Assembly (NCBI GenBank): GCA_902705825.1
Contig: CACSIL010000012.1
Span: forward strand, 78,793 to 142,792
Source of the DNA: Halioglobus japonicus
GTDB lineage: Bacteria; Pseudomonadota; Gammaproteobacteria; Pseudomonadales; Halieaceae
DNA: 64,000 nucleotides
Reading direction: 5' to 3'
Part shown: positions 1 through 64,000 of the stretch, one piece after another
Layout: every line of letters begins with the position of its first letter
Numbering within the stretch: position 1 is the stretch's first letter
Made by a program: the position numbers and the translations under genes
Notes under the pieces: generated by a model
Databases searched by the model: none
What the model was told of the DNA's origin: nothing
Seen by the model: only the letters and a program-made list of their open reading frames with translations

Positions 1-498
1 GATCAAATAATAATCGGACGCTATCAACGCACTAGTCATCCAAATTGAGGGCGTGGGCGGCGTGTCGATGATAACAAAGTCGTAATTCTCCTCCATTTTA
101 AGGAGATAGTTTTTCAGCCGATTCTCTCGCCCTTCCCCGGGAGCCATTTCCAGCCTGATCAATTCTAGGTTTCCAGGCAGCAAATCGAACCCGGCCGGAA
201 CTCGAACAAGCTCAATTTCTTCCAATTGTTTTGGTGGAAGGTTGGTTGTATCACCAGCGGTGCTGGCCGAAACTCTGTGACTCCTATCAAATACGGAGAG
301 TATGGAGCCGCTACCGTCCTCCAAATGCTTCACATATGACTCGGGCGACATTAGGCATTGCGTGGCATTAAACTGAGGGTCAACGTCTACCAAAAGAACT
401 CTGGCCTCGTGTCTGCGAGCGAGACAGTCTGCAATGTTAACGGCTAATGTCGTCTTTGCCACGCCACCTTTCATGTTTATTAGACTTATAACTTTCAT
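1..498 (-). CDS. ParA-family partition ATPase, C-terminus cut by window edge
   Basis: An open frame starts at the ATG at 498 and runs off the left edge, giving 166 residues. It begins MKVISLINMKGGVAKTT, a deviant Walker A motif at residues 10-17. A Walker A'-like segment (LLVDVDPQFNATQ) follows, and then a Walker B-like FVIIDTPPT near residue 150. These are the hallmarks of MinD/ParA ATPases that segregate plasmids, chromosomes or integrated elements. There is no N-terminal HTH, so it is the short type typical of plasmids and integrative elements. No parB is visible because the downstream side lies outside the window. Base composition is AT-richer than most of the window, and the gene sits on the 3' side of a tRNA-Asp, suggesting a mobile element edge. 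The family call is firm; the role in a specific replicon is inference. Confidence 0.9.
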   Translation of the reverse strand, partial: MKVISLINMKGGVAKTTLAVNIADCLARRHEARVLLVDVDPQFNATQCLMSPESYVKHLEDGSGSILSVFDRSHRVSASTAGDTTNLPPKQLEEIELVRVPAGFDLLPGNLELIRLEMAPGEGRENRLKNYLLKMEENYDFVIIDTPPTPSIWMTSALIASDYYLI

Positions 499-616
499 TT
501 TTAACTTCTTCAAAAACCAATAGGTAGATAACGAAGGGCTCCAACAAACCGAGTTTATTGGAGAATGGATAGTATCTCAGTAACTATGAAAAAACGAATA
601 GCTTGACTTTAGTTAA

Positions 617-868
617 ATGTTTCTAGACATCCAAATGACGAGTTCAACCAACGTTAGTAATTTGCTAGCACCCTGGGATCGTTTTTGGCACAGCCGACAT
701 TATCAACTGGGTAACTCCGTTCGAAGCGCGCCATACCGACTCAGCGATCAAAAGCGCCTTTTAGAGAGCTTCGAGATTGCCCCCGAGATTGGACGAGTCG
801 GCACTGTAGTTGATCCTCTCAAGAATCTGCTCTACAAAGGCAGCTTATTACAGATATCTGACAAGTAG
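617..868 (+). CDS. Hypothetical small ORF, doubtful
   Basis: An 83-codon frame with ATG at 617 (alternative ATG at 635) lies between parA and the tRNA pair. No Shine-Dalgarno sequence precedes either start. The protein is not recognised and shows no signal peptide, membrane segment or known motif. It could be a remnant within an integrated element or a chance ORF. The rest of 499-928 shows nothing else that can be supported. Confidence 0.25.
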   Translation: MFLDIQMTSSTNVSNLLAPWDRFWHSRHYQLGNSVRSAPYRLSDQKRLLESFEIAPEIGRVGTVVDPLKNLLYKGSLLQISDK

Positions 869-928
869 ATCGGACGCCAAAACCAAAGCGTACAAAAAAA
901 GGTATAAAATCATACCCCAGAAACGACG

Positions 929-952
929 AAACCCCTATAATAATAGAGGTTT
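929..952 (-). terminator. Hairpin terminator downstream of the tRNA pair
   Basis: A 10-bp stem (929-938 with 943-952, one G-U wobble on the minus-strand transcript) encloses a 4-nt loop. It is placed 12 bp beyond the CCA end of tRNA-Asp, where the minus-strand tRNA transcript should end. The U-tract is short and interrupted, so termination may be weak. Confidence 0.6.
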
Positions 953-964
953 CACGATAATAAA

Positions 965-1041
965 TGGCGGAGCGGACGGGACTCGAACCCGCGACCCCCG
1001 GCGTGACAGGCCGGTATTCTAACCAACTGAACTACCGCTCC
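965..1041 (-). tRNA. tRNA-Asp (GTC)
   Basis: A 77-nt cloverleaf reads on the minus strand from GGAGCGGTAG to an encoded CCA end. The anticodon loop contains GTC (CCTGTCACG) and the T-arm contains GGTTCGAGTCC. The acceptor arms GGAGCGG/CCGCTCC pair fully. It is the second gene of a tRNA-Val/tRNA-Asp transcript; its 3' end faces the parA side, the usual orientation for a tRNA used as an integration site. Confidence 0.97.
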
Positions 1042-1063
1042 ACGGTAGAAAACTCTCGATAAA

Positions 1064-1139
1064 TGGTGGGTGGTGACGGGATCGAACCGCCGACCCTCTG
1101 CTTGTAAGGCAGATGCTCTCCCAGCTGAGCTAACCACCC
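1064..1139 (-). tRNA. tRNA-Val (TAC)
   Basis: A 76-nt cloverleaf on the minus strand starts GGGTGGTTAGCTCAGC and ends with an encoded CCA. The anticodon is TAC (CCTTACAAG) and the T-loop is GGTTCGATCC. It lies 22 bp upstream of tRNA-Asp, so the two are almost certainly co-transcribed. Confidence 0.97.
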
Positions 1140-1157
1140 CAAAAACCGAGAACGCGC

Positions 1158-1185
1158 ATTATAGAGATTCTGGTTGGGTGGTCAA
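1158..1185 (-). promoter_or_regulatory. Strong sigma-70-type promoter of the tRNA operon
   Basis: On the minus strand TTGACC (1185-1180) is followed after 16 bp by a perfect TATAAT (1163-1158). A G/C-rich discriminator (GCGCG) follows, as in stringently controlled stable-RNA promoters. The -10 lies about 20 bp upstream of tRNA-Val. Confidence 0.8.
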
Positions 1186-1338
1186 TGCCTGACTCGGTAA
1201 TTTGCAAAAAAAATAGAAATATTAAAAGCCGTTGATTTTAGTAGTAAAATAAATCCGACTCTCATTGACCAAAAGCGCCGCGACGACAGCGACCTCATCC
1301 ACCTGTTATTTCACGCGCCAAACACCGAGCACACGCTA

Positions 1339-1695
1339 ATGGAAATCTACAAAGAGTTTCACTTTGAAGCCGCACATCGCCTGCCTAACGTTCCCGAGGG
1401 ACACAAGTGCTCGCGACTGCATGGCCATTCTTTTCATGTGCGATTGGTCGTTGCGGGTGACGCACCCGAACCCGAGGGTTGGGTGATGGACTTCGCTGAA
1501 CTGAAATCTGCGTTCAAGCCGCTGTACGATCAACTGGACCACCGCTACCTGAATGACATTCCTGGCCTGGACAACCCTACCAGCGAGAATATCGCCGTGT
1601 GGATATGGAATAGGCTCAAACCGGACGTGCCGCTGTTACACGAAGTGGAGATCCGAGAGACCTGCACCAGCGGTTGTATTTACCGCGGCGAGTAA
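1339..1695 (+). CDS. queD: 6-carboxy-5,6,7,8-tetrahydropterin synthase
   Basis: A 118-residue protein of the PTPS/QueD family. It converts 7,8-dihydroneopterin triphosphate to 6-carboxytetrahydropterin, the second step toward queuosine. Zinc ligands His13, His28 and His30 are visible in AAHRL and LHGHSF. The catalytic Cys24 lies in HKCSRLHGH, and an Asp67-His68 pair in QLDHRYLND. Length is normal for bacterial QueD. No other queuosine gene is in the window. I saw no preQ1 riboswitch signature in the 199 bp upstream (1140-1338). Confidence 0.95.
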
Positions 1696-2226
1696 AATTT
1701 CTTCATTGCTTCGTAACATTATGACAGCGACATAGCGCTAAACCTACGCGCTGTAAAAAAGCGGTAACATACCGAAAATCACTTGACGAATGCTAAGAGA
1801 CTACGCAAGTAGTACTTTTTCAATCTGCCAGGGTAACGTTACCTCTCTTCACACCCCAAATTGTTTCCAAAACTGATGCTGAAGTTACTTGAAGTAGCAC
1901 TACCACAAATGTTATGCACACCACACACTGCAATTGCCTGTTTCACACAGTTAGCATTTTCTTTGCATTTAAATACTCACGTTACCCTCTTAAGCTATTG
2001 TTTTATATACAAATTGACTGATTGTACATTTTTTAACCAATCTGTGACGCAGTACCGTATGAAGGGACTTGCGAGCTACCTGAACAATTTATTCACGGAG
2101 TTATCCACAGTTTCTGTGGAAAAATGATGGCTAACGAAAGTGTTACAGAAGCGCTCGATTAAGAAACAAAGTTGCTGATAACTGCCCTGCCCCACATACC
2201 CTATTTCCCCATTACAACGAGCACGT
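1696..2226. other. AT-rich intergenic region with DnaA-box-like sites
   Basis: There is no convincing gene in these 531 bp; the only long frame (from 1861) lacks a start signal and recognisable protein character. A perfect 12-bp palindrome GGTAACGTTACC lies at 1832-1843. Two exact matches to the DnaA box TTATNCACA are at 1912-1920 and 2101-2109. An 8/9 match TTATTCACG is at 2089-2097 and TTTTCCACA at 2123-2115 on the minus strand. A clearly AT-rich stretch occupies about 1950-2040. It could be a DnaA-binding or titration locus; this is not established. Confidence 0.45.
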
Positions 2227-2868
2227 TCAGCTCGCCTCAGCACACAGTACCTGTTGCAGATAGGCCCGTAGTGCCTTGCGGGATGCCAGCTCCACACCCA
2301 TTTTAGGAAACATAACCAGCGAAACTGCCAGACGGACGACAAGGTCTGTCACAAAATCGACACGGACTTGCGGATTGATTTCGCCCGTCGCCTGCGCCAT
2401 GCGGATGTGGGGCGGCCAAAAAGAGAGGCTGCGATGGTAAAACTTCGGATCGAGAAACATCATGGCCAGCGTCTCGGGCTCGACTTCGGCCAGCGAGGCA
2501 AATATTCCTGCCTGCATATCCTTGCGGCCAGCGAGTACCGAGAGAGTGACTTTGTCCACCAGGGTTGTTTCTTTGTCGAGTTGTTGTTCGGTGCGATTGA
2601 GGAATCGCTCCTGCTGCCGTCTGATAATTCCTTCAACCAATTCTTCTTTGGCGCTGAAGTAGCGATATATCGAGCCCCGCGATAGTTTGCCAACACGCGC
2701 CACCTCGCCCATAGAGGTACGGCGTATACCGAAGCGAAGAATACACTGCTCCCCCGCATCCAGTATCCTGACAACCATCGGATCGTCGTAGTTCAGTGCG
2801 TTAAACTGCATGTCCGACATTGCGACAACCGCTGCCTTGACCATTGAAGAATATTGAACAATAATCAT
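2227..2868 (-). CDS. TetR/AcrR-family transcriptional regulator
   Basis: 213 residues if the first ATG (2868) is used. The N-terminal HTH reads RRTSMGEVARVGKLSRGSIYRYFSAKEELVEGI, a typical TetR DNA-binding domain at about residues 35-85, followed by a variable ligand-binding region. Alternative ATGs at 2844 and 2820 are plausible: none has a good ribosome-binding site, and 2868 falls inside a palindrome that may be the operator. The gene diverges from a GMC dehydrogenase/aldehyde dehydrogenase pair and probably represses it in response to an alcohol, aldehyde or acyl-CoA. The family is clear; the ligand is unknown. Confidence 0.9.
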   Translation of the reverse strand: MIIVQYSSMVKAAVVAMSDMQFNALNYDDPMVVRILDAGEQCILRFGIRRTSMGEVARVGKLSRGSIYRYFSAKEELVEGIIRRQQERFLNRTEQQLDKETTLVDKVTLSVLAGRKDMQAGIFASLAEVEPETLAMMFLDPKFYHRSLSFWPPHIRMAQATGEINPQVRVDFVTDLVVRLAVSLVMFPKMGVELASRKALRAYLQQVLCAEAS

Positions 2869-2878
2869 TTTTTGTACA
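2855..2878. promoter_or_regulatory. Candidate TetR operator (imperfect palindrome)
   Basis: Half-sites TGAACAA (2855-2861) and TTGTACA (2872-2878) form an inverted repeat with one mismatch and a 10-bp centre. It lies between the divergent TetR and GMC genes, where an autoregulatory operator is expected. Confidence 0.4.
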
Positions 2879-2960
2879 TTTGTCTATTTGTGCAGGCAGC
2901 CGCTTACTCTGCCGCATAAACGAATCCCAAGTATCAGCTCTGATGAGAAAGGTGGCGTCC

Positions 2961-4667
2961 ATGGCCGAATCCCGTTCAAGCTATGATTACATTATCGTCG
3001 GCGCTGGCTCTGCTGGCTGCGCCCTGGCGTATCGACTATCGCGTGAAGCCAGCCGTAAAGTGCTGTTGCTGGAAGCCGGAGGCAAGGACAGCTCACCACT
3101 GATCCACACCCCGCTGGGCTTTGCATTCCTGATGAAAAACCCCAAGGTCAATTGGTGCTACGAGACTGAGCCTGAGCCCAATATGCACCACCGGCGTATC
3201 TCGTGGCCGCGAGGAAAAGTGCTGGGCGGCACCAGTTGCATCAACGGCATGGTCTATATTCGCGGGCAGCGCGAGGATTACGACCTGTGGAGTGAACAGG
3301 GCAACACCGGCTGGTCCTATGACGAAGTGCTGCCCTACTTCAAACGCTCCGAGCACAAAGCCGAGGGCGCCAATGACTACCATGGCTACGGAGGCCCCCT
3401 CTGGGTGGAGGATGTCGCTGACGAGCAGAAGCTGGAACTCGCCGACATCTACATACAGGCCGCGATACAGAGTGATCTGCCCTACAACCCGGATTTCAAC
3501 GGCGCCACACAGGAAGGCGCCGGTTACTACCAGGTCAATATCCGCAAGGGAAAGCGGCAGAGCACTGCGCGTACTTTCCTGCGGGAGTGTCAGAGCCGCC
3601 CCAACCTCACCATCAAGACCGGTGCTCTGTGCGAGAAAATCCTGATGGAAGACGGCGCAGCTGTCGGCGTGGAATACAGCGTTAGCGGGAAAAAAGAGAC
3701 ACAGACCCTGCGCGCCTATGCCAACAGCGAAGTTATTCTGTGCGGCGGCGTGATCAATTCGCCACAACTGCTGGAGTTGTCGGGCATTGGCGATAAGACT
3801 CATCTTGAAACATTGAATATCCCGGTTGAGAAACACCTTCCCGGCGTGGGTGAAAACCTGCAGGACCACCTGACGATCAACGTTCAGCAGGGCCTGCATG
3901 GGGTGCCTACTTTTTACGAGGAAAGCCGCCCCCTTGCAATGGTCAGGAACATTTTCAAATACCTGATGAAAGGCCGTGGCCTGCTAGCGCACCCAGCGTC
4001 ACAGGTGGGCGTGTTTTTCCGCACCGACGCCAAAGTGAAACGTCCCGATGCCCAGATTCATTTCGCCCCCGCTGCGAGTGAGCCCGATGCCAAGGGCAAC
4101 CTGAAGCCCAAACCGGGCACTACCGCCACTGTTTGCTACCTGCGTCCCGAGAGCCGCGGTAGCGTGCATATATGCAGTACAGATCCAGCCAAGGCCCCTG
4201 CCATTCGCGCCAACTATCTGGATGTAGAAAATGACCGCACTGCGATCGTCGCCGCATTGCGCCGGGTGCGGGAAATTTTCCGTTCACCCGCACTGGACAA
4301 ACACCTTGGCGACGAATTCAAGCCCGGAGCGCTGACACAAAGTGATGAACAGATCCTGGACTACATTCGAGCCGAGGCCGAATCGGTTTACCACCCGGTC
4401 GGCACCTGCAAGATGGGTTCCGACGAAATGGCAGTGGTAGATGAGCGCCTGCGCGTGCGCGGTGTTCAACGCCTGCGGGTGGCAGATGCCTCCATCATGC
4501 CGACCATCGTTTCGGGGAACACGAATGCCCCGTCCATCATGATCGCCGAGAAGTGCGCGGACATGCTACTTCAGGATGCCGGGCTGAATGTCACATTACC
4601 TGAGCCACACACTGTAAAAGCCAAGCCCGGCAAGCGCAAAACGACTAAAACCGCTGCCACCGCCTAA
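2961..4667 (+). CDS. GMC-family FAD-dependent alcohol dehydrogenase (choline dehydrogenase-like)
   Basis: 568 residues from ATG 2961, chosen because AGGTGG lies just upstream; the frame is open to a TTG at 2880. The N-terminus YDYIIVGAGSAG is the FAD Rossmann motif. PRGKVLGGTSCINGMVY is the GMC signature at about residues 82-98. The C-terminus has the catalytic His in YHPVGTCKMG and the partner Asn in SGNTNAPS. Members oxidise primary alcohols such as choline, medium-chain or polyether alcohols. The C-terminal lysine-rich tail is not part of the core fold. A CalB-like aldehyde dehydrogenase starts 21 bp downstream, so the pair likely turns an alcohol into an acid under TetR control. The substrate is not predictable. 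Confidence 0.92.
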   Translation: MAESRSSYDYIIVGAGSAGCALAYRLSREASRKVLLLEAGGKDSSPLIHTPLGFAFLMKNPKVNWCYETEPEPNMHHRRISWPRGKVLGGTSCINGMVYIRGQREDYDLWSEQGNTGWSYDEVLPYFKRSEHKAEGANDYHGYGGPLWVEDVADEQKLELADIYIQAAIQSDLPYNPDFNGATQEGAGYYQVNIRKGKRQSTARTFLRECQSRPNLTIKTGALCEKILMEDGAAVGVEYSVSGKKETQTLRAYANSEVILCGGVINSPQLLELSGIGDKTHLETLNIPVEKHLPGVGENLQDHLTINVQQGLHGVPTFYEESRPLAMVRNIFKYLMKGRGLLAHPASQVGVFFRTDAKVKRPDAQIHFAPAASEPDAKGNLKPKPGTTATVCYLRPESRGSVHICSTDPAKAPAIRANYLDVENDRTAIVAALRRVREIFRSPALDKHLGDEFKPGALTQSDEQILDYIRAEAESVYHPVGTCKMGSDEMAVVDERLRVRGVQRLRVADASIMPTIVSGNTNAPSIMIAEKCADMLLQDAGLNVTLPEPHTVKAKPGKRKTTKTAATA

Positions 4668-4688
4668 GCGAACAGAGAGGAACCTGAA

Positions 4689-6140
4689 ATGAATGCACCC
4701 GTAAAAGACAGTTCCGCCGAGACCGAACTTAGCGTCATTCTTGCCGGTCAACGCAAGGCTTTTCGCGCGGAGGGGCCGGTCGCACTGGCTACACGTATTG
4801 ATCGCATTGATCGCTGTATCGCCCTGTTGGTCGACAACAAGGAAGCTATTTGCGATGCCGTCAATGCGGATTTCGGCTGCCGCTCCAAATACGTGACGTT
4901 GATGACCGATGTGATGAATTCCGTTGGCAGCCTCAAATTCGTGAAGAAAAACCTGAAAAAGTGGATGAAGCCTGAGAAACGATCGGCCTTCATGCCGATG
5001 AACTTCCTCGGCGCCAAAGCCCATGTCCATTATCAGCCCAAAGGCGTCGTCGGCATCATGACGCCCTGGAACGTACCTGTGAATATGATATTCAGTCCGC
5101 TGGCTGATGTACTGGGCGCTGGCAACCGGGCGATGATAAAACCGTCGGAATACACGCCGCACACAGCAGAGATCATGCATAAGCTGTTCGCGCAGTATTT
5201 CGAAGAATCGGAAATCACCGTAGTGACCGGGGGGCCTGAAGTCGGCTCGGCGTTCTCTTCGCTGCCGCTTGATCACCTGATCTTTACCGGTGCAACCAGC
5301 ATCGGACGTCTGGTCATGCGCGCCGCTTCTGAGAACATGGTGCCCGTGACGCTGGAACTCGGCGGCAAGTCGCCGGTGATTGTTGGCGAAGATTGCGACA
5401 TTCATGTGGCAGCAGAACGCATCATCACCGGCAAAGCGATGAATGGCGGCCAGCTCTGCGTCAGCCCGGACTACTGCTTTGTACCCCAGAACCGCCTTGA
5501 AGCGTTTGTTAACCGCTGTAAGGCGGTGATTGCTGAGCAGTTTCCCACCGTGCAGGACAACCCGGACTTTGTGGCATGCATTAACGAGCGGCACTTTGAT
5601 CGCGTAAAAGGCTATATCACTGAAGCCGCAAAAAAAGGTGCCCGCGTCATACCGCTATGTCCTCCCGGCGAAGAGTTTTCCACCAAAAAGGATCACAAAA
5701 TTGCCCTGCATCTGGTGATAAACCCCGAGGATGAACTGGCCTGTATGCAAGATGAGATCTTCGGTGCAATGCTCAACATCAAGACGTACGACAATCTCCA
5801 GGAGGATGTGATCGACTTTATTAATGCACGCGAACGTCCTCTCGCCCTGTACTACTTTGGCAAAGACAAAAAGGAACAGGACAAGGTCATCAATGAGACA
5901 CATTCTGGCGGGGTGGCGGTCAACGCTATTGCACTGCATGTCGCCTGCGATGACCTGCCCTTTGGCGGCAGCGGACACAGCGGCATGGGTAACTATCGTG
6001 GTCGCGACGGTTTCCGCACGTTCAGTCACGCGCGCGGCGTCTATCGTGAAGGTTTTGTGGATATGGCAAAACTGGCCGGCACACTGCCACCCTACGGCCA
6101 AAAAGTGGCCGACATGCTGGAATCCCAGATCAAGAAATAG
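4689..6140 (+). CDS. NAD(P)-dependent aldehyde dehydrogenase, coniferyl-aldehyde dehydrogenase type
   Basis: 483 residues. The catalytic Cys257 is in MNGGQLCVSPDY and the general base Glu223 in VTLELGGKSP. The cofactor-binding TPWNVP and FTGATSIG segments are present. The body matches the short CalB/coniferyl aldehyde dehydrogenase subfamily (PMNFLGAKAHV and GGSGHSGMGNYRG). It follows the GMC dehydrogenase with a good ribosome-binding site (AGAGAGGAACCTGAA) and should oxidise the aldehyde that enzyme forms. It ends 11 bp before the convergent DUF3301 gene. The subfamily name does not prove coniferyl aldehyde as substrate. Confidence 0.92.
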   Translation: MNAPVKDSSAETELSVILAGQRKAFRAEGPVALATRIDRIDRCIALLVDNKEAICDAVNADFGCRSKYVTLMTDVMNSVGSLKFVKKNLKKWMKPEKRSAFMPMNFLGAKAHVHYQPKGVVGIMTPWNVPVNMIFSPLADVLGAGNRAMIKPSEYTPHTAEIMHKLFAQYFEESEITVVTGGPEVGSAFSSLPLDHLIFTGATSIGRLVMRAASENMVPVTLELGGKSPVIVGEDCDIHVAAERIITGKAMNGGQLCVSPDYCFVPQNRLEAFVNRCKAVIAEQFPTVQDNPDFVACINERHFDRVKGYITEAAKKGARVIPLCPPGEEFSTKKDHKIALHLVINPEDELACMQDEIFGAMLNIKTYDNLQEDVIDFINARERPLALYYFGKDKKEQDKVINETHSGGVAVNAIALHVACDDLPFGGSGHSGMGNYRGRDGFRTFSHARGVYREGFVDMAKLAGTLPPYGQKVADMLESQIKK

Positions 6141-6151
6141 CGCGCGACAGT

Positions 6152-6478
6152 CTAATGCAGGGTGGGTGTTCTTTCCGACACCACCACAGACTGCAGTTGC
6201 TTGCCCAGCATAATGACGAAACCCTGGCGGCGCTCCAGACCGTCGTAGCTGTAGTCGAAGCGGTATTGTCGCCAGATATGCCAGCGCCTCGTCTCGTCCC
6301 TGCTCATCGAGACTCGCTGTATGTGTACGGATTGATCCAGCAGTTGAAAATCATCTTTTTCACTGCTGCGTTTCACCGCCTGTACCGCGAGCTCACGCAC
6401 GCGTACCGCACCTAAAAAATGCAGGCACAGCATGCCCAGTACAAACAGTGCCACTACATCGAGCAGGGTGAAGTACAC
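6152..6478 (-). CDS. DUF3301 family small membrane-anchored protein
   Basis: 108 residues from a GTG at 6478. A hydrophobic N-terminal segment (LLDVVALFVLGMLCLHFLGA) is followed by a soluble part. VQAVKRSSEKDDFQLLDQSV and RRWHIWRQYRFDYSYDG are the conserved pattern of DUF3301. Function is unknown. It starts 6 bp after the stop of the upstream hydrolase gene and is probably translated from the same mRNA; the hydrolase stop region supplies its ribosome-binding site. Confidence 0.8.
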   Translation of the reverse strand: MYFTLLDVVALFVLGMLCLHFLGAVRVRELAVQAVKRSSEKDDFQLLDQSVHIQRVSMSRDETRRWHIWRQYRFDYSYDGLERRQGFVIMLGKQLQSVVVSERTPTLH

Positions 6479-6484
6479 GCCGAT

Positions 6485-7303
6485 TTATCTCTCGTCTTCG
6501 AAACTATCCGGAACACCCAGCTTACGTTGTTCAGCGGATTCAAGAAAGCGCAACACAATGCCATTGAACAACTGCGGCTTCTGCGCATGTAACCAATGGC
6601 TGCAATCGGGCATAATTTTCAGTGTTGCTTTGGGGAAAAATGTCTGGATAACCGGCCAGTGTGCTTCGCGTATGTAATCTGATGCCCCGCCCTTTATGAA
6701 CAGTACATCCCCTTCATACGCCTGGTCTGCCCGGGGTGCTACCAGCAGAGAGGCAAGCGCGTCCTTGAGGCCGGCAACATCAAAACGCCAGTCATACCCG
6801 CCCTGCTTGTCCCGCTGCAGACTGCTCAACAAAAACTGTATGACGCTGTCTTCAGAAACATGCACAGCCATGCGCGCAGCGGCCTCTTCGCGACTGCTAC
6901 ACGGCGATGCGGCTACCGCTTCCAGTGCCGTAAAGATACTCTCGTGATGCGCAGCGTAAGCCACAGGAGCAATGTCGGCGACGATTAGTGATGACACGCG
7001 CTGTGGAGCCCGCAGGGCCAACTCCATCGCCACCTTACCGCCCAGTGAGTGACCCACAAAGTGCGCCTGTACCAGCCCCTCGTCATCCATCCACTGCTGC
7101 ACCTTGTCCGCCATCGCGGACAAGCTCGGCTGTGGCAGCCAGGCTGATCTGCCGTGGTTTGGAAGATCCAGGCTGTACACCGCATACTGTTGCTGCAGCG
7201 CACGCGCCAAAGCACCGAGATTATTTGCCGAACCAAACAGGCCGTGCAAGAGAATGACCGCCGCACCGTCACCGGCGCGCTTGGAATACAAATCTGCCGT
7301 CAT
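6485..7303 (-). CDS. Alpha/beta-hydrolase, YbfF-like esterase
   Basis: 272 residues. The oxyanion motif LLHGLFGSANN lies near residue 20 and the nucleophile elbow VGHSLGGK near residue 95. The late Asp/His are in LFIKGGASDYI and MPDCSHWLHAQKP. This arrangement matches E. coli YbfF, an acyl-CoA thioesterase/esterase that acts on small acyl substrates in the cytoplasm. It is first in a two-gene operon with the DUF3301 protein and diverges from a lipoprotein gene. Substrate is uncertain. Confidence 0.9.
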   Translation of the reverse strand: MTADLYSKRAGDGAAVILLHGLFGSANNLGALARALQQQYAVYSLDLPNHGRSAWLPQPSLSAMADKVQQWMDDEGLVQAHFVGHSLGGKVAMELALRAPQRVSSLIVADIAPVAYAAHHESIFTALEAVAASPCSSREEAAARMAVHVSEDSVIQFLLSSLQRDKQGGYDWRFDVAGLKDALASLLVAPRADQAYEGDVLFIKGGASDYIREAHWPVIQTFFPKATLKIMPDCSHWLHAQKPQLFNGIVLRFLESAEQRKLGVPDSFEDER

Positions 7304-7367
7304 TTACCGCTGTGTCCCCTTCCAGATTTTGCTACCATGGCGACACTATAATGGATTGGAACCCCGT

Positions 7368-8156
7368 ATGCGTTGCTTTAAATCTCTCTGTCACCTCACC
7401 ATCCTGTTTAGTGCGCTTGCTACGCTGGTAGCCTGCAGCGGCACACCCACGTACAACCCCACCACATTCCCCTACCAGATCGAACAGGCGAAACTGGATG
7501 CGCACCCGATCAAGACAGTGGTCATTGCACACGTTAATCTCGGCACGCAATCGCGCAATTATCTGGAGAAAGAAGCACCCCGCATTGACGGCCGTGTAGC
7601 CAACTACCTGAAAGAAAATGGCTTTAAAGTACTGCCACAGCGGGAATTTGAGCAACACTGGAATGTAGCAGAGCGCGCCTTCGGCAACCCAGTGGACCCC
7701 ACCACCGGCAAACTGAATCGAAAAACCTTCGCGTTGATCATGCACCAGGTACGCGATGAAATGCAGGAATCAACCAATCTTGATGCCTTCATCTTCACCG
7801 ACCTTGTGGAGTTCGAAGTGGCGTTCAGCGGCGGCCTCAAGCATCTGGCGCGCTGGGATGGCGTCAGCCGCACCCCGACGATGCAGGGCCCCGGCGACGG
7901 TGTCAGCACTGAATTCGACTGGAACATGCTGGCTGCCGTAGCATCGTTGCAAGTGACCATCTACAACATGGATCTGGAGCCTGTATTTTCCAGCCGCGGT
8001 GGCTTGGATGCCACCGACGCAATTGACAGCCGCTCCTCCTCGGGGCGCTATATCCGACGGCGCAACATTCTCGAGAATGAAAGCAATATTGAAGAGGGTA
8101 TTCGCCTGGCGTTTTACCCTTTTATTCCCACCGACGAGTGGCCGGGTAAGCCGTAA
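7368..8156 (+). CDS. Lipoprotein of unknown function
   Basis: 262 residues from ATG 7368; the frame is open upstream, but this start gives a clear lipoprotein signal MRCFKSLCHLTILFSALA followed by the lipobox LVAC. The mature part has no domain I recognise. KTVVIAHVNLG, a region rich in Asp/Asn, and a C-terminal YPFIPTDEWPGKP can be seen. The pattern (periplasmic strand-rich domain with an NGFKVLPQREFE segment) is reminiscent of penicillin-binding-protein-activator or CsgG-like lipoproteins, but that is a guess. Probably outer-membrane anchored on the periplasmic side. The next gene starts 36 bp downstream. Confidence 0.75.
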   Translation: MRCFKSLCHLTILFSALATLVACSGTPTYNPTTFPYQIEQAKLDAHPIKTVVIAHVNLGTQSRNYLEKEAPRIDGRVANYLKENGFKVLPQREFEQHWNVAERAFGNPVDPTTGKLNRKTFALIMHQVRDEMQESTNLDAFIFTDLVEFEVAFSGGLKHLARWDGVSRTPTMQGPGDGVSTEFDWNMLAAVASLQVTIYNMDLEPVFSSRGGLDATDAIDSRSSSGRYIRRRNILENESNIEEGIRLAFYPFIPTDEWPGKP

Positions 8157-8192
8157 CGCAAACCGCAGGTTCAGCAGCACAGGGGCACAACG

Positions 8193-10037
8193 TTGAAAAA
8201 GCTCGCCTTTTTTTTAATCGCAGCTGTTGTTGTGCTGGTGGCATTGTATCTCTGGCCTGCTTCAGGGCCCGATACAGTGCTGCGCTCAGCAAACCCTGAC
8301 ACGCTGCGCGATACCACAACCGGCCCGGTCATTGGCAGCAGTGATGCCGACGATACAGTCTCCTGGCTTGGTATTCCTTTTGCCGCCGCCCCGATCGGGG
8401 AGTTGCGCTGGCGCGCGCCACAAACGGTAGAGCCCTGGACGGAAGCACGGGAAACCACTGCATTTCGCGATCCCTGTGTGCAACTGTCCGGGCCACTCGA
8501 TGGACTGCCCGATGACAGCGGCAAAGTCGTCGGCAGCGAAGACTGCCTCTATCTCAACATCTGGGCACCACGCACTCACAGCAGCGCTGACTCACAAAAG
8601 CTTCCCGTGATGTTCTGGATTCACGGCGGCGGCAACACCATCGGCACCGCCAACACTTACGCCGCCAATAAACTCGCTGCGGGCGAACAGGTCGTAGTGG
8701 TGACAATCAATTACCGGCTGGGTTTCTTTGGCTGGATGAGTCACCCGGCGCTGCGCAGAAATGGTCGTGACATACTCGATGCCAGTGGCAACTACGCTAA
8801 CCTCGACATGATTGCCGCACTGCAGTGGGTACAGGCCAACATCGCCAGTTTTGGTGGAGACCCCGACAAGGTAACCATCTTTGGCGAGTCTGCTGGCGGT
8901 CGCAACGTGTATGCCCTGATGGGCTCTGGGCTGGCAAAAGGGCTGTTCCAGCGCGCCATCGCACAGAGCGGCTCCGTCAGCACCACACCGCGCTGGCGAG
9001 CTGAGAATTTTCACGATGCTCCAAAACCCGGTATGGCACTGAGTTCCAGAGAATGGCTGGTACTGCAATTGCAGAACGCCGGCCGTGCGACTGACAGCGA
9101 TACCGCCAGAACGGTTCTTGCGGCAATGCCCGATGATGAAATACTCGACTTTATGTACTCGCGCAGCGCAGAGCAGGTTCTAGAGGGAATCACTGGTGGC
9201 GCCGGTATGTACAGAGCGCCACAGGGGTTTCGCGACGGCAAGGTGCTGCCGAGGGTCACTCTCAACACGGTCTTTAGCGACCCGGCGAAATACAACAACG
9301 TGCCACTGATTACCGGCACCAACCGCGACGAATTGAAACTGTTTCTGGCCCAGAACCCGGATTTCGTTGAACGGCGCCTGGGATTCATCCCGCAAATCAA
9401 GGATTTGCAAGCCTACAATGCACTGGCTGCCTACCTCAGCGATAACTGGAAAGCACTGGCTGTCGATATGCCTGCGGACATTATCGCCCGCCACAGCCCA
9501 CAGTCTGTTTTTGCCTACCGCTGGGACTGGGATGAGGGGGGGAAAAACTGGCTGGTTGATTACAGCGAATTGCTCGGCGCCGGCCACGGCCTTGAAGTCG
9601 CTTATATCTTCAACGATTTCGACGGCGGCATCACCGTGCCGGGATTATACAATAGCGAAAACATACCCGGGCGCGATCTGCTCGGCGCACAAATGCGCAG
9701 TTACTGGTCAGAATTTGCCCGCAATGGTGCGCCGGGGCGAGGACGCAGTGGGTCCCTGCCCCTCTGGCGTCCGTGGAGCACTTCAGGGCCAAACCTTATG
9801 ATACTGGATACGGCAGCCGACGGCGGCCTGCATATGGTCAGGGAGCCGATGACCGTGGCGATGCTTAGGCAGCGCGTGGCGCAGGACCCGGATATTCCTG
9901 ATCTGCGCACACGCTGCGAGCTCTATGTTCGGCTCTTTCTGCTCGCTAACGCCGGCGCAGATGTATGGAGCAGGAAGCACTACAATACACTGGGTTGCTC
10001 CGAGTTCGCTCCCTGGTCACTGGAAGCGAGCCTCTGA
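8193..10037 (+). CDS. Type-B carboxylesterase with N-terminal membrane anchor
   Basis: 614 residues from a TTG at 8193, supported by AGGGG nine bases upstream. An N-terminal hydrophobic anchor (LAFFLIAAVVVLVALYL) directs export. SEDCLYLNIWAP is the type-B carboxylesterase signature 2. HGGG at about residues 144-147 forms the oxyanion hole. GESAGG carries the nucleophile Ser233. Glu in GTNRDEL and His in GAGHGLEVAYIFN complete the triad. The family hydrolyses esters and lactones, including para-nitrobenzyl esters and sterol esters. It ends 7 bp before the convergent reductase gene. Substrate unknown. Confidence 0.93.
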   Translation: MKKLAFFLIAAVVVLVALYLWPASGPDTVLRSANPDTLRDTTTGPVIGSSDADDTVSWLGIPFAAAPIGELRWRAPQTVEPWTEARETTAFRDPCVQLSGPLDGLPDDSGKVVGSEDCLYLNIWAPRTHSSADSQKLPVMFWIHGGGNTIGTANTYAANKLAAGEQVVVVTINYRLGFFGWMSHPALRRNGRDILDASGNYANLDMIAALQWVQANIASFGGDPDKVTIFGESAGGRNVYALMGSGLAKGLFQRAIAQSGSVSTTPRWRAENFHDAPKPGMALSSREWLVLQLQNAGRATDSDTARTVLAAMPDDEILDFMYSRSAEQVLEGITGGAGMYRAPQGFRDGKVLPRVTLNTVFSDPAKYNNVPLITGTNRDELKLFLAQNPDFVERRLGFIPQIKDLQAYNALAAYLSDNWKALAVDMPADIIARHSPQSVFAYRWDWDEGGKNWLVDYSELLGAGHGLEVAYIFNDFDGGITVPGLYNSENIPGRDLLGAQMRSYWSEFARNGAPGRGRSGSLPLWRPWSTSGPNLMILDTAADGGLHMVREPMTVAMLRQRVAQDPDIPDLRTRCELYVRLFLLANAGADVWSRKHYNTLGCSEFAPWSLEASL

Positions 10038-10044
10038 GACCCCG

Positions 10045-11172
10045 TTATGCCTGGGGCTTTATCAGGTACTTCTCACCGGTGGCCTGTCTGCCATAGACTT
10101 TGATGGCCTCCAACGATAGCGCTTCTGCCAGCGACACCTCCCGGGTGTAATGACTGGCGAACGTCGTTTTTATTTCTGCCGCGACCCGGGCGCGCATCTG
10201 TAGCCCCTTCTCCATGCCCACTTTTTGCAGGAAGGGAGTCAACAGGAAACCGGACAGGCTCCAGGCAAAACCAAAGTTTCGGGTGAGCACGGTTGGGCTG
10301 CGATCAAGGCCGCCATAAATATAGACCTGTTTGAATACATCGCTGCCATAGCCGTTATAGCCCGTCATGCTGCGCACCGCAGCAGCCTCCATGCAGGAAA
10401 GTATCTGGCTGGCAAGCTTACCGCCACCGGTTGCATCAAACGCCAGTGTCGCGCCGGTTTCCTCCAGGGCATCCGTGAGTTCGTCGTAAAAATTCTCACT
10501 GGAGGAATTTATAATATATTTTGCGCCCAGTTCCTTCAGAACCGTTTCCTGTTCGGTTTTTCGAACAATGTTCACCAGGTCGATGCGTTCGTCGATACAA
10601 ATGCGGTTCAGCATTTGTCCGAGGTTCGAGGCAGCCGCGGTATGCACCAGTGCTGTGTGGTTTTCCATGCGCATTGTCTCGACCATCGCCAGTGAAGTCA
10701 GCGGATTGACAAAGCATGAGGCTCCTTCAGCAGCTGTTGTGCCCTCCTCCAGTTCCAGACACATGAACGCATTCACACAGCGGTACTGGCTGTACATCTC
10801 GCCACCGATGATGCCAACGCGCTTGCCCAGCAGCGCCTGCGCAGCGTCAGAATCACCTGCCGCTATGACGGTGCCCGCTCCCTCATTACCCACGGGTAGC
10901 GATTGACCGACTCTCGCGGCCACCATTTTCATCATGTCGGCAGGTATATCGGCCTTCACCATTGGTCTTTCAGCCGATCCAGAAACCCGCGCCGTACTCA
11001 GGTCTGCCGGACCGAACAATAGCGCCAGGTCAGATGGGTTCAACGGGGTCGCTTCAACTTTAACCAGCACTTCGTCAGGACCCGGCTTGGGAATAGGGAC
11101 GTCTACCAGTGTGATTTCCAGGACCCGGTCCTCGGTAATGGTGGAGCGAAGCTGCAATCCAGTGTTGGCCAT
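10045..11172 (-). CDS. Medium-chain reductase/zinc-free quinone-oxidoreductase-like protein
   Basis: 375 residues with the GroES-like N-terminal domain (GPDEVLVKVEATPLNPSDLA) and a Rossmann domain around residues 165-230 (LVHTAAASNLGQMLNRICID). The NADPH-binding glycine motif is degenerate (AAASNLGQ). Zinc-ligand cysteines of true alcohol dehydrogenases are absent, so it is closer to quinone oxidoreductases and enoyl reductases. A good GAGGAC ribosome site precedes ATG 11172. It is the last gene of a loose minus-strand run below the transporters. Reaction not predictable beyond NAD(P)H-dependent reduction. Confidence 0.85.
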   Translation of the reverse strand: MANTGLQLRSTITEDRVLEITLVDVPIPKPGPDEVLVKVEATPLNPSDLALLFGPADLSTARVSGSAERPMVKADIPADMMKMVAARVGQSLPVGNEGAGTVIAAGDSDAAQALLGKRVGIIGGEMYSQYRCVNAFMCLELEEGTTAAEGASCFVNPLTSLAMVETMRMENHTALVHTAAASNLGQMLNRICIDERIDLVNIVRKTEQETVLKELGAKYIINSSSENFYDELTDALEETGATLAFDATGGGKLASQILSCMEAAAVRSMTGYNGYGSDVFKQVYIYGGLDRSPTVLTRNFGFAWSLSGFLLTPFLQKVGMEKGLQMRARVAAEIKTTFASHYTREVSLAEALSLEAIKVYGRQATGEKYLIKPQA

Positions 11173-11371
11173 GGGGTTGTCCTCAGTCTACTGTGTTGAA
11201 GGGTTTTCGGTATCCTACAGCGTCAGGATACAATTTACCCGCGCGTCTGAATAATTACGGCAATATTCGGTCGGGGCTGCGTGTGGGGGCTCCATCCGTA
11301 CGCCTCACTGTTCGGTTTACGTCTCAAACGATGGCAGCATCCAAACCTCCACCTTCATCTGTAACGAAATA

Positions 11372-13156
11372 TTAGCGGAAAGGCCAGATAAGGGGGGCAA
11401 GCAATACGGTGACCAGCCCCAGCAATATATTGAGCGGTACACCGATGCGCAGATAATCAGAAAAGCGATACCCGCCGGGGCCATATACCATCAGGTTAGT
11501 CTGATACCCAATGGGCGTCGCGAAACTGGCCGATGCCGCCATCATCAGGCAGACCACAAACGGCCAGAAAGACACATCGAGCGAATTGGCAGCGGATTGT
11601 GCGATCGGAAACATCAGCACCGCCGCGGCATTATTGGTGATGACCTCAGTAAGCACGGTAGTAAGCGCATAAATCACTAATAGCACTAACCAGGGGTTAT
11701 CCCCCACCAGCGAAAGCCCGCCGACCGCAATGGCGCTGGCCGCGCCGCTCGCTTCCAGCGCACTGCCCAGACCGAGGGAGGCTCCTATCATCACCAGCAC
11801 GGACCAGTCGATACTCGCTCGCGCTGACGCGGTGCTGGTGCAACGCGTGACCAACATCGCACCACCGGCGAGCAGCGCAGCCTCCAACATCGACAGCCAG
11901 CCCGCCGCGGCCATCACCACCATCCCCAACAAAATCGAGGTGGCCAACCAGGCCCGATCATGGCGAGGCACAGCCTCTCCCAGCAGCGGGTGAACCAGAA
12001 GAAAGTCACGATTCTGCTGCTGCAGTTGCACAAAAGCCGGCCGCGTTTCCAGCAGAAGGGTATCGCCAGTATGTAACACAATATCGCCTATACGGCCTTC
12101 AATACGCTCGCCATTGCGCGCCACCGCGATGACCACCGCTTCGTACTGGGAGCGAAACTTCGCATCGCGAATCGAGTGACCTATCAGTGGACAGGTGGCG
12201 GATATGACGACTTCTACAAGCTGTCGATTACTGCGCGGAGTCGCCAGGTCAAACAGGTTCTCTGGCGCTGGCACCAGGCCAGGTTGACGCACCAATTCAA
12301 CCACTGACTCGACAGCACCGACAAAGACCAGACGGTCGCCGGCGAGCAACACCTCCTGTGGTGATACCGCGACGATGACATTGTCACTGCGCCAAATCCC
12401 TGAAAGAAAGACACCTGGAAGATGGCGCAATCCCGCGCGTTCGACACTTTTGCCAATCAGGGGACTCGCCGCACTGACCATAAATTCGATAGTGTACTCA
12501 CGTACGCTGTTGCCCCGCAGCAGCGGCGGAATCCGCTCAGGCAGCAACCAGCGCTGGGTGGTTATCAGATACACAAAACCCAATAGTGCCAGCGGGACGC
12601 CCACGGCCGCGATTTCAAAGAAACCCATCGGGCCCAGTGAGGTCTGCTCCAACACCAACCCGTGAATGATCAGGTTGGTACTGGTACCAATCAGTGTACA
12701 ACAGCCACCCAGAATCGCGGCGTAGCTCAATGGCATCATCAGTTTAGAGACGGATAACTGGTGACGACGACACCACTCCTCCACTACCGGTACCAGCATG
12801 GCAACAACGGGAGTATTGTTAAGAAAAGCGCTCAGGCCCATTACCGGCAGCATCAATCGTGTTTGCGCACCGACCGTGCTACGCGGTTTACCTAACAACC
12901 GCGACCCAAGAGCCTGCACGGCGCCGGTGTCGACCAAGCCAGACACGACAACGTACAACACAGCGACGGTGACCAGCCCGGGATTGGCAAATCCCGCAAG
13001 TGCCTGCGTGGTATTCAGGACTCCTGCCAGCAACAGGAAAGTCAGCGCCGCGACCAGCACGGATTCAGGGGGAAAACGGTTGCTCACCAGCGCCGCCAGG
13101 CTGCACAGGACGACCAATAGCGTGAGCCAGGCATCCGCCGACATAATCACTTCCAT
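11372..13156 (-). CDS. SLC13/DASS-type anion permease with two TrkA-C domains
   Basis: 594 residues. Hydrophobic N-terminal and C-terminal halves contain the conserved NNTPVVAMLVPVV and TNNAAAVLMFPIA hairpins of the ion-transporter/DASS superfamily. Between them (about residues 205-370) two RCK_C/TrkA-C regulatory domains are visible, with repeated LIGKSV/LIGHSI and LLAGDRLVFVG/LHTGDTLLLE signatures. The GTSTNLIIHG motif is typical of SLC13-type carriers. It likely transports an inorganic or dicarboxylate anion with Na+. ATG 13156 has AGGGAG at good spacing. The 197 bp upstream hold nothing else recognisable. Confidence 0.9.
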   Translation of the reverse strand: MEVIMSADAWLTLLVVLCSLAALVSNRFPPESVLVAALTFLLLAGVLNTTQALAGFANPGLVTVAVLYVVVSGLVDTGAVQALGSRLLGKPRSTVGAQTRLMLPVMGLSAFLNNTPVVAMLVPVVEEWCRRHQLSVSKLMMPLSYAAILGGCCTLIGTSTNLIIHGLVLEQTSLGPMGFFEIAAVGVPLALLGFVYLITTQRWLLPERIPPLLRGNSVREYTIEFMVSAASPLIGKSVERAGLRHLPGVFLSGIWRSDNVIVAVSPQEVLLAGDRLVFVGAVESVVELVRQPGLVPAPENLFDLATPRSNRQLVEVVISATCPLIGHSIRDAKFRSQYEAVVIAVARNGERIEGRIGDIVLHTGDTLLLETRPAFVQLQQQNRDFLLVHPLLGEAVPRHDRAWLATSILLGMVVMAAAGWLSMLEAALLAGGAMLVTRCTSTASARASIDWSVLVMIGASLGLGSALEASGAASAIAVGGLSLVGDNPWLVLLVIYALTTVLTEVITNNAAAVLMFPIAQSAANSLDVSFWPFVVCLMMAASASFATPIGYQTNLMVYGPGGYRFSDYLRIGVPLNILLGLVTVLLAPLIWPFR

Positions 13157-13353
13157 TGCTCTGCACTCCCTTTAATGGAGCCCTGTCTTTATATGAAGAG
13201 TGCTGAACCGCCAGCAATTCGAACCGCGCCAGGACTGCGTCCGAATGCAGCGGCATCATATATCCGGCTTTTTTACCTGACAATGCCTCAGCGCCAATAC
13301 TGAACACGATTTGGTCATGTTGTGAAAAATGCCGTTAATGTCGGGCTATGAAC

Positions 13354-14310
13354 TCAGCTGCGCTGCACTACATAGACCATATAGGCGATATAGATGCAGA
13401 TAAATATCCCGCCCCAGATACGTGAGATGCTACCGGACCGACTGGTAACAACCGCCACCAGAATCAGCATGGTTGCAGCGATGACCATGATAATATCGAG
13501 ATTGCTGATCATATCGAAAGGCAGCTTCTTGATACTGGCCGTTACACCCAGAATCCAGAGGATATTAAAAATATTCGACCCCACGACATTGCCCACTGCG
13601 ATATCTGCTTCCCTGCGAAACGCCGCCATGGCAGACGCCATCAATTCCGGCAAAGAAGTACCAATGGCAATTATGGTGAGCCCTATGACGGCATCATCGA
13701 CTCCCCAGCCACGGGCGAGTGAGACAGCGCCCTCCACTGCCCATTCACCCCCCAGATAGAGCCCTGTGATACCGGCAACAACCAGTGCAATAGAGCTCGA
13801 GACTGTGCGCGTGACAGGCACAACCGGTTCCTCATCACTCGAGGACTTGGACAGCGAAAATATGTACAGCATGAAAAGCAGAAAGAAGAGCAATAGAATG
13901 CCGCCATCCAGCCGGCTAATACTCAACTCATGCTTGGTAGTGAACAGCGCCGCATTGGCCAGAAAGCCCAGCAATATGGCCGCACTGAGTGAAAAGGGAA
14001 TCTCGGACACCACGGTCGAGCTGTGCACGCGCAACGGGTAAATCAGGGCTGCGACACCCAAAACCACCAGAATGTTGAACAGGTTGCTACCGAGAACATT
14101 GGCCACGGCCAGATCTGCGCTACCGCGAAGTCCGGCGGTGACACTGACCAACATTTCCGGCATTGAGGTGCCAAAAGACACCACGGTCAGACCGATCATC
14201 AGTGGCGACACACTGTATCTGGCTGCGATCGATGACGCGCCCTTTACGAGCAGGTCCGCAGCCCCCACCAACAAGACCAGGCCCGCTAGCGTTAGTAGAA
14301 CATCCTGCAT
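13354..14310 (-). CDS. Calcium/sodium antiporter, YrbG-type CaCA family
   Basis: 318 residues, about ten membrane segments in two repeats. Each repeat carries an alpha motif: GTSMPEMLVS near residue 48 and GTSLPELMAS near residue 215, with the conserved acidic residues that bind cations. VGSNIFNILWILG and LGSNLFNILVVLG are the paired second motifs. It exchanges K+-independent Na+/Ca2+ or H+/Ca2+ across the inner membrane. It lies 136 bp downstream of PPK2 on the same strand; shared transcription is uncertain. Confidence 0.93.
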   Translation of the reverse strand: MQDVLLTLAGLVLLVGAADLLVKGASSIAARYSVSPLMIGLTVVSFGTSMPEMLVSVTAGLRGSADLAVANVLGSNLFNILVVLGVAALIYPLRVHSSTVVSEIPFSLSAAILLGFLANAALFTTKHELSISRLDGGILLLFFLLFMLYIFSLSKSSSDEEPVVPVTRTVSSSIALVVAGITGLYLGGEWAVEGAVSLARGWGVDDAVIGLTIIAIGTSLPELMASAMAAFRREADIAVGNVVGSNIFNILWILGVTASIKKLPFDMISNLDIIMVIAATMLILVAVVTSRSGSISRIWGGIFICIYIAYMVYVVQRS

Positions 14311-14446
14311 GGGGAATTCACTCTTGTCGAAAATTCAGTATTGGGCCAGAGGGCGCTTGCCTACACCTGTGCTGTGCTGCACGCGAAAACGTAACAGCTA
14401 CCGCAAGCAGGGTCATGTAAAGAGTGCTCGGGCCGGTTTGCTGACG

Positions 14447-15283
14447 CTAAAATCGTTCGGGCACATAGTTGACTGGGTAGGTTCCCCCCTTGCTTTTACC
14501 CACTTTGCGCTTGCCCAACTTAACCGGGGCCAGTGGTAATTGCTTATAGGGAATATGCGCCAACAGATGGCTGATGACATTGAGTCGCACGCGGCGCTTG
14601 TCCTCAGATTTGGCCGCAAACCAAGGTGCCCACGCCGAATCGCTCGCCTCGAACATCGCTTCGCGGGCTTGCGTATATGCGTCCCACATGTGATAGGACT
14701 TCAGGTCCATCTCCGACAATTTCCAGGTCTTGCGGCCATCGTCCACCCGATCTTCAAGGCGCCGTTGCTGCTCTTCGGGGCTCACTTCCAACCAGTACTT
14801 CAGCAGTACGATGCCTGAATCGACCATGGCGCGTTCCATCATCGGCACCTGGCTGAGGAAGTGCACTGCCTCGTCCTCGGTACAAAAATCCATAACGCGC
14901 TCGATACCGGCACGGTTATACCAACTGCGATCAAAAATAACGATCTCACCCGCTGCGGGAAAATGCTTTATGTATCGCTGAAAATACAACTGGGTTTTTT
15001 CGCGATCCGTCGGAGCCGGCAGGGCGACAACTCGAAAAATGCGCGGACTGACGCGCTCGGTGAGCGCCTTGATGACTCCGCCCTTACCCGCGCCATCGCG
15101 ACCTTCAAAAACGATACAAACTTTCAGCCCGTGATGCACAACCCAGCGCTGTAGATGGACCAGTTCAATATGCAGGCGTTCGAGCTCTTTTTCATACGCC
15201 TTGCGTTTCATGGATTCCGGATTGGCAGCCTTACGGCTGGCTTTTCTGATTTTCTTTCTACGTTTTTCGGATTCGTCTGCCAC
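14447..15283 (-). CDS. ppk2: Polyphosphate kinase 2
   Basis: 278 residues from a GTG at 15283, chosen because AAGGAG lies 6 nt upstream and because this avoids overlap with the preceding gene; the frame is open to 15337. Walker A GRDGAGKGG (residues 61-69), Walker B DRSWYNRAG (118-126) and a lid with EEQQRRLEDR are present. PPK2 transfers phosphate between polyphosphate and nucleotides, mostly making NTPs or NDPs. Length fits the one-domain class I enzymes. It begins 22 bp after the HupE-like gene and is likely the last gene of the parvulin-HupE-ppk2 operon. Confidence 0.93.
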   Translation of the reverse strand: MADESEKRRKKIRKASRKAANPESMKRKAYEKELERLHIELVHLQRWVVHHGLKVCIVFEGRDGAGKGGVIKALTERVSPRIFRVVALPAPTDREKTQLYFQRYIKHFPAAGEIVIFDRSWYNRAGIERVMDFCTEDEAVHFLSQVPMMERAMVDSGIVLLKYWLEVSPEEQQRRLEDRVDDGRKTWKLSEMDLKSYHMWDAYTQAREAMFEASDSAWAPWFAAKSEDKRRVRLNVISHLLAHIPYKQLPLAPVKLGKRKVGKSKGGTYPVNYVPERF

Positions 15284-15305
15284 AACACTCTCCTTAAGGA
15301 TACGG

Positions 15306-16310
15306 TTAGGCCGCCAGCGCTGCCAACCCTCGTTCAATACACCACATAGCAGAGAGCGAGCCCAGAATGTAGATAGGCACCGGCAACAAGCTGTCCTGCC
15401 ACCGCGACAATGGGCGTCGTATCAGGAACCATACAGCAAGTACTACCAGAATAAACGCGATCTGACCCAACTCAATACCGACGTTGAAAAACAGCAGCGC
15501 CAGCGGCACGTTATCCTGTGGCAACCCTGTCTCTGCCAGGGCACCTGCAAAACCCATTCCGTGCAGCAAACCAAAGCCACCGGCCAACCACCAGGGATTG
15601 CGCCAAAGGGCGTCGTGTTTTTCCGTCCGTGTCAATTCGACCGCCAGTATAAAAATACTCAAGGCAATGGCGAACTCCACCAGTGCCACCGGGTAGTCGA
15701 AAAATCCCAGTGTCACTAACGACAAGGTAATACTGTGGCCCAGCGTAAACGCGGTTATCGTCCACAGCAAACGGCTGCCACCACCTACCAACAACAGCAA
15801 ACCGAACACAAACAGCAGGTGATCGAAGCCACCCCAGATATGCTCCATGCCCAGCCAGGTGTAACTGCCAGCGACATCACCGGCAGTGGATTCGGCGGGA
15901 ATAATGAATTCAGGCAGCTCGGTGTCGAGTACCTGTTGGTACGCTCGACCATCGAGCAAGCTCACCATCACCATCGCGGATGCCTGGTTTGCTCCCAGTC
16001 CGGACACCCCCAGGGTTTCGCCAACCAGCCCTTCCTCGCCCAACTGATCGCATCGCAACTGCCAACTGGTGACAACACCGGTGTCCTCAAGCTGAGGCTC
16101 ACTGGCGTTCATCACCTCACACTTTTCGGGCCATATCGGGCGCAGCGGTACATTGCTAACACCCTGTGCTGGCGTCTTCCACACCACGTTATATTGCAGC
16201 GGAGCAATCTCCTGCACATTCAGCAGAGAGGGCGCAAAACGATGGGCATGGGCACCCTGTACCAGGCTGAAACCCAGCATCAGGCCCAGCAATATCTGCA
16301 AGCTCTTCAT
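15306..16310 (-). CDS. HupE/UreJ-family (type 2) membrane protein
   Basis: 334 residues. A signal peptide (LLGLMLGFSLVQGAHAH) is followed by a periplasmic domain of about 140 residues. The membrane part begins with MEHIWGGFDHLLFVFGLLL, the diagnostic HupE motif, followed by FTLGHSITLSLVTLG and LLHGMGFAGALAETGLP. His-rich membrane motifs fit a metal carrier such as nickel or cobalt, but function in this subfamily is unproved. Its start overlaps the stop of the parvulin gene by 4 bp (ATGA), so the two are translationally coupled. Confidence 0.88.
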   Translation of the reverse strand: MKSLQILLGLMLGFSLVQGAHAHRFAPSLLNVQEIAPLQYNVVWKTPAQGVSNVPLRPIWPEKCEVMNASEPQLEDTGVVTSWQLRCDQLGEEGLVGETLGVSGLGANQASAMVMVSLLDGRAYQQVLDTELPEFIIPAESTAGDVAGSYTWLGMEHIWGGFDHLLFVFGLLLLVGGGSRLLWTITAFTLGHSITLSLVTLGFFDYPVALVEFAIALSIFILAVELTRTEKHDALWRNPWWLAGGFGLLHGMGFAGALAETGLPQDNVPLALLFFNVGIELGQIAFILVVLAVWFLIRRPLSRWQDSLLPVPIYILGSLSAMWCIERGLAALAA

Positions 16311-17239
16311 TGTCTGATCTCGTAGTGTTGACGCATGGCTTCTACGCTTTCACGCAGCGCAGCTTCTTTGGCCAGTAACTCCAGATCGCGCTGCAGCTGC
16401 AAACGGACTTCATCGACCGTCGCATCTCTGGCGGGCTCGAGCGCATCGACCCACACATAGTGCAAACCATAGGTGGAGCGCACCGGGCCGACCCATTGAC
16501 CTGCCTTGGGGTTTTCCTGTTGCAGGTTTTCGACAAATGACGCGCCGAAATGTCGGGCCAGCTGATCAGGCGTCTGCGCGGCGAACTGGTAGCCCGGCAG
16601 AAAGGGCGAGCTCAGTTGCCGTGCCTGCTCCGGGGTGAGGTTCTCCTGCTGAATTTTCTCGATCACAGCGTCTGCTTCGGACTCCCGCTCGCGATTGAAA
16701 TAGATATGCTCAAGCGAATAGCGCGGGGGACGTCGCAGCTCTTCCCGCCGCTGCTCAAATTCAGCGACGATGTCCTCTTCCGTGGGCGCCTGCGGCGGAT
16801 TATTCACCAGCAGCAATTGCTCCATCACCTGGATCATCCGGCGTTTGATAACTTCATCACCCAGATGCAGGCGCATATCAAGCGCTGTCTGATACAACTC
16901 ATCGTCAGTCTTGCCCTCCCCCATCTGCAAAAAACGCATGTTCATCAGAAGACGCTGATACACCACGGTATCGTAGAGATACAGCTCACGCTCCACCGCG
17001 CGCTGAAACAACATATCGCGATCCAGCTCGGCCTGCACCATTCGCTCCAACTGCTCCGCTGTTGGCGCGCGACCGACACTTGCAAACCACTGCTGCTGCA
17101 ACGACTCGATACGCGCTTCACTCAACGGCCCCAACACCGGGCGTGGTTCGGGAAAAAACTCACCCTGCAAATAGTAGAGCAGACTGCCCAATACAATAAA
17201 ATGTAACCACGGCCGATTGAGCCGGGATAGAAACTTCAT
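16307..17239 (-). CDS. Membrane-anchored parvulin-type peptidyl-prolyl isomerase
   Basis: 310 residues. A short N-terminal hydrophobic segment (LHFIVLGSLLYYL) anchors a periplasmic SurA/PpiD-like protein. A long helical region (residues 35-155, rich in E/Q/R) precedes a rotamase-like domain. SLEHIYFNRERE and YQFAAQTPDQLARHFG resemble the parvulin fold, and STYGLHYVWVDALEPA its last strand. GGAGAA precedes ATG 17239. The tight coupling to the HupE-like gene suggests that it folds or inserts that protein or its periplasmic domain. Confidence 0.85.
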   Translation of the reverse strand: MKFLSRLNRPWLHFIVLGSLLYYLQGEFFPEPRPVLGPLSEARIESLQQQWFASVGRAPTAEQLERMVQAELDRDMLFQRAVERELYLYDTVVYQRLLMNMRFLQMGEGKTDDELYQTALDMRLHLGDEVIKRRMIQVMEQLLLVNNPPQAPTEEDIVAEFEQRREELRRPPRYSLEHIYFNRERESEADAVIEKIQQENLTPEQARQLSSPFLPGYQFAAQTPDQLARHFGASFVENLQQENPKAGQWVGPVRSTYGLHYVWVDALEPARDATVDEVRLQLQRDLELLAKEAALRESVEAMRQHYEIRQ

Positions 17240-17320
17240 TTGTTATTCTCCGAAGTGTGATTGCCTGGGCGCGTAGTGGCAGTGCTGTGTGGCTGTACCA
17301 TGCGTTGACGGCCCGTTGCG

Positions 17321-18133
17321 CTAGTCCTCGTAAACTGCTCGCGTATTCAGCATTTGTGCTTCAATACCTGCCTGCAGATCCACCTGACTCAACATAGCCG
17401 CGTTCCAGGTAGCGATGTAATTCAGCCCTTGCGCGACGGTGTGATCACGCGCATGAAGCAACATTTCCTTGCTGCCACGCACGGCTAACGGAGATTTAGC
17501 CGCAATGGCTCTGGCAATGGCAGTGACTTCGCGCATCATTGTCTCGCGGGTATCAAATACCTTGTTCACATAGCCCAATTCGCGCGCCTCTTCAGCGTCC
17601 ATATCGCGCCCGGTGTACGCCAGCTCTCGCACGATTCCATCGGGAATAAGCTTTGGCAGACGCTGCAGGGTACCCACATCTGCTGTCATACCAATATCGA
17701 TTTCCCGGATAGAGAAATAGGCATCTTCCGTGGCATAACGCATGTCGGCACAGCAAGTCATGTCGACTCCGCCGCCAATACAGGTTTTGTGGATAGCGGC
17801 CAGCACCGGTACGCGACACTTCTCTATAGCGGTGAGGTTCCCCTGCAAACGCAGAATAGTGCGTCGCAACTGTTCAGCGCGGCGCGCGGGATCGCTGGAG
17901 GTATCTTCCTGACCACCAAACACGGCTAGATCCATGCCGGCACAGAAATGCTTGCCGTTGCCCGCCAGAATAACTGCGCGTACTGACGGGGTTTGGTCCA
18001 GCCACTCAAAGCAGCGCTGTAACTCATCCCACATTGTGTCGTTCATTGAGTTGGCCTTGTCGGGGCGATTCAACAAGACAGTGGCAACGTGTTCTTCAAT
18101 CGATAGATCGAGGGTCTCAAAATTTGGGAGCAT
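17321..18133 (-). CDS. Delta(3,5)-delta(2,4)-dienoyl-CoA isomerase (ECH1-like crotonase)
   Basis: 270 residues of the crotonase superfamily. The oxyanion-hole segments are KHFCAGMDLAVFGG and HKTCIGGGVDMTCCADMRY. REIDIGMTADVGTLQRLPK aligns with the segment of mammalian ECH1 that carries its catalytic acids, and the Asp in GGGVDMTCCADMRY matches the third acidic residue. The C-terminal ARDHTVAQGLNYIATWNAAML is likewise ECH1-like. The family moves the double bonds of 3,5-dienoyl-CoA to 2,4-dienoyl-CoA during breakdown of odd-position unsaturated fatty acids. It follows a nitroreductase by 37 bp. Confidence 0.88.
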   Translation of the reverse strand: MLPNFETLDLSIEEHVATVLLNRPDKANSMNDTMWDELQRCFEWLDQTPSVRAVILAGNGKHFCAGMDLAVFGGQEDTSSDPARRAEQLRRTILRLQGNLTAIEKCRVPVLAAIHKTCIGGGVDMTCCADMRYATEDAYFSIREIDIGMTADVGTLQRLPKLIPDGIVRELAYTGRDMDAEEARELGYVNKVFDTRETMMREVTAIARAIAAKSPLAVRGSKEMLLHARDHTVAQGLNYIATWNAAMLSQVDLQAGIEAQMLNTRAVYED

Positions 18134-18170
18134 GGTTTGTCCTCTGCTAATTACTGACGATGGATGAATA

Positions 18171-18728
18171 CTACCAAGCCGTTACGTAGTCGGTAGTATC
18201 CAGTTGAGGAATAGACTTGGCAGGGCCAAGCCGGGAACCGATATACAAAAAGGCAATCACCTCTTCATTTTCTGCAAGACCGAGGCCGTCCATTACATGG
18301 CGATCAAAGGCCGGAGCCCCCGTGCGCCAGATAGCCGCAAAACCGGATGCCTCTACCGCCAACAAAATGGCGTGAGCCGCACAGGCAGCGGAAAAACGTT
18401 GCTCCTGTGCTGGCACTTTGGGATGGGGCGAAATACTCGCGATGACCACAACGAGTAAAGGCGCCCGCAGAGGGGCATTGCGCGCCTTGGTGCACGCTGC
18501 CTCATCGGCGTCGGGCGTGCGTAACAGCAAAGCGGATTCCAGCAGTTCGCCGAACGCCTGGCGACGTTCCCCCTCTATGGTCAGGAAGCGCCAGGGGCGC
18601 ATCCATGCGTGATCGGGCGCGCGCAATGCAGTGCGGAAAATTTCTGCCATTGCCGCAGAAGATGGCGCCGGCGCGTGTAATTTTGGCGAGGAATTACGCT
18701 GCTGCAGAAAACGCAGAATTTCGTTCAT
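18171..18728 (-). CDS. Nitroreductase-family FMN protein, YdjA-like
   Basis: 185 residues. RNSSPKLHAPAP followed by FRTALRAPDHAWMRPWRF is the FMN-binding start of the small YdjA/TdsD-like nitroreductases, and GFAAIWRTGAPA lies in the second conserved region. They reduce nitro groups, quinones or unsaturated compounds with NAD(P)H. It sits directly upstream of the ECH1-like isomerase, suggesting a reductive role in unsaturated acyl metabolism; this is inference. The 77 bp upstream hold no other feature. Confidence 0.87.
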   Translation of the reverse strand: MNEILRFLQQRNSSPKLHAPAPSSAAMAEIFRTALRAPDHAWMRPWRFLTIEGERRQAFGELLESALLLRTPDADEAACTKARNAPLRAPLLVVVIASISPHPKVPAQEQRFSAACAAHAILLAVEASGFAAIWRTGAPAFDRHVMDGLGLAENEEVIAFLYIGSRLGPAKSIPQLDTTDYVTAW

Positions 18729-18805
18729 AGAAACGTACTATTGAGAATTGTGTGCCGCAATCATACCAGTATTTTCAGACGGTGCAGCACACAGCAGATA
18801 CGCAC

Positions 18806-19609
18806 TCAGTCCACCTGCCCTACCAGGATATTCATAAATCCTCTGGCCTCTGGCACCTGATCCCAATTATCACACCAGGTGGCCAATTCCTCAGCCGTGC
18901 TGGCGTGCAGGCAGTGCTCAATATGATCGATAATCCACAGCGGCTGCTCCAGAGTCGCAAGCAGCGCTATCAGCGCTCGCCCACTGGCACCGGCCTCGCG
19001 CAGCGAGTGCGGTGTCAGTTCAACGATAATCCTGGGTTTGCGCTGCAACGCCGTCAGTAGCGGCATTAACCCGGCGATGACGTGATACTCAGACCCCTGG
19101 GTATCGACCTTCAGTAAATCCAGTCTCTGCAGACGGCTCTGCAGGAAATCGCTACCGCGGTAGAGCGTGATCGGCACACTGGGCCGTTCCTCCTCGCCAG
19201 CGTAGACCTGATGATCGCCCAGATTGTCATCGGCCAGGAAAAGCTGGCCCCGGCCCGCGCTGTCAGACAGCGCACCCTGCACCGCGGTGATGCAGTGTTG
19301 CTGCTTATTGAGCTCGGCATTGGCCTGCAGCAAACGGAAGTTATCCGCATCCGGTTCGAACGCAAATACGGCGCCCTGGTCACCGACGACACTGGCCCCA
19401 AGCACTGAGAAATAACCGATGTTTGCGCCCACATCGACGAACACATCACCGGGGCGCAAAAATTTCAGCACGAGAGAGGTTTCATAGGGCTCCCACACAC
19501 CGTCCTCGAGAATGCGTCTGGAAACAAACTGGTCGTGTTCGTGAATATGCAGTTGCAGTGGCTGTGCCAGATCAGGAATTTGCAGGCCGACTGTAGTGGA
19601 TTGGTTCAA
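18806..19609 (-). CDS. FkbM-family SAM-dependent methyltransferase
   Basis: 267 residues from a TTG at 19609 with AGGG about ten bases upstream. FVDVGANIGYFSVLGAS is the SAM-binding motif I at about residues 72-88, and AFEPDADNFRLLQANAELN the following acidic loop. LDLLKVDTQGSEYHVIAGL is the characteristic FkbM segment. Such enzymes O-methylate sugars, polyketides or lipids. It starts 25 bp after the fabY-like gene and is probably co-transcribed with it. The acceptor is unknown. Confidence 0.9.
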   Translation of the reverse strand: MNQSTTVGLQIPDLAQPLQLHIHEHDQFVSRRILEDGVWEPYETSLVLKFLRPGDVFVDVGANIGYFSVLGASVVGDQGAVFAFEPDADNFRLLQANAELNKQQHCITAVQGALSDSAGRGQLFLADDNLGDHQVYAGEEERPSVPITLYRGSDFLQSRLQRLDLLKVDTQGSEYHVIAGLMPLLTALQRKPRIIVELTPHSLREAGASGRALIALLATLEQPLWIIDHIEHCLHASTAEELATWCDNWDQVPEARGFMNILVGQVD

Positions 19610-19634
19610 CGCGGAGCCCTGTTAACAGATGGGT

Positions 19635-21494
19635 TTAGTCAAATTTCATATCGCCGTAGGGCGATTCACGATCCAGCGGGACCTCGCGCCCACCGATGGT
19701 CAGCAATTGTGCATCCATTGCTATGTCGCTGTCATGCAGTACGCCGTGATCAAACTTGTAGACCGGTGCAATGGTACCCGCAATCATCCCATCATCGTAG
19801 GCCTGCTGCCGTGCACATACGGCCTCATTGGCACGCTGCCACTGCTGCCACTGCTGTGAAGAGTACCGCGCCTTTAGCATACGCTTTGTGGCGAGCGGAC
19901 TCATCAGCGCAGCAGACGCATTGTTGCCGCCAAAACCCTTGGCATTGATAATGGCATAGTACTGTTGCTCCAGATCCACCTCGCGATGACTATGACTGAA
20001 GGCCAGGTTATCCTGGTGGACATCGTCTGCGATGCTATCGGTGGTGGCAATTCCCGGCAGTATACCGTGTTGCCACAATCCCAGTGTGGTAATCAGTTGG
20101 TCTCCCGCAGCCGCACCGATTGAGTGACCGAGATAGCACTTGGCCGCGACCACAGGCCAGGCTTCAATGCCAAAGGCCTGTGCAGTACGACTGAGTATCT
20201 CCGACTCAGTAACCCGGTTCTGCGGTGTGCCGGTACCATGTGCCTGCACCAGTCCACCCCGACGCAGAGCCTCGTCACCAACAATCGCGCGAACGGCTGC
20301 AGTCGCCCTGGCCATGGTGATGTAGTTGCCGACACCCGGACCGGAGATAGACTTCTTGTGCCCGTCGGCATTCACAAAAACATCTGCGGCAGCACCAAAA
20401 ATTGTAGCACCCAATTCCATCGCGAGTTCATCATCGAACAGCACCACCATTTGAGATGATTCGGCGATGGTAAATCCGCAATTCGGCGCAAACGGTCGAC
20501 AGGCACGGCGGAAATCCGGCTCCTGCTGATCATTGAGACCATCCAACTGGCGCAGGCCCTTTGCTGTTGCCAGTGCGCCCATTGCAGAATAGCCCTCCAT
20601 GATTTCCGGCGTGATGGGTGCCTCTGAAGCGCCGATGAAGGCAACGCGCGCGCGGCCGCTGCGGATATCGTCTATACCGTGGCGCAGGTTATACGCAAAT
20701 GAAGCGCATGCACCGAGACTGGCCCCGGTTGACCCCATACTGCCCAGCACATACGCGTTAATAAAATCCGCTGGCATCTCGGCAAAGCTCAGCGGGCAGT
20801 ACTTGGATGTCACTCGCTGGCCGTTATAGCGCGACTTGAGCATACCACCGGCCCCAGCCGCATCCAGCTGCCCCATCGCGCTCCCGGCGTAGACACTGAT
20901 CTGATCCAACGCCACTGCGCGAGTAACCTCCTCCCAATCCAGCCCGAGACTTCCCAGCGCATCGGAGGCCGCGTAAACCGTCATCTGCAGACCGCGCGGA
21001 TGATTGCGCGATGGGTATAATTTTCCCGGTTCAAACCCGGTGGGCAACTGCCCCGCCGATTTCACCTCAAACTCTCGTTTTGTCGGCAGCAGAAGCTCCT
21101 GCTGACCACTAATCTGTACGTTTACATGGGTCACCGAATTGTCGGTCACTACCCAGTGAGGCGGAATCACATCGGGGAGATGCCGGCGTTCCAGATCAAA
21201 ATGTATCGGTTGATCGTCGCTTTGCGTGGGCAGTCGCTGATTCCAGTCAACCGCGTCGACATCGAAGTGCCGGGCTTCAATCCGTCGAATCAGGGTGTGA
21301 TCGAGAATGTGCTGTTCGTGTGATTTTCCCGGCTCGAGGCCCATCATCGTGGTCAGCGCAGCCAGCGTTCTGGCGCGCTGCCCCGCCGGCTGTGCCGACC
21401 AAGTCATCCTGGTATAGGCGTGATGCCCGGAGCTCCTGCCCGCGGCATTCACCCCCCCAAACCCTACTATCACCGGTAAACGCTGCCTGCCCAT
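19635..21494 (-). CDS. fabY: Beta-ketoacyl-ACP synthase, FabY-like initiating condensing enzyme
   Basis: 619 residues from ATG 21494 (AGAGGG upstream); the frame is open to 21629. The N-terminus LPVIVGFGGVNAAGRSSGHH and the large insert before the catalytic domain match Pseudomonas FabY, not FabB/FabF (about 410 residues). The condensing triad is present: Cys263 in GASLGACASFAY, His419 in QAHGTGTP and His457 in YLGHSIGAA. FabY condenses acetyl-CoA with malonyl-ACP to start fatty acid synthesis and can replace FabH. Whether this strain has fabH cannot be seen. An alternative is a specialised KAS for a secondary lipid, suggested by the FkbM neighbour. It diverges from an AraC regulator. Confidence 0.82.
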   Translation of the reverse strand: MGRQRLPVIVGFGGVNAAGRSSGHHAYTRMTWSAQPAGQRARTLAALTTMMGLEPGKSHEQHILDHTLIRRIEARHFDVDAVDWNQRLPTQSDDQPIHFDLERRHLPDVIPPHWVVTDNSVTHVNVQISGQQELLLPTKREFEVKSAGQLPTGFEPGKLYPSRNHPRGLQMTVYAASDALGSLGLDWEEVTRAVALDQISVYAGSAMGQLDAAGAGGMLKSRYNGQRVTSKYCPLSFAEMPADFINAYVLGSMGSTGASLGACASFAYNLRHGIDDIRSGRARVAFIGASEAPITPEIMEGYSAMGALATAKGLRQLDGLNDQQEPDFRRACRPFAPNCGFTIAESSQMVVLFDDELAMELGATIFGAAADVFVNADGHKKSISGPGVGNYITMARATAAVRAIVGDEALRRGGLVQAHGTGTPQNRVTESEILSRTAQAFGIEAWPVVAAKCYLGHSIGAAAGDQLITTLGLWQHGILPGIATTDSIADDVHQDNLAFSHSHREVDLEQQYYAIINAKGFGGNNASAALMSPLATKRMLKARYSSQQWQQWQRANEAVCARQQAYDDGMIAGTIAPVYKFDHGVLHDSDIAMDAQLLTIGGREVPLDRESPYGDMKFD

Positions 21495-21621
21495 ACACCC
21501 TCTGTCTTGCTGCCAGTAAACTCGAAAAGCAGTGTAAGACCACGACCCCACTTTAAACATGTTATTTAAGACGTTTATTGTGGTATTTTCGACACACCAC
21601 CCCGCTGAGAGAAAAACCGCC

Positions 21622-22611
21622 ATGCACATTGCCGCTGCTGTGCTCTACCCGCAGGCCCTGGCAACCAGTATTACGCTGCCGATGGAAATCCTGCAGGCAG
21701 CCAGTCAGATGGCGCGGGTGCAAGAGCGCGGCGTGGCCCGGGTGCGCTTTCTGTTGGCGGCACCCCAGTGCACGGATGTGGTACTGGGCAGCGGGATTGT
21801 CCTGAAGCCCGACATCGCGCTGGCAGAACTGCCCCCTCTGGATATGCTGTTGCTGCCCGCCATATGGCGCAACCCACTGCCGGCTGTGGCAGCCGCCCAT
21901 GACTGGCTGGGTCTGCTGCGCGAACAGGCTGACAGAGGCACCCGCATCTGCAGCGTCGGTACCGGGAGCTATCTGTTGGCCGAGGCCGGCGTGCTGCAAG
22001 GCAAAGCGGCCACTACCCACTGGAACTACTTCGAACCCTTCGCTAAACGCTATCCGGCGGTCGACCTGAAAACACGGCACCTGATCACGCAAAGCGATAA
22101 CATCTATTGTGTGGGCAGCGTAAACTCCATCGCCGACCTGATGGTGCACTTGGTAGAAGAGTGGTTTGGCAGCGCTATCGCCAAAGCGATCGAAAATCAA
22201 TTTTCACCTGAAATTCGACGCAGCTTCCGCGCCGCCGCGTACCAGAACGAAGCGGACAGTTCACACCACGATGAAGTTGTCGCTCAGGCTCAACAGTGGC
22301 TCCAAATGCACCTGTCCTCGCCGGTTTCCATGGCGCAATTGGCCGAGCAATCCGGGCTGAGTGCGCGCACCCTGAATCGCAGGTTCAAACGCGCTACCGG
22401 TATGGCACCCCAGAATTATCTGCAAAGCCTGCGCATCGCGGGCGCAAAAGACCTGTTGCGCCACAGTAATCTGACAGTGGGCGATATTGCGTGGCAACTT
22501 GGCATTGGCGATGTGAGCTATTTTTCCCAGCTATTCCGTCGCCACTGCGGCATGAGTCCTCTGCAGTATCGCAATGCTGTGCGCGGCAAACTGTTCGCAC
22601 CGGAGGTCTAA
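21622..22611 (+). CDS. GlxA-type AraC-family regulator (DJ-1/PfpI plus HTH)
   Basis: 329 residues from ATG 21622; the frame is open from 21559, but MHIAAAVLYPQALATS is the normal family start. Residues 1-190 form a DJ-1/PfpI-like domain; its cysteine elbow reads TRICSVGTGSYLLAEAG. The last about 100 residues hold two HTH motifs (SMAQLAEQSGLSARTLNRRF and TVGDIAWQLGIGDVSYFSQL). It diverges from fabY by 127 bp and points toward thiolase-ribBA. Three direct repeats between it and that operon could be its operators. The effector is unknown. Confidence 0.92.
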   Translation: MHIAAAVLYPQALATSITLPMEILQAASQMARVQERGVARVRFLLAAPQCTDVVLGSGIVLKPDIALAELPPLDMLLLPAIWRNPLPAVAAAHDWLGLLREQADRGTRICSVGTGSYLLAEAGVLQGKAATTHWNYFEPFAKRYPAVDLKTRHLITQSDNIYCVGSVNSIADLMVHLVEEWFGSAIAKAIENQFSPEIRRSFRAAAYQNEADSSHHDEVVAQAQQWLQMHLSSPVSMAQLAEQSGLSARTLNRRFKRATGMAPQNYLQSLRIAGAKDLLRHSNLTVGDIAWQLGIGDVSYFSQLFRRHCGMSPLQYRNAVRGKLFAPEV

Positions 22612-22728
22612 CACCTCAACGCAGGATAATGACGGCACTCCAGCTGACGGTGATGCCTTTTAACAAATACAGTAATGCCTCAGCCTTGAGAAAAACGGCC
22701 GTGTGTGGCTAAATTGGCGCCCCTTTTT

Positions 22729-22785
22729 CAGACGTTTGCAACGCGTTCTGACGATTGCAACGCCTGCAGACAATTGCAACACGCA
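22729..22785 (+). repeat. Three 19-bp direct repeats upstream of thiolase-ribBA, likely operators
   Basis: Units at 22729-22747, 22748-22766 and 22767-22785 share the order C(A/T)GAC then TTGCAACGC, the last unit having TTGCAACAC. The TTGCAAC cores start at 22736, 22755 and 22774, exactly 19 bp apart, so they lie on nearly the same helix face. They end 79 bp before the thiolase start. Phased direct repeats fit AraC-type or similar activator sites. There are too few units, and no spacers, for a CRISPR array. Confidence 0.65.
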
Positions 22786-22793
22786 TTACTGTC

Positions 22794-22830
22794 TGTGGCA
22801 GGTCTGCCAGCCACGTGCCTGCCTGCCACA
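22794..22830. promoter_or_regulatory. Inverted repeat in the thiolase leader
   Basis: Perfect 9-bp arms TGTGGCAGG (22794-22802) and CCTGCCACA (22822-22830) flank a 19-bp centre between the direct repeats and the thiolase start. It may be a second operator or a 5'-leader hairpin. Confidence 0.35.
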
Positions 22831-22864
22831 GGAATGATGCCTTTGCGCGCAACGGAGTTCTTAC

Positions 22865-24046
22865 ATGAGCAATGATTCAGTAGTTATCGTAAACGGTGCC
22901 CGTACACCAATGGGAGGGCTGCTCGGCGCCCTGTCCGAGGTTCCGGCTCCTGATCTGGCAGCCACAGCAATTGCCGCCACAATTGAACGCAGTGGCCTCA
23001 GCGCCACCGACATCGACGAGGTATTCATGGGCTGCGTACTGCCAGCTGCGCTGAAGCAATGCCCTGCTCGCCAGGCGGCTATTGGCGCCGGCATTCCCAA
23101 ATCCGCCGGTGCAGTCACGTTAAACAAGGCCTGCGGCAGTGGCATGCAAGCTGCAATATTTGCGTATGACAGTATTCTGGCCGGCACTAATAACGCGGTA
23201 ATCGCCGGCGGCATGGAAAGTATGAGTCGCGCGCCGCACATGCTTCCCGGCGCTCGTGGCGGTGTTGGTTCAGGCCACAAGAGTATGGTCGACCACATGT
23301 TTACGGACGGTCTGGAGGATGCCTATACCGGCCGCGCCATGGGCAGTTTTGCACAGGAAACGGTGGATGAGCGCGGCATTACCCGCGAGCAAATGGACGC
23401 TTTTGCGATTGAATCCCTGACCCGTGCCAAACGCGCAATCGACGATGGTTCCCTCAAGGCAGAGATCGCCCCGGTAACGGTCAAAACACGCAAGGGCGAA
23501 ACCATTGTGAGCGACGACGAACAGCCGCATAAGGCCGTCATCGATAAAATTTCTAAATTGCGCCCTGCGTTCGCAAAGGACGGCACCATTACTGCGGCCA
23601 ACTCCAGCTCTATTTCTGACGGCGCCAGCGCACTACTGTTGATGAATGCGGCACAGGCCGAGGCCAAAGGCCTCAAACCCATGGCCCGCATGTTGGCTCA
23701 CGCACGCCACAGCCAGGAGCCCGGCGAATTCACCACGGCACCTATTGGCGCGATTAAAAAACTGCTCGACAAGACAGGCTGGACGACTGCCGATGTAGAC
23801 TTGTTCGAAATTAATGAGGCCTTCGCGATGGTCACCATGATGGCGATCGAGGATCTGCAGTTGGACCCGGCGACGGTTAACGTCAACGGCGGAGCTTGTG
23901 CCCAGGGGCACCCCATTGGCTCCAGCGGCTCACGCATCATCGTCACTCTGATGCACGCCCTGGCGCAGCGCGGCCTCAAGCGCGGCGTCGCGGCACTGTG
24001 TATCGGTGGCGGTGAAGCCACCGCTGTCGCCATCGAACTGCTATAG
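22865..24046 (+). CDS. Acetyl-CoA C-acyltransferase (thiolase)
   Basis: 393 residues with all catalytic residues: nucleophile Cys90 in [11 protein letters not shown], His349 in [12 protein letters not shown], base Cys379 in ALCIGGGEA, and NEAFAM. Length and motifs fit biosynthetic or degradative thiolases of the AtoB/FadA type. It cleaves or forms beta-ketoacyl-CoA in the cytoplasm. GGAG lies 7 nt upstream of ATG 22865. The ribBA-like gene begins 24 bp downstream, an unexpected partner. Chain-length specificity cannot be read from sequence. Confidence 0.94.
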
Positions 24047-24070
24047 TAGAGGCCCACCGGAGGCAGCATC

Positions 24071-25183
24071 ATGGCATTGAGTAGCGTCCCGGATATCCTC
24101 GATGATATCCGTGCAGGCAAGATGGTTATCCTGATGGATGACGAAGATCGTGAAAACGAAGGCGACCTCATCATCGCCGCAGAAGCCGTCACACCAGAGA
24201 TTATTACCTTCTTCTCCAGCGAAGCCTGCGGCCTGATCTGTATGCCGATTACCGTGGAGCGCGCCAGGCAGTTGCAACTGCCACTGATGGTGCGCGACAA
24301 CCGCTCACAGCACGAAACAAACTTCACTGTCTCCATTGATGCTGCGCAGCGCAAGGGGCCGGGTATCAGTTCCGCGCAGCGTGCACACACGGTGCTGCAG
24401 GCTGTCGCTGCGAATGCCAAACCGGCTGATATTGTTCAGCCCGGTCACATCTTCCCGCTGGTCGCCAAGCCCGGCGGCGTGCTGCGCCGCGCCGGCCACA
24501 CAGAAGCCGGGGTTGATCTCGCGCGAATGTCGGGTTTCGAACCGGCGGCGCTGATCGTTGAGATCATGAACGAAGACGGCACCATGGCGAGGCGTCCGGA
24601 ACTGGAAGTTTTTGCCGAGAAGCACGAACTGCGTATGGGTACCATTGCAGACCTGATCCAGTACCGCGCACTGCACGAGCAATCCGTTGAATTGCGCGAC
24701 AGCAAACCGGTGCAAACAGAGTTTGGCGAGTTTGAGTTGCATACCTTTCTCGATCTCATCGATGACACCGTACACTACGCGCTGACACGTGGAACAATGG
24801 ACGAACAGGTAGAAACGCTGGTGCGTGTTCAGACCATCAACACGCTGCGCGACGTTTTGGGTACCTGTCTTGAAGGCGACCAGGGTTGGTCCTACCGCCG
24901 TGCAATGCAACTGATTGCGGAAGAGGATAACGGTGTTGTGGTGTTGATTGGACAGCATCTGTCGGCGCAACAGCAATTGGAGGAAGTTCTGCAGTTTCCC
25001 GAACCTTCCGGTGTCACCAACCCGGGTAGTTCCTCCGGCGTACAGAACTACCGGGTCATCGGCACTGGCTCGCAAATTCTCAAACGACTGGGTGTCGGCA
25101 AGATGCGCCTGCTGTCCGCGCCGGTGCGTTTCAATGCGCTGTCCGGGTTTAATCTTGAGGTAACGGATTTCATACAACCCTGA
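24071..25183 (+). CDS. ribBA: 3,4-dihydroxy-2-butanone-4-phosphate synthase with degenerate GTP cyclohydrolase II domain
   Basis: 370 residues. The RibB domain (1-200) has [12 protein letters not shown] for Mg2+ and substrate binding and HTEAGVDL near residue 145. The second domain (about 205-370) keeps the RibA fold outline, but the zinc-binding Cys-x2-Gly-Asp...Cys-x-Cys pattern is missing: the segment reads [21 protein letters not shown]. It should make riboflavin precursor 3,4-dihydroxybutanone phosphate but not open GTP. Such RibB-pseudoRibA proteins are known in proteobacteria, with a separate RibA elsewhere. CCGGAGG lies 8 nt before ATG. I saw no FMN riboswitch upstream. Confidence 0.92.
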
Positions 25184-25227
25184 GTAATCTGTATACTCCG
25201 CGTTTCCGGTTAATTCAGGTATCAGGC

Positions 25228-26328
25228 GTGTCCGTACTTACATTTTCAACTCCCCGGATGGTAGCAACGCTACTGATGCTTCCCGGGGTTCTTGCCGCAG
25301 CAATTGCCTTGTCCCAGCCCAATCAGGGCGTGCCAGTCAGAGTCGATGTCGTCACAGAACAACCCATCCAGCGAATTATTGAACTGACCGGAACAGTCAT
25401 GTCTCCGCGTTCAGCGCGGCTCTCTACGGCGACCGCCGGGCTGGTAACAGACTTGCAAGTGGACGTGGGAAGCCTGGTCGAGAAAGGCGATGTGTTACTG
25501 GAACTCGACCAGGTGCTGGCGCAGAGTCAGTGGCATAGTTCCGCCGCTGGCACTGACGTCGCGCGCCTCGCTGCGGCAGATTCGACACGGCGCCTGCAAG
25601 AAGCCCGTGCGCTCATCCCGCAAAAAAGTATCGCTGAATCTGCAGTGCGCGATCTGGAAGCCGAGGTGGCACAGGATGCCGCCGATCTGCAGCGCGCCCA
25701 GGCCGAAACAGCGTACGCCAAAGGCGTGCTCGACAGACACCAACTGCGGGCTCCCTTCAGCGGCGTGGTGAGTGCCAAGGAAACTGAACTCGGCGAGTGG
25801 GTCACGCCGGGGCAACCCGTGTTAACGCTGGTCGCCACGCGGGAACTGTACATGGATTTTCCGGTGTCTGAAGACTATTTGATGGATGTCGCACTGGATA
25901 CGCCTGTGAGCTACAACCTGGGCGATAACTCCCGCGACGCCAGAGCCGGTGTGATCACCACCACGGTACCTGTCACTGATCCTGGTGCGCGCACCTTCCT
26001 GCTGCGGGTACAACCCACCGACACCGATCCACGCATGTTTCCGGGCATGTCTGCGCGTGCTCAATTGACGCTGACAACCGGCCGCAGCGGGTTGACTGTG
26101 CCGCGCGATGCCATTCTGAACTATCCCGATGGCCGCGTGGTCGTGTGGGTTGTAAACAGTGATGCCGACGGTGCCAGTGTGAGTGAAACACTGGTGAAGA
26201 CGGGCGTTGTTTTCGATGGCAGGGTCGAGATTGTTGAGGGACTCAGCGCCGATGCCCAGGTCGTAGTGCAAGGGAACGAGGCCTTGCAAAACGACCAACA
26301 GGTCACAGTCCTCCCGGTGCTGCACTAA
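25228..26328 (+). CDS. RND efflux periplasmic adaptor subunit
   Basis: 366 residues from a GTG at 25228; ATG 25258 is an alternative giving MVATLLMLPGVLAAAIA as signal peptide. Biotinyl-lipoyl-like halves (STATAGLVTDLQVDVGSLVEKGDVLLELD and LRAPFSGVVSAKETELGEWV) flank a helical hairpin (about residues 105-165). A beta-barrel and C-terminal membrane-proximal domain follow (GMSARAQLTL). It links an inner-membrane RND pump to an outer-membrane channel. The pump gene starts 3 bp downstream; no outer-membrane channel gene is adjacent. Confidence 0.93.
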   Translation: MSVLTFSTPRMVATLLMLPGVLAAAIALSQPNQGVPVRVDVVTEQPIQRIIELTGTVMSPRSARLSTATAGLVTDLQVDVGSLVEKGDVLLELDQVLAQSQWHSSAAGTDVARLAAADSTRRLQEARALIPQKSIAESAVRDLEAEVAQDAADLQRAQAETAYAKGVLDRHQLRAPFSGVVSAKETELGEWVTPGQPVLTLVATRELYMDFPVSEDYLMDVALDTPVSYNLGDNSRDARAGVITTTVPVTDPGARTFLLRVQPTDTDPRMFPGMSARAQLTLTTGRSGLTVPRDAILNYPDGRVVVWVVNSDADGASVSETLVKTGVVFDGRVEIVEGLSADAQVVVQGNEALQNDQQVTVLPVLH

Positions 26329-26331
26329 ACC

Positions 26332-29300
26332 ATGTTCGCAAACATCATACAGCGCGGCACACTGATGACCGTAACCGTGTTGATAGTGTGCGTGCTGGGT
26401 ATCGTCGCGGCCCTGCGAATTCCGGTACAGATGATTCCCGACCTCGATGTGCGTGTAATCAGCATACGCACCAACTGGCCCGGCGCAACGCCTCAGGATG
26501 TCGAGAAAGAAATACTGGTGGAGCAGGAGGAATATCTGCGCAGCCTGCCCAACCTGTCGCGCATCGTGGGAACCGCGAACAGCGGCGGCGCGCAGATCGA
26601 ACTGGAATTCCCTCTGGGTACCGACATCACAGAGATGTTAATCCAGGTAAACAACGCGCTCAGCCAGGTGCCGTCCTACCCCGAAGCGGTCGATGAGCCA
26701 CGTATCTACGCCAATTCATTTTCCAGCAATGCGTTCATGTTTTTCAGCGTCACCCCCCTGCCGGGTAACCCACGCCACCTCGATATGGGGCTCTCGCTGG
26801 ACTTTGTGGAAGATACGGTCAAACCGCGACTGGCCAGTGTAGCCGGCATCTCTGAAGTGAGTGTCTGGGGCGGTGTCGAGCGCCAGATACAAATACTGGT
26901 TGATCCGGCGCGACTGGCACAACGGGGACTGACTTTGATCGATGTGCGCGAGTCACTGCGCAGTCGCAATCGCGATCGCTCGGGCGGCACCATCGACGCC
27001 GGCAAACGGCAGTACCTGCTGCGCACGGTTGGTCGCTTTGAAGATCTCGATGAGCTTTCCTCGCTGGTACTGGCGCGCCGTGGCGATACCGTGATCCGCC
27101 TGGCGGATGTCGCCACCGTACACCTGGATCATTTCGAAGAGAGTGTGGTGACATCCTTCAATGGCAAGCCGCACCTTTTTATCATGCTGCGCAAGGAGTC
27201 CGGCGCCAACGTCATCGACGCCAAACGCGGCATCACTCTTGAGGTGGCGGCGCTCAATCGCGAGGTTCTGGCACCCGCCGGCCTGCAGATAGAGCGCATG
27301 GCGGATGACGTGGTATATGTCGAGGAATCCGTCGCCAATGTGTGGCAAAACCTGATACTCGGTGCACTGCTCGCCACCGCAGTAATGTACCTGTTCCTGC
27401 GCTCGTTCAAGGTGACACTCGCCGGCGTAGCCGGTATTCCGATCTGCGTGATCGTCGCCTTTTTGGGCCTACTGCTGGCCGGGCGTACCATTAATGTCAT
27501 TTCACTGGCGGGCATTGCCTTCGCCATTGGCATGACACTCGATAACAGTATCGTGGTGCTGGAAAGCATCGCACTGGAACGCCGCAAGGGCGCCGACCGT
27601 TTCCGCGCTGCCGTCGATGGTGTGCAACAAGTGTGGCCTGCAGTATTTGCCTCAACCTTGACCACGGTGTTGGTGTTTGTGCCGGTCGCATTTGTCGAAC
27701 AGGAAGCGGGTCAACTCTACTCCGATATCGCTATCGCTATTTCGGCTGCCATTCTGGCCTCCATGTTGGTCGCGGTCACCGTACTGCCGACAGCTGCGGC
27801 GCGCCTCAACTTTGCCCGCGCTGATGACGCTGACGTTGTTCACACGCCAGGCGCACATCTGGGCAGGCGCGCCCACAACGCCACCCTGTGTATGGTAGCC
27901 GCAGTGCTGTCCAGCAGCCGCAGTCGCATACTGTGCATTGCGGTAACGGTATTGCTCAGCACTGCGATCATCTGGTGGCTGACGCCTGCAGCGGAGTATC
28001 TCCCCGAAGGAGAGGAACCCAAGGTGTTCGCCTCAATGAACGCCCCGCCGGGTTACAGCCTCGACGCAATGGCAGAGATCGCTGCCGAGATTGAAACCTG
28101 GCTGTTGCCGCATGTGCAGGCTGACCCCGAGGCATATCGCAATGGGGAAACTAGCGTACCGCCAATCACATACTTCAATATGCGTGTCGGTGCGGACTCG
28201 ATGCGTATTATCTCAGAACCCATCGATGCGGCAGATGTCGATGCGTTAATGGACGCGCTGACAGACAAATACAGCGAATATCCCGGCATGCGTGCTTTTG
28301 CAGCACGCGGCTCTATCATCACCAGCAACAACGGCGGTACACGCAGTATCAATCTGGATATTGCCGGCACCGATCTCGCTACGCTCTACCAGGTGGCGCA
28401 ATCCGCCTATCAGCGCGCCGGTGACATATTTGACGAACCCCGCATACAGAGCCAGCCCGCCTCCCTTTCACTGGCTCAACCGATGATAGAAATTCACCCT
28501 CGCTGGGAGCGGGTGGCAGAACTCGGTTTATCCGGTGACGATATTGGTTTCATCGTGTCGGCCCTGACGGATGGCAGCTATGTCGATGAGTTTTTTCTGG
28601 CCGATGACAAGATCGATATCTACCTGTATAGCGAGTCAGGTCGCGATGTGGAGCTGGACAAACTGTCGCAGTTGCCAGTGTATACACCAGGCGGCGAGGT
28701 GCTTCCCCTGGGGGCATTAACCGATATCGTGGAAAGCGTGGATACCAACTCACTGCGCCGCGTCAACGGCCGGCGTACAGTCACCCTGAATATCATCCCA
28801 CCACGTGAGATCGCACTGGAAACCGGGGTCGAAAAAGTCCGGGAGGAGTTGGTCGGGTATCTGCGTGAAAAAGGAGAGATCCCGGCAAATGTAGATGTTG
28901 TTATCTCTGGCGCCGCCGACCAGCTGGACGCCACTCGAGAAGCACTGGTCAGCAACTACCTGGTCGCCCTGCTGGTGATTTACCTGTTAATGGTTGCGAT
29001 ATTCAATCACTGGGGCTACCCGCTGCTGATTATGACATCCATCCCACTGGGTATCGCTGGCGGTATTGTCGGCTTGTCTCTGCTCAATGGTATTGGCGGC
29101 CTGTTACCGTGGGTGGGACTAAACGCGGTCGTGCAGCCCTTTGATATGATTTCCATGTTGGGCTTTCTTATCCTGATGGGCACTGTGGTGAACAACCCTA
29201 TCCTGGTCGTCCACCGGGCTGTGCAAAACGTGGATCGCGATGGCATGGACGCAGTAGCCGCAGTCACCGAGGCCGTTGAGGTGCGCCTGCGCCCCATCGC

Positions 29301-29508
29301 AATGTCCACCATCACCACACTGGTTGGGCTCGCGCCGCTGGTATTACTGCCCGGTGCGGGCACCGAACTCTACCGCGGCGTCGGCGCCATCGTCATGTTC
29401 GGCATCGTGGGCGCCGCGCTGGTAACGCTGACCATGTTGCCTGCTCTGACCGTTATTGTCCTGCAGCTGCGCGGTAAGGGTGTATCACATTTTCTGCGTA
29501 CCAGTTGA
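26332..29508 (+). CDS. RND-family efflux transporter, inner-membrane pump
   Basis: 1058 residues. The N-terminal first helix precedes RIPVQMIPDLDVRVISIRTNWPGA, then porter domain. The helix 2-6 block contains AFAIGMTLDNSIVVLESI with its conserved Asp, and the second half repeats the plan (YLLMVAIFNHWGYPLLIMTSIPLG). It is closest in layout to the AcrB/HAE-type pumps that export drugs, lipids or detergents by proton antiport. Translation is likely coupled to the adaptor. Its 3' end overlaps the convergent LLM gene by 56 bp. Substrate unknown; bile-salt-like or fatty compounds would suit the neighbourhood. Confidence 0.95.
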   Translation: MFANIIQRGTLMTVTVLIVCVLGIVAALRIPVQMIPDLDVRVISIRTNWPGATPQDVEKEILVEQEEYLRSLPNLSRIVGTANSGGAQIELEFPLGTDITEMLIQVNNALSQVPSYPEAVDEPRIYANSFSSNAFMFFSVTPLPGNPRHLDMGLSLDFVEDTVKPRLASVAGISEVSVWGGVERQIQILVDPARLAQRGLTLIDVRESLRSRNRDRSGGTIDAGKRQYLLRTVGRFEDLDELSSLVLARRGDTVIRLADVATVHLDHFEESVVTSFNGKPHLFIMLRKESGANVIDAKRGITLEVAALNREVLAPAGLQIERMADDVVYVEESVANVWQNLILGALLATAVMYLFLRSFKVTLAGVAGIPICVIVAFLGLLLAGRTINVISLAGIAFAIGMTLDNSIVVLESIALERRKGADRFRAAVDGVQQVWPAVFASTLTTVLVFVPVAFVEQEAGQLYSDIAIAISAAILASMLVAVTVLPTAAARLNFARADDADVVHTPGAHLGRRAHNATLCMVAAVLSSSRSRILCIAVTVLLSTAIIWWLTPAAEYLPEGEEPKVFASMNAPPGYSLDAMAEIAAEIETWLLPHVQADPEAYRNGETSVPPITYFNMRVGADSMRIISEPIDAADVDALMDALTDKYSEYPGMRAFAARGSIITSNNGGTRSINLDIAGTDLATLYQVAQSAYQRAGDIFDEPRIQSQPASLSLAQPMIEIHPRWERVAELGLSGDDIGFIVSALTDGSYVDEFFLADDKIDIYLYSESGRDVELDKLSQLPVYTPGGEVLPLGALTDIVESVDTNSLRRVNGRRTVTLNIIPPREIALETGVEKVREELVGYLREKGEIPANVDVVISGAADQLDATREALVSNYLVALLVIYLLMVAIFNHWGYPLLIMTSIPLGIAGGIVGLSLLNGIGGLLPWVGLNAVVQPFDMISMLGFLILMGTVVNNPILVVHRAVQNVDRDGMDAVAAVTEAVEVRLRPIAMSTITTLVGLAPLVLLPGAGTELYRGVGAIVMFGIVGAALVTLTMLPALTVIVLQLRGKGVSHFLRTS

Positions 29509-30343
29509 TCATGCCAATTTTTTCTTCCACCGACTGCGTGTCGGGCTCGGCATCGTAGGGATTGCGGAACGCGATAATCACCTCGGTGACCCCGGCATCA
29601 ACGAGGTTTTTCAGCCCGTCTACTGAATAGGCGGCCTCGGTCATCGCATGGTATTCATACGGCAGTTGCTCACGGCCGCATTCCTTACGCAGCGTTTCGA
29701 TCTGACCGATCATCCGCTGTAAATCTGCAATTGATGAGCCGGCTGAAATCCAGCCGTCGCCCAACTGCGCGGCGCGGCGCAGTGCAGGCTTGGAATGCCC
29801 ACCTACCAGCAGCGGTATATGGTGGTCGGGCACCGGGCAAAGCTTGATCTCGTCCAGTTGGAATATCTCGCCGTCGTAACCAAAATACTCGCCACTCATC
29901 AAACCATTGATGATCTCCATCATCTCATCCATGCGCTTGCCGCGTTTCTCCCATGGAATTTGCGAGGCGAGAAAATCCTCCGGCCAGGGACTGATGCCTA
30001 CACCAAAACCAAACCTGTCCCCTATCATGACCCCGAGACTGGACAGTTGCTTGGCAACGATTACCGGCTGGCGAATCGCCAACTTCACCACAGAAGTGGT
30101 AAAGCGCAACTTCTCGGTTTTCGCCGCCAGGTAAGGTATCGCGATAAAGGGTTCCAGAAAGGGCACGCCATCGAGAAACTCACGCGTGCCGTCATCATTG
30201 TAAGGATAAACATCGGAGCCCTCTTTGGGATAGCAGATACTGTCCGGAAAGGTAAACGTATCGAATCCGGCCGTCTCGGCGGCCAGCGCCAGCGGAAGGT
30301 ACTGATCGGGCGGACACATGGTTGCGTGATAGGCGAATTTCAT
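29453..30343 (-). CDS. LLM-class flavin-dependent oxidoreductase
   Basis: 296 residues of the luciferase-like TIM-barrel family. Typical segments are LALAAETAGFDTFTFPDS, the cofactor-proximal RLRFTTSVV-like strand, DRFGFGVGISPWPEDF and HIPLLVGGHSKPALRRAAQLGDGWI. These enzymes use FMN or F420 for hydride transfer or monooxygenation. GGAGC precedes ATG 30343. The 3' end lies inside the end of the RND gene. It diverges from a molybdopterin oxidoreductase, 226 bp away. Cofactor choice cannot be decided here. Confidence 0.9.
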   Translation of the reverse strand: MKFAYHATMCPPDQYLPLALAAETAGFDTFTFPDSICYPKEGSDVYPYNDDGTREFLDGVPFLEPFIAIPYLAAKTEKLRFTTSVVKLAIRQPVIVAKQLSSLGVMIGDRFGFGVGISPWPEDFLASQIPWEKRGKRMDEMMEIINGLMSGEYFGYDGEIFQLDEIKLCPVPDHHIPLLVGGHSKPALRRAAQLGDGWISAGSSIADLQRMIGQIETLRKECGREQLPYEYHAMTEAAYSVDGLKNLVDAGVTEVIIAFRNPYDAEPDTQSVEEKIGMINWYAENVIHPYRAAAGQ

Positions 30344-30569
30344 CGTTGTTTTTGCTCCGGATAATGAGTGTTATTAGTAGCAGTTACGCTAGCCAGCGCT
30401 TTATGGATCACACCGTACGCCCTCCCGGGAAAAAGAAACACTACCGATAAGGTCAATTTTCTGTACTTACCGCTTCTTTAGTCGCCATGCGCCGCGCGGT
30501 TGCATTCACGCCCGCCAATTCAGCTATTATCAAGCTTACTTCTGCTCACGACATTCAGGGTGAATCGCT

Positions 30570-32786
30570 ATGACAACTGAAACAATCTATCGCAGCTGTC
30601 CTACATGCGAGGCCAGTTGCGGACTGGTGATGGAGATTGATCGTGAGGAGAAACAGGTTATCTCTATCAAGGGTGACCCGGACAATCACCGCTCCGGCGG
30701 GTATGTCTGCGCCAAGTCCCAGGCGTTTCGCTACATCTATGAAGACCGGGAACGGCTGACCAGACCGGTGAAAAAAGTTGGTGGCCAGTGGCGCGAAATT
30801 GAATGGGAGGAGGCCCTTTCGGAGACAGCCAGGCGGCTGGCCGATATCCGTGACCAATATGGAAAAGACGCCATTGCCATGTATTACGGCAACCCCAACG
30901 GCCACAACTTCAGCACCCAGATATACACACAGATGTTTATCACGCTGCTGAATACCGAGAGGTTTTTCTCCGCGGGCTCAGTTGACCAGCAACCGAAAAA
31001 CTTGAGCTGTGAACTGCTTTACGGCAACGGCTGGGTGTTCCCTATTCCCGACATCGATCACACCGATTTTTTTGTCTGCATGGGCGGCAACCCCATGGTG
31101 TCGCAGGGCTCACTGATGTCAGCACCGGACATCGAGAGTCATCTGAAGGGCGTGCAGCAGCGCGGCGGCAAGGTGGTTGTTATCGACCCGAGGCGCACCG
31201 AAACAGCAGATGTAGCAGACCAGCATCTATTCGTACGACCCGGCACAGACGCCTTCCTGTTAATGGCGTTTGTGAATGAGTTATTTGCCACCCACCGCGT
31301 CGCACCGGGCAGACTGCTGGAATTTACAGACGGCATCGACCAACTCGAATCACTGAGCGCGCCCTATACGCCTGAGTCAGTCGCGGCCATCACCGGTGTC
31401 CCCGCTCACCATCTCCGCCAATTGGTGAATGACTTCTGCAGTGCCAGCGCACCTGTTCTGTACGGACGCATTGGTTTGTGTACCCAGACATTCGGCACAC
31501 TCGCCTCCTGGCTGGTAGATGTGGTGAATATACTTACCGGGCGCCTTGATGCCCGCGGTGGAGCGATGTTTCCGCGCCCCGCTACCGCACACAACGACCC
31601 CGCTGCCGCGCCGCCGCAGCTGGGCTACAACCGCTGGCAGTCAAAAGCGCGCGGTTTTCCAGAGTACATGGGCATGTTGCCGGCATCGCTGATGGCCGAA
31701 GAGATGGAGTTGCAGGGTGAGCACCAGGTTCGCGCGCTCATTACGGTGGCGGGTAATCCGGTTCTGAGTGTACCCAACGGTAAACGTGTCCATGCAGCGA
31801 TGGAGAAAATGGATTTTGTCGTGGCGTTCGATTTCTACATCAACGAGACCACCAGCCAGGCCGACATCATTATTCCCTCGACTACGCAACTGGAACACAG
31901 CAACTACGATTTCATGTTTACCTCTACCTGCGTGCGTAATTTTGCCCAGTATTCTCCCCAGACGTTTGATCCGCCAGCCGGTGCGTTGGACCAGTATCAG
32001 ATTCTCAATGAGGTGACGGCACGTATGAACGGTATGACGCGAGCTGATCTGGAAAGCATGATGCTAGACGGCATGATTGATCAACTACAGGCCAATGCGG
32101 CAGATCTGTCACACCTGTCAGCACAGGATATCAAGCAGAAAACAGCCGAGCACCAGGGGCCGGAACGCCTGTTGGACATCATGCTGCGGGCCGGCCCCTA
32201 CGGCGACAAATTTACCGGCGACGGCCTGACGCTGGCACAGCTCAAGACGATGCCGCACGGCATCGACCTGGGCCCACTGGAGTCGCGCCTCCCCGAACTG
32301 CTGGCCACCGAGCACCAACGTATCGACATTGCGCCCGATGTGATTACCCGTGATATACCCAGATTGCAGGCCGCATTGGATGACGGGCCCAGCAGACACA
32401 TGCTGCTCATTGGCCGCAGACATATTCGCGATATGAACTCCTGGTTGCACAACCTGAACAACTACGCGCGCGGCAAGAACCGCTGCACACTGCTGATCAA
32501 TCCACAGGATGCCCAACGCATCGGGCTGGTGGATTCAGGCAAGGCGAAAATTAGCTCCAGAGTGGGCGAGTTTGAAGCCGAAGTCGCTATCAGCGACAGT
32601 ATTATGCCTGGTGTGGTCAGCCTGCCGCACGGCTTTGGCCACACCTATCGCAACACACAGCAATCTGTAGCCAGTGCGCTGATCCCCGGCATCTCCGCCA
32701 ATGACCTGGTCGATGACAACGAAATGGACATGCCCTCAGGCACCAGTGTGGTGAACGGTGTGCCGGTGCAGATCGTCGCGGTTTGA
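30570..32786 (+). CDS. Molybdopterin-dependent oxidoreductase with N-terminal 4Fe-4S motif
   Basis: 738 residues. Cys10, Cys13, Cys17 and Cys47 form the [4Fe-4S] motif (CPTCEASCGLV ... GGYVCAKS). The molybdopterin domain includes CMGGNPMVSQG and VVIDPRRTETADVADQHLFVRPGTDAFLL. A C-terminal molydopterin-dinucleotide-binding domain (LLIGRRHIRDMNSWLHN ... VSLPHGFGH) completes the family plan. There is no Tat signal, so it is cytoplasmic. No iron-sulfur or membrane subunit lies beside it. It resembles formate dehydrogenase/DMSO reductase superfamily single-subunit enzymes of unknown substrate. Confidence 0.92.
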   Translation: MTTETIYRSCPTCEASCGLVMEIDREEKQVISIKGDPDNHRSGGYVCAKSQAFRYIYEDRERLTRPVKKVGGQWREIEWEEALSETARRLADIRDQYGKDAIAMYYGNPNGHNFSTQIYTQMFITLLNTERFFSAGSVDQQPKNLSCELLYGNGWVFPIPDIDHTDFFVCMGGNPMVSQGSLMSAPDIESHLKGVQQRGGKVVVIDPRRTETADVADQHLFVRPGTDAFLLMAFVNELFATHRVAPGRLLEFTDGIDQLESLSAPYTPESVAAITGVPAHHLRQLVNDFCSASAPVLYGRIGLCTQTFGTLASWLVDVVNILTGRLDARGGAMFPRPATAHNDPAAAPPQLGYNRWQSKARGFPEYMGMLPASLMAEEMELQGEHQVRALITVAGNPVLSVPNGKRVHAAMEKMDFVVAFDFYINETTSQADIIIPSTTQLEHSNYDFMFTSTCVRNFAQYSPQTFDPPAGALDQYQILNEVTARMNGMTRADLESMMLDGMIDQLQANAADLSHLSAQDIKQKTAEHQGPERLLDIMLRAGPYGDKFTGDGLTLAQLKTMPHGIDLGPLESRLPELLATEHQRIDIAPDVITRDIPRLQAALDDGPSRHMLLIGRRHIRDMNSWLHNLNNYARGKNRCTLLINPQDAQRIGLVDSGKAKISSRVGEFEAEVAISDSIMPGVVSLPHGFGHTYRNTQQSVASALIPGISANDLVDDNEMDMPSGTSVVNGVPVQIVAV

Positions 32787-32836
32787 ACCCCGTGGCGCGC
32801 CTTGTCAGCGGCCTCTGAGCGGCCACGTGATGATAC

Positions 32837-33817
32837 TCACGTCGAGCGCTTGCGCCGGGCAGGCGCTTGCGCCGCTGGTTTCGACGAGCGAGCTGGCCCC
32901 GAATCACCGCGCGCAAACAGTTCGGCATCCGCCAGTGCACGCTCGGCAATAAAGTCGAAGGTGGTGCGGATACGGGCGCTGTAGCGCAACTCCTCATGGG
33001 TGACCAACCACAAGTCTATCGACGTTGCATTGTACTGGGGCATGACCCGGACAAGCTTGCCCGCCATTGTCGCCCAGCGATGTGAGAGCAGGCCGATGCC
33101 AAACCCTGCCTTTACCGCGACCATCTGCGCCGTAGGACTGTTGCTCACATACGTGTAGTTCCCCGGCAGTGGGTCGGAGAAAGGCAGGCTTTCGAATAAC
33201 TGCTCGCGATTACCGGGTGTGCGCAGCCCCACTCGTTGGTGCTCTGCCAGATCTTCCAGTGCATGCACTGGCGGCGCGTTATCGAGATAGTCCTGGCTGG
33301 CGTAGAGCCCAAACCCCACAGTAACCAGCCTGCGAGCGATGAGCTGTTGCTGCTCCGGCTGACCCAGGCGCAGAGCGATGTCTGCCTCGCGGTGCAGCAG
33401 ATCCGCTGCACGGCTGTCTATCTGGACATTGAGTACTATCTCCGGGTACTCGCGATGGAAGTCTCGCAGCACCGGCGTCAGCCATTCAGTGCCCGTACCC
33501 TCGGTTGCCGAAATGGTTACCTCACCGCGCAAAGCGGTAGACTGCGCCTCGAGATGTCGCTCAATCGCAAGCATTTCAATTTCCATCCGCCGGGCGCTGT
33601 CCAGAATCGCCTTACCGGCATCCGTCAGTTGCATACGCCGGCCAGCACGCACAAACAGCGGCGTGCCAAAGCGGGTTTCCATCGCGGACAAACGCCGTCC
33701 GACCGTCGGCTGGGTCAGCCCGAGGAGTTCCGCAGCACCAACCAGGCTGCCCTTGTCGAAGATCGCAAGAAACAGTCGGATGTCTGCCCAGTCACGTAGA
33801 GGATCATATCCATGCAT
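32837..33817 (-). CDS. LysR-family transcriptional regulator
   Basis: 326 residues. The N-terminal winged HTH reads RLFLAIFDKGSLVGAAELLGLTQPTVGRRLSAMETRFG (residues 14-51). A LysR substrate-binding domain (about 95-295) follows, then a basic Ala/Pro/Lys-rich tail (RRKRST at the end) which is unusual in the family. It diverges from a small exported protein gene and converges with the molybdopterin oxidoreductase, with 50 bp between the stops. The target gene and effector are unknown. Confidence 0.93.
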   Translation of the reverse strand: MHGYDPLRDWADIRLFLAIFDKGSLVGAAELLGLTQPTVGRRLSAMETRFGTPLFVRAGRRMQLTDAGKAILDSARRMEIEMLAIERHLEAQSTALRGEVTISATEGTGTEWLTPVLRDFHREYPEIVLNVQIDSRAADLLHREADIALRLGQPEQQQLIARRLVTVGFGLYASQDYLDNAPPVHALEDLAEHQRVGLRTPGNREQLFESLPFSDPLPGNYTYVSNSPTAQMVAVKAGFGIGLLSHRWATMAGKLVRVMPQYNATSIDLWLVTHEELRYSARIRTTFDFIAERALADAELFARGDSGPARSSKPAAQAPARRKRST

Positions 33818-33853
33818 TTACGCATGGTAACTATATATAAATAAAATATCTAT

Positions 33854-33869
33854 ACCTTATCGAATAGGT
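33854..33869. promoter_or_regulatory. Candidate LysR operator
   Basis: An imperfect 16-bp palindrome ACCTTATCGAATAGGT sits in the AT-rich 97-bp interval between the divergent LysR and small exported protein genes, about 37 bp upstream of the LysR start. Position and dyad symmetry fit a LysR autoregulatory site. Confidence 0.3.
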
Positions 33870-33914
33870 TAACTTGGCAATCGAAAGTCAGAAGAGTATT
33901 GAGGAGGAACGACT

Positions 33915-34373
33915 ATGAGAACTCAACGCATGATGATTGCCTCTATTGCCGTTATCGCGATGGTGTTGTTGTTGTGGCAGACCCGGGCCGCAGCCGGCAC
34001 CCTTGGAGAATTTCAACCTCCAGTTGTCCGACAGGCGCAGTGGGCACTGCAGCAGGAGAACCCCGAGCGAGCCCTCGCGTTGCTTGAAAAGCGCACGACA
34101 GAGTTGCGCCGCTGGCGCGCGCAGGCACAGGGGAGCGCACTGGTCTGCCAGGCGTATTTTCAGATGGGGGACTACACCCGCGCCGAACAGGCCTGCGATC
34201 TGGCCTTTCGCACTGCAGGCGAGACGAATGGGCAGTACCTTTATAACCGCGGTGTTATGCGCCTATTGGTGGGTCGCGTCGCCGAGGGAGTTGCCGACCT
34301 TAAACGGGTCTCTGCGATGAACTCACAGGTGCCGCTCGCGGCCGGCGGTTTTGCGGTAGCGGGACGCTGGTAG
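33915..34373 (+). CDS. Small exported TPR-like protein
   Basis: 152 residues with a strong ribosome site (GAGGAGG 8 nt before ATG 33915). An N-terminal signal peptide (MMIASIAVIAMVLLLWQTRAAA) is followed by helical repeats: ALQQENPERALALLEKRT, YFQMGDYTRAEQACDLAF and YNRGVMRLLVGRVAEGVADL. These resemble tetratricopeptide units with Ala/Gly at the packing positions. It is probably periplasmic. Function unknown; regulation by the divergent LysR is likely. Confidence 0.8.
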   Translation: MRTQRMMIASIAVIAMVLLLWQTRAAAGTLGEFQPPVVRQAQWALQQENPERALALLEKRTTELRRWRAQAQGSALVCQAYFQMGDYTRAEQACDLAFRTAGETNGQYLYNRGVMRLLVGRVAEGVADLKRVSAMNSQVPLAAGGFAVAGRW

Positions 34374-34422
34374 GCACCCCGTTGCAATCGAAACCTGAGG
34401 CTACGCTACCCTTGCGGGTGCA

Positions 34423-36849
34423 CTATTGCGTTATCGTCTGGCGGCCGATTTCCTGCGCATCCCGGTCTGCCTCACAGAACGCCATATCAATCCAGCCCCC
34501 GTTCGAGTACAGCTTGGTAGCATCTGCATAGTGCTCAGATGCGGGATCAGTGGACTGTGAATAGGTGAGAATGGCGAAAGCGTCCGGGCAATCACTCTGA
34601 TCCCAGGTAACAGCCTGAATATAGCTGTTACCGTGGCGGATGCCAGAGTACCCCTCACCTTCGACAAGATTCGACGTTATCACGCTGAACATCATGTCAC
34701 TGGAGCCACCGTGTATAGGAATGCGCTCGCCATTTTTTTCCACGAACTGCACTTCGCCCCACTGCGCATCCAGTGCGATACCCGCGTCTGCCAAGGTATT
34801 GACCGCTGCTTCCAACGCATTCTGCACGGCGGCAACTACCGCCGGATCTGAATCGTTGAGATCGCGAGGTGTATTCACCGGATCGGCGGCATCAAAGGGC
34901 ACAGCCCAGAGGTTGGGAGTGGAGCGCAATACCTTCCAGAACTCAGTAAAAATATGCCCACCTACACTGTCGATCTGGTGGGTACGATCCCAGCCGCCCA
35001 GCAGATCGCAGGCTTGTTGCGTCATCGAGATACCTTCCGGCAGATTCTCCTCTTCGCCGCGGCAAATAGTCAGGACATCATCCAGTATCAGCTCAGCGGT
35101 AAAGTTGGTTGAGTTGTAGAGCAGCTGTCGAATATTGTCGATATTGAAACCCTCCGTTCCCAGCCCGTCACTACCGGCCAGGCGGTTTTCGGCCTGCGAG
35201 AACGTGGCGCGGGTGCGACGCGTCTGTTCAACACGCTCTTCACCTATTATCGGCGGGAACCCTTCCAGTAACATGCGCGGATTCGACAACCAGTAGCTGT
35301 CATTGGCATTCGCACCATACTCGCGCGTCTCCAGCTTGGGCAAACTGTCATAACCAAAAATACCGGCAACAGTACCGGCGTCACTGCCTGCCTCACAGCT
35401 GGAATCAGATCCGTCCAGCGTTATGTATCCAAAGTCGGTAACTGACGACTGCAACAGGCCACGCACGCAGTTGTTGACCTGACTGGTAGTGATATGGGGT
35501 GTCACTGATATATCGCCGTAGAACGCATCGCCATGTCGATCGGCCGCAATGGTGTTGACCCAGGGTATGCCCATGCTGCGCAGCGCGTCTTTAAACTCGC
35601 CGAGATTTTTCGATTTGCCCATATTAATCCACTGGTCCAACCCGCGCAGGTTCTCGAGGTTGGCATCGAAATACGTCAATACAGAACCGTTAATCGTGGG
35701 CCATCCATCCAGCAGACTATTGATACCACCGAGGTTAATAATTGCGCCATAGTGGGAGAAGTAAAAGGTGTGCTCGATTGTCTCCAGCTCGCCGCCTGCG
35801 CCAGCGCGCTCAACACTGACCGTCTCGCTGGTGATTTCCCGGAACTCACCATCGTAGAGATACTCAAGAGGGTTATCCGGGTTCAACTCCAACTCGTAGA
35901 AGTTGAAACGCGATGCAGTGCTGACCGTGTGCGACCAGGCAACATCGCGGTTAAATCCAATAACGGGCGCGGGAAGACCACCCAGCGCGGCGCCCATCAT
36001 ATCGTATTCATCCCCAAGCGTGACATGGAACATGAAAAAGCGCTGTGGCCCCTGCCATGGAAAATGGGGGTTGCCAAGCAGAATACCCATGTCCGTTTGC
36101 GAAGCTTGCGCGCCTACGCCGTAGGCATTGCTGCCCAAAGCACCGCCCTTGGGCAGGTCGATGCCAGCATCGAATTGCGCTTGGCTGAGGTTTGCCGCTA
36201 TCAACCCGGCCGATGTCATGCCTTCGGGGATTGCGATCTGCGCCGCCTGCGCACTGGGCTCAGCGGCCACGATGTAATTCGTCAACGGCAGCGCGCTGCC
36301 GTACAGGATAGCCCTGTGTACCAGGCGTACAACATCCTCTAATTCAATTTCACGCACCCAGGCGGCACCGCGACAACCTTCATCGCCCTCGGCCAGATTA
36401 TCGACCCCGGTTTCAGCCAGATAGCGGTTGATTCCCGCCGCATAACCGCTGAGATTCTCCACAATATAATCCGGCAAATCCTCCTCAATCATGCGGGCAA
36501 TACGCTCGTCACTATTGTAAAGTTTCATCACAAAGTCCGAGTTCAGATCGCCATCGTCCCCCAGATAGCGCGACGATTCGCCCGCTGCGCGCACGTACTC
36601 CTGCATGACTGTGCAAAAATTTTCGCGCGCATAGGCATAACCCACACCATAACCGGCGCTGCCGTAGTCCTCGGCGGTAATATGCGGGATGCCGTATTCT
36701 GTCCACACGATGTCTGCTGAGTAGGAACTGGAACCGTCGCTATTGTCATCGTTATTATTGTTGTCTGAACTGTCGCTACAGGCTGTTAGCATCAGTGAAC
36801 AAAGTGCGGCACTTACAAGCTGTTTCCAGCTGGGAGTCATGGTATTCAT
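34423..36849 (-). CDS. Penicillin acylase/acyl-homoserine-lactone acylase-family lipoprotein
   Basis: 808 residues from ATG 36849 with AGAGGT upstream. The signal peptide ends in lipobox LTAC (Cys24), then a low-complexity Asp/Asn/Ser linker (about residues 28-45). DIVWTEYGIPHITAEDYGSAGYGVGY is the typical alpha-chain start. The autocatalytic Ntn nucleophile is Ser240 in GGALGSNAYGVG, preceded by Gly as needed for self-cleavage. The beta chain contains LLGNPHFPWQGP. The family hydrolyses amide bonds of penicillins, N-acyl-homoserine lactones or other acyl amides in the periplasm; lipid attachment is less common. Substrate unknown. It is a single-gene unit, convergent with the TPR-like gene. 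Confidence 0.92.
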   Translation of the reverse strand: MNTMTPSWKQLVSAALCSLMLTACSDSSDNNNNDDNSDGSSSYSADIVWTEYGIPHITAEDYGSAGYGVGYAYARENFCTVMQEYVRAAGESSRYLGDDGDLNSDFVMKLYNSDERIARMIEEDLPDYIVENLSGYAAGINRYLAETGVDNLAEGDEGCRGAAWVREIELEDVVRLVHRAILYGSALPLTNYIVAAEPSAQAAQIAIPEGMTSAGLIAANLSQAQFDAGIDLPKGGALGSNAYGVGAQASQTDMGILLGNPHFPWQGPQRFFMFHVTLGDEYDMMGAALGGLPAPVIGFNRDVAWSHTVSTASRFNFYELELNPDNPLEYLYDGEFREITSETVSVERAGAGGELETIEHTFYFSHYGAIINLGGINSLLDGWPTINGSVLTYFDANLENLRGLDQWINMGKSKNLGEFKDALRSMGIPWVNTIAADRHGDAFYGDISVTPHITTSQVNNCVRGLLQSSVTDFGYITLDGSDSSCEAGSDAGTVAGIFGYDSLPKLETREYGANANDSYWLSNPRMLLEGFPPIIGEERVEQTRRTRATFSQAENRLAGSDGLGTEGFNIDNIRQLLYNSTNFTAELILDDVLTICRGEEENLPEGISMTQQACDLLGGWDRTHQIDSVGGHIFTEFWKVLRSTPNLWAVPFDAADPVNTPRDLNDSDPAVVAAVQNALEAAVNTLADAGIALDAQWGEVQFVEKNGERIPIHGGSSDMMFSVITSNLVEGEGYSGIRHGNSYIQAVTWDQSDCPDAFAILTYSQSTDPASEHYADATKLYSNGGWIDMAFCEADRDAQEIGRQTITQ

Positions 36850-36915
36850 CAACTACCTCTAATTATAATTACGGGCGGTATTAGCGTGATTTGTGATCGA
36901 AGTGTACCCTATTGG

Positions 36916-36937
36916 CCGCGATCCCTAAAGATCGCGG
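36916..36937 (-). terminator. Hairpin after the minus-strand acyl-CoA operon
   Basis: A perfect 8-bp stem CCGCGATC/GATCGCGG with a 6-nt loop lies 48 bp beyond the stop of the last operon gene. No U-tract follows in either direction, so it may be a weak terminator or mRNA-stabilising hairpin. Confidence 0.35.
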
Positions 36938-36984
36938 TACAGCCGTGTGATACCTAAACACCTTTGGTCTGTCCGAATAGAGCG

Positions 36985-37749
36985 TTATTTCTTTCTGAAC
37001 ACCGGCGGACGCTTTTCCATAAAGGCCGTTATTGCTTCGATGTTTTCCGCAGACCCTGCCTGGCGCGCCATTCCGGCCTGCTCTGCCTTGATCGCTGTAT
37101 CGATAGCGGGCAAATGATGCAGACGCAGTGAGCGTTTGATTTCCCGCAGTGAATTCACAGGCCACTGTGCAATTTCGCTCGCCTTGGCCAGCGCGTGCTC
37201 AAACAAATCTGAATCGGGCAACACGGCCGCTGCAATGCCAGCATTAAAGGCTTTGTCGGCGTCTATCCACTGCGCGGTGTAAAACAATTCGGCGGCGCGC
37301 TGCGCGCCGATATTTGCCTGCAACATATAGCTGCTGCCCCACTCGGGCACCAGGCCAAGGCTGGCAAAAGGCAAACGCATACGCAAGCTGTTGCCGACAT
37401 AGACAATATCCGCATGGAACAATACCGTGGCACCGCCACCGATAGCCACGCCCTGCGCCGCGGCAACTATTGGCTTATCGAACTCAACGACGGCGCGTGC
37501 AGCTGATTCAAATGGATGTTCCTCACCCTCTCCCACATCGCCGAAACTTGCCAGGTCCACACCGGAACAAAAGTTCTCGCCAGCGCCGCACAGCAACAGG
37601 CATACCACATCATCATCCTCTGCTGCGGCTCGAAACGTCTCGCGCAGGTCTACCCACATCTGCGTGTTAATCGCGTTCTTTTTCTCGGGGCGATTAAAAG
37701 TAACGACGAGCACGCCGTCGCGGTTGTCGGTAGTTACAAGGTCAGTCAT
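36985..37749 (-). CDS. Enoyl-CoA hydratase/isomerase family protein
   Basis: 254 residues of the crotonase superfamily. The first oxyanion segment is ENFCSGVDLASFG, the second QGVAIGGGATVLFHAD. The segment LPFASLGLVPEWGSSYML places a Glu where delta3-delta2-enoyl-CoA isomerases (ECI/PECI) keep their only catalytic acid, so isomerisation of an unsaturated acyl-CoA is as likely as hydration. It is the last gene of the sterol-module-like operon, 16 bp after a nitroreductase. Substrate uncertain. Confidence 0.87.
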   Translation of the reverse strand: MTDLVTTDNRDGVLVVTFNRPEKKNAINTQMWVDLRETFRAAAEDDDVVCLLLCGAGENFCSGVDLASFGDVGEGEEHPFESAARAVVEFDKPIVAAAQGVAIGGGATVLFHADIVYVGNSLRMRLPFASLGLVPEWGSSYMLQANIGAQRAAELFYTAQWIDADKAFNAGIAAAVLPDSDLFEHALAKASEIAQWPVNSLREIKRSLRLHHLPAIDTAIKAEQAGMARQAGSAENIEAITAFMEKRPPVFRKK

Positions 37750-37765
37750 GTGAGTGCCTGTGGAT

Positions 37766-38452
37766 TCAGGAATGGAAGGCTACAGAGTCCGCCACGCTGG
37801 CGCGATCGGTAACGCATGCGTTGACAGGATCATCGGGATTCGGATAGCCGAAGGACAAGCCAAACAACAGCTTATTGTTTTCCGCGATACCCAGTTGTTC
37901 GCGCACGAAATCAGCTTGAAAACCCAGAGCCGTCTGCGGGCAGCTGCCGAGCCCGTGGGCAGTGAGTGTCAGCATCAGGGTCTGGGCGTACATACCCAGA
38001 TCCGCCGCCTCGCGCAGACCAAACGGCTCGGGCAAGAAGAGGAAGGCGACATGCGGTGCATCGAAGAAAGTGAAATTGCGCATAAACTGCTCATTGCGCC
38101 GCGCTTTGTCCTCGCGGGCAATACCTGCGGCATCGTACAGCGATTGCGCAGCGCCGTACTGGCGCTCTTTGTAGACCCCCTCATAGACGCCGTCATAGGG
38201 GAAATCCATGCTGATATTGCCCGCCATGAAACGCTCAGGCATCGCCGCACGCAGCGTTTCCAGTTTTTCACCGGACACCACATGCACCACCCAGGGTTGG
38301 CTATTACAGTTGCTGGGCGCGCGCTGTGCCACAGAGAATAGTCTGTTCAGCGTTTCCTCGTCCACCCGCTGCGGCAGGAAAGCACGCAGTGAACGGCGGG
38401 AGGCGACAATTTCATCAAACACGTCAGCTTGCTTGGGCATGGGTAAACTCAT
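37766..38452 (-). CDS. Nitroreductase-family flavoprotein
   Basis: 228 residues. VASRRSLRAFLPQRVDEETL is the FMN phosphate-binding start. RAPSNCNSQPWVVHVVSG is the flavin-contact motif, and LTAHGLGSCPQTALG the second conserved block. Members reduce nitro compounds, quinones or alpha,beta-unsaturated carbonyls. It lies between two crotonase genes in the operon, which hints at a reductase step on a CoA thioester or steroid-like intermediate; inference only. Confidence 0.9.
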   Translation of the reverse strand: MSLPMPKQADVFDEIVASRRSLRAFLPQRVDEETLNRLFSVAQRAPSNCNSQPWVVHVVSGEKLETLRAAMPERFMAGNISMDFPYDGVYEGVYKERQYGAAQSLYDAAGIAREDKARRNEQFMRNFTFFDAPHVAFLFLPEPFGLREAADLGMYAQTLMLTLTAHGLGSCPQTALGFQADFVREQLGIAENNKLLFGLSFGYPNPDDPVNACVTDRASVADSVAFHS

Positions 38453-38536
38453 GTTGTAAACAGGACGGGTAGCCTAACAAAAATCCGCTTGTTTTTGCGC
38501 TTCAATTTGGCAGCAGAGGCTGACACGTTATGGCGT

Positions 38537-39355
38537 CTACTCGCCGGTAAAATTGGCTTTGCGTTTTTCCTTGAACGCGCGCATACCCTCTTTCGCATCA
38601 GCCGAAGCAAACACCGGGTTGGCCAACTCGTCTGAAAGCAGCATGGCATCCGCCTCTTTCACATCCGTCTGGATTTCACGGAGCGATCGGGTAATAGCCT
38701 TCAGTGCCAGTGGTCCAGTTTCACAAATCTGGGCGGCGATTTCTTTCGCCCGGGCCAGCGTCTGACCCTTGGGTACGACATGATTCACCAGGCCCCAATC
38801 GAGCGCCTCCTGCGCCGTGACATGACGCCCCAGCAACAGTATTTCGGCAGCGAGACAGTACGGGATTTGACGCGGCAAACGAATACTGGAACCCGCCATC
38901 GGGTAGAGGCCGCGTGCAACTTCGGTAACACCGAAGGTGGCGTCTTCAGCGGCAACACGAATATCGGTACCGGCCAGAATTTCGGTACCACCGGCCAGTG
39001 CATAGCCCTCTACTGCGAGAATCAGCGGCTTGTTGGGACGGTTATCACGCAGCAGGGCCTGCCAGTGTACATTCGGGACTTTGCCCATGACTTCCATAAA
39101 CTCGCCGGTGGAACGTTGATCACCGTCGGCACCGGCTTTGAGATCCATCCCTGCGGAGAAGGTGTCGCCATTGGCTGTGAGTATGGCGCACATCAGGCTA
39201 TCGTCCTCGTCGAGACGGCGCCACGCTTTGTACATACCCAATAGCATTTCGGGGCTGAAGGCGTTTTTGGCCTCGGGGCGGTTGAGGGTGACGATGAGTA
39301 CTTTGCCCTCTTGTTCTACGGTGCAGTTCTTGGTGCTGATATCGAGTTCTGGCAT
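38537..39355 (-). CDS. Enoyl-CoA hydratase, EchA19-like
   Basis: 272 residues from ATG 39355 (AAAGGT upstream); an in-frame extension to 39427 is not credible. Crotonase segments are DTFSAGMDLKAGADG and EGYALAGGTEILAGTDIRV. VTEVARGLYPMAGSSIRLPRQIP and ADAKEGMRAFKEKRKANF closely recall mycobacterial EchA19, a hydratase of steroid side-chain enoyl-CoA located beside fadD19. The adjacent upstream gene here is likewise FadD19-like. The similarity is from memory of the family; an alignment was not run. A 336-bp gap with two large palindromes separates it from that gene. Confidence 0.85.
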   Translation of the reverse strand: MPELDISTKNCTVEQEGKVLIVTLNRPEAKNAFSPEMLLGMYKAWRRLDEDDSLMCAILTANGDTFSAGMDLKAGADGDQRSTGEFMEVMGKVPNVHWQALLRDNRPNKPLILAVEGYALAGGTEILAGTDIRVAAEDATFGVTEVARGLYPMAGSSIRLPRQIPYCLAAEILLLGRHVTAQEALDWGLVNHVVPKGQTLARAKEIAAQICETGPLALKAITRSLREIQTDVKEADAMLLSDELANPVFASADAKEGMRAFKEKRKANFTGE

Positions 39356-39458
39356 GGTTTCTACCTTTTTGCTAATGGTGTTTGTGTGTCTGGGTTTGTG
39401 GCGCTGTCGTTTGTTGGTTGGCGTCACTGTAATTTATTGGTTGGTATCGCTGTAGGTC

Positions 39459-39534
39459 GGAGCTGGTTGGGTGAGGCCCCCGCTCCTCAAAGGGCTGAGA
39501 TATTCGTCGCGGGGGCCCTTACCCAACCTGCTCC
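39459..39534. repeat. Palindromic hairpin element A
   Basis: Arms 39459-39483 and 39509-39534 are inverted repeats with two mismatches and one 1-nt indel, including GGTTGGGT and CCCCCGC. The 25-nt loop contains AAGGGCTGAGATA (plus orientation). It lies in the untranslated gap between the fadD-like and echA19-like genes. It is too large for a simple terminator and has no U-tract. The rest of the gap, 39356-39458, holds only the ribosome site of the hydratase and T/G-rich sequence. Confidence 0.75.
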
Positions 39535-39577
39535 TGGCGTCCTGCGTTATTCACTTTTTCGAATCTCGCTGATGCGT

Positions 39578-39678
39578 GGGTTTGTTAGCGGTGGCGCGCA
39601 GGGCATGCCTCACAGGGTGAGTATCTCAGCCCTTCGAACCCAGTGAGGCATGCCCTGCGCGCCACCGCTTACGAACCC
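39578..39678. repeat. Palindromic hairpin element B
   Basis: Arms 39578-39613 and 39643-39678 match at 34 of 36 positions, with a perfect 27-bp inner part including GGTGGCGCGCAGGGCATGCC. The 29-nt loop carries TATCTCAGCCCTT, the reverse complement of the core in element A's loop. It ends 13 bp before the stop of the fadD-like gene. Stem B has no similarity to stem A. Confidence 0.8.
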
Positions 39679-39691
39679 GAACCGCGGAACA

Positions 39692-41320
39692 TCACTCGAC
39701 CTTATGCGTTCCCGCCAAGGCGATCTCCAGCGCTTTCGGATAGGCCGGCTTGCCACTGGGCGCGCGCGGCACGTCATCGACTACATGTAATTCACGCGGC
39801 ACTTTGTAACCGGCAATGTGTTGGCGCACGTGCTCCTGTATGCCACTGAGCGTCAGCTTTGCATCACCGCGTGGTGATACGACTGCGGTTACGCGACTGC
39901 CAAAGCGTTCGTCGGGCGTTGCCACTACCAGACAATCGAAAATTTCCGGGTTGGCTTTCAGCGCCTGCTCTACTTCTTCCGGGAAAATTTTCTCTCCACC
40001 GGAATTGATGCAGTTGGAGCCACGGCCGTATACGGTAATGGTGTCATCGTCTTCGAGGCGCGCTTCATCACCCAGCAGTAACCACGGCTTGCCATCGACA
40101 CTGACGATGGTTTTGGCTGTTTTCACCGGATCGTTGTAATAGCCCACAGGGATGTGCCCGCTGCGCGCAAAGATACCCATCTCACCGCGCTCCACATGGC
40201 GATTGGCCTCGCCTTCGATATCGGTGATAACCGACATGAATTCGCTCTTGGTGATATTGCCAAGGCCCTGGCCTTTTTTGCCGCCGCCGTCAAAGCCCAT
40301 GTTGCCGCTCTCGGAAGAGCCGAAGGAATTGGAGATAAAGACATTGGGGAAATTCTGGCGGAAGGCCTCCTGCTTGCTTTCCGAGAACACCGCACCGCCT
40401 GAACCAATATTGAAAACGGAACTTAGATCCCAGCGATCGGGATTGGATTCCAGAGCATCCAGTAATGGCACCGCCATGGCATCGCCAACGATGGAAATAG
40501 AGTTCACCTTCTCCTTTTCGACGATATCCCATACGTCTTCGCCGATCAGCGAACGACCGGGGTTCAGCACCACAGAATTACCAGCCAGCAACTGGATACA
40601 GGCATACCACCAGCAGGCGCCGTGCATCAGTGGTGCCAGCGCCATACCGACGATGGCAAAGTCACCCACGCGCCCGGCAATCTGCTCCGGATCCGTGATA
40701 GCACCGTCCGGATGGAACCAGCCTCCCCCGCCCATTGCAGCGAAGAATACGGCCTTGTGCGGCCACATGACGCCCTTGGGCATACCTGTCGTGCCGCCGG
40801 TATAGAGAATGAACAGATCTTCATCCGAGCGCTCACCGAAATCGCGCTTGTCACTCTGGCCCTCCATGGACGTTTCGTATTCCACGGAACCGATCACGGC
40901 AGGATCACAGCCGGAGTCATCCTTAACATAGATAAACGTTTTAAGATCGGGCGCAGATTTACGCACTTCGTCAATGTGCGGGGTAAACTCCTGATTGTGA
41001 ATACAGGCGACCATGTCTGCGTTGTCGAAGATGTACAGCAGTTCATCCTGTACATAGCGGTAGTTGACGTTAATCGGCACTGCGCGAATTTTGAAACAGG
41101 CCAGCATGCCCTCAAGGTATTCGTTGCAGTTGTAGAGATACAAGCCGACATGATCGCCGGCTTTTACGCCCTGTTCCATCAGGTAGTGTGCCAGTTTGTT
41201 AGCACGCTGCTCCAACTCCGCGTACGAAGCTCGCTGCGTGCCACATACCAGTGCACTGCGTGTGGGTACCTTATCCGCCACCATTTCATACAGATCGGCG
41301 ATATTGTAATGCTTGGCCAT
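39692..41320 (-). CDS. AMP-forming acyl-CoA synthetase, FadD19-like
   Basis: 542 residues from ATG 41320 (GGAGAA upstream); longer starts to 41383 are unlikely. Motifs: P-loop YTGGTTGMPKGVMW, the adenylate motif GSSESG, GDEARLEDDDTITVYGR and C-terminal PSGKPAYPKA. The segments NIADLYEMVADKVP, VNVNYRYVQDELLYIFDNADMV and KRDFGERSDEDLFILYTGG strongly recall FadD19, the steroid-acid CoA ligase of actinobacteria needed for C-24-branched sterols. It would activate a carboxylated side chain. It is followed by an EchA19-like and preceded by Ltp3/4-like genes. Specificity is inferred from family resemblance and context. Confidence 0.87.
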   Translation of the reverse strand: MAKHYNIADLYEMVADKVPTRSALVCGTQRASYAELEQRANKLAHYLMEQGVKAGDHVGLYLYNCNEYLEGMLACFKIRAVPINVNYRYVQDELLYIFDNADMVACIHNQEFTPHIDEVRKSAPDLKTFIYVKDDSGCDPAVIGSVEYETSMEGQSDKRDFGERSDEDLFILYTGGTTGMPKGVMWPHKAVFFAAMGGGGWFHPDGAITDPEQIAGRVGDFAIVGMALAPLMHGACWWYACIQLLAGNSVVLNPGRSLIGEDVWDIVEKEKVNSISIVGDAMAVPLLDALESNPDRWDLSSVFNIGSGGAVFSESKQEAFRQNFPNVFISNSFGSSESGNMGFDGGGKKGQGLGNITKSEFMSVITDIEGEANRHVERGEMGIFARSGHIPVGYYNDPVKTAKTIVSVDGKPWLLLGDEARLEDDDTITVYGRGSNCINSGGEKIFPEEVEQALKANPEIFDCLVVATPDERFGSRVTAVVSPRGDAKLTLSGIQEHVRQHIAGYKVPRELHVVDDVPRAPSGKPAYPKALEIALAGTHKVE

Positions 41321-41355
41321 TGCTCGTGTTCTCCGTTGTCCTGAGTGTAACGCGG

Positions 41356-42519
41356 TTACGATTTCTGCGAACCGACGACCCACATCGAGAAGAACTGCGC
41401 ACCACCACCATAAGCGTGGCCGAGTGCCAGTTTCGCGCCTTCAACCTGATGTGCACCGGCGTCGCCGCGCACCTGTCTGGCTGCCTCGGCAAAACGGATC
41501 ATGCCCGAGGCACCGATAGGATTGGAAGACAGTACACCACCGGAACAGTTCCAGGGAATATCACCGCCCTCATCCAGAGAGGTCGCCCCTTCCATGGTGA
41601 GCTTCCAGCCTTCACCCTCGGGTGCAAAACCGAGATTTTCCAGCCACATGGGTTCGTACCAGCTGAACGGCACGTATACCTCGGCGCAGTCAAAATCCCG
41701 GCGCGGATCTGTGACACCCGCCTGTTTGTACACATCGGCGGCGCAATCGCGGCCCGCCTGCGGGTTCACCATTTCACGACCGGCGTACATGGTCGGCTCC
41801 GAGCGCATCGCAACACCGCGAATCCAGGCCGGTGGCTTGGGAGACTTCTCCGCCAGTTCCTCATTGGCAATAACCATCGCACAGGCGCCGTCCGACGAGG
41901 GGCATGACTCCAGAAAGCGGATCGGGTCCCACAACATGAAAGACTCTTCCACTTCTTTCATGGTGATATCGGGCTTCTGCAAATGTGCCAGCGGGTTGCG
42001 CGCACCGTGCAGGCGATCTTTCATGGCCACCTTGATACCCACGTTATAAGGTGCGTTAGAACGGCGCATATACTCGCGGATAATAGGTGCAAAGTAGCCG
42101 CCAGCACCGGCGTTCAGGTGGGTGGAAAACGGCTGTGCATTGGACAGCGCCCACATGGCATTGGATTCAGACTGCTTCTCAAAAGCCACTGTCAGCACCC
42201 GTTTAAAGGTGCCGCTTTGCACATGTGATGCCGCCACCAGTGCTGTCGACCCGCCCACGGAGCCAGCCGTGTGCACGCGCAGCATCGGCTTGCCATTACA
42301 ACCGAGCGCATCGGTTAGATACGCCTCGGGCATAACAACACCCTCGAACATATCTGGCGCTTTGCCGATAATTACCGCATCGATATCGTCCCAGGTGAGG
42401 TCTGCATCCTGCAGCGCTTTCAGTGCCGCTTCACGCACCAATCCGGCGATTGAAACGTCGGTTCGTTTGGTCATGTACTTGGTCTGGCCAATGCCGACCA
42501 CTGCTGCCAAATTAGCCAT
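41356..42519 (-). CDS. Thiolase-fold protein without nucleophilic Cys (Ltp-like, putative aldolase)
   Basis: 387 residues of the thiolase/SCP-x (lipid-transfer) superfamily, beginning LAAVVGIGQTKY. The position of the thiolase nucleophile reads RVHTAGSVGGSTALVA (residues 81-96) with no cysteine. The C-terminal catalytic blocks are SSNPIGASGM instead of GHPxGASG, and LGHAYGGGAQ without Cys. It is therefore unlikely to perform thiolysis. Relatives Ltp2-4 pair with DUF35 proteins and act as retro-aldolases in sterol side-chain removal. Its start overlaps the stop of the previous thiolase-like gene by one base (TAATG). Confidence 0.88.
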   Translation of the reverse strand: MANLAAVVGIGQTKYMTKRTDVSIAGLVREAALKALQDADLTWDDIDAVIIGKAPDMFEGVVMPEAYLTDALGCNGKPMLRVHTAGSVGGSTALVAASHVQSGTFKRVLTVAFEKQSESNAMWALSNAQPFSTHLNAGAGGYFAPIIREYMRRSNAPYNVGIKVAMKDRLHGARNPLAHLQKPDITMKEVEESFMLWDPIRFLESCPSSDGACAMVIANEELAEKSPKPPAWIRGVAMRSEPTMYAGREMVNPQAGRDCAADVYKQAGVTDPRRDFDCAEVYVPFSWYEPMWLENLGFAPEGEGWKLTMEGATSLDEGGDIPWNCSGGVLSSNPIGASGMIRFAEAARQVRGDAGAHQVEGAKLALGHAYGGGAQFFSMWVVGSQKS

Positions 42520-43586
42520 TATGCGTTCTCCCCTTTCTCTAGAACCGTTACCAGATTGTGCTGCAGGCAGGGCCCTGAAGTCGCGTGGGCGATACCCCGT
42601 TGCGCTTCTCCTTTCACAATACGGTTAAATACTTCACCGATACGCGACAGGCCGGACGCCATCATCAGGTTGCCAGCCAATACACCCCCGCTGGGGTTGA
42701 CCTGTGTTTCCTTATCCAGGCCCAGAGCCCTGGTCAGAATGAGTTCCTGGTGGCTGAATGGCGCATAGAGCTCGGCCACATCCACCTTGCCTGCGTTCAT
42801 GCCGGCGTGATTGGCCGCCATACGAGTCGATACGGAATCTGTCAGGTCACGCATGCCAAGATTGTGAGTCTCGATACAGTGATCGATACCGCTAATAACA
42901 ACATAAGGCAGGCCCCATGCTTTGGCCTGATCTACAGTGGCGATAATCATCGCACTGGCACCGTCGGATATCGGGCTGCAATCTGCTTTGCGCAAAGGCG
43001 ACAGGAAAGTCTCCTCTGCAAGGACATCTTCAACCGAGATATCGCCAGACAATTGGGCATGCGGGTTGTTCATCGCATTTCGTCGTGAACGCGAAACCAC
43101 TTCTGCCATATCACGCTCCGTGATAAGGCCCTTATCCAGCATCAAACGAGCCTGCAGCGCAGCCAGCGAAATGCTGTCTACCCACAGCGGCGCCAGATAA
43201 TACGGATCCAACTGTTGCGATAACACCGTGGGCAGATCGCCCGGCGACGATTTGCCAAAACCGTATATCAATGCGGAGTCCGCATGCCCCATGCGAATCT
43301 TCAGCATGGATTCATACAGAGCCCAGGCTGCATCCATCTCGACATGAGACTCCTTGATCGGCGGCACCGCGCCCAGCGCGTCAACACCGGAAACAAAGGC
43401 AAAGGCTGCGCCCTGCAGGTAGTCGCAGCTGCCGGAGCAGACAAAATCGACATCCTGTGCGCTGTTCAGCCCGGCCTGTTCAAAGGTACGCGCCAGCACT
43501 GGCATGATCAGCTCAACTTCGTTGACCGCACCGGCGTCTGAGACACTGTCACTTTGCTGGTAGGCTACTATTGCAATATCTTTCAT
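42519..43586 (-). CDS. Thiolase-fold protein without nucleophilic Cys (second Ltp-like subunit)
   Basis: 355 residues. At the nucleophile position the sequence is PPIKESHVEMDAAWALY (residues 75-91), again without a thiolase Cys. C-terminal blocks are NPSGGVLAGNLMMASGL and ATSGPCLQHNLV. It is shorter than standard thiolases. The gene follows the Zn-ribbon DUF35 gene by 3 bp and overlaps the next Ltp-like gene, so the products are expected in near-equal amounts. Together with the DUF35 proteins they probably form a hetero-oligomer, by analogy to Ltp2-ChsH2. Confidence 0.87.
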   Translation of the reverse strand: MKDIAIVAYQQSDSVSDAGAVNEVELIMPVLARTFEQAGLNSAQDVDFVCSGSCDYLQGAAFAFVSGVDALGAVPPIKESHVEMDAAWALYESMLKIRMGHADSALIYGFGKSSPGDLPTVLSQQLDPYYLAPLWVDSISLAALQARLMLDKGLITERDMAEVVSRSRRNAMNNPHAQLSGDISVEDVLAEETFLSPLRKADCSPISDGASAMIIATVDQAKAWGLPYVVISGIDHCIETHNLGMRDLTDSVSTRMAANHAGMNAGKVDVAELYAPFSHQELILTRALGLDKETQVNPSGGVLAGNLMMASGLSRIGEVFNRIVKGEAQRGIAHATSGPCLQHNLVTVLEKGENA

Positions 43587-43589
43587 AGC

Positions 43590-44105
43590 TCAGCCCTCCA
43601 AGCCAGTAACAGGTAACGTGCCAATCTTTTCTACCGGTACATCCGGTTCATCGATCGGTTTGAAGTAGCGTATGTTATTCATTGAGTAATCCCATTCGGA
43701 TTCAGGGTTCCACACGCCCTGCACGCGCTGACCAATATGAACGTCTTCATTCACACACTCACTGAGCAGGTGGATGAGAGAGATGTTGGAACCGTCCAGC
43801 ACCAGATTGGCGACCACAAACGGTGGCTCAATCGGGTTGCCCGGGATCGGGATAGAGACAATAGTGAATGACTCGACTGTGGCCTTATCAGACAGTTCTA
43901 CTTCCTCTTCGGTAGCGACCCCACACGATGCGCAGGAGCCGCGCGGTGGCACATACACCGCTGAACATTTCGGACAGCGCTGTCCTGTCAGTACGCCCTT
44001 TTTAAGCTGTGTGAGGTAGCGCGCGGGAGCCTTGCCCGCAGTGAAGTTGTATTTGAGGTAGACCGGCGCATTGATTACGGTGATTTCGTCCTGTTCATCG
44101 CTCAT
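43590..44105 (-). CDS. DUF35 OB-fold protein with zinc ribbon
   Basis: 171 residues from ATG 44105 (GGAGAG 6 nt upstream); an upstream in-frame start at 44135 overlaps the preceding gene and is less likely. The rubredoxin-like zinc ribbon is RCPKCSAVYVPPRGSCASCG with four cysteines in Cys-x2-Cys pairs. The OB fold follows (ATVESFTIVSIP ... PPFVVANLVLDGSNISLIHLL). DUF35 proteins bind acyl-CoA and partner with thiolase-fold enzymes. Here it precedes two such genes. Confidence 0.92.
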   Translation of the reverse strand: MSDEQDEITVINAPVYLKYNFTAGKAPARYLTQLKKGVLTGQRCPKCSAVYVPPRGSCASCGVATEEEVELSDKATVESFTIVSIPIPGNPIEPPFVVANLVLDGSNISLIHLLSECVNEDVHIGQRVQGVWNPESEWDYSMNNIRYFKPIDEPDVPVEKIGTLPVTGLEG

Positions 44106-44116
44106 AGTTTGCTCTC

Positions 44117-44563
44117 CTATACCAGTTCGAAGCATCGAATATCGGTGATAAAACCAATGGTTTCATCGGCCCACACGGCGCGTACACGCGCACCGGTGGC
44201 TATGTCACTTTCTGCAGCGGCTGCCACGCAGTGCACCATCGGCACATCGGCGCCATCGAGTTTGATCATTGCCCACGCAAACGGCACCTGCATCGGGTGC
44301 GATTCGCGGGGTTCCTTGACCCAGGCAAAGCTGACGATCTCGCCCTGCTCACCCACGTCAACGAACTCGCTGAGTTCCTCTGCGGTATCGGGGTCATACT
44401 CCATGGGTGGCACGATCACCCGGCTGTCACTGGCCTTGATGCCAACGATCTTGCGATTCTTGAGTGCAGTGAGAAAACGACCGATCACCGGACCGGTGGA
44501 GCGGGTATAGGTATAACCAAGTTCAAACGCCTGGTTGAGAGTTTCTGGTTGCGACACAGTCAC
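44117..44563 (-). CDS. DUF35-like OB-fold protein lacking zinc-ribbon cysteines
   Basis: 148 residues from GTG 44563; a GTG at 44557 has better spacing to GGAGGG and may be used. The OB-fold region GEIVSFAWVKEPRESHPMQVPFAWAMIKLDGADVPMVHCV is clear. In the place of the zinc ribbon stands LKNRKIVGIKASDSRVIVPP, without cysteines. It is the first gene of the operon. It is 11 bp from the zinc-ribbon paralogue; the pair may replace a single two-domain protein found elsewhere. Confidence 0.88.
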   Translation of the reverse strand: MTVSQPETLNQAFELGYTYTRSTGPVIGRFLTALKNRKIVGIKASDSRVIVPPMEYDPDTAEELSEFVDVGEQGEIVSFAWVKEPRESHPMQVPFAWAMIKLDGADVPMVHCVAAAAESDIATGARVRAVWADETIGFITDIRCFELV

Positions 44564-44646
44564 AGCCCTCCATGGTAGCGGTACAGGATTGAAGCATCAG
44601 TATCAGCGAGGCATCGCAGTCACTCAATGACGCAAAGGCTCATGTG

Positions 44647-44659
44647 GAAATGACATTTC
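44647..44659. promoter_or_regulatory. 13-bp inverted repeat between divergent operons
   Basis: GAAATGACATTTC is a perfect dyad around a central A. It lies in the 267-bp interval between the DUF35-thiolase-fadD operon and the extradiol dioxygenase, where a shared operator would be expected. The rest of 44564-44830 shows no gene or clear promoter hexamers. Confidence 0.35.
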
Positions 44660-44830
44660 AGATCAAATCGCAAAAGCGCGAACAGACCACGCCCTACTTA
44701 TCGCCATCAATCCAGCCCCAATTACAGATTAAGCGACGACAAAGGTTGATTTAGATGCACCGGCAACGGCAGAATGCCGATTCGCCTTTTTTTGGCAGCG
44801 ACACCCATCGACTATACGAGGAATACACCT

Positions 44831-45736
44831 ATGTCTGTCTCAGCTGTTGGATACTTGAGAATCGCATCAACCGACACGGCGGCCTGGATGGACTTTGGCA
44901 CAGGTGTACTGGGCCTGATGGATGCCCAGCGCGAGGATGATGCCGGTGCGCGCTTCCTGCGCATGGACGACCACCCTTTTCGCTTTATGATTGAACCCGC
45001 TGATGCCGACAAGCTGATTGCGACCGGCCTTGAGTTTCCCGATGAAGCAGCCTGGCGCTCGACCATCACTGCCTTGGAAAATGCCGGCCATAGCGTCGTA
45101 GCCGGGTCTGCAGAGGACGCACAGCGGCGCTGCGTGTCCGCCTTGTCCTCGGTGCAGGACCCTGCGGGCAATACCCTGGAACTCTACTGGGGCCGCAAGC
45201 TGGACTATGTACCGCTGGCCTCGCCGACCGGTGTAGAACGGTTCGTCACTACTTATCAGCAATCCGGTGATATGGGCTTCGGACACGCTGTATTGCCCGC
45301 ACCCAATGTCGAGGCGTGTTTCGATTTTTACACACAGCTTATCGGTACCGGTCTCACCGATACCCTGTACCCACCGGGTATGGACGGTGTGCAGATCAAA
45401 TTCATGCATGCCAATAATCCGCGGCAACACTCTGTCGCGCTGTTCAGTGGTCCGCACCCGGCGGGTATTGTCCATATGATGGTTGAGGTGCAGACACTGG
45501 ACGAGGTCGGCCGTGCCATGAAACGCGCCCAGCAGGCTGGCGTCCATTTTCTCGCCACGCTCGGCCGACACGTCAATGACAATATGTGCTCCATCTACAT
45601 ACTTGCGCCGGGTGGCATCGCCGTAGAGTACGGGTACGACGGTCTACTGATCGACTGGGAAAACTATGTGCCCACCGTCAGCGTCGAGGGCGACTTGTGG
45701 GGACATGAGTACAACTTTCCCGGAATGAACGATTAG
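44831..45736 (+). CDS. Type I extradiol ring-cleavage dioxygenase, HsaC/BphC-like
   Basis: 301 residues from ATG 44831 (GAGGAA upstream); the frame is open from 44774. Two vicinal-oxygen-chelate modules are present. Fe(II) ligands are visible: His in GFGHAVLPAP, His in GIVHMMVEV, Glu in GGIAVEYGYDG. The C-terminal run ATLGRHVNDNMCSIYILAPGG and LWGHEY closely recalls HsaC, which opens the catecholic A ring of seco-steroids, and BphC of biphenyl. It diverges from the sterol-module-like operon. The substrate is an aromatic catechol, possibly steroid-derived. Confidence 0.88.
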   Translation: MSVSAVGYLRIASTDTAAWMDFGTGVLGLMDAQREDDAGARFLRMDDHPFRFMIEPADADKLIATGLEFPDEAAWRSTITALENAGHSVVAGSAEDAQRRCVSALSSVQDPAGNTLELYWGRKLDYVPLASPTGVERFVTTYQQSGDMGFGHAVLPAPNVEACFDFYTQLIGTGLTDTLYPPGMDGVQIKFMHANNPRQHSVALFSGPHPAGIVHMMVEVQTLDEVGRAMKRAQQAGVHFLATLGRHVNDNMCSIYILAPGGIAVEYGYDGLLIDWENYVPTVSVEGDLWGHEYNFPGMND

Positions 45737-45770
45737 GCTGCAGGATAACGAAAGAGCAGCCACTTTCAGG

Positions 45771-46811
45771 CTATAGCGCCGAGCGAATCGCGTCTACCGA
45801 GCCCAGCGTATCGAGGGCGCTATGCAGGCGCTCCATCGATGCCTTGAGGTAGTTGACTGGCTGCCACGCGTCGCCCATGGCCAGCGTCACAGCGGCGCCC
45901 ATCCAGACATACGCAGCATGCCACTGGTACTGCTGCCATAGCTCGGCTTCAGGTGGTGCGGACACTCCCAGCGAAAGAAGTTGTTGGCGATAGTATGCCA
46001 GCATGTCGCGGCCATACTGTTGTTGATCTTGCGGCGTCAGATTTCCCGCCAGAAAATAACCGACATCACGCATTGCCGGCCCACGGGCCACCATCGCCCA
46101 ATCCAGAAACCCCGGCTGATCTGCATCGTAGAAAAGGTTGCCGTCGTGAACATCTCCGTGTATCAGGGTAGGAGCGCCGCGCAGCCACAGCTGGTGGACG
46201 GCGTCCGTTTTAGCCAGGTATAGCTCACCCATCTCCGTGAATACCACAGGCATACTATCGCTGTACATCTGCAGTGCGCGGCCGATTAACTGCGCACCAA
46301 TTTCATGCTGCAACGGCGGCTGCACCCAGGCAAGATCAGACTCAAAACGCGGCGATTGCCAGTACTTGGCATGCAGACGCGCAAAGGCGGCCAGTATCTG
46401 ACGGATAAAATCCAGTGAGTACCGTGTACTGGCATTCTTGAAGGTACATCCGCTGTCTACAAGGTTCTCCAGCAGCATAATGTAGGCTTCACCGGCCTCA
46501 TCGCTGGCAGCATAAAAACAGCGCGGCACACGTACCGGCATTTCAGCGGCAAGGCTGTGATAAAACATCGCCTCGCGCCGCCCCATCCCGCTGGACGTGA
46601 CAAACTGCCGCTGCAGTTCATCTGTCGGCGGCAGCTTCACGAAAAGCCGCTGGGGTTGGCCGGCGTCTTCACCATAATCAAGTTCAAGCAGTGCCCGCCC
46701 CGTCGTGCCGGCATGGGCATCGACCACGGCGAACTTCATCACCGGCACGTGCAGTACCTCTGACAGCCAATCGCAGGACAGACTTCTCAAATCGGAGGGA
46801 ATCACCGGCAC
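45771..46811 (-). CDS. Aminoglycoside phosphotransferase/CHK-family kinase
   Basis: 346 residues from GTG 46811 with AGAGG upstream. The catalytic Brenner motif is LIHGDVHDGNLFYD, followed by the Mg-binding LDWAMVARGPAMRDVG. The ATP-binding Lys is in RLFVKLPP. Such kinases phosphorylate small hydroxylated molecules, including choline-like alcohols, ecdysteroids (EcKinase relatives) or antibiotics. Proximity to steroid-like genes makes a hydroxy-steroid substrate an idea, not a conclusion. It converges with the dioxygenase gene. Confidence 0.87.
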   Translation of the reverse strand: MPVIPSDLRSLSCDWLSEVLHVPVMKFAVVDAHAGTTGRALLELDYGEDAGQPQRLFVKLPPTDELQRQFVTSSGMGRREAMFYHSLAAEMPVRVPRCFYAASDEAGEAYIMLLENLVDSGCTFKNASTRYSLDFIRQILAAFARLHAKYWQSPRFESDLAWVQPPLQHEIGAQLIGRALQMYSDSMPVVFTEMGELYLAKTDAVHQLWLRGAPTLIHGDVHDGNLFYDADQPGFLDWAMVARGPAMRDVGYFLAGNLTPQDQQQYGRDMLAYYRQQLLSLGVSAPPEAELWQQYQWHAAYVWMGAAVTLAMGDAWQPVNYLKASMERLHSALDTLGSVDAIRSAL

Positions 46812-46839
46812 AGACCTCTGTTACCTATACCAAAAGACG

Positions 46840-47589
46840 CTAGTGCACTTCGACAGTAACAGGAACCCAGCGATTAAAAATGTAACCCAGTGTGCCATTG
46901 CGCTTGAGGGTCACCAGTGCATCATTGAGCCTTGCCGCCAGTACCCCGTCATCCTTGCGCACGGCCCAGGCCAGTTGCTCCTGGGTCAATGGCTTGTAGA
47001 GGCTTATCAGGTCACTGTTCTCACTGGTGGTGGCCAACTGCCAGCTGGTGGGAGCATCGTGAATGTACAAATCGATTTCACCGCTGCGCAGACCGGAAAA
47101 GGCGGCGGCAGAATCCTGATAAAACGTTACTTTTGCATTCTTGAGTTCGGTGGCGACATAATCGGCACCAGTGGTGCCCGGCTCCACACCCATACGCACA
47201 CCGTCGCTGAACAACGCCCAGGGCTGGGAGAAATGCCCTACTTTCTCGGTGCTCATGATCGCCATTTGCCCTACTTGCATATAGGGATCAGTAAACAGTA
47301 CTTCTTCGCTGCGCGCCGCGGTGATGCTCATGCCCGACATGATGACGTCAATATCTCCGGCTTTTAACGCCGGGATGAGTTGCGCAAAAGGCATATCTAT
47401 CAACGTCATCTCCTGTCCGATAAGTGCGCCTATCGCCTTCGCGCTATCGGCTTCGATGCCGACAATTCGCCCTTCCTGTTTGTAGACCATTGGCGGATAA
47501 TCCGCGGACACACCGACCCTGAGTCCGGCTGCCGTAGCGCCAACCGTACCAAGAGTAAAAAGGACTGTGAGTAATAGTCTGACGAACAT
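46840..47589 (-). CDS. Periplasmic amino-acid-type solute-binding protein
   Basis: 249 residues from ATG 47589 (AGAGGT upstream); signal peptide MFVRLLLTVLFTLGTVGATAA. LRVGVSADYPPMVYKQEGRIVGIEADSAKAIGALIG and LKAGDIDVIMSGMSITAARSEEVLFTDPYM are the SBP_bac_3 signature. No permease or ATPase gene is nearby, so it may serve a remote ABC transporter or a sensor. The SDR gene diverges 109 bp away; the kinase gene follows 28 bp downstream on the same strand. Confidence 0.9.
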   Translation of the reverse strand: MFVRLLLTVLFTLGTVGATAAGLRVGVSADYPPMVYKQEGRIVGIEADSAKAIGALIGQEMTLIDMPFAQLIPALKAGDIDVIMSGMSITAARSEEVLFTDPYMQVGQMAIMSTEKVGHFSQPWALFSDGVRMGVEPGTTGADYVATELKNAKVTFYQDSAAAFSGLRSGEIDLYIHDAPTSWQLATTSENSDLISLYKPLTQEQLAWAVRKDDGVLAARLNDALVTLKRNGTLGYIFNRWVPVTVEVH

Positions 47590-47698
47590 GGGGTACCTCT
47601 GCGTAAGTCGATGTCGTATTAGGGTCTGATTCGAGTGTGCGGCCCACAATGTAACACTGCCCCACACAGCTAGGGAAGCCATCGAGGAAGTCGCCACA

Positions 47699-48490
47699 AT
47701 GCAACTCACTTGCACCAACCGTACAGCACTTGTCACCGGTTCCGATCGCAATACTGGCTATGTGATAGCCGGGTGCCTTGCGCGCGCCGGAGCCACCGTC
47801 ATCCTGCACAGTAATCACAGCGATGGCAGCGCTGCCAACGCCGCCACAGAATTGAACTGTGACTATTCAGTGGAAGGCGATATAGCCACCGAAGCGGGCT
47901 GCGCGGCCCTGATCGCGCAACTGCAGGCACAGTCCCTTGAGGTGGACATTCTGGTCAACAATTACGGCACCGCCAGCTTTGCCAAATGGAGCACCGCAAG
48001 CAGCGACGACTGGCTGGACATGTACCAGAAAAATGTTCTGTCAGTCGCGCGCCTGGTGCAGGGTATTGTGCCGGGAATGCAGGATCGGGGATGGGGCCGG
48101 ATAGTCAATCTGGGAACCATCGGTTCACACCGGCCAGGCAAGATCATGCCGCACTACTACGCGGCTAAAGGTGCCCTGGCCAACCTCGGAGTCAGCCTTG
48201 CACAGGATTTATCCGGTACTGGCATCACTGTAAATACCGTATCGCCAGGGCTGATAAGGACACCGGAGCTGGAAGCCGGCTACCGCGCGCGGGCGCAAAA
48301 AAAGGGCTGGGGCGATGACTGGCCGGAAATTGAACGCCATATCGTGGCAGAGGACTTCCCCAACCCCGTTGGCAGATTGGCGACGCGCGAGGAAGTCGCC
48401 GACCTCGTTACCTTCCTGTGCAGCGACCAGGCCGGCTTTATCAACGGCCAAAACATCCGTATCGACGGCGGCGCTATCGCCCATGTATAG
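47699..48490 (+). CDS. Short-chain dehydrogenase/reductase
   Basis: 263 residues. The nucleotide-binding motif reads TALVTGSDRNTGYVIA, a variant of TGxxxGxG. NNYG replaces the common NNAG. The catalytic Ser region is NLGTIGSHRPGKIMPHYYAAKGA with Tyr and Lys of YxxxK. The C-terminal NGQNIRIDGGAIAHV is standard. It is an NAD(P)-dependent ketone/alcohol oxidoreductase of unknown substrate. GAGGAAG lies 9 nt before ATG 47699. Confidence 0.9.
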   Translation: MQLTCTNRTALVTGSDRNTGYVIAGCLARAGATVILHSNHSDGSAANAATELNCDYSVEGDIATEAGCAALIAQLQAQSLEVDILVNNYGTASFAKWSTASSDDWLDMYQKNVLSVARLVQGIVPGMQDRGWGRIVNLGTIGSHRPGKIMPHYYAAKGALANLGVSLAQDLSGTGITVNTVSPGLIRTPELEAGYRARAQKKGWGDDWPEIERHIVAEDFPNPVGRLATREEVADLVTFLCSDQAGFINGQNIRIDGGAIAHV

Positions 48491-48595
48491 CGCAGATAGA
48501 ACGTTTATTCCGCTTGACGCTATAGGGTCTGTTTGACATGCTTCTGGCAACGTCAGCCACACCCCACATTACAACTGCAGATAAGGAACTCCACT

Positions 48596-49168
48596 ATGAA
48601 AACACTAGTTCAAGCCACTCTGGCTTTTCTCATCATCAGTCTGTCCAGTCACCTGGCTCACGCAGATGAGTATGATAAGACCATCAACAGTTTCAAGGAC
48701 GCAGGTGAAAGCGGTGCCTATTTTGACAATAGTATTGGCTACGCGGTGTTCCCCACCATAGGTAAAGGTGGCATCGGCATCGGCGGCGCACACGGTTCCG
48801 GTCGGGTCTACAAAGAAGGTGAAGTCATTGGCACCGCCGACATGACCCAACTGACAATCGGCTTTCAACTCGGAGGAGAAGCGTTCAGCCAGATTATTTT
48901 CTTTGAAAACGAAGCGGCACTCGACAATTTCACCTCGGGCAATTTTGAGTTCAGCGCGGACGCCAGCGCAGTAGCGATTACTGCAGGCGCCCATGCCAGT
49001 GCCAACACCGGCGGTGGCGCATCTGCAGGGCTCAGCGGCGGCCAGAATAATGCCGACACCAAGTCACTGGGATACCGCAAGGGTATGGCGATTTTCACAA
49101 TTGCCAAGGGTGGCTTGATGTACCAGGCAACACTGGGTGGACAAAAGTACAGCTTCGACCCAATCTAG
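48596..49168 (+). CDS. SYLF/YSC84-domain exported lipid-binding-like protein
   Basis: 190 residues from ATG 48596 (AAGGAA upstream), signal peptide TLAFLIISLSSHLAHA. IGYAVFPTIGKGGIGIGGAHGSGRVYKEGEVIGTADM is the SYLF (Ysc84/DUF500) core, and RKGMAIFTIAKGGLMYQATLGGQKYSF its end. Gly-rich stretch near residues 145-160. In eukaryotes the domain binds phosphoinositides; in bacteria the role is unknown. It is followed by a good terminator. Confidence 0.88.
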   Translation: MKTLVQATLAFLIISLSSHLAHADEYDKTINSFKDAGESGAYFDNSIGYAVFPTIGKGGIGIGGAHGSGRVYKEGEVIGTADMTQLTIGFQLGGEAFSQIIFFENEAALDNFTSGNFEFSADASAVAITAGAHASANTGGGASAGLSGGQNNADTKSLGYRKGMAIFTIAKGGLMYQATLGGQKYSFDPI

Positions 49169-49213
49169 TATTCGCAGCACGGCGGTGACCTTCGGGCTCA
49201 CACGCAAATCAGC

Positions 49214-49246
49214 AAAGGTCGCCCCCCTGGGTCGCGGCCTTTTTTA
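49214..49246 (+). terminator. Rho-independent terminator after the SYLF gene
   Basis: A 9-bp stem (AAAGGTCGC with GCGGCCTTT, one G-U) closes an 11-nt loop and runs into a T-tract (49240-49245). It lies 45 bp beyond the SYLF stop. The remaining 49247-49372 shows nothing further. Confidence 0.85.
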
Positions 49247-49372
49247 TTGCCTGGAAAACAGCAGGCGCTGGCGCGCCCCTTGAATCATCCCGCCTGCAGC
49301 TTAGGCTGCATCGCAGCACGTGGGCCTAAACCACGCCACGACTTGCACCAGTATCTACTCAGCACCGGCCAC

Positions 49373-51736
49373 TTATAGCCGCGTCACGATCCCCTTGTCC
49401 CCGTCCAGGCGGAGCAGGTCACCGGTGTTAAAAAAACGCGTGCCATCACGAGTATTCACCACGCACGGCAAGCCGTACTCGCGTGCAATCACTGCGCCGT
49501 GTGAGACTGCACTGCCCAAATCGGTAACCAGCCCGCCAATCAGGCTGAAGTAAGGCGTCCAGCCAATGTCGGTAATTGGCGTAACCAGGATTTCACCCGG
49601 TTGCAATTGCGCCGCCTCCAGCAGTGTCGTGGCGACACGAGCGACACCCTCCACCACGCCGCGAGAGGCTGGCCTGCCGTGGAGCACGCCGTCGGTGGTG
49701 TCTATCGCACGCAGTTCCAACGGTTGCGGAACACCTACCGATATCTCGGGAAACTCCAGTCGCTGCTGATAGGCAAGCGCCTCCCGTCGAGCGAGCGCCC
49801 GCTCCACCGCCACCTGATCTGGCGCGGCGACCAACCCCGGTAATTCGTCAGTACTGAAAAAATTGACCAGATCAGCTTCTGGCAATACACCTTCGGCATG
49901 CAGCAGGTTGCCCAGATGACGAAAACCCTGTTTGAAACGGTGTGCAACTTCCACCAGTTGCGACTTGGTGTGTTCCCGGCGGCGTATGGCATTGTGCGCC
50001 TTGGGCAGAATCCAGCGCAGACCGCGGTTGAGCTCCGCCCACTCTATTGCCTCTGTGTGGGCCTTCGTATGCCCCCCGGTGACGAGGCGTGCGTGCACTG
50101 CAGCCTGCATACTCTGAATCAAGGGTGCAGGGTCATCGCTCCAGGAAGCGTCTCTCATACACAATTCACGGTATCCACGATGCCCGTGATCATTGAGGAA
50201 AGCGGCATACGCCGGTGCGGTTTCGGGCGTATTGCACAACCATGTCAGGGCATCGGATACGGCGGCTTGCTGGAAACTCTCCGCGGCCTGCGGATGCGCC
50301 ACTATGCTGTCGATGAGCGTGTCCAACTCATCCAGCATCACTGCACTCTCCACGCCACTGGCACCGGCGAGTAACCGCACCGCCTCGGCCTGTTCCTCAT
50401 TGGTGCTGTCGTTGGAACGACCGGACACCATATTCTCGACGATGGAACACAAAAACCCGGACAGTGCCGAGGATTGAATGTGTACCGCCATCGCGTGATC
50501 AAAGAAGGACGACTTGTCTGCCAGTTGCGCCCACATGGCGCCGCTGTCGGTTTTGTTATCGATAACAAAACCCTCCAACTCCCGACCAAACTCTTCAACC
50601 ACTGTCGGCGCACGTAAACAATAGCGCAGCAATTTCGCCGTGTTGGCGACACGGCGCAAAAATGGCTGCGCAGGAAAGGGTTTCAACTCTGGCACCAGCC
50701 GCCCGCACAGCGATTGCGCTGATTGCTCAACAGTTGAACCAAGCACAGCAGCTGACATCACCACATTGCCGGTCATATTGAGAAAAAGATGTCCGTAAGC
50801 CCAGGCAGTCACCTGCCAGGCTTCGACTATTTCCGGTCTGGCCCCCACGGCCACCTGCATATGCTGCAGGCCGTAATCGATACCCCAACCGGTAAAGGAA
50901 CCGGTCAGTGGACACACAGCCCCTGGCATCATCTCGCTCACATTGCTGATCGTCAGCACATCGTCGGGCCGCGGCAACGCGGTATCAAATTCGTTGAGGT
51001 CTGCAGGCAATGTCGTAATTGGGCGGGCCTGCAACCAGTACAAAGTACCGTCTTCGTCAATGGCCCACTCGAGGTCCAGCGGGTGATTCTCATGGCGTGC
51101 AGCGCTGCGTGCCTGTTCTGCAATGGCCGCAATTTCGCCATCACTGAGCAGGGGGTTTTCACCCGTCAACTGGCGTCGCACGATAGCGCCGCTGCTGTTC
51201 ACACCGTAGTGATCGGGAGTAGCTTCACCGCTGACCAACGCCTCACCGAGGCCCGCCACCACGTCAATCACCAGCAGATCACGCCTCGCGCTGACCGGGT
51301 CGGCAGTGAACACCACACCGGCCACACGGGCATTGACCATGGCCTGTACCACGACATTCATGGTCAGCTCAGTACTACCTGTGTGCGCCTGCTGATAGCT
51401 GCGAGCGCGCTCATGTGACGCTGACGCCACGCATTGGGCCACCGCCTCACGCAGCTGTTGTATACCGGTTACATTGAGTACGGTATCGTACTGGCCAGCA
51501 AAGGAGGCGTCCGCACCATCCTCACCCAACGCTGATGAACGTACCGCCACCGCGGCCTTACCCAGGCCCAGATAGCTCTGCTCCAACGCCGCAGGGAACA
51601 CGTCAGCACTGGCATCGCACAGCACAAATGCGGGCGGCACAGGAAGCCCCATGGATACTAGACGCGCAAGACCATAGGCCTTCCCGCCCGCGCTGGCATC
51701 CGTGATTTCCGCCAATGTACAGATACGGTTATTCAT
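49373..51736 (-). CDS. PEP/pyruvate-binding enzyme, rifampicin-phosphotransferase-like
   Basis: 787 residues. The ATP-grasp domain (1-310) begins with GGKAYGLARLVSMGLPVPPAFVL and includes AVRSSALGEDGADASFAGQYDTVLNV and DLEWAIDEDGTLYWLQARPI. The middle domain is helical and not strongly conserved. The phosphohistidine domain is C-terminal, with His746 in GSAVSHGAVIAREYGLP. This ATP-grasp/middle/His order is that of rifampicin phosphotransferase Rph and related dikinases, unlike PEP synthase, whose His domain is central and is followed by a TIM barrel. It may phosphorylate a hydrophobic hydroxylated compound. Antibiotic substrate unproved. Confidence 0.87.
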   Translation of the reverse strand: MNNRICTLAEITDASAGGKAYGLARLVSMGLPVPPAFVLCDASADVFPAALEQSYLGLGKAAVAVRSSALGEDGADASFAGQYDTVLNVTGIQQLREAVAQCVASASHERARSYQQAHTGSTELTMNVVVQAMVNARVAGVVFTADPVSARRDLLVIDVVAGLGEALVSGEATPDHYGVNSSGAIVRRQLTGENPLLSDGEIAAIAEQARSAARHENHPLDLEWAIDEDGTLYWLQARPITTLPADLNEFDTALPRPDDVLTISNVSEMMPGAVCPLTGSFTGWGIDYGLQHMQVAVGARPEIVEAWQVTAWAYGHLFLNMTGNVVMSAAVLGSTVEQSAQSLCGRLVPELKPFPAQPFLRRVANTAKLLRYCLRAPTVVEEFGRELEGFVIDNKTDSGAMWAQLADKSSFFDHAMAVHIQSSALSGFLCSIVENMVSGRSNDSTNEEQAEAVRLLAGASGVESAVMLDELDTLIDSIVAHPQAAESFQQAAVSDALTWLCNTPETAPAYAAFLNDHGHRGYRELCMRDASWSDDPAPLIQSMQAAVHARLVTGGHTKAHTEAIEWAELNRGLRWILPKAHNAIRRREHTKSQLVEVAHRFKQGFRHLGNLLHAEGVLPEADLVNFFSTDELPGLVAAPDQVAVERALARREALAYQQRLEFPEISVGVPQPLELRAIDTTDGVLHGRPASRGVVEGVARVATTLLEAAQLQPGEILVTPITDIGWTPYFSLIGGLVTDLGSAVSHGAVIAREYGLPCVVNTRDGTRFFNTGDLLRLDGDKGIVTRL

Positions 51737-51802
51737 ACCGGATATTACCTTCAGTGGGGCAAGCGGGATTTAGAAGAACAATAAAATTCAACGCAGTGGG
51801 CG

Positions 51803-52444
51803 CTAGCTCATACCCATTGCTGCGGCTTCTGCCGTCAGCACCTCGCTCACCACGGGGTGAGCTTTTACACGCGCGATAAAACTCGCAAAAACAGGCCACC
51901 GCTGTGCGTCGACCTCGTAGCCGGCATAAGCCGCGTTCACAAAGGGGCTGATAAGGCTCATATCGGCCATCATGAACTCGCCAAAAATGAAACCCTGCGC
52001 GGGTACCTGTGCTTCCAGGTAATCGAGAATGGTGGGTAACTGCTTGTCGATGATCTTCGCAACCAGTTCCTCGTCCGGTTCCTGTTGCAGAACCATAGGG
52101 CGCATAAAGCGTTGGAAAAATATACCGGCCGCCAGTTCCGCCACTCGCGAACCGCCCAGTTCTTCTAGCCAGCGCGCCTTCGCCTTATCCGCACTCTCTG
52201 CGGGGTACAAGGGTACTTGTGGATAGGCGTCCTCTAGATACTCGCAAATAACCGTTGAGTCGCAAATTGTGAGCTCACCATCCTGCAGTGCGGGTATCTT
52301 TCCCAGTGGATTGATCTTGCGATACTCTTCATCGCGGGTAAACGGCATTTGCTGGACCTGCTCAAACGGCAACGCCTTGATCGCTAGCGCGACTTGTACT
52401 TTACGCACAAATGGTGACCCTGACGCACCGTGCAATACCATCAT
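51803..52444 (-). CDS. Glutathione S-transferase family protein
   Basis: 213 residues. The thioredoxin-like N-terminal domain has GASGSPFVRKVQVALAIKALPFEQV and the gamma-glutamyl contact NPLGKIPALQDGELTICDSTVICEYL. The C-terminal helical domain has FMMADMSLISPFVNAAY. It may conjugate or isomerise electrophiles, or act as a maleylacetoacetate-isomerase-like enzyme. It follows the Rph-like and precedes the monooxygenase gene on the minus strand; no close operon spacing. Confidence 0.92.
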   Translation of the reverse strand: MMVLHGASGSPFVRKVQVALAIKALPFEQVQQMPFTRDEEYRKINPLGKIPALQDGELTICDSTVICEYLEDAYPQVPLYPAESADKAKARWLEELGGSRVAELAAGIFFQRFMRPMVLQQEPDEELVAKIIDKQLPTILDYLEAQVPAQGFIFGEFMMADMSLISPFVNAAYAGYEVDAQRWPVFASFIARVKAHPVVSEVLTAEAAAMGMS

Positions 52445-52577
52445 AGCTGATCACCCGTATTGTCGGTGGTATGTGTGTGCTTGCGGGCGTGTATAGGGCA
52501 AAACATGTACTCGGACATAGAGCTTGGTTCTCCGTAAGTAAAACTGGGTGGGGGATGACAGGCAGGCTGCATACTCG

Positions 52578-54041
52578 CTATCTGAATTGCAGCACTTTGT
52601 CCCTGAGCGGTCGCAGTCGCAGCTGCAAAAAATCCAGAATATAGTTCTGGTAAAGGCGCCAGGGCAATTTGGCGCCCTGCTTGGGAAACTTACCGACCGA
52701 GCGCATCACATAGCCTGAACTGAGGTTCATCATCGGTTCTTCTTCTACCGTTCCCGCCTGCAGCCGTGGTGTCGCCACTGACGTACCTGTCCTTTTCATA
52801 TAGTTCAGCACACGGCAGATAAAATCACCCGTGAGGTCACTTTTCAACGTCCAGGAGGCATTGGTATAGCCAAATACCTGAGCCAGATTCGGGACATTGC
52901 CAAACATCATACCCCTGTAGACATAGAGTTCGGAGGGGTCTACCACCTCGCCGTCAACTGTCAACTGCGCCCCGCCCATAAACTTGAGGTTCAGCCCTGT
53001 GGCCAGCACGATAATATCCGCTTCCAACTCCCTGCCCGACTGCAGCTTGATTCCGGCATCGGTAATGCGCTCAATATGATCGGTAACCACCTCGGCGCGC
53101 TGTTCACGAATGGCAGTGAACATATCCCCTTCGGGCACCGCACACAGTCGCTGGTCCCAGGGATTATAGGAAGGCGTAAAATGCGTTTTTACATCGTAAT
53201 CCTTCCCCAGTGCCTCGCGCACCTGCCCCAGCAGAAACCGTTTGACGAGTTCCGGCTTCCAGCGCGACAGCGCATAAATATAGATCTGGAAAAGTACGCG
53301 TTTCCATCGTGTAATACGGTACACCCAGGAGCCAGGTAGAAAGCGCTGTAGACGGGCCGCGGTCTGATCTTCTTCCGGCACCGAGGCGATATAGGTAGGC
53401 GAGCGCTGCAACATAATGGTGTGCGCAGTTTCCTTGGCCAATTCAGGCACCAGCGTGACGGCAGTGGCGCCACTGCCAATAACGACAACCTTCTTATCAC
53501 GGTAATCCAGATTTTCAGGCCAGTGTTGGGCGTGGACAATGCGGCCAGTAAAATCTTCAGTTCCACTGAAATCAGGGGTATATCCCTTCTCGTAGTCGTA
53601 GTAACCGCTGCACATCAGTAAAAACTGACAGGCGATTTCAACGGGCTCCCCGGTATCGGTACGCTCGGCTGAAACCGTCCAGGTGGCGGACTCTGAAGAC
53701 CAGGCGGCGCTGAGCACCTTGTGCCCGTAGCGTATGTGCTGGTCGACGCCCGTTTCGGCCGCAGTCTCCTTGAGGTAGCTCAATATAGCAGGCCCGTCTG
53801 CAAGCGCCTTGCGCGCCAACCAGGGTTTGAAAGAGTAGCCCAGCGTGTACATATCACTGTCGGAGCGAATACCGGGATAACGGAATAAATCCCAGGTGCC
53901 GCCAAGAGATTCACGGCTCTCCAACAGTAGAAAACTGCGATCCGGACAGGCCTGCTGCAAGTGTCTGGCACTGCCGATTCCGGAAAGACCTGCACCCACG
54001 ATAAGTACATCCACAAACTCTGTGCCAGCTGATGAAGCCAT
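52578..54041 (-). CDS. Flavin-containing Baeyer-Villiger monooxygenase, EthA-like
   Basis: 487 residues. FAD Rossmann motif DVLIVGAGLSGIGSARHL at the N-terminus; NADPH motif KKVVVIGSGATAVTLVPEL near residue 190. The class B/BVMO fingerprint appears as FTGRIVHAQHWPE (F-x-G-x3-H-x3-W-P). GGTWDLFRYPGIRSDSDMYTLGYSF and the overall length match EthA-type enzymes, which turn ketones into esters with O2. GGAAA precedes ATG 54041. Steroid or alkyl ketones are possible substrates. The region 54042-54304 holds its promoter area and a hairpin. Confidence 0.92.
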   Translation of the reverse strand: MASSAGTEFVDVLIVGAGLSGIGSARHLQQACPDRSFLLLESRESLGGTWDLFRYPGIRSDSDMYTLGYSFKPWLARKALADGPAILSYLKETAAETGVDQHIRYGHKVLSAAWSSESATWTVSAERTDTGEPVEIACQFLLMCSGYYDYEKGYTPDFSGTEDFTGRIVHAQHWPENLDYRDKKVVVIGSGATAVTLVPELAKETAHTIMLQRSPTYIASVPEEDQTAARLQRFLPGSWVYRITRWKRVLFQIYIYALSRWKPELVKRFLLGQVREALGKDYDVKTHFTPSYNPWDQRLCAVPEGDMFTAIREQRAEVVTDHIERITDAGIKLQSGRELEADIIVLATGLNLKFMGGAQLTVDGEVVDPSELYVYRGMMFGNVPNLAQVFGYTNASWTLKSDLTGDFICRVLNYMKRTGTSVATPRLQAGTVEEEPMMNLSSGYVMRSVGKFPKQGAKLPWRLYQNYILDFLQLRLRPLRDKVLQFR

Positions 54042-54255
54042 AACTGAATTTCCTGTTCACGCGCCGCTTTGGCCAGAAGGCCAGAGCATATGCCATGCGT
54101 GTACTGTGAACCATTCATCGCCTGCATTCAATGAATTCAGGCTGGGCGCTCATGCTACCTCTGCAAATAACAGGCGTAAAGAATCTCCGTAACAACCCGG
54201 TGATAGATGAGGGAAGAACACTACCGTGGTACAAAGAGTTATAGCGGGGGAGAAG

Positions 54256-54289
54256 TGTCTCTACCGCCCGGGCCCGGACAGTAGAGACA
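54256..54289 (-). terminator. Hairpin downstream of the vWA-OmpA gene
   Basis: Perfect 9-bp arms TGTCTCTAC and GTAGAGACA surround a GC-rich loop that itself contains the palindrome CCGGGCCCGG. It lies 16 bp after the stop of the minus-strand lipoprotein gene. No U-tract follows, so it may also be an mRNA 3' stabiliser. Confidence 0.45.
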
Positions 54290-54304
54290 ATACTGCAAAG
54301 GAGC

Positions 54305-55405
54305 TTAGTTGGCAGCCTTTTTGGCACCTACGAGAACGTCCACGCGACGATTCATCGCACGCCCTGCAGCCGTGCTGTTGGTGGCGATAGGATCGCGCTT
54401 GCCCATGCCCATGACATCGATGATATCTGCAGACAGGCCTTTGCTAACCAGATACGCCTTGACCGCAGCAGCACGTCGGATCGACAACGCCTGGTTGTAC
54501 TCATCACTGCCTACACTGTCAGTGTGGCCAACGACATCGATATCTCCCACAGCCATGCCCTGAGCACTGATGGTATCTGCCAGTTTATGCAACACAGCCT
54601 GACCTTCCGGCTTGACATTGGACTTGTCGAAGTCAAACAACACTTCGGCAGATACAGTGTGCGTTGTGTACTCCAAGCCGGCCTCTTTCGGAGTCAACAG
54701 CGTATCGGCAACATAGGTGGACAATGCGGGCCCCGAAGCGACATCGCTTGCGGCAACAGCACTGCCACAAGCTGCGCTGTCGGTGATGCTGGAAATAATC
54801 GCATCGTGCTCAGTGTCATTGCCAACTTTGACAGTATGCACACAGACCTTGTCAGGATGCGCCGCTTTCAACCCCGCAAGCGCCGACTTCACCGCGTCCG
54901 GATCATTCCAGTTAAAATCGCTGACAATGATCACACCGATACGCCCTGTATCTTCGGCCACCAGCCCTGTCGTTGCATCAATCGCCTCGGCAATCGGTGT
55001 CGTACTGGCTGCACACTTCAGTGTCCCCAGCGCGTTGTTGAAATCGGCTGAATTAAACGTGGCTGGGCCGTAGAGCGTTGAAGCTATGCCGTACCCGATA
55101 CAGGAGCCCGTGGCACCCTTGCCAAAAGTGACTACGGCCGAGTTAAAGCCCATAGACGGGACAGCGTTGCCGAAACTGGCGGTCCAATCCTCCGCCGAGT
55201 GCATTCTGGACTTGCCCTGGGCATCCTTTTTCATGGAGCCTGAGGTGTCCAGAAGTACAACAAACGTATCCACCTGCTTGGTGTACGCATTGACGTCAAT
55301 GGGTTCCCCCTGCTGCGCGACAGGCTTATACGGTGCGCCACCGCATGCAGCCAATGCCATCAGCGACAAGCCCATCACTAAACTTCTAACAGGTTGTTTG
55401 TGCAT
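54305..55405 (-). CDS. vWA-OmpA fusion lipoprotein
   Basis: 366 residues. Signal peptide ends in lipobox LAAC (Cys21). Residues about 45-235 form a von Willebrand A-like domain: VVLLDTSGSMKK supplies the DxSxS metal site (Asp53-Ser57), and RIGVIIVSDFNWNDPDAV its later acidic turn. Residues 255-360 are an OmpA/MotB domain: LFDFDKSNVKPEGQAVL, VVGHTDSVGSDEYNQALSIRRA and NRRVDVLVG, which binds peptidoglycan. It likely tethers an adhesion or assembly domain at the outer membrane. GGAGAA precedes ATG 55405. The combination is less common than either domain alone. Confidence 0.9.
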   Translation of the reverse strand: MHKQPVRSLVMGLSLMALAACGGAPYKPVAQQGEPIDVNAYTKQVDTFVVLLDTSGSMKKDAQGKSRMHSAEDWTASFGNAVPSMGFNSAVVTFGKGATGSCIGYGIASTLYGPATFNSADFNNALGTLKCAASTTPIAEAIDATTGLVAEDTGRIGVIIVSDFNWNDPDAVKSALAGLKAAHPDKVCVHTVKVGNDTEHDAIISSITDSAACGSAVAASDVASGPALSTYVADTLLTPKEAGLEYTTHTVSAEVLFDFDKSNVKPEGQAVLHKLADTISAQGMAVGDIDVVGHTDSVGSDEYNQALSIRRAAAVKAYLVSKGLSADIIDVMGMGKRDPIATNSTAAGRAMNRRVDVLVGAKKAAN

Positions 55406-55656
55406 ATATTTTCTCCAGTCCTGAGTTAAATTGAATTGAGCTTGCGTATATTCGCAATTCCAGAATCGCCAAAATCAAACACCGGCAAGACAGCTCAAGA
55501 AGCTATGCGGGTACTTCAGTAAAGCATATACATTAGAATGTCGCAAAGAATAGTAACGGCTCGGTGGGGGCTGGACTGGAATTACCTCTCTCGCGCCGCA
55601 CGAGGGGTTCCGCACAAGAACAGTGCTTCAAATCGCGCACCATTAAGGAGCACAAT

Positions 55657-55679
55657 GCGGGCTATCAAATATAGCCCGC
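55657..55679 (-). terminator. Hairpin downstream of the radical SAM gene
   Basis: A perfect 9-bp stem GCGGGCTAT/ATAGCCCGC with a 5-nt loop lies 21 bp beyond the radical SAM stop. There is no U-tract on the minus strand. The rest of 55406-55656 is the upstream region of the vWA-OmpA gene with no further feature seen. Confidence 0.5.
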
Positions 55680-55699
55680 CCCTGATCTGTTGCTGAGTG

Positions 55700-57205
55700 T
55701 CAGGCCGACAGACCGGTGAACTGGCGAATTTTCTTCCTACTGAGGAAGGAATCGATCAGTGTCGGGTCTTCCCGGTAACGGCGGTCCTCGCCTATTTGCC
55801 TGACGGTTTCAACCGGCACATCTGAACGCGTCAGTCGGTAGAGTCGATGATAGTAGTCATAGACAGCCCGTGACGGCTGTTCATCTGCAACGGCTACCGA
55901 GATCTGGTTTGGATCTTGTTTCGCCAGCTGGTTTTTCTCACTCATAACGGAGTAACTGTAAGTCGGGAAACTGATCATCTCACCAAAAGCCAGGCATTTA
56001 AGCTCCTTGGGAAACTCCAGAAGGAAGTTGAATGTCTCACGTAAATCTTCCTCCCGATCAAATTCGTTGATTGTTATCAGATCGAAAAAGCCCGTCAATC
56101 CGGCCTCAACGATTTCCCGCCCTGCCTCGATCACGCGCTTCATTTTGGTGGGGCGGTTGTAGTAGTCCTTGAGAATGCGTTCACTACCAGACTGCACACC
56201 CATGGTAATCGAAATGCACCCCGCTGCTTTGAGCGACTTCAACAACTCGACGTCGTGCGTTGTTGGGTAGGTGTAGCACCAGAAAGGCAGCCCTATCTCC
56301 TCTTTGTAACGCGGGAGGAATTCTTTCAGCCACTTGGGGTTGACGGTAAACACATCGTCATAAAACAGGATCGTCTCGATATCGAGATGCTGTTTCGCCC
56401 AGCGCAGTTCCTCAAGCACAACATCGACATCACGGCGACGCAGCGAATCCTTCTTACCAAATAATTCCTGGTAGCGGCTCTCGATACAGAAAGAACATGA
56501 AAAAGGACAGCCCCGCTGAGTCATAATCGGGTACTCCTTGCCCAGATTCACAGGGAACCTGCCGCGCTTGACCACGTCTGAATCGATATGCACATAGCTA
56601 CCGCGGCGCCAGTCGGGAATCGCTATATCATTCAACGGTATATTGGGACGATTCTTATGCTTCAGTACCGTGCCATCGGCAGCCTTGACCCAGGTCCCTT
56701 CGATATCATCCCAGGGGAGACCGGCATCGATACGATTGGCAAGCTCAACAATGACCTCCTCACCCTCGTTGATGCAGAGAATATCGGCGTGCGGTATGCA
56801 AAGCTCTGGCTCCAGAGTAGGCGCAGCACCGCCCCATATGATGGGCACATCGAAGTGCTCTCGAATTTTCTGCGTTACCAGTGCACTCTCTTTTATGATA
56901 CCGGAGTACAAGCTGAAGCCAACCGCGTCGGGTTTGAACTCGCGCAACTCGCTTATCAGTAACTCCAGTTCGGTCTCGGTAAAAGGCTTGTAGCAGTTCC
57001 AGATAACCTCGCGACCATCGACTGAAAACAGGCGCCCGGAAAACTCCGCTACCTCATAGTTTTTTGCTTCCTCAGCCGAGTGCGCCTCGTAATTTTTCAG
57101 ATAGATAATTTTCGAGGGGTGACCTGCGCGCAGCAGTTCTCCCGACAATTGCGCAGGGGCGAGGTTCAGACCAGTGAAAAGTTTGATGATTGCAACGCGA
57201 GCCAT
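55700..57205 (-). CDS. B12-binding-domain radical SAM protein
   Basis: 501 residues. Residues 1-165 resemble a cobalamin-binding domain (KPDAVGFSLYSGII, PIIWGGAAPTLEPELCIPHADILCINEGEE), though the DxHxxG cobalt-ligand motif is not visible. The radical SAM motif is RGCPFSCSFC (Cys233, Cys237, Cys240). The TIM barrel follows (DIETILFYDDVFTVNPKWL and GCISITMGVQSGSERILKDYY). Family members methylate unreactive carbons or form cyclic products, as in hopanoid, bacteriochlorophyll or natural-product synthesis. CGGAG precedes ATG 57205. An FNR/Anr box lies 108 bp upstream. Substrate unknown. Confidence 0.9.
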   Translation of the reverse strand: MARVAIIKLFTGLNLAPAQLSGELLRAGHPSKIIYLKNYEAHSAEEAKNYEVAEFSGRLFSVDGREVIWNCYKPFTETELELLISELREFKPDAVGFSLYSGIIKESALVTQKIREHFDVPIIWGGAAPTLEPELCIPHADILCINEGEEVIVELANRIDAGLPWDDIEGTWVKAADGTVLKHKNRPNIPLNDIAIPDWRRGSYVHIDSDVVKRGRFPVNLGKEYPIMTQRGCPFSCSFCIESRYQELFGKKDSLRRRDVDVVLEELRWAKQHLDIETILFYDDVFTVNPKWLKEFLPRYKEEIGLPFWCYTYPTTHDVELLKSLKAAGCISITMGVQSGSERILKDYYNRPTKMKRVIEAGREIVEAGLTGFFDLITINEFDREEDLRETFNFLLEFPKELKCLAFGEMISFPTYSYSVMSEKNQLAKQDPNQISVAVADEQPSRAVYDYYHRLYRLTRSDVPVETVRQIGEDRRYREDPTLIDSFLSRKKIRQFTGLSA

Positions 57206-57312
57206 AGATCTACTCCGAACTTATTGTTGTCTCTCTACCCCGGTGTGCCTTTTGCATCAGACAATACCCCTGCAAAAAATACGTCAAACCAAAGCGAAGA
57301 CATTCTTAACGG

Positions 57313-57326
57313 TTGATTTGGATCAA
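57313..57326. promoter_or_regulatory. Perfect FNR/Anr box
   Basis: TTGATTTGGATCAA matches the consensus TTGAT-N4-ATCAA in all ten defined positions. It lies 108 bp upstream of the radical SAM start, in the only promoter region facing that gene, while the other flanking gene ends here. The rest of 57206-57457 has no clear gene. Confidence 0.7.
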
Positions 57327-57457
57327 GTATAGAGTGTTTAGCAGGCCAATTACCACTCCATTTAAAGGAGTTGCGACGCGGTCCCGGCACGTCCTGAGGG
57401 TTGTCCTGATGTTCACAGCGGCATACCCAGCCACCCTCGCCAGCACCGCCGCAATAA

Positions 57458-58390
57458 TCAATGCGCTGTACGCTGACGCCAAATCTGCAAACCCTGAGCA
57501 TTGAGTTGCATGTCGAACGAAATACGGTTGCGCTGCTCAGTGGCAGAGCCTTGCGTATCAAACCCCTTAAGTAGATCGAGAGAATAGTCACTCAACAGTT
57601 GCTGCAACTGGACAGGGTCGGGCGAACCGGTGGTTGCCAATTCGCAATAGGCTTCGATCTGACGTGCCAGCAACTGCGCTTTGTCCTCTGAATAGGCCAG
57701 CTCGCCGTAATGTGTCAGGTACATTCGCTGCGGCGCATAGCTGCCCAGCAACTTAAGGGATGCGATAAAGGCTGCGGGATCGAACTGACTGGGAGTGGTG
57801 GACGGCAGTACAAAGTCGCCGTTGGGGAAGCGACACCAGGGATACGAGACGCCGAACATATCACCGCTGAACCACCCCCGGCTGGTTGCGTCCCAGATAC
57901 ACTGATGGTGCTCCGCGTGGCCCCGCGTGTGGCGAAACTCGAGCTGCCGACCGGACAGCGCGACGCTGTCCCCATCCTGCATCTCCCGTATCCGGGCTTT
58001 ATCGACGGCCACCACATCCCCGTAGAGGGTGTGAAACAGCTCATCGCCGTAAACCGCTTTGGAGGCTGAGACCAGCCGTTCCGGGTCGGCCATATGCCGG
58101 GCGCCGCGCGGATGGATCAGCAACTGTGCGTTGGGCAGTGCCGCCATCAGCGCACCCGCACCGCCGGCGTGATCCAGATGCACATGCGTGGGAATGACGT
58201 ACCGCACTTGCTCCCGGGCAATATTTCGCGTCTGCAGCAGGTCCCAAAGCGCACTGGCGCTGTGACTGGTGCCCGTTTCCAGCACCGCGCACTCATCGCC
58301 CTCCTCCAACAGGTAGAAACAAGCCATGCCGGGGCTGACATAGTCTGCATCGATGCAGGTGATTCCGAAATCCAACGACGTGTATGCCAT
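57458..58390 (-). CDS. MBL-fold metallo-hydrolase
   Basis: 310 residues from ATG 58390, which has AGGT at suitable spacing; ATG 58399 and 58450 are alternatives. The metal motif is THVHLDHAGGAG; a further His in HTRGHAEHHQC and the bridging Asp in WFSGDMFG complete the dinuclear zinc site. YLTHYGEL provides the last His. Function can range from glyoxalase II or lactonase to sulfatase-like hydrolysis. It follows the DUF389 gene closely (57 bp), probably in one operon. Confidence 0.9.
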   Translation of the reverse strand: MAYTSLDFGITCIDADYVSPGMACFYLLEEGDECAVLETGTSHSASALWDLLQTRNIAREQVRYVIPTHVHLDHAGGAGALMAALPNAQLLIHPRGARHMADPERLVSASKAVYGDELFHTLYGDVVAVDKARIREMQDGDSVALSGRQLEFRHTRGHAEHHQCIWDATSRGWFSGDMFGVSYPWCRFPNGDFVLPSTTPSQFDPAAFIASLKLLGSYAPQRMYLTHYGELAYSEDKAQLLARQIEAYCELATTGSPDPVQLQQLLSDYSLDLLKGFDTQGSATEQRNRISFDMQLNAQGLQIWRQRTAH

Positions 58391-58446
58391 ACTAACCATT
58401 ACCTGTGAGCCCAGAGCGCATAGCGCTACGATCGGGGCCTCCTGTA

Positions 58447-60348
58447 TCAAAGTTTGATATTGGATTGCACTTCAAGCTGTACCGGTTGCTCTAACTGCTT
58501 GCTTATCAATGCCTTCAGCTCGCCAACCTGTGCCGCATTGAGCTGCTCTTTGGCGCTGAGTTCGAGTTTCACCAGCGGCGGCTCATCCAGGGTGACTTCC
58601 GCGCGATCTACATGCACCTGCACGCCCTGCAACTGGACAAATCCTGTCGATACCCGTTCCAGAATGCGTTGCCGTTCTACCAGGTGCGAAAATGACAGGG
58701 ACAACGGCACACTGATGGCGATAAGGATCAACAACGTCGCCCCCAATCCCGCCCTCGCCCGCTTGAAAGGCGCGAAACCCAATACCAGAAACGTGACACT
58801 GGCTGCCAGTGCTATGCCCACCAGGTTGGTGACCAGCAGCAGAGATGCACCTGCAGCCATACTCCAGTCACCCCAACCGAGGCCGATACCCACGACACTC
58901 AGCGGCGGCACCAGCGCCACAGCAATCGCGACACCCGCCAGACTTTTCGCAATCTCTTCCTTGGCATTGGCATAGGCGCAGGCAACGCCGGAAATGACTG
59001 CGACCAGCAAATCCAGCAAGGTTGGCGCCATACGCATTTTCATTTCGCTGGTGGGTATATCCAATGGCATCAACCACGACATAAGGATACCGCAGGCCAG
59101 ACCCCAGGCGACGCCCAGTAATAGCGTGCGTATCGCTGTACGAATCAGTACGGAGTCGGAACGCGCCAGCCCCATGGCCAGTGAAACAATAGGCGACATC
59201 AGCGGCGCCAGTATCATCGCGCCTATAATGACGGGGGCGGAATTCGCATACAGGCCCGCCAGTGCCAACAACACGCTCAATACCATCAGCGTCTGGTAGG
59301 AAGGCGACACTCTGGCACTGTCACGCAAAGACACGAATAGCTCGCGATACTCTTCCTCTGTCGCGTGACTGAATACGGGTAGTTCACGCTGCAGCAGCGG
59401 CCCGGCTTCCTGCTCCTGAGGAATGTGATTGAGCCGGACGGTCTCTTTGGACACTGCCGCCGACGTCTCGCCGCGCCGCGTCATCGCAGGTCCCGGCAAA
59501 AGGTGCAGACGCCCCTCAAGCACTTTGAACTCTACCTCAGAGGTATGTACCGGTTTGCCATCGAGCAGATACACCATCCCCTGTGGTGCCACGATGCGCA
59601 GTCGATCTGTCTGGATCAGGCCAAGCGACGCGGGCAGTTGCGCGAGGCTTATTTTCTTTGGCCACAGCAACCGCAGGAGAAACCACAGATAGCTGGTGAT
59701 ACTGCGCGGCGCCAGTGCCAGCAGTGACAGACGACGGTCACCGGCACCGAGATCCTGGGCGATGGAATGACCGACCAAGGCACTGCGGGTTTGCCCCATA
59801 ACCACCATACCCAACGCCGCAAGATGGAAGTCTTTTTCCTTACCGGTAGTGAGGTGGTACAGCGCCAGCTTCAGTTTTCCCAGCCCCTTGAGCGCGCCGG
59901 AAATCAGGCTCCAGGCGGTTTGTGGTCGATTGATATCGTACGGGCGCAAGGCCAGCACACGCCCGATAACCACCGAGGAGAAAACCAGTTCATCATTGCA
60001 GGTGAGCGCATCTGCCATCATCAAAGGCGCCGTCAGATAGTGCTGAAAGACCTGTTTCAGCTCTCCGCGCACACCCAGTGCAACCATCGCCTGCCTGGCT
60101 TCAGAGTGCGGCAGTATCCCAACTTCCCACTGTAACTCCAGTGCTGTGATCGCAACTTCGCGAATCATTTCATCACCGAGATAGAGCAGGACACGCGCTT
60201 TACGCGGCGCCGACTCTCGCTCCGCCCAAGGTATGAATGTCACACTCGCCAGCGCAGATAATTCCTCGATATCCTCGGCCAGCAACTTGGAGTCGTGTAT
60301 CAGGAATAGCGGGGGCAGTTCTGGTGCCAGCGCTATGTCTTCAGCCAT
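58447..60348 (-). CDS. DUF389/TIGR00341-type membrane protein with N-terminal cytoplasmic extension
   Basis: 633 residues. The first about 320 residues are mostly soluble; segments such as LLAEDIEELSALASVTFIPWA and VVIGRVLALRPYDINRP have a distant diacylglycerol-kinase-like look. The membrane domain starts near residue 350 (SPSYQTLMVLSVLLALAGLYANSAPVIIGAMILAPLMSP), the DUF389 hallmark, followed by about five more helices and a C-terminal soluble domain. No transport substrate is known. AGGAG lies 8 nt before ATG 60348. The MBL gene follows. Confidence 0.88.
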   Translation of the reverse strand: MAEDIALAPELPPLFLIHDSKLLAEDIEELSALASVTFIPWAERESAPRKARVLLYLGDEMIREVAITALELQWEVGILPHSEARQAMVALGVRGELKQVFQHYLTAPLMMADALTCNDELVFSSVVIGRVLALRPYDINRPQTAWSLISGALKGLGKLKLALYHLTTGKEKDFHLAALGMVVMGQTRSALVGHSIAQDLGAGDRRLSLLALAPRSITSYLWFLLRLLWPKKISLAQLPASLGLIQTDRLRIVAPQGMVYLLDGKPVHTSEVEFKVLEGRLHLLPGPAMTRRGETSAAVSKETVRLNHIPQEQEAGPLLQRELPVFSHATEEEYRELFVSLRDSARVSPSYQTLMVLSVLLALAGLYANSAPVIIGAMILAPLMSPIVSLAMGLARSDSVLIRTAIRTLLLGVAWGLACGILMSWLMPLDIPTSEMKMRMAPTLLDLLVAVISGVACAYANAKEEIAKSLAGVAIAVALVPPLSVVGIGLGWGDWSMAAGASLLLVTNLVGIALAASVTFLVLGFAPFKRARAGLGATLLILIAISVPLSLSFSHLVERQRILERVSTGFVQLQGVQVHVDRAEVTLDEPPLVKLELSAKEQLNAAQVGELKALISKQLEQPVQLEVQSNIKL

Positions 60349-60435
60349 TTTTTGAGCTCCTGACTTAATGATACGGTGACGGTACGCGGACTGCGCTGAT
60401 ATCCAAAACCACAGCCCGCAACTGTAAACGCGTGA

Positions 60436-61206
60436 TTAACCGGCGTTCGCCACAGATCCGCCATCCAGTACAATCATCTGTCCCGTCACAAACGCGGAAG
60501 CACGCGAACAAAGATAGATAGCGGTACCGGCTGCGTCTTCTGCACTGCCCAGACGACGGCAGGGGAAAGTCGCGGCCAACTCAGCTTCATGCGGCAAGAA
60601 ATGTGCCGTCATCTTGCTGGGAAAAAAACCGGGGGCAATACCGTTAACATTGATGCCTTCGGGCGCGAGGTCCGCTCCGAGATGCCGGGTCAATTGGTGT
60701 ACCGCCGCCTTACTGGCGGAATATGCGTAATTGTTCATGTGCGGATGGGTAATGCCATTAATAGAGCCGATGTTGATAACCCTTGCCGGATCGTCTGTGC
60801 TGCCCGCTTCACGCAATGCCGGCAGCAATTGCTGCGTCAAAAAAAACAGGGATTTCACATTGATATCCATTGTTTTGTCCCAGCCACTCTCAGGGAATTC
60901 ATCGATCTCGGCACCCCAGGTAGCACCTGCGTTATTCACCAGAATATCTACGCGTGACTCCTTTTCCCGAACCGCCGCGGCAAACGCGCTTACCCCCTCC
61001 AATGTCGAAAGGTCTGCCGGAATGGCGATGCACTGCCCCAACTCGCAAAGCTCCTGCTCTGTCGCGCGCAACTCCTGTTCCTTTCGTGCAGTGATATAGG
61101 TCTTTACACCATTTTCAACAAACCCTCGCGCGATCATCGCGCCGATTCCGCGAGAACCGCCGGTTACCACTGCCACCTTGCCTTCGATACTAAAAAGATC
61201 TTTCAT
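60436..61206 (-). CDS. Short-chain dehydrogenase/reductase (3-oxoacyl reductase-like)
   Basis: 256 residues, classical SDR: cofactor motif VVTGGSRGIGAMIA, NNAGATWG, catalytic Ser in INIGSINGITHPHMNNYAYSASKAA with Tyr and Lys in YSASK, and GQMIVLDGGSVANAG. It is likely NADP(H)-dependent, acting on 3-hydroxyacyl-CoA or a related alcohol. It is downstream of the AraC regulator by 77 bp and in the same direction as the acyl-CoA carboxylase and crotonase genes, suggesting a shared catabolic route. Confidence 0.9.
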   Translation of the reverse strand: MKDLFSIEGKVAVVTGGSRGIGAMIARGFVENGVKTYITARKEQELRATEQELCELGQCIAIPADLSTLEGVSAFAAAVREKESRVDILVNNAGATWGAEIDEFPESGWDKTMDINVKSLFFLTQQLLPALREAGSTDDPARVINIGSINGITHPHMNNYAYSASKAAVHQLTRHLGADLAPEGINVNGIAPGFFPSKMTAHFLPHEAELAATFPCRRLGSAEDAAGTAIYLCSRASAFVTGQMIVLDGGSVANAG

Positions 61207-61283
61207 GTTTCGTCCTTATCCTGAAGTAAATTGAAGCTATCACAACGGCTATCGCAGAACGATCATGCCATTGCCTTGAATTA

Positions 61284-62303
61284 TCAGCCACTCGTGCGCT
61301 GGCGATACTCGGTTGGCGCGCATCCACACCACGCTTTAAACGCGTTGGAAAACGACGCCTGATCGGAATAGCCCAGCAGCAGCGCAATTTCGGTCACAGC
61401 CAGACGAGGGTCATCGAGATAACGCCGTGACTGTTCCTCGCGAACATCCTGCAGTACCTTCTTGAAACTGGCGCCCAGTGCACTGAGCCGTCGTTGTAAT
61501 GTGCGCCGGGAAATACCCAGTTCTTCGGCGAGACTATCGATGGTCAAACCACCGCCTGGCAGTGCCCTGCGTATCGCCACTCGGATCTCATGCAAAAAGG
61601 GCGGAACGCTCACAGGTTCCTCAAATACAGAGCGCGCACCTTCCCAAAAATCACCACCGGGATCAAAACCCACATCGATCAAAGGGTAGCGCACGACTTC
61701 ACGCGGGAAATACAGGCAACTGACCTCGCAGCCAAATTTCAGGTCTGTTCCGAAAGTCCGTGTCAGTGCTCGCGTATCCGCCGGTACCGGATAGGTGAAC
61801 TCAGCACTGCGCACAGGTACCGGCAATGCACAGATGGCGTTCACTATATCCGCTGACGATTTCAGCATCTCGTCAATCAGCGGCCGCCACGCGGCAGTTT
61901 CTGCATTGAGCGGGTGCCATTCAAGCCGGATAAAATCACCCTTGGAACGAATCAATACGCGCCCGGTGTCACCACGCAGCCGGATGGTACTGGGGATAAC
62001 ATTAAAGTATTCCTTCAAGTTCCGACAGATAGTCGTCATGTAAAGATGCAGGTTCATCCCGCTGAAATAGATGATGCGCCCCACATAAAGACCGATATCC
62101 GGATCGCCACTGCGCTCGACAGCCATGCGGTAAAGGTTCAGATACTGCGCCAGCGGTATCCTTTCACCCGGCGCGCGTATCAGGTCTTGCTTGATACCGG
62201 CATCGCGCAGCAGTTGCGTGCTGTCGACCCCCAGTGCCGAAGCGGCCTGCAATACCGCTGTCAGGCAGGGTGCCGTAACACTGGCACCGCCATCAGCGGC
62301 CAC
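61284..62303 (-). CDS. AraC-family regulator with arabinose-binding-like (Arabinose_bd) domain
   Basis: 339 residues from GTG 62303, overlapping the end of the carboxylase gene by 11 bp. The N-terminal about 200 residues match the OruR/ArgR-like family plan (LLRDAGIKQDLIRAPGERIPLAQYLNLY). The C-terminal HTH pair is LTIDSLAEELGISRRTLQRRLSALG and AVTEIALLLGYSDQASFSNAFKAWCGCAP. Such regulators often control adjacent lipid or hydrocarbon genes. Translational coupling to the carboxylase gene implies co-regulation. Confidence 0.91.
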   Translation of the reverse strand: MAADGGASVTAPCLTAVLQAASALGVDSTQLLRDAGIKQDLIRAPGERIPLAQYLNLYRMAVERSGDPDIGLYVGRIIYFSGMNLHLYMTTICRNLKEYFNVIPSTIRLRGDTGRVLIRSKGDFIRLEWHPLNAETAAWRPLIDEMLKSSADIVNAICALPVPVRSAEFTYPVPADTRALTRTFGTDLKFGCEVSCLYFPREVVRYPLIDVGFDPGGDFWEGARSVFEEPVSVPPFLHEIRVAIRRALPGGGLTIDSLAEELGISRRTLQRRLSALGASFKKVLQDVREEQSRRYLDDPRLAVTEIALLLGYSDQASFSNAFKAWCGCAPTEYRQRTSG

Positions 62304-63828
62304 TGGGTTTTGCAGCTCTCAGTGCCCGCAGGACGACCGCGCGGGTATCAGCAGGGTCTATCACCGCATCCAGTTCCAGATAGGATGCCGCTTCCGACGC
62401 CTTGCCGATCTCATACATCCGTGCAACCAGCTGCTGAAACAGTTGTTCGCGTGCGGCCGGGTCCTCCTCTGCCTCCAGTTCTTTCTTGAAGCCGAGGCGC
62501 ACAGCACCCTCCAGCCCCATGCCGCCAAACTCCCCGGTCGGCCAGGCCGCAGCATACACCGGCGCGACAAAAGTACCGCCCGTCATCGCCATCGCCCCGA
62601 GGCCATAAGCCTTGCGTAAAAATATCGTCACGATAGGTACGCGCAGTCGGGAACCCACCAAAAATAGCGAGGACATACGCCGCACAGCACCCTCCTGCTC
62701 GCTGTCGGGGCCCACCATGAAACCGGGGGTATCTGTCAGGGAGAGCACCGGCATGGAAAAGGCATCACACACCTGCAGAAAACGCGCGGCTTTCTCCGAG
62801 GAAACCGCATCGACGGCCCCACCTAACTGCTGGCAATCATTCGCGATCAACGCGACAGGTTTACCCTCCAGGCGGATAAACCCTGTGATAATGCCGCGCC
62901 CGTAGATTCGCTGTAACTCAAGAAATGACCCTGTATCAGCAAGCGTTTCAATGATACGGCGCACCGGGTAGCCCCAGCGCCGGTCCTCCGGAATGGTATC
63001 GCGCAGCAGTATCTGCGGTGCGGCTTCCCAATCGCTCACGTCGCCCTGAAAATAGGAGAGCAGTTGTTTTGCGATTGCCGTCGCATGCGCCTCGTCATCG
63101 GCGACGATATCCACCACGCCATTTTTTTCCTGTACTTCGATGGGGCCAATAGCGGTGGGTTCATGCTTGCCCATGCCGCCGCCTTCGATCATCGCCGGCC
63201 CCGCCATACCTATCCAGGAATTACGTGTCGCAATACAAAAGTCGGCACAACCGAACAACGCAGCGTTGCCGGCAAAACAGTAGCCATTATTGACAGCGAT
63301 CCGCGGCACCACACCACTGAGCGATGCCCAGGTGCTGAATGATTTGATATTCAGTCCCGCTATCTGCGTGGTGACATCGGTATCACCCGGTCGCCCACCA
63401 CCGCCCTCGGTATACATAACGAGTGGCAAGGCCTGTTGTTCGGCCAGCTCACAGATACGATCCAGTTTGCGGTGGTGGAAGAATCCCTGAGTACCCGCAA
63501 GTACGGAGTAGTCATTGACGATGACAGCCGCGCGCGCGCGTTCAGCGCCGACGAGATCGGTGTTGATCGTGCAAGTCCCGGTAATAATGCCGTCGGCGGC
63601 GGTACGGCTTTGCAGATCGCGATAATCGCGGCGACTGCGCTGCGCGGCGACAGCCAATTGACCGTACTCTTGAAACGAGTCCTCATCTACGAGGTCGGCC
63701 ACGTTTTCACGCGCCGTGCGGTAGCCCTTCGCATAGCGCTTCTGACGCGCTTCGTCGCGTGCATCGTCCAGGGTGAGGGCTATTCGTTCCCGCAGGGCCT
63801 GCAGTTCTGGTCTGATTTCGCCGTCCAT
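62293..63828 (-). CDS. Acyl-CoA carboxylase, carboxyltransferase (beta) subunit
   Basis: 511 residues of the PccB/AccD5 type. N-terminal CoA half contains YSVLAGTQGFFHHRKLDRICELA and YTEGGGGRPGDTD. The C-terminal half contains LGGAVDAVSSEKAARFLQVCDAFSMPVLSLTDTPGFMVG and RKAYGLGAMAMTGGTFVAPVYAAAWPTGEFGGMG. It transfers CO2 from biotin to an acyl-CoA such as propionyl-, methylcrotonyl- or geranyl-CoA. No biotin carboxylase/carrier gene is adjacent in the window; it may lie elsewhere. CGGAG precedes ATG 63828. Confidence 0.92.
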   Translation of the reverse strand: MDGEIRPELQALRERIALTLDDARDEARQKRYAKGYRTARENVADLVDEDSFQEYGQLAVAAQRSRRDYRDLQSRTAADGIITGTCTINTDLVGAERARAAVIVNDYSVLAGTQGFFHHRKLDRICELAEQQALPLVMYTEGGGGRPGDTDVTTQIAGLNIKSFSTWASLSGVVPRIAVNNGYCFAGNAALFGCADFCIATRNSWIGMAGPAMIEGGGMGKHEPTAIGPIEVQEKNGVVDIVADDEAHATAIAKQLLSYFQGDVSDWEAAPQILLRDTIPEDRRWGYPVRRIIETLADTGSFLELQRIYGRGIITGFIRLEGKPVALIANDCQQLGGAVDAVSSEKAARFLQVCDAFSMPVLSLTDTPGFMVGPDSEQEGAVRRMSSLFLVGSRLRVPIVTIFLRKAYGLGAMAMTGGTFVAPVYAAAWPTGEFGGMGLEGAVRLGFKKELEAEEDPAAREQLFQQLVARMYEIGKASEAASYLELDAVIDPADTRAVVLRALRAAKPSGR

Positions 63829-63925
63829 CGATTACTCCGCATTACTGTCAGCGAAACACTATAACGCAGATGGCAACTGGGAATAGCGCTCTCCTGCCGC
63901 ACGACGTGGAAGGGGTGGTTCTGTT

Positions 63926-64000
63926 TCAGCGCCCCTGCCAAACGGGTGCGCGTTTCTCCATAAAGGCCACAACGCCCTCCTGGGCATCATCACTGGTGAT
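63926..64000 (-). CDS. Enoyl-CoA hydratase/isomerase, C-terminal end only
   Basis: The last 24 codons and the TGA stop at the right edge read ITSDDAQEGVVAFMEKRAPV then WQGR. This is the usual crotonase C-terminus (SxDAxEGxxAFxEKRxPxWxGR). Most of the gene lies outside the window. It precedes the carboxylase gene by 97 bp on the same strand, so the two may share a transcript. Confidence 0.85.
   Translation of the reverse strand: MTSDDAQEGVVAFMEKRAPVWQGR

Follow-up and report, generated by a model that had tools for sequence, protein, structure and literature searches.

A thiolase-fold and DUF35 gene set of marine Gammaproteobacteria probably used to remove branched sterol side chains

The sterols of phytoplankton are largely alkylated at C-24, and what is known of how bacteria break them down comes mainly from actinobacteria. 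A run of genes in the window (the whole stretch of DNA that was analyzed, 64,000 nucleotides from Halioglobus japonicus) raises the question of whether a marine gammaproteobacterium carries such a route, and by what chemistry it would act. The nine genes lie where a preliminary description made from the sequence alone had put them, with eight on the minus strand and an HsaC-like gene divergent from them (Table 1), and the families given there were borne out by Pfam and by NCBIfam, with four proteins above curated cut-offs. By comparison with relatives in soil actinobacteria, we propose that this gene set probably lets the bacterium cut the branched tails off plant and algal sterols.

Table 1. 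The module (36985-44563, minus strand, eight genes) and the divergent dioxygenase gene, in window positions. The start codons of DUF35b (44105), the FadD19-type ligase (41320), the EchA19-like hydratase (39355) and the HsaC-like protein (44831) were assigned in this analysis; the Ltp3 and Ltp4 names are taken from gene order by way of a mycobacterial table (PMC6429209).
Feature	Position	Strand	Assignment
HsaC/BphC-like extradiol dioxygenase	44831..45736	+	NCBIfam and Pfam (BphC/Glyoxalase); divergent from operon
DUF35a	44117..44563	-	ChsH2-type OB fold, zinc ribbon not matched (Pfam)
DUF35b	43590..44105	-	ChsH2-type zinc ribbon and OB fold (Pfam); ORF reaches 44135
Ltp4-type thiolase-fold subunit	42519..43586	-	355 aa, PRK07937
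Ltp3-type thiolase-fold subunit	41356..42519	-	387 aa, PRK08313
FadD19-type acyl-CoA ligase	39692..41320	-	PRK07798
EchA19-like enoyl-CoA hydratase	38537..39355	-	crotonase (Pfam), PRK07799
Nitroreductase-family protein	37766..38452	-	Pfam; nearest solved structure NfnB 2wzv
Second crotonase	36985..37749	-	Pfam crotonase; isomerase-like

The two Ltp genes are adjacent and adjoin the DUF35 genes, and both products exceed the curated NCBIfam cut-offs of their families (673 bits against 514 for the Ltp3-type protein, 483 against 419 for the Ltp4-type protein), as does the FadD19-type ligase (647 against 543). The hydratase passed the PRK07799 cut-off (335 bits, cut-off 316) and missed that of the EchA19 equivalog model (332 bits, cut-off 400); the window protein is the top scorer among 31 matches in the genome. 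Judging by eye, we take both catalytic glutamate positions of crotonases to be retained in this protein, and the second crotonase presumably lacks the first hydratase glutamate and has a PExxSS motif like that of Delta3,Delta2-enoyl-CoA isomerases. The match of the nitroreductase to NfnB scored 182 bits. The HsaC-like protein gave a near-tie between the HsaC (247 bits, cut-off 450) and bphC (248.5 bits, cut-off 366) models, both below cut-off, so that "HsaC-like" is a fair name and "HsaC" is unproven. The operon lacks the carboxylase that published proposals assign to the C28 branch. An EcKL/APH gene neighbors the module.

The order of the DUF35, Ltp4-type and Ltp3-type genes is shared with mycobacteria (Rv3515c-Rv3516 and Rv3521-Rv3523) and with the Rhodococcus counterpart (fadD19, echA19, DUF35, ltp4, ltp3), as in the Actinomycetes loci. 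The mycobacterial genes presumably belong to the same families as the window proteins (PRK07798, PRK07799, PRK07937 and PRK08313), an assumption that also draws on gene order. Compared with the mycobacterial and Rhodococcus module, the window has all operon genes co-directional in one run, has DUF35 split in two genes, and adds the nitroreductase, the isomerase-like crotonase and the divergent HsaC-like gene. The pair of DUF35 proteins does not count as an addition: it corresponds to one fused protein in 21 of the 24 Actinomycetes rows, and DUF35a is the counterpart of the N-terminal half of the fusion found in most Actinomycetes and in Spongiibacteraceae loci. Fusion was seen in 30 of 73 rows, with at least six changes of state on the tree. 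DUF35b of the window carries a C-x2-C-x10-C-x2-C zinc ribbon; the ribbon does not define DUF35b, since all four cysteines are present in only 38 of the best 80 of 579 loci. The nitroreductase and second crotonase do look like additions: among the loci compared they were found in proteobacterial ones only, and in none of the 49 loci L093-L141 at ≥45% identity. By the same identity threshold, the HsaC-like gene is at the module in 13 of the 32 loci L061-L092 and in 0 of the 49.

The locus had been presented as an actinobacterial-type module in a gammaproteobacterium; comparison of the best 80 of 579 loci did not support its being exceptional. Halieaceae and Spongiibacteraceae commonly carry the module in this set, and its core also occurs in Sterolibacterium metagenome-assembled genomes (MAGs) and in SAR86. 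The gene set keeps its synteny in Halieaceae and, in altered form, in Spongiibacteraceae, a recurrence which argues that the arrangement is not due to chance. An alpha-methylacyl-CoA racemase-like gene is inserted in the Spongiibacteraceae loci; this fits 25-methyl-26-oyl-CoA chemistry, because such chemistry would need a racemase. In the Sterolibacterium MAGs (L085, L086 and L092) the Ltp/DUF35 core is present as far as the contigs extend, and their relative is reported to be an anaerobe growing on sitosterol, stigmasterol and ergosterol (PMC11061730). The proteobacterial Ltp sequences form a clade separate from that of the mycobacterial and Rhodococcus module: in a concatenated Ltp tree (a quick tree with SH-aLRT support, midpoint-rooted for drawing only, with long or compositionally odd rows flagged), the proteobacterial rows and one mislabelled MAG lie on one side of a branch with support of 100, and a recent import of the Ltp pair from actinobacteria was rejected on this basis for the loci compared. 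An old transfer, in either direction, may have taken place. In a ligase tree (a quick tree under LG+G4, long branches flagged), the FadD19-type ligase groups with ligases adjoining actinobacterial modules, apart from six other ligases of its own genome, in agreement with the initial placement. No description of the module in Gammaproteobacteria was found in the open-licence PMC papers searched.

The Ltp pair bears on the chemistry. What is new here is that the thiolase nucleophile is missing from both thiolase-fold subunits, in which the HDCF motif is altered as well. In an alignment of the window and 37 chosen loci, the nucleophile position is occupied by Gly86 in the Ltp3-type subunit and by Glu83 in the Ltp4-type subunit, each in 38 of 38 sequences, and YVPF (Y282-V-P-F285 in the window) replaces HDCF in all 38 Ltp3-type proteins. 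The window Ltp4-type protein has YAPF at this position, where the first residue is His in 24, Tyr in 13 and Cys in 1 of the 38. Neither subunit carries the SCP2-type thiolase signature (nucleophilic Cys and HDCF) or the YDHF or YDCY given as reference motifs of known steroid aldolases (PMC12329534). The missing nucleophile, together with YVPF and [YH]APF in place of HDCF, suggests that the Ltp3-type and Ltp4-type proteins form a heteromeric retro-aldolase, and a heteromeric Ltp3-Ltp4 aldol-lyase has already been proposed (PMC6678751).

Known enzymes share parts of this pattern. The Ltp2-ChsH2 and Sal-Shy aldolases, as described in PMC12329534, have in common with the window a thiolase fold with a DUF35 partner, the lack of a thiolase nucleophile and, for the Ltp3-type subunit, a Tyr at the catalytic-base position. 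In contrast to these aldolases with their YDHF or YDCY, the window has YVPF and [YH]APF, two different thiolase-fold genes rather than one, and a crotonase-type hydratase separate from DUF35. BbsAB (benzoylsuccinyl-CoA thiolase) and SCP2-type thiolases also share the fold (their best chains have Z of 46 to 50 against the Ltp3-type model), and BbsAB shares the DUF35 association (PMC12329534), but the window has Gly86 and Glu83 instead of the nucleophilic Cys and has lost HDCF. Matches of the Ltp3-type model gave Z of 52.1 for the top thiolase, 45.9 for Ltp2 (6ok1) and 44.8 for Sal (9myr); thiolases rank nearest, and the ranking was dropped as uninformative between aldolase and thiolase. Tentatively, and with less than even confidence, we suggest that Ltp3/Ltp4 and the paired DUF35 proteins could form a pseudo-symmetric heterotetrameric steroid aldolase using Tyr282 and Gly86 in one subunit and Glu83 and His/Tyr274 in the other, rather than thiolase cysteines or the Cys/His of Sal and Ltp2. 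On this tentative reading, marine Gammaproteobacteria would have added to it a flavin reductase, together with an enoyl-CoA isomerase, to prepare unsaturated algal side chains.

A steroid context was expected for the locus, and the same assembly encodes CYP125-, KstD-, KshA- and HsaA-like, FadA5-type, Ltp2-type and ChsH1/ChsH2-like proteins. A CYP125-like P450 on contig C45 scored 333 bits to CYP125MRCA. Another P450 (C12:408 kb) was rejected as CYP125, its best solved relatives being CYP199A4-like with CYP125MRCA lower down; for the remaining P450s, the comparison extended to one another and to the loci. Two FadA5-type thiolases (611 and 597 bits, cut-off 515) and an Ltp2-type gene (636 bits, cut-off 469) that adjoins ChsH2- and ChsH1-like genes passed their thresholds. 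The search for ring-degradation genes had a divided outcome: KstD-, KshA-, HsaA- and HsaD-like genes are present, and the KstD-like (591 bits, cut-off 789), HsaA-like (375 and 351 bits, cut-off 450) and HsaD-like proteins are below curated cut-offs, as are the HsaC-like ones, with the KstD and HsaA models the best-fitting for their proteins. The KshA_C domain has five clear matches and one at the cut-off, a KshA-like gene adjoins the KstD-like gene, and an HsaA-like gene is followed by genes for a hydrolase, an oxopentenoate hydratase, an acetaldehyde dehydrogenase and a hydroxy-oxovalerate aldolase. An HsaC candidate on contig C53 (307 bits) scores above the window protein. The genome also encodes a second FadD19-type ligase, and the one in the window may therefore not act alone.

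The order was surveyed in 293 genomes: 40 of the 45 with an Ltp4-type protein above cut-off (module genomes) have HsaA-like genes (E ≤ 1e-60), as do 39 of the 248 others; by genus the counts were 15 of 18 and 23 of 100. The curated HsaA cut-off was passed by only one of the 293. These counts bear on the reading that the operon degrades some other branched isoprenoid acyl-CoA (for example derived from phytol, hopanoids or carotenoids) by the same aldolytic logic, its steroid link being incidental. Consistent with that reading, an HsaA-like gene was not found at this threshold in 5 of the 45 module genomes, and some Ltp/DUF35-core loci have no FadD19-type gene in the flanks examined. Against it, at least one HsaA-like or FadA5-type gene is present in 44 of the 45 module genomes and in 43 of the 248 others, the HsaC-like gene adjoins the module in 13 of the 32 loci L061-L092, and the ligase tree places the FadD19-type protein with the actinobacterial module ligases. 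We consider the isoprenoid reading very unlikely, and a steroid role for the operon well supported.

Within that role, we think it likely that the operon deals with the branch, in the opening round of sterol side-chain degradation. C26 would be oxidized to the acid by a CYP125-type P450 whose gene lies elsewhere, and the FadD19-type ligase would convert the acid to the 26-oyl-CoA; an acyl-CoA dehydrogenase, also encoded elsewhere, would introduce the C24-C25 double bond, and the EchA19-like hydratase would add water, turning the C-24-alkylated carbon into a tertiary alcohol. A tertiary alcohol is not oxidizable to a ketone, and ordinary thiolysis would therefore be blocked. The Ltp3-type/Ltp4-type heteromer, on the paired DUF35 proteins, would instead cleave the C-C bond by a retro-aldol reaction, with the YVPF tyrosine of the Ltp3-type subunit probably serving as catalytic base. 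The nitroreductase and isomerase-like crotonase may handle double bonds of algal sterols, a weakly inferred role, and the remaining side chain and rings would pass to cholesterol-type and 9,10-seco-type genes elsewhere.

The presumed specificity for C-24 branches derives from genetic work in actinobacteria, in which one report disagrees. In that group, fadD19, ltp3 and ltp4 are reportedly required for C-24-branched sterols but dispensable for cholesterol, and echA19 was described as not essential in M. smegmatis (PMC6273163). The contrary case is Mycolicibacterium neoaurum, in which single ltp3 or ltp4 knock-outs still converted phytosterols to 4-HBC and only the atf1 knock-out failed (PMC10398937), which suggests that neither gene is strictly required for branched sterols in that species. 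These knock-outs would fit an operon that serves sterol side chains generally, including the straight C8 chain of cholesterol, without a special C-24 role and with an Ltp complex whose work could also be done by FadA5-, Ltp2- or Sal-type enzymes. So would the listing of FadD19 as a cholesterol ligase in one review (PMC6678751) and the cholesterol induction of fadD19 and echA19 in M. tuberculosis (PMC8196197); the HsaA-like co-occurrence is compatible with both readings. However, Rhodococcus fadD19, ltp3 and ltp4 mutants and an M. smegmatis fadD19 mutant reportedly kept cholesterol degradation and lost that of branched sterols (PMC6273163); in M. tuberculosis, a fadD19/echA19 double mutant grew on cholesterol, and control of ltp3/ltp4 by cholesterol was not confirmed (PMC8196197). 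Moreover, for straight chains the genome already has genes of the FadA5, Ltp2 and ChsH1/ChsH2 types, and neither Ltp subunit has the thiolase nucleophile. We regard a general side-chain role as unlikely and favor the branch-handling one.

A 2016 survey reported neither Cyp125 orthologues nor evidence of 9,10-seco cholesterol catabolism in Proteobacteria (PMC4810484). Steroid catabolism was described in 2018 for sponge isolates from the Halieaceae and Spongiibacteraceae, and growth with cholesterol for gammaproteobacterial isolates (PMC5790920); a 2024 paper reported cyp125-like genes from SAR86 (PMC11582366). The module is a candidate marker of branched-sterol use in these marine groups, and the named isolates that carry it (Zhongshania, Spongiibacter, Seongchinamella and Kineobactrum) are places in which the Ltp3/Ltp4 reaction could be tested.

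All nine genes named in the preliminary description were recovered at their positions, eight on the minus strand with the extradiol dioxygenase divergent from them. One window protein each exceeded the curated NCBIfam cut-offs of PRK08313, PRK07937, PRK07798 and PRK07799, and for the dioxygenase the HsaC and bphC models tied, with scores under both cut-offs. A Halioglobus MAG is the nearest named relative among the best 80 of 579 loci; its 355-aa protein is 94% identical to that of the window. Adjoining the module is an EcKL/APH-type kinase (Pfam ecdysteroid-kinase-like; 45771-46811, minus strand), present in 5 of the 32 loci L061-L092; the 25-hydroxysteroid kinase of Sterolibacterium, as described in PMC8449060, is likewise a ~40-kDa 'phosphotransferase'. 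In mycobacteria, Rv3522 (ltp4) and Rv3523 (ltp3) adjoin the conserved hypothetical Rv3521 (PMC6429209). Since the order in Actinomycetes loci is DUF35, 355-aa type, 387-aa type, we infer from gene order, by position relative to the mycobacterial genes, that the 355-aa protein is Ltp4-type and the 387-aa protein Ltp3-type.

Coordinates of the module genes and of related features in other loci
Feature	Location	Strand	Remark
DUF35a	44117-44563	-	first in reading order
DUF35b	43590-44105	-	second in reading order
Thiolase-fold protein, 355 aa	42519-43586	-	
Thiolase-fold protein, 387 aa	41356-42519	-	
FadD19-type ligase	39692-41320	-	
EchA19-like hydratase	38537-39355	-	
Nitroreductase-family protein	37766-38452	-	
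Second crotonase	36985-37749	-	last in reading order
Extradiol dioxygenase	44831-45736		divergent from minus-strand genes
Racemase-like gene	L072:15062-16201		same cluster in L076, L077, L089
Compact cluster with CYP125-, FadA5- and Ltp2-type genes	C1:296000-315999		source-assembly contig C1; L211

Hydration of a C-24-branched carbon yields a tertiary alcohol, so that aldol cleavage takes the place of oxidation and thiolysis. In the window and 37 chosen loci, Gly86 of the Ltp3-type protein, aligned with the nucleophile Cys of SCP2-type and benzoylsuccinyl-CoA thiolases, and Glu83 of the Ltp4-type protein, aligned with that of archaeal acetoacetyl-CoA thiolase, are each invariant (38/38). At the thiolase HDCF position, all 38 Ltp3-type sequences have YVPF; most Ltp4-type sequences have YAPF or HAPF there, the first residue being His 24 times, Tyr 13 times and Cys once. 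The catalytic base of the steroid aldolases Ltp2 and Sal is reported as the Tyr of YDHF and YDCY (PMC12329534); the Ltp3-type protein shares this Tyr but lacks the Cys or His found two residues beyond it in those enzymes. Because this Tyr is kept and the nucleophile Cys of thiolases is lost, the Ltp3-type protein fits a retro-aldolase rather than a thiolase. AlphaFold models of both proteins adopt the thiolase fold (pLDDT 84.5 and 87.5), and ranking against solved structures did not single out aldolases. The preliminary description held Ltp3/4 to be required for branched side chains; single ltp3 or ltp4 knock-outs of M. neoaurum are reported still to convert phytosterols to 4-HBC (PMC10398937), which speaks against a strict need for either gene there.

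The window DUF35a and DUF35b correspond to two halves of a single ORF in 30 of 73 scored rows, comprising 21 of the 24 Actinomycetes, six Spongiibacteraceae or Cellvibrionales and three others, with at least six changes of state across the Ltp tree. This recurrent fusion or splitting argues that both halves would belong to one complex. Among the best 80 of 579 loci, the C4 zinc motif is absent from DUF35a in all 80 and present in DUF35b in 38.

The named carriers among these 80 loci include Halieaceae (Halioglobus, Haliea, Seongchinamella, Pseudohalioglobus, Kineobactrum), Spongiibacteraceae (Zhongshania, Spongiibacter), Pseudomaricurvus, Sterolibacterium MAGs, SAR86, Myxococcota, a Chloroflexi MAG and many Actinomycetota. 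At ≥45% identity, the flanks of L061-L092, of which several contigs stop early (≥19 kb in 18/32), encode the FadD19-type ligase in 21 loci, the EchA19-like hydratase in 20, and the nitroreductase in 20; the second crotonase is present in 16, the HsaC-like dioxygenase in 13. The last three were detected at this threshold in none of the 49 loci L093-L141; HsaC-like genes at 38-39% identity flank five Actinomycetes loci (L101, L111, L119, L120, L137), and crotonases 29-38% identical to the second crotonase occur in L115, L125 and L132. After the EchA19-like gene, Spongiibacteraceae loci carry an alpha-methylacyl-CoA racemase-like gene, of which the one copy compared (L072) scored 376 bits to solved racemases. 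In genus g15, a TGA falls within the PRK07937 match in five of six module genomes (L012, L013, L014, L016, L017); the match extends to model position 352 of 353, and the TGA is probably the natural stop near the protein's end.

The source assembly (5.05 Mb, 53 contigs, 93% complete) was searched for further ring- and side-chain genes, and the kstD-, hsaA-, hsaD-, kshA- and cyp125-like genes proposed for checking were found, the HsaA-, HsaC-, HsaD- and KstD-like proteins scoring below cut-offs. The cluster at C1:296-316 kb encodes a CYP125-type P450 (sharing 56% identity with the C45 P450, which scored 333 bits against CYP125MRCA and 233 against M. tuberculosis CYP125), a FadA5-type thiolase (597, cut-off 515), a second FadD19-type ligase (652, cut-off 543), an aldehyde dehydrogenase, a zinc alcohol dehydrogenase, and a trio of ChsH2-like, ChsH1-like and Ltp2-type proteins (the last 636, cut-off 469). 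Five KshA_C proteins are clear and a sixth is at the cut-off; one adjoins the KstD-like protein (591 bits, cut-off 789). At C2:17-23 kb, an HsaA-like gene (376, cut-off 450) is accompanied by genes for an alpha/beta hydrolase, a 2-oxopent-4-enoate hydratase (397, cut-off 409), an acetaldehyde dehydrogenase and a 4-hydroxy-2-oxovalerate aldolase. None of the three HsaC-like genes in the genome lies on C2; on C53, HsaA-, HsaC- and HsaD-like genes are clustered, all below cut-off. A second cluster (C12:398-438 kb; L165-L166) contains thiolase-fold proteins (one over the PRK07855 cut-off), DUF35, MaoC, acyl-CoA dehydrogenase-like, P450 and BphC/HsaC-like genes. At C52, a carboxyltransferase gene adjoins a KshA-like gene; no tie to branch carboxylation was found.

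Across 293 genomes of the order, 45 encode a PRK07937 protein over cut-off, the sole proxy for the module. HsaA-like genes (E ≤ 1e-60) occur in 40 of these 45 versus 39 of the 248 others, and FadA5-type thiolases over cut-off in 27 versus 8, though kinship among genomes inflates significance; per genus, the HsaA-like counts are 15/18 versus 23/100. Four of the five Ltp4-type genomes without an HsaA-like gene (G017, G031, G051, G092, G120) have a FadA5-type thiolase. The Ltp/DUF35 core is retained in the Sterolibacterium MAGs up to the ends of their contigs, and in L086 an acyl-CoA ligase comes next; these MAGs are relatives of an anaerobe described as growing on sitosterol, stigmasterol and ergosterol (PMC11061730). 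Because these relatives of an anaerobe retain it, the core seems to track sterol side chains rather than any single ring pathway.

That Halieaceae and Spongiibacteraceae catabolise steroids was predicted, and demonstrated with isolates, in 2018 (PMC5790920). Our search of open-licence papers found no account of the module in Gammaproteobacteria, its added genes, the split or fused DUF35 pair, or the Ltp residue pattern. The core also occurs in L091 (CAMAXE010000001.1), a MAG labelled Klebsiella pneumoniae; this label seems to be an error, as the Ltp proteins of L091 branch next to SAR86 (support 93).

In a quick-method, outgroup-free tree built from both Ltp proteins in concatenation (75 rows), all Gamma- and Betaproteobacteria, with the Klebsiella-labelled MAG on their side, split from Actinomycetota, Myxococcota, Chloroflexota and others (support 100). 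In the ligase tree (LG+G4 without mixture, long branches flagged), 21 gammaproteobacterial rows and both FadD19-type copies of the source assembly form one group (support 96). The core of the preliminary interpretation stands, but its framing as an actinobacterial-type module in a gammaproteobacterium holds only in part, given the proteobacterial clade in the Ltp tree. Together, the Ltp split and the ligase group indicate that the module forms an established lineage within Gammaproteobacteria, as opposed to a recent import from actinobacteria.
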